DNA of 11,893 nt from a candidate division KSB1 bacterium (GTDB lineage Bacteria > Zhuqueibacterota > JdFR-76 > DREG01). The notes below the pieces were generated by a model. It did not search any database. It worked only from the letters and a program-made list of their open reading frames with translations, and was not told the origin of the DNA. Both the position numbers and the translations under genes were made by a program. The first letter of the stretch is position 1; every line of letters begins with the position of its first letter. Shown here piece after piece: positions 1 to 11,893 of the stretch. The stretch is from contig JADFJB010000135.1 of assembly GCA_022566355.1 (NCBI GenBank), forward strand, positions 1 through 11,893. The letters run 5' to 3'.

Positions 1-510
1 GTTGCAGATCGCAGTAAGTTTGCCAATACCGATCTCAAAGCTGCAGCTAAAGGATTATATGTCATCCGTGATTTCGATCCGGATAAAGCCAAACACGGCT
101 ATGTTGTCGTGCAAGGATCTAATTCCACCGTCAACCTGGTTAATATTTTGCCACGCCTTGAGGACGAAGGAGTCAATGTCAAAATTGTTGCGGTTGTGAG
201 CGAAGATCTCTTCGACCTTCAATCCGATGATTACCGTCAGTCGGTTTTCCCACCAGAGGCGAAATATGACATGATGGTGGTGAGTACCGGAACAAGACGT
301 GTCTGGCCAGTCCGAGATGTAGGGCTGTTGACGGACGAATATTCGCTTACTTCTGACTGGGATAATCAGTGGCTTACCGGTGGAACCGAAGCGGATGTTA
401 TCGCGGAGGCCCGTCTGGATTCAGAGTCGATTTTTGCTGGAATTAAACACTTCGCCTTAGAACGGGAGCAACGCCTGGAACGCCAACGCGACTTGTTGGC
501 GGCTTTATAG
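1..510 (+). CDS. Transketolase-like protein, C-terminal part (5' end outside window)
   Basis: The frame is open from base 1 to a TAG at 508-510, giving 169 residues of a longer protein. The pattern fits the C-terminal domain of transketolase-type thiamine-diphosphate enzymes: a 'KGLYVIRDF' strand, a 'GSNSTVNLV' segment, a β-strand pair around 'VKIVAVVS', then 'EDLFDLQSDDYRQSVFP', which matches the family's 'E.F..Q...Y..SVLP' stretch. The end, with 'SDWDNQWLTGG' followed by a charged helix, is more particular and may mark a subgroup. Transketolase moves two-carbon units between sugar phosphates in the cytoplasmic pentose phosphate pathway, and this domain helps form the dimer. The catalytic ThDP and pyrimidine domains lie upstream and are not visible. 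The gene is visibly richer in G+C than its neighbours, which could reflect high expression or different origin. Another ThDP enzyme with the same C-terminal domain (a 2-oxoacid dehydrogenase β-subunit type) is the main alternative. Confidence 0.68.
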   Translation, partial: VADRSKFANTDLKAAAKGLYVIRDFDPDKAKHGYVVVQGSNSTVNLVNILPRLEDEGVNVKIVAVVSEDLFDLQSDDYRQSVFPPEAKYDMMVVSTGTRRVWPVRDVGLLTDEYSLTSDWDNQWLTGGTEADVIAEARLDSESIFAGIKHFALEREQRLERQRDLLAAL

Positions 511-794
511 CCTAACGGTACGCATGGAACAATAACCCAGAAAGCCGGAAAAGATAGCAAATCGTTTGTGGCTTCCAAAATTATGGCCTAGCCTTCCGGG
601 AAAAGTCCAGGTTCGAGCGCTTTCATTATCCATGAGTAAGTTTTAAAGATCTACAAGCATGGATCAAAAGTCTACCAAAATAAGAACCTTGCGGCCCGAA
701 ATTTCTAGAAAACGATCCTATATTTTCGTAAACGCCGCATGGTATATCGATATCTGAAAACCAAAACCCAACGAGCTGTTAATTGAACTGGGAA

Positions 795-845
795 TAGCGT
801 TGATGAACCAAACGCTAATTAAGCGCGATTGGTCACTAGCGTTTG
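795..845. repeat. Mutually exclusive inverted repeats (TAGCGTT / AACGCTA / TAGCGTTTG)
   Basis: TAGCGTT at 795-801 is complementary to AACGCTA at 811-817 (9-nt loop). CAAACGCTA at 809-817 is also perfectly complementary to TAGCGTTTG at 837-845 (19-nt loop). The central arm can therefore pair with either side, but not both. No T-run follows on the + strand, so it does not look like an intrinsic terminator. It may be an operator cluster or chance. Confidence 0.35.
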
Positions 846-1051
846 AAAAAAAAGAGTGAGCCATTAATTAACACGGATAAAATAGCTTTAGGATTTGAGG
901 GCACAGAAACTATCATTGGTTTCTTTTGAATTATTCAAATTTTAGTAATAGTGCTTTCCCATAAACAAGTATTTTGCTTGAAATTATCGATTATTTTCCT
1001 GATCTTTTTTTCATTTCAAATTAGGGTAGAATTTGATTGGTTAATTGTTTC

Positions 1052-1069
1052 TTAGTTTAATGAAACTAA
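1052..1069 (+). promoter_or_regulatory. Small hairpin in the lpdA leader
   Basis: TTAGTTT (1052-1058) and AAACTAA (1063-1069) form a perfect 7-bp inverted repeat with a 4-nt loop, 30 nt before the lpdA start codon. The position suits an operator or a leader hairpin. No regulator is recognisable from the site, and AT-rich DNA often gives such repeats by chance. Confidence 0.25.
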
Positions 1070-1099
1070 CGGTTATGTAAGTTTTAACTGGAGATAAAT

Positions 1100-2503
1100 A
1101 TGGTAGCAAACAATGCTTTTGATTTGATTATAATTGGAGCCGGTCCTGGTGGATATGTCGCAGCAATTAGGGCCGCTCAATTGGGAATGGAAGTTGGCGT
1201 TATAGAGCGGGATGCGCTTGGAGGAATTTGTCTGAATTGGGGGTGTATTCCCACGAAGTCCCTGTTGCGTAATGCAGAGATCGTTAATCTTATAAATCGA
1301 AGTGAAGAATTTGGTATAAAAATTTCCGGTATGGAATTGGATTTTAATAAAATAATTCAACGAAGCCGGGATGCCGCCAATCAATTGTCAAAAGGTGTGA
1401 ACTTTCTTTTCCGAAAGAATAAAGTTGTACACATCCAGGGTTTTGGTCGAATTAATACCGACAAATCCATCCAGGTTTTGGATAAGAATGGAAGTATCAC
1501 ACAAACTTTGCAATCGAAAAGAACCATTATCGCAACCGGGGCAAGACCCCTAACCGTTCCAGGCATTGAAATAGACAAAAAAAAAGTGATAAGCTATTTT
1601 GAGGCGATGGTTTTAAAGGGAATCCCAAAATCAATGATTATCATTGGCGCCGGTGCGATCGGGATAGAATTCGCATATTTTTATAATGCCTTGGGAACAG
1701 AAGTCACTATAGTTGAAATGATGCCGCGAATATTGCCGGTCGAGGATGAGGAAATAGCTAAAATTCTTCAGAGAGAATTCAAAAAGTCCAAAATGAAAAT
1801 CTACACTGACACGAAAGTGAGTGGAGTGGACACAAAAGGCAAAGGCGTAACGGTTTCAATCGAAATGAAATCAGGGAAAAAAGAGCTAAAAGGCGATATC
1901 GCTTTGATGGCAATAGGCGTCCAAGGGAATGTCGAAAATATGGGATTGGAGGAACTAGGCGTGAAGGTTGAAAATGGGGATATCAAAGTCGATGAGTTCT
2001 ACCACACCAATATAGATGGGATTTATGCGATTGGAGATGTAATTGGACCGCCCTGGCTGGCCCATGTGGGATCTGCAGAAGGTATCACCTGTGTCGAAGC
2101 TATGGCTGGTAAAAGTCCCTTGCCGGTTGATTACACAAATATTCCTGGGTGCACTTATTGTTTACCCCAGGTTGCCAGTTTAGGCATGACTGAAGAAAAA
2201 GCCAAAGAAGCGGGTTATGATTTAAAGATCGGGCGCTTTCCCTTCAGAGCCAACGGTAAAGCCTTGGCTTACGGAGAACCGGAAGGATTGGTTAAGCTAA
2301 TATTTGATGCAAAATATGGAGAACTTTTAGGTGCGCATATTATCGGATCTGAAGCCACTGAACTAATCGCTACGCTTGGAATTGGAAAGTCTTTGGAAAC
2401 GACTTATCATGAAATTCACAAGACGGTTCATGCTCACCCAACTTTTTCGGAAGCGATTATGGAAGCTGCTGCGGATGCGGAAGATGCCGCGATTCATATT
2501 TAA
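1100..2503 (+). CDS. lpdA: Dihydrolipoyl dehydrogenase (E3)
   Basis: This 467-aa flavoprotein re-oxidises the dihydrolipoyl groups of 2-oxoacid dehydrogenase complexes or the glycine cleavage H protein, passing electrons through FAD to NAD+ in the cytoplasm. All landmarks are present: FAD-binding GAGPGG at residues 13-18; the redox disulfide C44/C49 in 'GGICLNWGCIPTKS'; the 'ATGARP' strand at 145-150; NAD-binding GAGAIG at 183-188; a second FAD contact around 'AIGDVIGPPWLAH'; and the C-terminal catalytic 'HAHPTFSE' with the H446/E451 pair. Length is normal for the family (about 460-475). The start is supported by GGAG at 1090-1093, 6 nt before ATG. No E1, E2 or lipoylation gene is adjacent, so the E3 may be shared by several complexes. 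The disulfide and the HAHP tail set it apart from mercuric reductase and related enzymes. Confidence 0.96.
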   Translation: MVANNAFDLIIIGAGPGGYVAAIRAAQLGMEVGVIERDALGGICLNWGCIPTKSLLRNAEIVNLINRSEEFGIKISGMELDFNKIIQRSRDAANQLSKGVNFLFRKNKVVHIQGFGRINTDKSIQVLDKNGSITQTLQSKRTIIATGARPLTVPGIEIDKKKVISYFEAMVLKGIPKSMIIIGAGAIGIEFAYFYNALGTEVTIVEMMPRILPVEDEEIAKILQREFKKSKMKIYTDTKVSGVDTKGKGVTVSIEMKSGKKELKGDIALMAIGVQGNVENMGLEELGVKVENGDIKVDEFYHTNIDGIYAIGDVIGPPWLAHVGSAEGITCVEAMAGKSPLPVDYTNIPGCTYCLPQVASLGMTEEKAKEAGYDLKIGRFPFRANGKALAYGEPEGLVKLIFDAKYGELLGAHIIGSEATELIATLGIGKSLETTYHEIHKTVHAHPTFSEAIMEAAADAEDAAIHI

Positions 2504-2621
2504 TGAACTGGAAATACTGTTTTTGAATTTATAGTAACCGGTGTATGTTTTATTAAAATGCATTGAAAAATAACGAATATCCAAGCAGAAGTACCGTATT
2601 TTCAAAAAGCACTGGAGTTAA
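2504..2621. other. 118-nt spacer between lpdA and the metallopeptidase gene
   Basis: This AT-rich spacer has no convincing terminator. Its last bases hold GGAG at 2614-2617, 4 nt before the ATG at 2622, a slightly short but usable ribosome-binding site that supports that start. The gap is long enough for a separate promoter, but no good -35/-10 pair stands out. Confidence 0.4.
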
Positions 2622-4592
2622 ATGTTTATCCGGAAATCAGTCAAAGAATCAGTAACTGAAAAATTAATCCAAAAATATGATAAAAATCATCAAAAGCGGA
2701 TTCTCTGTGGTGTAAAACAGGTGGGCCGTTTTTGGGAGAAAAAGGATGGTTCTCCGCAAGAATTTGAAGATTTTTGTTTATCCAATTTTTATGCAGAATC
2801 CGAAAGACTGAATAAACTCTTTACCCGCCTGGAAAAGAATTTCGAATCTCTATATGGTAATTTCCACCGTGTTTCCAGGCAATTTTACTGGAACATGCAT
2901 GTTGAAACAGGCCCAATGTTGCCTATCGATTATCAATTTGCCAATGTCAATGTTTTTGCTCATATCAACGACGATCTATTCCAAGAAAAAATCGCATTTA
3001 CGATTTTATTGAATTTTCCGGTGTATTCACTGGATGAAAAAAGCAGTACAGACTTAAATTGGTCCAGAAGAAAGTGGGCCGAGACTCGACTTGCCGACTA
3101 CTTTAATGAACGAACACCCGCGGCTGTTAAGACGAAACGCATCCGGGCATATGTGGCCGCGGATGACTATGTGAATAAGTATAATTTTAATATGTATTGT
3201 TTGATCATTGATACAGGTGAAAGACTATTCCCCAAGGAACTTATTCTGATTAGCCATTGGGGTCTTCGGGATGAAATAAAAGCTCAATATATCAATGAGG
3301 ATGGATTAAAAAAGCAACAACTCATTCAGAAAGTAATGGAACGAGTGGTTAGACAAGAAATACCGGAAGCCGTCATCGATTCAAGTGAATGGGACTGGAA
3401 TCCATTTACTAATGGAATCTGGAAGGCTGGTACTAAGGAAAAAGGGTACAAAGAATTTGAGTTGAATCGCCGTTATGAATTGCTTGGAAATGTCTTTGCA
3501 GCAGAAATGGTTGTAGATCAATATATGCCGGATTACCCGAGCCTAATTGCACGTCGATTCAATCAGGACCGTGAAATTTCGAAAGAGACTGTGACTGATT
3601 TACTCATATCAATCCTATCGGCTCCTGTCGTCCAAAAAACTGCTGAACTTATTCGAAAACGATTAAGTCGTGATTTGCAACCATTCGATATTTGGTATGA
3701 TGGGTTCAAACCTAAGAATGCAAAATCTGAATCTGAATTGGACGCCCTGGTTTCACAAAAGTATGGTTCATTGGAAATATTTCAAAATAAGCTTCCGGAT
3801 ATTTTAATTGAATTGGGATTTTCTCAAAAGACTTCAAATAGTCTTGCTTCACATATTCGTGTAGACCCCGCCAGGGGCGCTGGCCACGCCGTGGGTGCAA
3901 TGATGCGTGAAGATAATGCACATTTAAGGACAAGAACTCCTGAAACTGGTTTGGATTACAAAGGATTCAACACCGCAATGCATGAGCTTGGACATACCGT
4001 TGAACAAGTGTTTTCACTCAACGAAATGGATTTTTATTTTCTCGAAGGAGTGCCCAATACTGCGATTACCGAAGCGTTTGCGTTTCTCTTTCAGAAAAGA
4101 GACATGAATATTTTAGGGGTTCGATCCGACGGAGGAGAGAGTAAAATTCTGCAACATTTGTCAACCTTTTGGTCAACTTACGAAATATGCGGAGTGGCAT
4201 TAGTAGATATTGGGATTTGGGATTGGATGTATAAACATCCCGAATGTACCAAAGAACAAGTGCGCAATGCTATCTTGGAAATAGCTTTTGAAATCTGGAA
4301 TAAGTACTATTTCCCTGTTTTTGGAATTAAGGACCAGGTATTGCTGGCAGTTTACTCACACATTATCGATTGCGGAATGTACATCCCAGATTATCCGTTG
4401 GGCCTTATTATTTCATTTCAGATTGAAGAATATATGAAGAATCATGACCTGGCCACAGAAATGGAAAGAATGTGTAAATTGGGGAAGTTATCTCCACAGG
4501 TGTGGATGTGGCAAGCTGTTGGGGAAGAAATATCGACTCAACCAATGATCCAGGCCGCCGTGAAGGCAGTTGACTATTTTAATAACCAATAA
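2622..4592 (+). CDS. M3-like zinc metallopeptidase, cytoplasmic, divergent
   Basis: This 656-aa protein has no signal peptide or membrane segment, so it is probably cytoplasmic. The zinc site is clear: H454-E-L-G-H458 in 'MHELGHTVEQ', with a likely third ligand E484 in 'PNTAITEAFAFLFQ', a gluzincin layout. Just before it, 'DPARGAGHAVGAMMREDNAHLRTR' occupies the place of the 'GKR.GAY' strand segment of M3 oligopeptidases, and 'WYDGFKP' about 95 residues upstream recalls the YD..P motif of PepF-like enzymes. Length fits M3 (about 600-700 aa). The first 300 residues are helical and charged, with no match I recognise. A role in trimming short peptides is the natural inference, but the spacing from the HExxH motif to the glutamate (25 residues between) and the 'HELGHT' wording are not typical of named M3 members. 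M32 carboxypeptidase is an alternative. It precedes the dehydratase by 11 nt, so the two are probably co-transcribed. Confidence 0.6.
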   Translation: MFIRKSVKESVTEKLIQKYDKNHQKRILCGVKQVGRFWEKKDGSPQEFEDFCLSNFYAESERLNKLFTRLEKNFESLYGNFHRVSRQFYWNMHVETGPMLPIDYQFANVNVFAHINDDLFQEKIAFTILLNFPVYSLDEKSSTDLNWSRRKWAETRLADYFNERTPAAVKTKRIRAYVAADDYVNKYNFNMYCLIIDTGERLFPKELILISHWGLRDEIKAQYINEDGLKKQQLIQKVMERVVRQEIPEAVIDSSEWDWNPFTNGIWKAGTKEKGYKEFELNRRYELLGNVFAAEMVVDQYMPDYPSLIARRFNQDREISKETVTDLLISILSAPVVQKTAELIRKRLSRDLQPFDIWYDGFKPKNAKSESELDALVSQKYGSLEIFQNKLPDILIELGFSQKTSNSLASHIRVDPARGAGHAVGAMMREDNAHLRTRTPETGLDYKGFNTAMHELGHTVEQVFSLNEMDFYFLEGVPNTAITEAFAFLFQKRDMNILGVRSDGGESKILQHLSTFWSTYEICGVALVDIGIWDWMYKHPECTKEQVRNAILEIAFEIWNKYYFPVFGIKDQVLLAVYSHIIDCGMYIPDYPLGLIISFQIEEYMKNHDLATEMERMCKLGKLSPQVWMWQAVGEEISTQPMIQAAVKAVDYFNNQ

Positions 4593-4603
4593 AGACTGTA
4601 ACT

Positions 4604-5545
4604 ATGAGTGTTCAATTTGAAGATGTAAAAATTGCCCATGAAAGGATTAAGGATTATATACATCGAACGCCAGTTCTTACCTCGAAGACTTTAAATACAA
4701 TTGCAAATGCAGAACTATTTTTTAAATGTGAGAATTTCCAGAAAGCAGGTGCATTCAAATTTAGAGGAGCAACCAATGCTGTTTTCTCATTATCAAACGA
4801 GGAAGCACAAGCCGGTGTGGTTACACATTCGTCAGGGAATCATGCCGGCGCTCTGGCTCTTGCAGCAAAACAACGAGGTTGTCCGGCTTATCTGGTCATG
4901 CCGGTTAACGCAACAAAAGTAAAGAAAGAAGCAGTTCTTGGGTATGGCGGAAAAATCATAGAGTGTGGAACCACCATGAGTTCCCGGGAGGAAGTTGTCC
5001 AGCAAGTCATTGCTGATACAAACGCTGCTCTTATTCATCCTTACAACGACGAACGAATAATTGCTGGGCAGGGCACAGCTACTCTTGAACTGGTTGAAGA
5101 AATCGATGATCTGGATGCAGTGCTGGCTCCTGTCAGTGGGGGAGGGTTGTTGAGCGGAACAGCCATTGCTGCAAAAGGGTTGAAAAAAGATATTTTGGTC
5201 TTTGGCTGTGAACCGAAAAATGCTGACGATGCTTATCGATCCATGCAGTCCGGTAAACTTCAATCTATCGATAATCCTCAGACAATTGCAGATGGGCTGA
5301 GAGCTTCTCTTGGAGATAAAACATTTGCGATCATCAAAGAATTCGTTGATGGCATTTATTTGGTAACTGAAGAAGAAATAATAACTGCTATGAAATATTT
5401 ATGGGAAAGAATGAAAATCGTCGTTGAGCCTTCCGGATCTGTAGGGCTGGCTGCTTTATTGAGATCAAAACCAGAGTTGTATGGGAAACGGGTTGGGATT
5501 ATTCTTTCCGGAGGAAATGTGGATTTAGGGAATTTACCATTTTAA
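4604..5545 (+). CDS. Threonine/serine dehydratase or serine racemase-like PLP enzyme
   Basis: This 313-aa protein is a fold-type II PLP enzyme. The Schiff-base lysine is K52 in 'KAGAFKFRGA'; 'SSGNHAGALA' (residues 76-85) holds the substrate-binding loop, with S77 in the place of the serine-racemase re-face base; G179-G181 in 'SGGGLLSG' bind the PLP phosphate; and 'EPSGSVGLAAL' near the C-terminus contacts the pyridine nitrogen. It lacks the C-terminal ACT domain of biosynthetic IlvA, so it is the short, unregulated type that covers catabolic threonine dehydratase, serine racemase and threo-3-hydroxyaspartate ammonia-lyase. Sequence alone does not separate these. Expected chemistry is deamination of L-threonine or L-serine to a 2-oxoacid, or serine racemisation. 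No clear Shine-Dalgarno site precedes the ATG. With only 11 nt to the previous stop, translation is probably coupled to the peptidase gene. Confidence 0.88.
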   Translation: MSVQFEDVKIAHERIKDYIHRTPVLTSKTLNTIANAELFFKCENFQKAGAFKFRGATNAVFSLSNEEAQAGVVTHSSGNHAGALALAAKQRGCPAYLVMPVNATKVKKEAVLGYGGKIIECGTTMSSREEVVQQVIADTNAALIHPYNDERIIAGQGTATLELVEEIDDLDAVLAPVSGGGLLSGTAIAAKGLKKDILVFGCEPKNADDAYRSMQSGKLQSIDNPQTIADGLRASLGDKTFAIIKEFVDGIYLVTEEEIITAMKYLWERMKIVVEPSGSVGLAALLRSKPELYGKRVGIILSGGNVDLGNLPF

Positions 5546-5574
5546 GGGTTGGAATTATGGCGAGTAAAACTTAG

Positions 5575-5658
5575 TGCCGAAGGGGAGATTCGAACTCCCA
5601 CGAGCTTGCGCTCACTAGACCCTGAACCTAGCGTGTCTGCCAATTCCACCACTTCGGC
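5575..5658 (-). tRNA. tRNA-Leu(CAG)
   Basis: Read on the - strand, this gives a full class II tRNA of 84 nt. Acceptor arms GCCGAAG (5652-5658) and CTTCGGC (5576-5582) pair perfectly, with discriminator A at 5575. The D-loop contains AATTGGCAGA. The anticodon stem CTAGG/TCTAG encloses loop TTCAGGG with anticodon CAG at 5622-5624. The long variable arm has a GAGC/GCTC stem with a GCAA loop, and the T-arm is GGGAG-TTCGAAT-CTCCC. The long variable arm and CAG anticodon identify leucine. The CCA end is not encoded, so it must be added after transcription. The gene converges with the dehydratase gene, whose stop is 29 nt away. Confidence 0.97.
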
Positions 5659-5674
5659 ATTTTATTGCGGAGTA

Positions 5675-5703
5675 AATATAAATTCTATGATAACCAAAAT
5701 CAA
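5675..5703 (-). promoter_or_regulatory. Probable σ70-type promoter of tRNA-Leu
   Basis: On the - strand, TTGATT (5698-5703) is followed after exactly 17 nt by TATATT (5675-5680), 16 nt upstream of the tRNA 5' end. The hexamers match the consensus at 4/6 and 5/6 positions, with ideal spacing and position for a tRNA with a short leader. Confidence 0.55.
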
Positions 5704-5785
5704 CTGATTTGTAAAAGATATTGGCTGGAGTGTCTGTTATATTTGGATTTGGGCTTAGATGAAACTACTGCGTATTGTTTAACAT

Positions 5786-5816
5786 AAACATCGGGGTTTT
5801 TAAAATCTAGGTGTTT
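5786..5816. repeat. REP-like 31-nt palindrome, copy 1 (decayed)
   Basis: This is the same 31-nt frame as the two palindromes that flank the transposase gene: AAACA, then GGGG at positions 8-11, a TTTTTAAAA centre, and GGTGTTT at the end. It matches the 9664-9694 copy at 26 of 31 positions. Its hairpin is weaker: three G·T pairs and one G-A mismatch replace Watson-Crick pairs in the GC part. It begins 21 nt beyond the lipoprotein stop codon on the - strand, but lacks a following T-run. It is best read as an old, immobile copy of the family. Confidence 0.72.
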
Positions 5817-5837
5817 CATAATTTCAGAAATTCACTA

Positions 5838-6179
5838 CTACATTTTACCCGCAGAAAGTTTTTTCATATTCGGAGAAATAGACTGAGAATAGCCATTACC
5901 CACTATGAGTAATTTTTCCTGCCAGGTTGCGTAGCCTTCCAAAATGATGAGGATACCATATTCACCCTTGCGAAGATTAATGCTTAAATCGCCGTCTTCG
6001 TTGGTCATGCCGATAAATTTATTATTGATATAAATTCTTCCCTGGGCATTGAGGGGTTTACCATTATATTTAAGGTCAATTGAGAATCGGTTTTCGCCGA
6101 TTCTTATTGTTTTTGAATTACAAGAAGAAATGAGAATCAAACACAATACTGCCATTGTAATTTTGATTATATATTTCAT
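5838..6179 (-). CDS. Small lipoprotein with PEGA-like domain
   Basis: This is a 113-aa predicted lipoprotein. The start is set at the ATG at 6177-6179 because AGGAG (6186-6190) lies 6 nt before it; an in-frame ATG at 6201-6203 would add eight residues ahead of the signal and has no such site. A basic start (MKYIIK), a hydrophobic stretch and the lipobox I-S-S-C20 show export and lipidation; residue +2 is Asn, not the Asp that keeps E. coli lipoproteins in the inner membrane. After a polar linker, residues of roughly 45-100 ('RIYINNKFIGMTNEDGDLSINLRKG', then 'LEGYATWQEKLLIV') follow the PEGA-domain pattern: a short β-strand, a G-T turn, a basic-G loop and a 'GY' strand. PEGA domains are surface β-modules with no known catalysis; the role is unknown. 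It is a single gene with no evident partner. Confidence 0.72.
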   Translation of the reverse strand: MKYIIKITMAVLCLILISSCNSKTIRIGENRFSIDLKYNGKPLNAQGRIYINNKFIGMTNEDGDLSINLRKGEYGILIILEGYATWQEKLLIVGNGYSQSISPNMKKLSAGKM

Positions 6180-6218
6180 GATTAACTCCTGATTAGAATT
6201 CATGTATACAATCGGACA

Positions 6219-6253
6219 GATTTCGAAATGCTATAGGATTTTTTAACGAAATC
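6219..6253. promoter_or_regulatory. Inverted-repeat site upstream of the lipoprotein gene
   Basis: ATTTCGAAAT at 6220-6229 is a perfect 10-bp palindrome. GATTTCG at 6219-6225 is also complementary to CGAAATC at 6247-6253, 21 nt further on. The site lies 29-74 nt upstream of the AGGAG of the lipoprotein gene, where an operator could sit. The binding protein is unknown and chance is possible in AT-rich DNA. Confidence 0.25.
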
Positions 6254-6377
6254 ATCAGGAATTGTAAATAATTAAAAAAGAGGGCAGCATTAAAATGGAT
6301 TCAACAAAAAATTCTTAAAAAACTAAATTCCGGGTGTAGATAAAAGGAGATGCCTATTAACTCTTATCCTTTGTATG

Positions 6378-6476
6378 TCAATCGGAAAGGGAGATGATCT
6401 CTGCGTTTCCCTGAACACTTGTTACGTTCACATTCCCATACGAGTCCACAGCCAACTCCTTCGTAACGGTAATATA
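6378..6476 (-). pseudogene. Remnant resembling an SBBP β-propeller repeat
   Basis: A 32-codon open stretch bounded by TAA (6477-6479) and TGA (6378-6380) reads 'VTKELAVDSYGNVNVT' near its start. The 'LAVDSYGNVYVTG' string is the signature of SBBP (beta-propeller) repeats in large exported proteins, which occur in many tandem copies. Here a single blade stands alone without a signal peptide or neighbouring repeats, so it is probably a leftover of a lost gene. AAGGAG followed by GTG inside it could start a 23-aa peptide, but this is probably chance because the same bases encode the repeat. Confidence 0.35.
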
Positions 6477-6488
6477 TTAATATAGTTA

Positions 6489-6716
6489 CTATGGATTTAT
6501 AGCCCAGTATGCACACCCCCGGTTTCTGTGAGATTTGTAGCCTTGGATTTTGTTTTCGGCGAGATCGAGTACGAGGATATCCCCCATATAAGGAACTTCA
6601 ACGTAATGTGTGCCTTGCACAAGCCCTGTGGAGCCTGTCCCTCCACCGTTATCTACTGTTGTGCCGTTAATTGTCACATCATAAACATAATTGTTGGTAA
6701 CATTGACATAAAACAT
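6489..6716 (-). CDS. 75-aa protein of unknown function
   Basis: I do not recognise this protein. It has a good start signal: AAGGAG at 6725-6730, 8 nt before the ATG. The sequence is rich in β-formers and Asn/Gly/Thr, with 'NVTNNYVYDVTING', a glycine-rich turn 'DNGGGTGSTG' (residues 23-32), then 'VEVPYMGDILVLDLAENKI' and a basic-aromatic tail with one Cys. There is no signal peptide or membrane segment. The fold may be a small β-sandwich. A probable SBBP-repeat remnant starts a few bases beyond its stop, so it may be the surviving start of a formerly longer gene cut by TAG and TAA. Against that, the ribosome-binding site is intact and the frame has no other disruption. Confidence 0.5.
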   Translation of the reverse strand: MFYVNVTNNYVYDVTINGTTVDNGGGTGSTGLVQGTHYVEVPYMGDILVLDLAENKIQGYKSHRNRGCAYWAINP

Positions 6717-6886
6717 AGCCTTATCTCCTTTGATTAATTGCTTGGTTCTATTGCAAAAATGTGCAATTCTGATGCTAAAATATTGAGGTTAATCAAATAC
6801 CATGCAACGTAATTCTTAATAAAGAAAAAAGAGGTTGTTAATTTTTTAAAGAACCATTTTTGTAATTCTATTTCAATAATCTGTTT
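6717..6886. other. 170-nt AT-rich spacer upstream of the 75-aa gene
   Basis: This spacer holds the ribosome-binding site of the 75-aa gene, a TTGCA/TGCAA inverted repeat (6751-6755 and 6762-6766, 6-nt spacer) just upstream of it, and a weak terminator-like hairpin behind the M61 gene (listed separately). I see no gene. Confidence 0.4.
6824..6855 (-). terminator. Weak candidate terminator of the M61 gene
   Basis: On the - strand, GGTTCTTTAA and TTAACAACC (within 6833-6855) form an imperfect AT-rich stem ending in a GGTT/AACC clamp, followed by a T-rich tract opposite 6824-6831. It lies about 30 nt beyond the M61 stop codon. The stem is weak, so read-through towards the 75-aa gene is possible. 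Confidence 0.3.
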
Positions 6887-8722
6887 CTACTCCATATGCT
6901 CCTTTTCCTCCTCATCCTTCTCTTTTTCATTCAGCCAACTTTTACGAATCTCTTCTTGAAGCTTTGTGGGGTCATCGACTTTTTCTATCTTAAATTTATC
7001 ATTTTTTGCTTTGGTTAGTTTGATTTGGATTTCTTGCAGCTTCTCTCTCCGAAAAATCGTCAGGTTAACAACATCCCCGGCTTGGTAATTTTTTAGAAGA
7101 AAATCCAGGTTCTTTTGATGAACACGGTTGCCGTCCAGGGCAACGAGTATGTCGTCAATGTCTAAGCCGCTAGCATATGCAGGTGAGTCTGGACTAATAT
7201 TCGAGATTTTTGTCTGTTTGTCGTCCCCGCGGGTTCTGATACCCAGGTAAACATCCGGTGTTTTTTTATCTTTTTCCTCAACCAGTTCTAACCCTGCATG
7301 GTTTAGAAATTGGTTCCAATCGATAACCTCTGTTCCATAAATATTCTTTTGAAAAAAAACATCAAAATTCTTTCCTGAAACTTTTTTAATTGCTTTGAGC
7401 AGATCCTCTTCGGTGAAGCCCTGGTCTTTTTTTGCATAATTTACGTTCAAGTATCTGAAAACATCATCTAAAGATTTTTTATTTTTCGTGAGATGTCTAA
7501 TTTCCAAATCCAAAAGCAGACCAAGGATATTCCCTTTTGCATAAAAAGAATAAAACGTATTTGGCGGCGCCCCAAAACTCTTTGCCCAGCTCTCCCAACT
7601 CACATCAGAAACTGGAGTTACCTGGTAGCCAAAATTATTCTTATAACCCTTAATTGTTCTGGCCCAATTGGACAAATATTTGGATTCACTTACCAGCCCG
7701 GAACGAACAAGCGATAAACCTCCATAATAGCTGGTAATTCCTTCACTTACCCATAACAATGTTGTATGGTTTGGTTTCGAGTAGTCCGGATGGTAAATAC
7801 CTTTTGGCCGAATTCGCTCAACATTCCATGCATGAAAAAATTCATGAGAAGTTACACCGAGAAACCCCCTGTAAAAATTCTCGTTCTCAAAATCAGGAAG
7901 ACCACGAACGATGGAGGTAGAGTTTTTATGCTCTACGCCATGGCCCATTCGATAAGGCACCAAATGGTACATGAACAGGTAACGTTTAAAAGGTACATCC
8001 TGCATCATATCTACCTGGTCTACCACTATCTTACGAATATCATCAATAATCTTTTGATCATCATAGTTACCTTCACCCTGAATAGCAATTTCGAATATGG
8101 CGTTTTTGTATTCGAATGAGAGCAATTTGAAACTAGGGCTGATTAAAAATGGTGAGTCAGCAAAATCGTGGTAGTTACCTATTTTGAATAAATCTTCTGA
8201 CGAGTCATAGTCCATTGGTGTAGCGATTTTCCAATCATCTGGTTTTTTGATTTTCAGCGTTACCGGCAGCATCTCTTTGCCAGGGATATACATAAAGCAA
8301 GTAATGGGATTGAAGTACGCCTCCGCGTCATCAAGATAACTAGCACCGGCATCAAGTTGCCTGGCGTAGTATTTATATTTAGCTGTCACTCTGGAAGCGC
8401 CCTTGGTTTCTATCCGCCATGTAACCTTATCTATTTTTCGAAAATCCAGTGATTTATTTTTACCGGAAATAGCCTCAAACTGGACGATGTTCTTAGCGAA
8501 ATTTTGTACGATGTACCTACCGGGTCGCCAGTCTGGTATCCGAAAATCAATAGTATTGTCTTTAATATTTTCAACGGTCATTGTTATGTGATAATAATGG
8601 GAATTGGGTTCCTGCCAACTTAGATGGTAGGAGATTTTTATCTCTGCTAATATGCTTGAGCTAATGCCTAGAATCATAAAATTAAGTATCAACAGATTTG
8701 ACAGTGTCATTTTCAATTTCAT
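6887..8722 (-). CDS. Exported M61-family aminopeptidase with PDZ domain
   Basis: This 611-aa protein matches the M61 (glycyl aminopeptidase-like) family, which removes N-terminal residues, often Gly or Ala, from peptides. A signal peptide spans about residues 1-27 (basic start, hydrophobic core, then 'SSSILA'), so the enzyme acts in the periplasm or outside. An N-terminal β-domain (about 28-200, with 'DFRIPDWRPGRY') is followed by the catalytic domain: H293-E-F-F-H297 in 'SHEFFHAWNVERIRP' and the third zinc ligand E327 in 'LLWVSEGITSYY'. A PDZ domain follows at about 489-568 ('YLGIRTRG', 'SPAYASGLDIDDILVALDG'), then a charged tail rich in Glu and Lys. Length and order suit the family. AGGAG at 8728-8732, 5 nt before the ATG, fixes the start. 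It stands alone, with no operon partner. Preferred substrate cannot be told. Confidence 0.93.
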   Translation of the reverse strand: MKLKMTLSNLLILNFMILGISSSILAEIKISYHLSWQEPNSHYYHITMTVENIKDNTIDFRIPDWRPGRYIVQNFAKNIVQFEAISGKNKSLDFRKIDKVTWRIETKGASRVTAKYKYYARQLDAGASYLDDAEAYFNPITCFMYIPGKEMLPVTLKIKKPDDWKIATPMDYDSSEDLFKIGNYHDFADSPFLISPSFKLLSFEYKNAIFEIAIQGEGNYDDQKIIDDIRKIVVDQVDMMQDVPFKRYLFMYHLVPYRMGHGVEHKNSTSIVRGLPDFENENFYRGFLGVTSHEFFHAWNVERIRPKGIYHPDYSKPNHTTLLWVSEGITSYYGGLSLVRSGLVSESKYLSNWARTIKGYKNNFGYQVTPVSDVSWESWAKSFGAPPNTFYSFYAKGNILGLLLDLEIRHLTKNKKSLDDVFRYLNVNYAKKDQGFTEEDLLKAIKKVSGKNFDVFFQKNIYGTEVIDWNQFLNHAGLELVEEKDKKTPDVYLGIRTRGDDKQTKISNISPDSPAYASGLDIDDILVALDGNRVHQKNLDFLLKNYQAGDVVNLTIFRREKLQEIQIKLTKAKNDKFKIEKVDDPTKLQEEIRKSWLNEKEKDEEEKEHME

Positions 8723-8826
8723 AATGTCTCCTATCTTAGCAGTGTTTTAAGTAATATAGAAATTGAAACCAAGGAATTAATAAGATTCCAGGGTTAGTAA
8801 GTTAACTTCATTTAAAGTAAGGTTAT

Positions 8827-8991
8827 TTAAGAATTAATCCAAAGGATTAATAACAACAATTGCTTGTGAAATTTTCCATTTTGTATCGTTAACAATTCGG
8901 CAATACGAATTTTGTTTGACTTAATATCCGTTCCTTCATAAAAAATTTGTGGCTTGATCCTTGGAAAAATACGAACCAAGCAAATGAACAT
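8827..8991 (-). pseudogene. 54-codon ORF, possible remnant of an NTF2/SnoaL-like protein
   Basis: An open frame runs from ATG (8989-8991) to TAA (8827-8829) and remains open upstream of the ATG, towards the palindrome at 9026. The middle, 'YEGTDIKSNKIRIAELLTIQNGKFHKQ', resembles the late strands of NTF2/SnoaL-like domains ('..V...E.FTI.DGKI'), but the rest does not continue the fold. No ribosome-binding site precedes the ATG. It could be a decayed gene tail left after the transposase element inserted, or a chance frame in AT-rich DNA. Confidence 0.22.
8833..8851. promoter_or_regulatory. 8-bp perfect inverted repeat (ATTAATCC / GGATTAAT)
   Basis: ATTAATCC (8833-8840) and GGATTAAT (8844-8851) are exact inverse complements around a 3-nt centre. 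The site sits 111 nt upstream of the M61 start codon, a plausible operator position. It has no T-run to act as a terminator. The binding protein is unknown. Confidence 0.3.
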
Positions 8992-9025
8992 CTTTCCAGG
9001 TTGAGGTGCTTCATATTTTTTAGGA

Positions 9026-9056
9026 AAACCCCGGGGTCTTCAAGACCCCGGGGTTT
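9026..9056. repeat. REP-like 31-nt palindrome, copy 2 (3' of the transposase gene)
   Basis: Arms of 15 nt (9026-9040 and 9042-9056) are perfectly complementary around one central base, with a CCCCGGGG block inside each arm. It ends 12 nt before the transposase stop codon side (stop at 9069-9071, - strand), so a transcript of that gene runs into it. Four T residues follow on the - strand, enough for a modest terminator. It matches the 9664 copy at 25 of 31 positions, and changes at 5/27 and 13/19 are paired, keeping the stem. Confidence 0.9.
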
Positions 9057-9068
9057 GTAAGGCTGCAT

Positions 9069-9641
9069 TCAATCAAAGATATAATTACCAAAATTTTCAG
9101 GATATTCAATCGCTATATCCTCAACGAAATTTTCATATTCTAATGCATCAGCAAAAAGCGATTTAATAAAGTCTTTATCTATAAATTTCCCATTTCTTTT
9201 ACCAACAAATTCAAGATAATTAGAGAATGGCCAATCTTTTAGCTCGGTTACTAAATGGGCTTTAAGAGAATTTAAGTGAATATAACGACAAAGATGTACT
9301 AAATAATTATCCCTATCAACATGGATAGACTTAAACCGATGGGAAAAAAGTGAACCAGTGCGGTTGTATTTTTTATTGAAAGCTTTTACGTAGGCATTCA
9401 GCATTGTAGACATGAAACCTGATATGTCTTTATCACCATCATTTCTCAATAAAAAGTGAAAGTGGTTTGGCATTAAGCAATATGCTATTACCCTGATCTC
9501 AAAATTTGATACATATCTCTTAAGTAACTTTAGAAAATGATAATAATTATCTGTTTCTAAAAAGATTCTTTGCTTATTTGCTCCTCTATTATAAATATGA
9601 TAATAAAAACCTTTGATAAATTTTAAAGATCTTTTTGGCAT
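9069..9641 (-). CDS. REP-associated tyrosine transposase (IS200/IS605-like, Y1 HUH)
   Basis: This 190-aa protein is of the TnpA_REP (RAYT) type, a single-strand DNA nuclease related to IS200/IS605 transposases. The HUH metal-binding motif is H60-F-H62 in 'YCLMPNHFHFLLRN'. The probable catalytic tyrosine is Y84 in 'STMLNAYVKAFNKKYNRTGSLF', the usual RAYT helix, followed by 'HRFKSI', 'CRYIHLNSLKAHLV' and 'WPFSNYLEFVG', all characteristic of the group. The N-terminus 'FYYHIYNRGANKQRIF' is also typical. Length is normal, and no frameshift or internal stop is seen, so it may be active. No clear Shine-Dalgarno site precedes the ATG. It is flanked by hairpin palindromes of one family. RAYTs are usually single-copy, vertically kept genes that move REP elements rather than themselves. 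Confidence 0.92.
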   Translation of the reverse strand: MPKRSLKFIKGFYYHIYNRGANKQRIFLETDNYYHFLKLLKRYVSNFEIRVIAYCLMPNHFHFLLRNDGDKDISGFMSTMLNAYVKAFNKKYNRTGSLFSHRFKSIHVDRDNYLVHLCRYIHLNSLKAHLVTELKDWPFSNYLEFVGKRNGKFIDKDFIKSLFADALEYENFVEDIAIEYPENFGNYIFD

Positions 9642-9663
9642 TGATCAATTAGTTTCTATAAAA

Positions 9664-9694
9664 AAACACTGGGGTTTTTAAAACCCCGGTGTTT
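9664..9694 (-). terminator. REP-like 31-nt palindrome, copy 3, acting as recD terminator
   Basis: 15-nt arms (9664-9678 and 9680-9694) pair fully apart from one G·T, around a single central base. On the - strand, the hairpin is followed directly by a run of seven T residues, the form of a rho-independent terminator. The last two bases of the palindrome are also the first two read as part of the recD TAA stop codon (9693-9695), so gene end and hairpin overlap. The transposase start codon is 22 nt further on. Confidence 0.8.
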
Positions 9695-11513
9695 AATAGT
9701 CCCAAACTGCGTCTCTCAAACCGGAAGTTCGTTTAGTCTTTCTCGAAACTGCTGCACGAAATACTTGCTCATTGCTCCAAACTTCAACCTGCTTTGCAGC
9801 CCTGGTTATTCCCGTATAAAGCAATTCTCGACTTAAAATAGGAGAGTCTTTATCCGGTAATATCATGATGACTTTATCAAATTCTGAACCCTGGCTTTTA
9901 TGGACTGTAATGGCATAAGCAATTTCATAAACGGGTAATCTAAAAGGCCTTAACTTGCGTAGGGCTCCATCTGGCCCTGGGAAAAATACACGTAATTCAT
10001 TGTCGTTATCATCATTAGGAAATACAATACCAAGATCGCCGTTAAAAAGATTTAGGCTATAATCATTTTCGGTTATGAGAATGGGCTGTCCGGCATACCA
10101 TAATTCATTTTGTTTGATGTTGTTTTTCCTTTTGATAAATTGTTCAACCTGGGCATTGATAGCTTTTACACCAAAAGGTCCTTCCCGCAAAGCACACAAA
10201 ATTCGAAACCTTTCAAATTGGTTGAAAAGTTCTGCGATATTTTTTGAATCTGAAATTTTGCCAAACTCGTGTAAAATATCGGGCAATATATGATCCGTTA
10301 AATCATGCCAGGTTACATCTGGATATTGATCGCTTTGAAGAACATCAATAGCGTGATCTGCTTCTCCGGAATTTACAAATTGGCTTAAAGCTCCTATGCC
10401 TTTCTGAGATTCAAACCGATAGCTTTTTTGGAGTCTTACAATACAATCTTTGATTCCGGATTTATTTGTTTCAATTGTTCTTATTTCTAATTTTTGTCTA
10501 TAAAGCCCTTCAATTCTTTCAACGAATTCTTGAGTATAATATTGTTCTAAAGTAGATCCACAAATATCAGCCAGCACCGCTCCGGCTTCAACAGAAGCGA
10601 GTTGATTATTGTCACCCAAAAGTATCAGCTTTGAATTTGAGGGGAGTGCAGAGGTTAGCTTCGTCATCAATGCAAGATCAACCATGGAAGCTTCATCCAC
10701 AACGATTACATCCACTTCCAAAGGGTTGTCCGTGTTATGTCTGAAATAAGGTGAATATGGAATTGTACCAAGAATTCGATGGATTGTTGCGGCCTCTTCC
10801 GGAATCATGGCTCTTATCTCATCGGGACAATTTAATTCCTTTTTAACTTGTTTGATTGAATCCTGAAGACGAACTGCAGCTTTACCAGTCGGTGCTGCTA
10901 ATTGAATTCTCAAATTTCCGCAGTTATTTTGTGCGAGCAATAGCGCGAGAATTTTAGCCACTGTGTGGGTTTTCCCGGTGCCCGGGCCACCAGTAATGAC
11001 ACAGAAGTCTTTCAACAAAGCTGTTATTGCCGAGAATTTTTGCCAATCGATTTTACCATTAGAATTTCCAGAGAAAAGGCGATCCAACAGGTTGTTTACT
11101 ACTAAAGGATTATTTATCTCTTGTATCTTATGAACTCGATCTTTAATAAATTTCGCCAAGTTTTCCTGGTAAGTCCAATATCTGTTAAGATAGAGTCTGT
11201 TTTTGTTTTCGAGAATGAGGGGCTTGAATTCACCGGGTTGACCCACGACCGTGGTGTTTGAAAGTTTAGCGATGAACTCGCTTGTTGAAGGAATCTTGGA
11301 TTCAATATTTTCACCGTATTTATTTTTAATAAAATCGGGATTATCAAATTCATTAAGATCCAAACAAATATGACCCTCCCTTGTTTGGCTGCTTACCAAG
11401 GCAGAAGCTAAAAACAGTTCCTTATCCTGTGATTTGGCAAGGCGCATCATCATATTGGCAAAATGGAGGTCTATGTGGGAGATTGATTCGTTTTGTTTTA
11501 GGGTATGTTGCAT
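9693..11513 (-). CDS. recD: Exodeoxyribonuclease V α-subunit (RecD helicase)
   Basis: This 606-aa protein is a superfamily 1B 5'-3' DNA helicase. Walker A G175-G-P-G-T-G-K181-T, motif Ia 'LAAPTGKAA', Walker B V-V-D273-E274-A-S, motif III 'LLGDNNQLASVEAG', a motif V-type 'VHKSQGSEFD' (about 537-546) and motif VI 'YTGITRA' (about 566-572) are all present. Length equals classic RecD (about 600 aa) rather than the longer RecD2 (over 700), so it should work with RecB and RecC in double-strand-break repair and degradation of linear foreign DNA. The first ~150 residues would be the RecC-contacting domain. Neither recB nor recC is in view; the 3' end of the next gene upstream does not look like RecB. 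The ATG at 11511-11513 has no clear ribosome-binding site, so the exact start is a little uncertain. The stop codon overlaps a REP-like hairpin. Confidence 0.93.
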   Translation of the reverse strand: MQHTLKQNESISHIDLHFANMMMRLAKSQDKELFLASALVSSQTREGHICLDLNEFDNPDFIKNKYGENIESKIPSTSEFIAKLSNTTVVGQPGEFKPLILENKNRLYLNRYWTYQENLAKFIKDRVHKIQEINNPLVVNNLLDRLFSGNSNGKIDWQKFSAITALLKDFCVITGGPGTGKTHTVAKILALLLAQNNCGNLRIQLAAPTGKAAVRLQDSIKQVKKELNCPDEIRAMIPEEAATIHRILGTIPYSPYFRHNTDNPLEVDVIVVDEASMVDLALMTKLTSALPSNSKLILLGDNNQLASVEAGAVLADICGSTLEQYYTQEFVERIEGLYRQKLEIRTIETNKSGIKDCIVRLQKSYRFESQKGIGALSQFVNSGEADHAIDVLQSDQYPDVTWHDLTDHILPDILHEFGKISDSKNIAELFNQFERFRILCALREGPFGVKAINAQVEQFIKRKNNIKQNELWYAGQPILITENDYSLNLFNGDLGIVFPNDDNDNELRVFFPGPDGALRKLRPFRLPVYEIAYAITVHKSQGSEFDKVIMILPDKDSPILSRELLYTGITRAAKQVEVWSNEQVFRAAVSRKTKRTSGLRDAVWDY

Positions 11514-11558
11514 ATTAAATTAGCTAGAGCGATTGACAAGGCCATGTTGAATTAAATC

Positions 11559-11635
11559 AAGCCATGCTGAGCGGAGTCGAAGCATGTTATTTTCTCGTAA
11601 GTGATACCGCCGTTCGACTCCGTTCAGGGTGGCTT
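11559..11635. repeat. Long inverted repeat with 23-nt arms (GAGCGGAGTCGAA type)
   Basis: Arm 11559-11581 and arm 11613-11635 are inverse complements at 20 of 23 positions; two of the three differences still allow G·T pairing. The loop is 31 nt. The first arm also forms a smaller hairpin of its own: CATGCT at 11563-11568 with AGCATG at 11581-11586. GCCATGTTGA (11541-11550) and GCCATGCTGA (11561-11570) are near-identical direct repeats at 20-nt spacing. The core CTGAGCGGAGTCGAA recalls a dispersed repeat seen in many environmental bacterial genomes. Lying between recD and the upstream gene on the - strand, it could end or attenuate transcription. Confidence 0.8.
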
Positions 11636-11646
11636 TTAACAACTCT

Positions 11647-11893
11647 TTAGGTTGTGTCATCAGTATTAATTATCCTTTTAGTTAATTCATTTATAATATT
11701 TTCAGCAATTAAATCTTTAATTCCGAGCTTTTCCCTGACTTTTTTTGCCAACCTTAGATCTTTCAACATCAAATTCAGCTCAAAATGCACCTTATCATGT
11801 GTTTCTCCGAAATCACATCCACATATAAATTCTGATTTAAACTTTGCAACACCAGATAAAGCTGCAGTATTGTCAAAAACATCCTTTATTCCT
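11647..11893 (-). CDS. Unrecognised protein, C-terminal 81 residues (5' end outside window)
   Basis: The frame is open on the - strand from the window edge to TAA at 11647-11649 and has no in-window start. The sequence opens 'GIKDVFDNTAALSGVAKFKS', then 'EFICGCDFGETHDKVHFELN' and a Lys/Glu-rich helical end with 'LKDLRLAKKVREKLGIKDLI' and 'ENIINELTKRIIN'. The composition is protein-like, and the two-Cys 'CGC' and His residues could form part of a metal site, but this is not shown. I do not recognise the family. It is transcribed in the same direction as recD, with 133 nt between them that hold a long inverted repeat, so it need not be in the same operon. It does not resemble the RecB nuclease C-terminus. 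Confidence 0.55.
   Translation of the reverse strand, partial: GIKDVFDNTAALSGVAKFKSEFICGCDFGETHDKVHFELNLMLKDLRLAKKVREKLGIKDLIAENIINELTKRIINTDDTT

Follow-up and report, generated by a model that had tools for sequence, protein, structure and literature searches.

A RAYT-like gene and its untagged, compact REPIN-type hairpins in a candidate division KSB1 bacterium

The locus and the RAYT-like protein

The window analysed here is the whole 11,893-nt stretch of contig JADFJB010000135.1 from a candidate division KSB1 bacterium. An earlier reading, made from the letters of the window only (the sequence-only reading), had proposed that it contains a RAYT gene bracketed by two related palindromes, and this arrangement was confirmed. 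The features of the locus are listed in Table 1, together with the hairpins of two related loci.

Table 1. Features of the window and hairpins of two related loci
Feature	Position in window	Strand	Basis
RAYT/TnpAREP-type HUH-tyrosine protein, 190 aa	9069..9641	-	Pfam, NCBIfam, PDB, invariant residues
Downstream cognate hairpin, perfect 31-nt palindrome	9026..9056	.	Sequence; fold z -5.3; same family beside G001 RAYT
Upstream cognate hairpin, 31 nt	9664..9694	.	Sequence; fold z -4.3; terminator-like scan match
Left half of the doublet, itself a palindrome, ACCCCGGGGT	9028..9037	.	Sequence; two-level test on class
Right half of the doublet, itself a palindrome, ACCCCGGGGT	9045..9054	.	Sequence; two-level test on class
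Third copy of the family, decayed, behind ORF 5838-6203(-)	5786..5816	.	Direct repeat family D1; no fold
Hairpin of locus L054, AACCTTGCG
Hairpin of locus L032, AGAAGGTAACCTTCT

The protein matched Pfam Y1_Tnp (2.9e-12) as its sole domain and NCBIfam REP_Tyr_transpos (NF047646) with 72.7 bits, the curated cut-off being 80. Its 36 relatives scored 56 to 83 bits against NF047646, on both sides of the 80-bit cut-off, and all 36 matched REP_Tyr_transpos and no other family (1e-5). The AlphaFold model had a pLDDT of 93, and 4er8, in which E. coli TnpAREP is bound to a REP hairpin, was the only PDB sequence match as well as the best fold match. The HUH motif was assigned to residues 60-62, with Tyr120 as the candidate catalytic tyrosine and Asn124 as a ligand; H60, H62, Y120 and N124 were invariant in 36/36 relatives. 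In its Y1_Tnp domain, its HUH/Tyr/Asn set and the hairpins that flank its gene the protein agrees with the RAYT/TnpAREP group (class 2 Y1 HUH proteins). In the Y---NP motif it carries S in place of the P present in 34/36 relatives, and it may be impaired. The TnpAREP residues described for GTAG recognition are W94, Q95, E100, H101 and R104 (PMC6006769), and the aligned residues of the window protein are F, S, S, I and D. In the clade the W is mostly F, the R is most often D and the Q is often kept. An IS200/IS605 insertion sequence was rejected, as no near-identical whole-gene copies were found (RAYT-like genes elsewhere in this genome were 33-38% identical to the window RAYT) and one relative lies at the same locus in congeners.

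The downstream hairpin lies 12 nt past the RAYT stop codon. The upstream one, 22 nt ahead of the RAYT start, shares bases with the stop codon of recD and is followed by a T run on the minus strand. Both had been described as 31-nt palindromes with 15-nt arms and one central base, which is fully true of the downstream copy, but the upstream copy contains a single T.G pair, at 7/25. As had been stated, the two are identical at 25/31 positions, with differences at 5, 7, 13, 16, 19 and 27, and the double changes at 5/27 (C-G vs A-T) and 13/19 (C-G vs T-A) preserve pairing. Their folding energies lay 5.3 and 4.3 sd under those of dinucleotide shuffles (0/200 each). The covariance model suggested earlier counted on three copies, and the two window hairpins do fold, but the third stretch resembles the family in sequence and has lost the fold (z = 0.17), and it is therefore regarded as a decayed copy.

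An Rfam search of the window returned a tRNA as the only match, the palindromes matching no family. The tRNA-Leu (CAG) gene is located at 5574-5658 on the minus strand, between a dehydratase gene (4604-5545) and the decayed hairpin copy. On the other side of the RAYT gene, recD of the classical RecBCD type occupies 9693-11513 on the minus strand. No recD ortholog was found in the eight relatives searched, the best matches being 33-51% identical, partial and located in longer proteins, and the search gave no empty site for the window locus. Upstream of recD, a 23-nt inverted repeat, AAGCCATGCTGAGCGGAGTCGAA / TTCGACTCCGTTCAGGGTGGCTT, was observed at 11559-11581 and 11613-11635. It represents another type of hairpin than those flanking the RAYT gene, and its core was not found among the RAYT loci examined.

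Hairpin architecture at related loci

A total of 128 loci encoding RAYT relatives was examined in the phylum of the window and beyond, including Chloroflexota, Cyanobacteria, Cloacimonadota, Patescibacteria, Ignavibacteria and other genomes. A repeat common to both flanks (score of at least 13) was present at 82% of the 128 loci and in 3% of mismatched flank pairs. Among 117 non-redundant loci, strong hairpins at most 250 nt from the gene were detected upstream at 54, downstream at 58 and on both sides at 46, counts that are lower bounds because the finder accepts ungapped, near-perfect stems and is blind to bulged REPs; as it reports none at E. coli rayT, the intended positive control, the comparison has no tagged-class control. 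Strong hairpins occurred in none of the shuffles and in 1.6% of distant 265-nt windows at related loci, so a hairpin on each side of the window gene is not due to chance. Paired hairpins were about 91% identical within a locus and about 39% identical between loci, and the downstream ones lay a median of 12 nt past the stop codon.

The commonest hairpin length was 33 nt (51/112), with two 15-nt halves in inverted orientation and a 3-nt spacer, and such a hairpin reads identically on both strands. A1, T15, A19 and T33 were each conserved at 87-90%, and no base was conserved outside the hairpin. The halves scored 4.9 as inner palindromes, against 2.8 for shuffled halves, and 54% of the hairpins passed the inner-palindrome test, some families having no inner palindrome; examples of half-sites are AACCTT-gcg-AAGGTT, AGACTTC-c-GAAGTCT and ACCCC-GGGGT. 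The AAAC-GGGG-AAAA-CCCC-GTTT layout, to which the sequence-only reading could assign no named REP class, proved to be one spelling of this general 33-nt design, each arm being near-palindromic. In one family of genome G028 every exact half-site belonged to an inverted doublet, always in the same order, if doublets whose partner is mutated are included, and some doublets of G006 had 39- or 69-nt spacers. The architecture is that of a REPIN, in which two inverted units form one long hairpin, but the units are not GTRG REPs. Our reading is that the hairpins are REPINs (inverted REP doublets) of a compact kind that carries no tag and is putatively processed by its RAYT.

The absence of an adjacent GTAG-type tetranucleotide, noted earlier for the window, extended to the whole class. 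GTRG stood directly at the foot in 0/222 cases and within 8 nt in 5, with 7 expected, so the canonical REP tag is lacking. The TnpAREPs studied so far use the GTRG head, to varying degrees, for strand discrimination and for the choice of cleavage site (PMC8266576). Both cues are missing from a site that is symmetric and untagged, and another rule would thus be needed if the hairpins are processed.

Hairpin copies and enzyme lineages

The proposed tie between the hairpin and the neighbouring enzyme was supported, in that hairpin sequence tracked RAYT identity. Hairpins were shared by 77-91% of RAYT pairs with at least 60% identity and by 0-6% of pairs below 45%, the permutation test used here ignoring phylogeny. 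In G001 one copy of the window family was found close past the stop codon of a RAYT 51% identical to that of the window, among other neighbouring genes.

Further copies had also been anticipated in the genome itself. Three pattern matches and one decayed copy were found there by pattern, model and protein search, but the family is very small in its own genome. The two genomes sampled from the same taxonomic family contained 2 and 3 copies, and a single match came from the others among the 99 genomes searched. All window-family copies were located at most 27 nt from a stop codon, and those of G002 had no adjacent RAYT. Hairpin copies in general were mostly intergenic, including sites behind unrelated genes. 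Copies of the AACCTTGCG hairpin, of another family than that of the window, numbered 28 in G037, 25 in G061, 14 in G045 and 11 in G006, with no close RAYT relative in the assemblies. A strict rule of no hairpin without a RAYT was rejected on the strength of these four genomes and G002. Copies in relatives devoid of the RAYT gene, which the sequence-only reading had named as speaking against it, were thereby partly encountered, in G002 for the window family and in the four genomes for other families. So many copies without a close RAYT mean that the copies outlive the enzyme, that the assembly lacks the enzyme or that another agent is involved.

The 11 AACCTTGCG copies of G006 were set against the congener G005, in which none was present and the orthologous intergenic gaps contained no hairpin, the junctions being too diverged to be exact. 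The RAYT gene occupied the same place in both congeners, so the gene itself was not seen to move.

Hairpins were also located inside genes. In eleven RAYT loci an in-frame hairpin was identified at nt ~185-221 of the ORF, a site that in the window model falls in the loop following the HUH strand (residues 68-72); the window RAYT gene contained no such hairpin. In-frame insertions between the HUH and Tyr motifs have been described for TnpAREP subclass 2.4 (PMC6006769). At L070 (G044:C47) a RAYT-like ORF had three tandem in-frame hairpins inside and the protein was enlarged to 250 aa. The genome of the window encodes two more RAYT-like genes with open frames, and each has a hairpin family of its own, with copies around the gene and one within it. 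These in-ORF copies, in frame and just past the HUH motif, were observed at L003:1695-1727 (G000:C3) and L004:1670-1700 (G000:C29); the L004 protein has lost the YCLxNH part and is probably dead.

Interpretation and related systems

In one family, 18 of the 29 copies with two changes were altered at mirror positions with a Watson-Crick match, where 0.33 was expected, and the covariation score of ten window-family copies exceeded that of all 500 shuffles. The inner palindrome was rejected as the conserved fold, since no covariation was found in the inner palindromes of the window family and that of AACCTTGCG was broken in 16/18 compensated copies. The long hairpin covaries and the inner palindromes do not, which argues that the long hairpin is what is maintained. 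The earlier claim that the folded hairpin has been kept thus agrees with covariation in two families, but template switching has been described as creating and maintaining hairpins (PMC8794818) and can compensate changes without selection, so compensation is no proof of selection or of function. Mutation bias might keep the palindromes by itself, with template switching in near-palindromes restoring symmetry and compensation being uninformative about a protein partner. The symmetric two-change copies, which also come from genomes with no close RAYT, fit this explanation; it is nevertheless rather unlikely, as it leaves the bracketing of RAYT genes, the common 33-nt length, the end letters and the co-variation with RAYT lineage unexplained. 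Template switching and processing by the RAYT can act jointly.

The close spacing of the window-family copies to stop codons and the minus-strand T run of the upstream hairpin, which was called terminator-like, would suit ordinary intrinsic terminators or mRNA-end hairpins, alike only because bidirectional terminators look like one another, and with the RAYT as an unrelated neighbour. Across the class, 8 nt with five or more T followed directly on 5/57 downstream hairpins, with 2.6 expected, and a simple intrinsic terminator was on this ground rejected for the class; the T run was found only at the 9664 copy. Since hairpins also occur upstream of the gene and in frame inside RAYT genes, match each other within a locus and follow RAYT identity rather than the host, this explanation is improbable, and a secondary role as terminator is compatible with processing by the RAYT. 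The two-fold symmetric, tag-less doublets with fixed spacing and ends also resemble dimer or tetramer operators, and together with the stable position of the RAYT gene between congeners they could indicate a domesticated regulator, no longer a nuclease, which binds duplex sites and represses its own gene and others. The invariant catalytic residues (36/36) and a fold closest to single-strand hairpin binders speak against such a regulator, and sites just past stop codons and behind unrelated genes would be poor operators; this explanation, too, is improbable.

We consider it probable that the locus is a REPtron-like unit, in which a RAYT/TnpAREP-type HUH-tyrosine protein is flanked on either side by a cognate hairpin, a tag-less inverted doublet (a minimal REPIN) and a putative substrate of the RAYT. 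The core interpretation of the sequence-only reading is likely to be right. Counted against a REPtron-like unit are the low copy number in the own genome, the copies with no close RAYT, the pass rate of only about half in the inner-palindrome test, the stationary RAYT gene, the permutation test that ignores phylogeny and the S of the window protein in the Y---NP motif. According to the proposed mechanism, a compact, strand-symmetric doublet, mostly of 33 nt with A...T ends in the class and of 31 nt as delimited in the window, would fold when the site becomes single-stranded on the lagging strand. The RAYT would bind the hairpin in its folded state, guided by geometry and by contacts specific to the lineage in place of a GTRG tag, may nick its border by means of the HUH/Tyr site, with a putative choice of strand, and might occasionally move or copy this short element to intergenic positions elsewhere, frequently right behind stop codons. 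Enzyme and hairpin spelling would change together over time, and any benefit to the host would be a putative one.

A wider proposal, which we hold tentatively, is that a cross-phylum branch of RAYTs, having abandoned the GTRG guide, reads a strand-symmetric 33-nt two-level palindrome by its geometry (A-13nt-T, 3 nt, A-13nt-T) and by lineage-specific contacts. REP-type elements would then have a second code of recognition. Enzyme and target would drift jointly under it, and the unit, whose 33 nt make 11 codons, could be inserted in frame into genes, the RAYT gene in particular. What is understood of REP recognition comes solely from hairpins that are tagged and strand-specific (PMC8266576). A large survey made the GTRG tag a condition of automatic REP detection and dealt with other structures manually (PMC6006769), which leaves room for an untagged class to be missed. 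A common, symmetric class with no tag, in which dozens of enzymes are matched to their hairpins, would provide a set for learning how HUH transposases choose their hairpins. The same pairs could show how strand and cleavage site are chosen without a guide tetranucleotide and how enzyme and target change jointly. No description of an untagged compact doublet class was found in the literature searched, subscription papers being outside its scope. RAYT groups are reportedly treated by Bertels et al. 2017.

The window class shares with the REPtrons of E. coli (rayT), Stenotrophomonas and Pseudomonas (PMC2817692, PMC8266576) the Y1 HUH fold, the gene flanked by its own repeated hairpins, the hairpin sequence that tracks enzyme lineage and the extragenic solo copies. 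It differs in having no GTRG head, a strand-symmetric doublet in place of a strand-specific REP, mostly changed GTAG-reading residues and, for the window family, few copies. TnpAY1 subclass 2.4 (PMC6006769) is similar in its in-frame hairpins between HUH and Tyr and its 'double foot' palindromic REP type, but its feet are GTRG/CYAC, absent here; subclass 2.6 (PMC6006769) shares the lack of GTRG, its atypical structures being found repeatedly in the genome of the host. In a by-eye comparison with Table 1 of that survey (PMC6006769), the motifs NHFH, F-S and YIHLNS of the window protein fitted neither entry exactly. TIRYTs and TIRtrons (PMC3733652) also combine RAYT-like genes with flanking repeats that have no GTRG and are in part self-complementary, whereas here the GGGGWSAS motif and the C-terminal HTH-like extension are absent and the hairpin design is uniform. 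A TIRYT (subclass 2.1, with a C-terminal HTH-like domain and no hairpins) was rejected for the window protein, which has 190 aa, matched Y1_Tnp alone and is flanked by hairpins. The 18-nt palindrome nAACCGTTnnAACGGTTn of Caldithrix abyssi (PMC5317091) is likewise untagged, short and REP-like in its intergenic placement, also between convergent genes, but it is a single unit with strand bias and no RAYT was reported with it.

REPINs (PMC3116915) are likewise inverted doublets of palindromic units that form one long hairpin with compensatory changes, and their wide spacing and tandem arrays have counterparts in G006 and at some RAYT loci; the hairpins described here differ by the missing tag and the 15-nt half-sites. 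Overall, the window holds a RAYT-like protein accompanied by hairpins of its own, which are compact, untagged and of REPIN type.

Some RAYT genes (L004, L028, L037, L043, L044, L062, L066, L076 and L035) were located between long direct repeats of about 50-290 nt, for which target duplication was considered as a reading. Several of these repeats are tandem arrays of hairpin and spacer, and those of L028 and L035 are duplicated ends of neighbouring genes.
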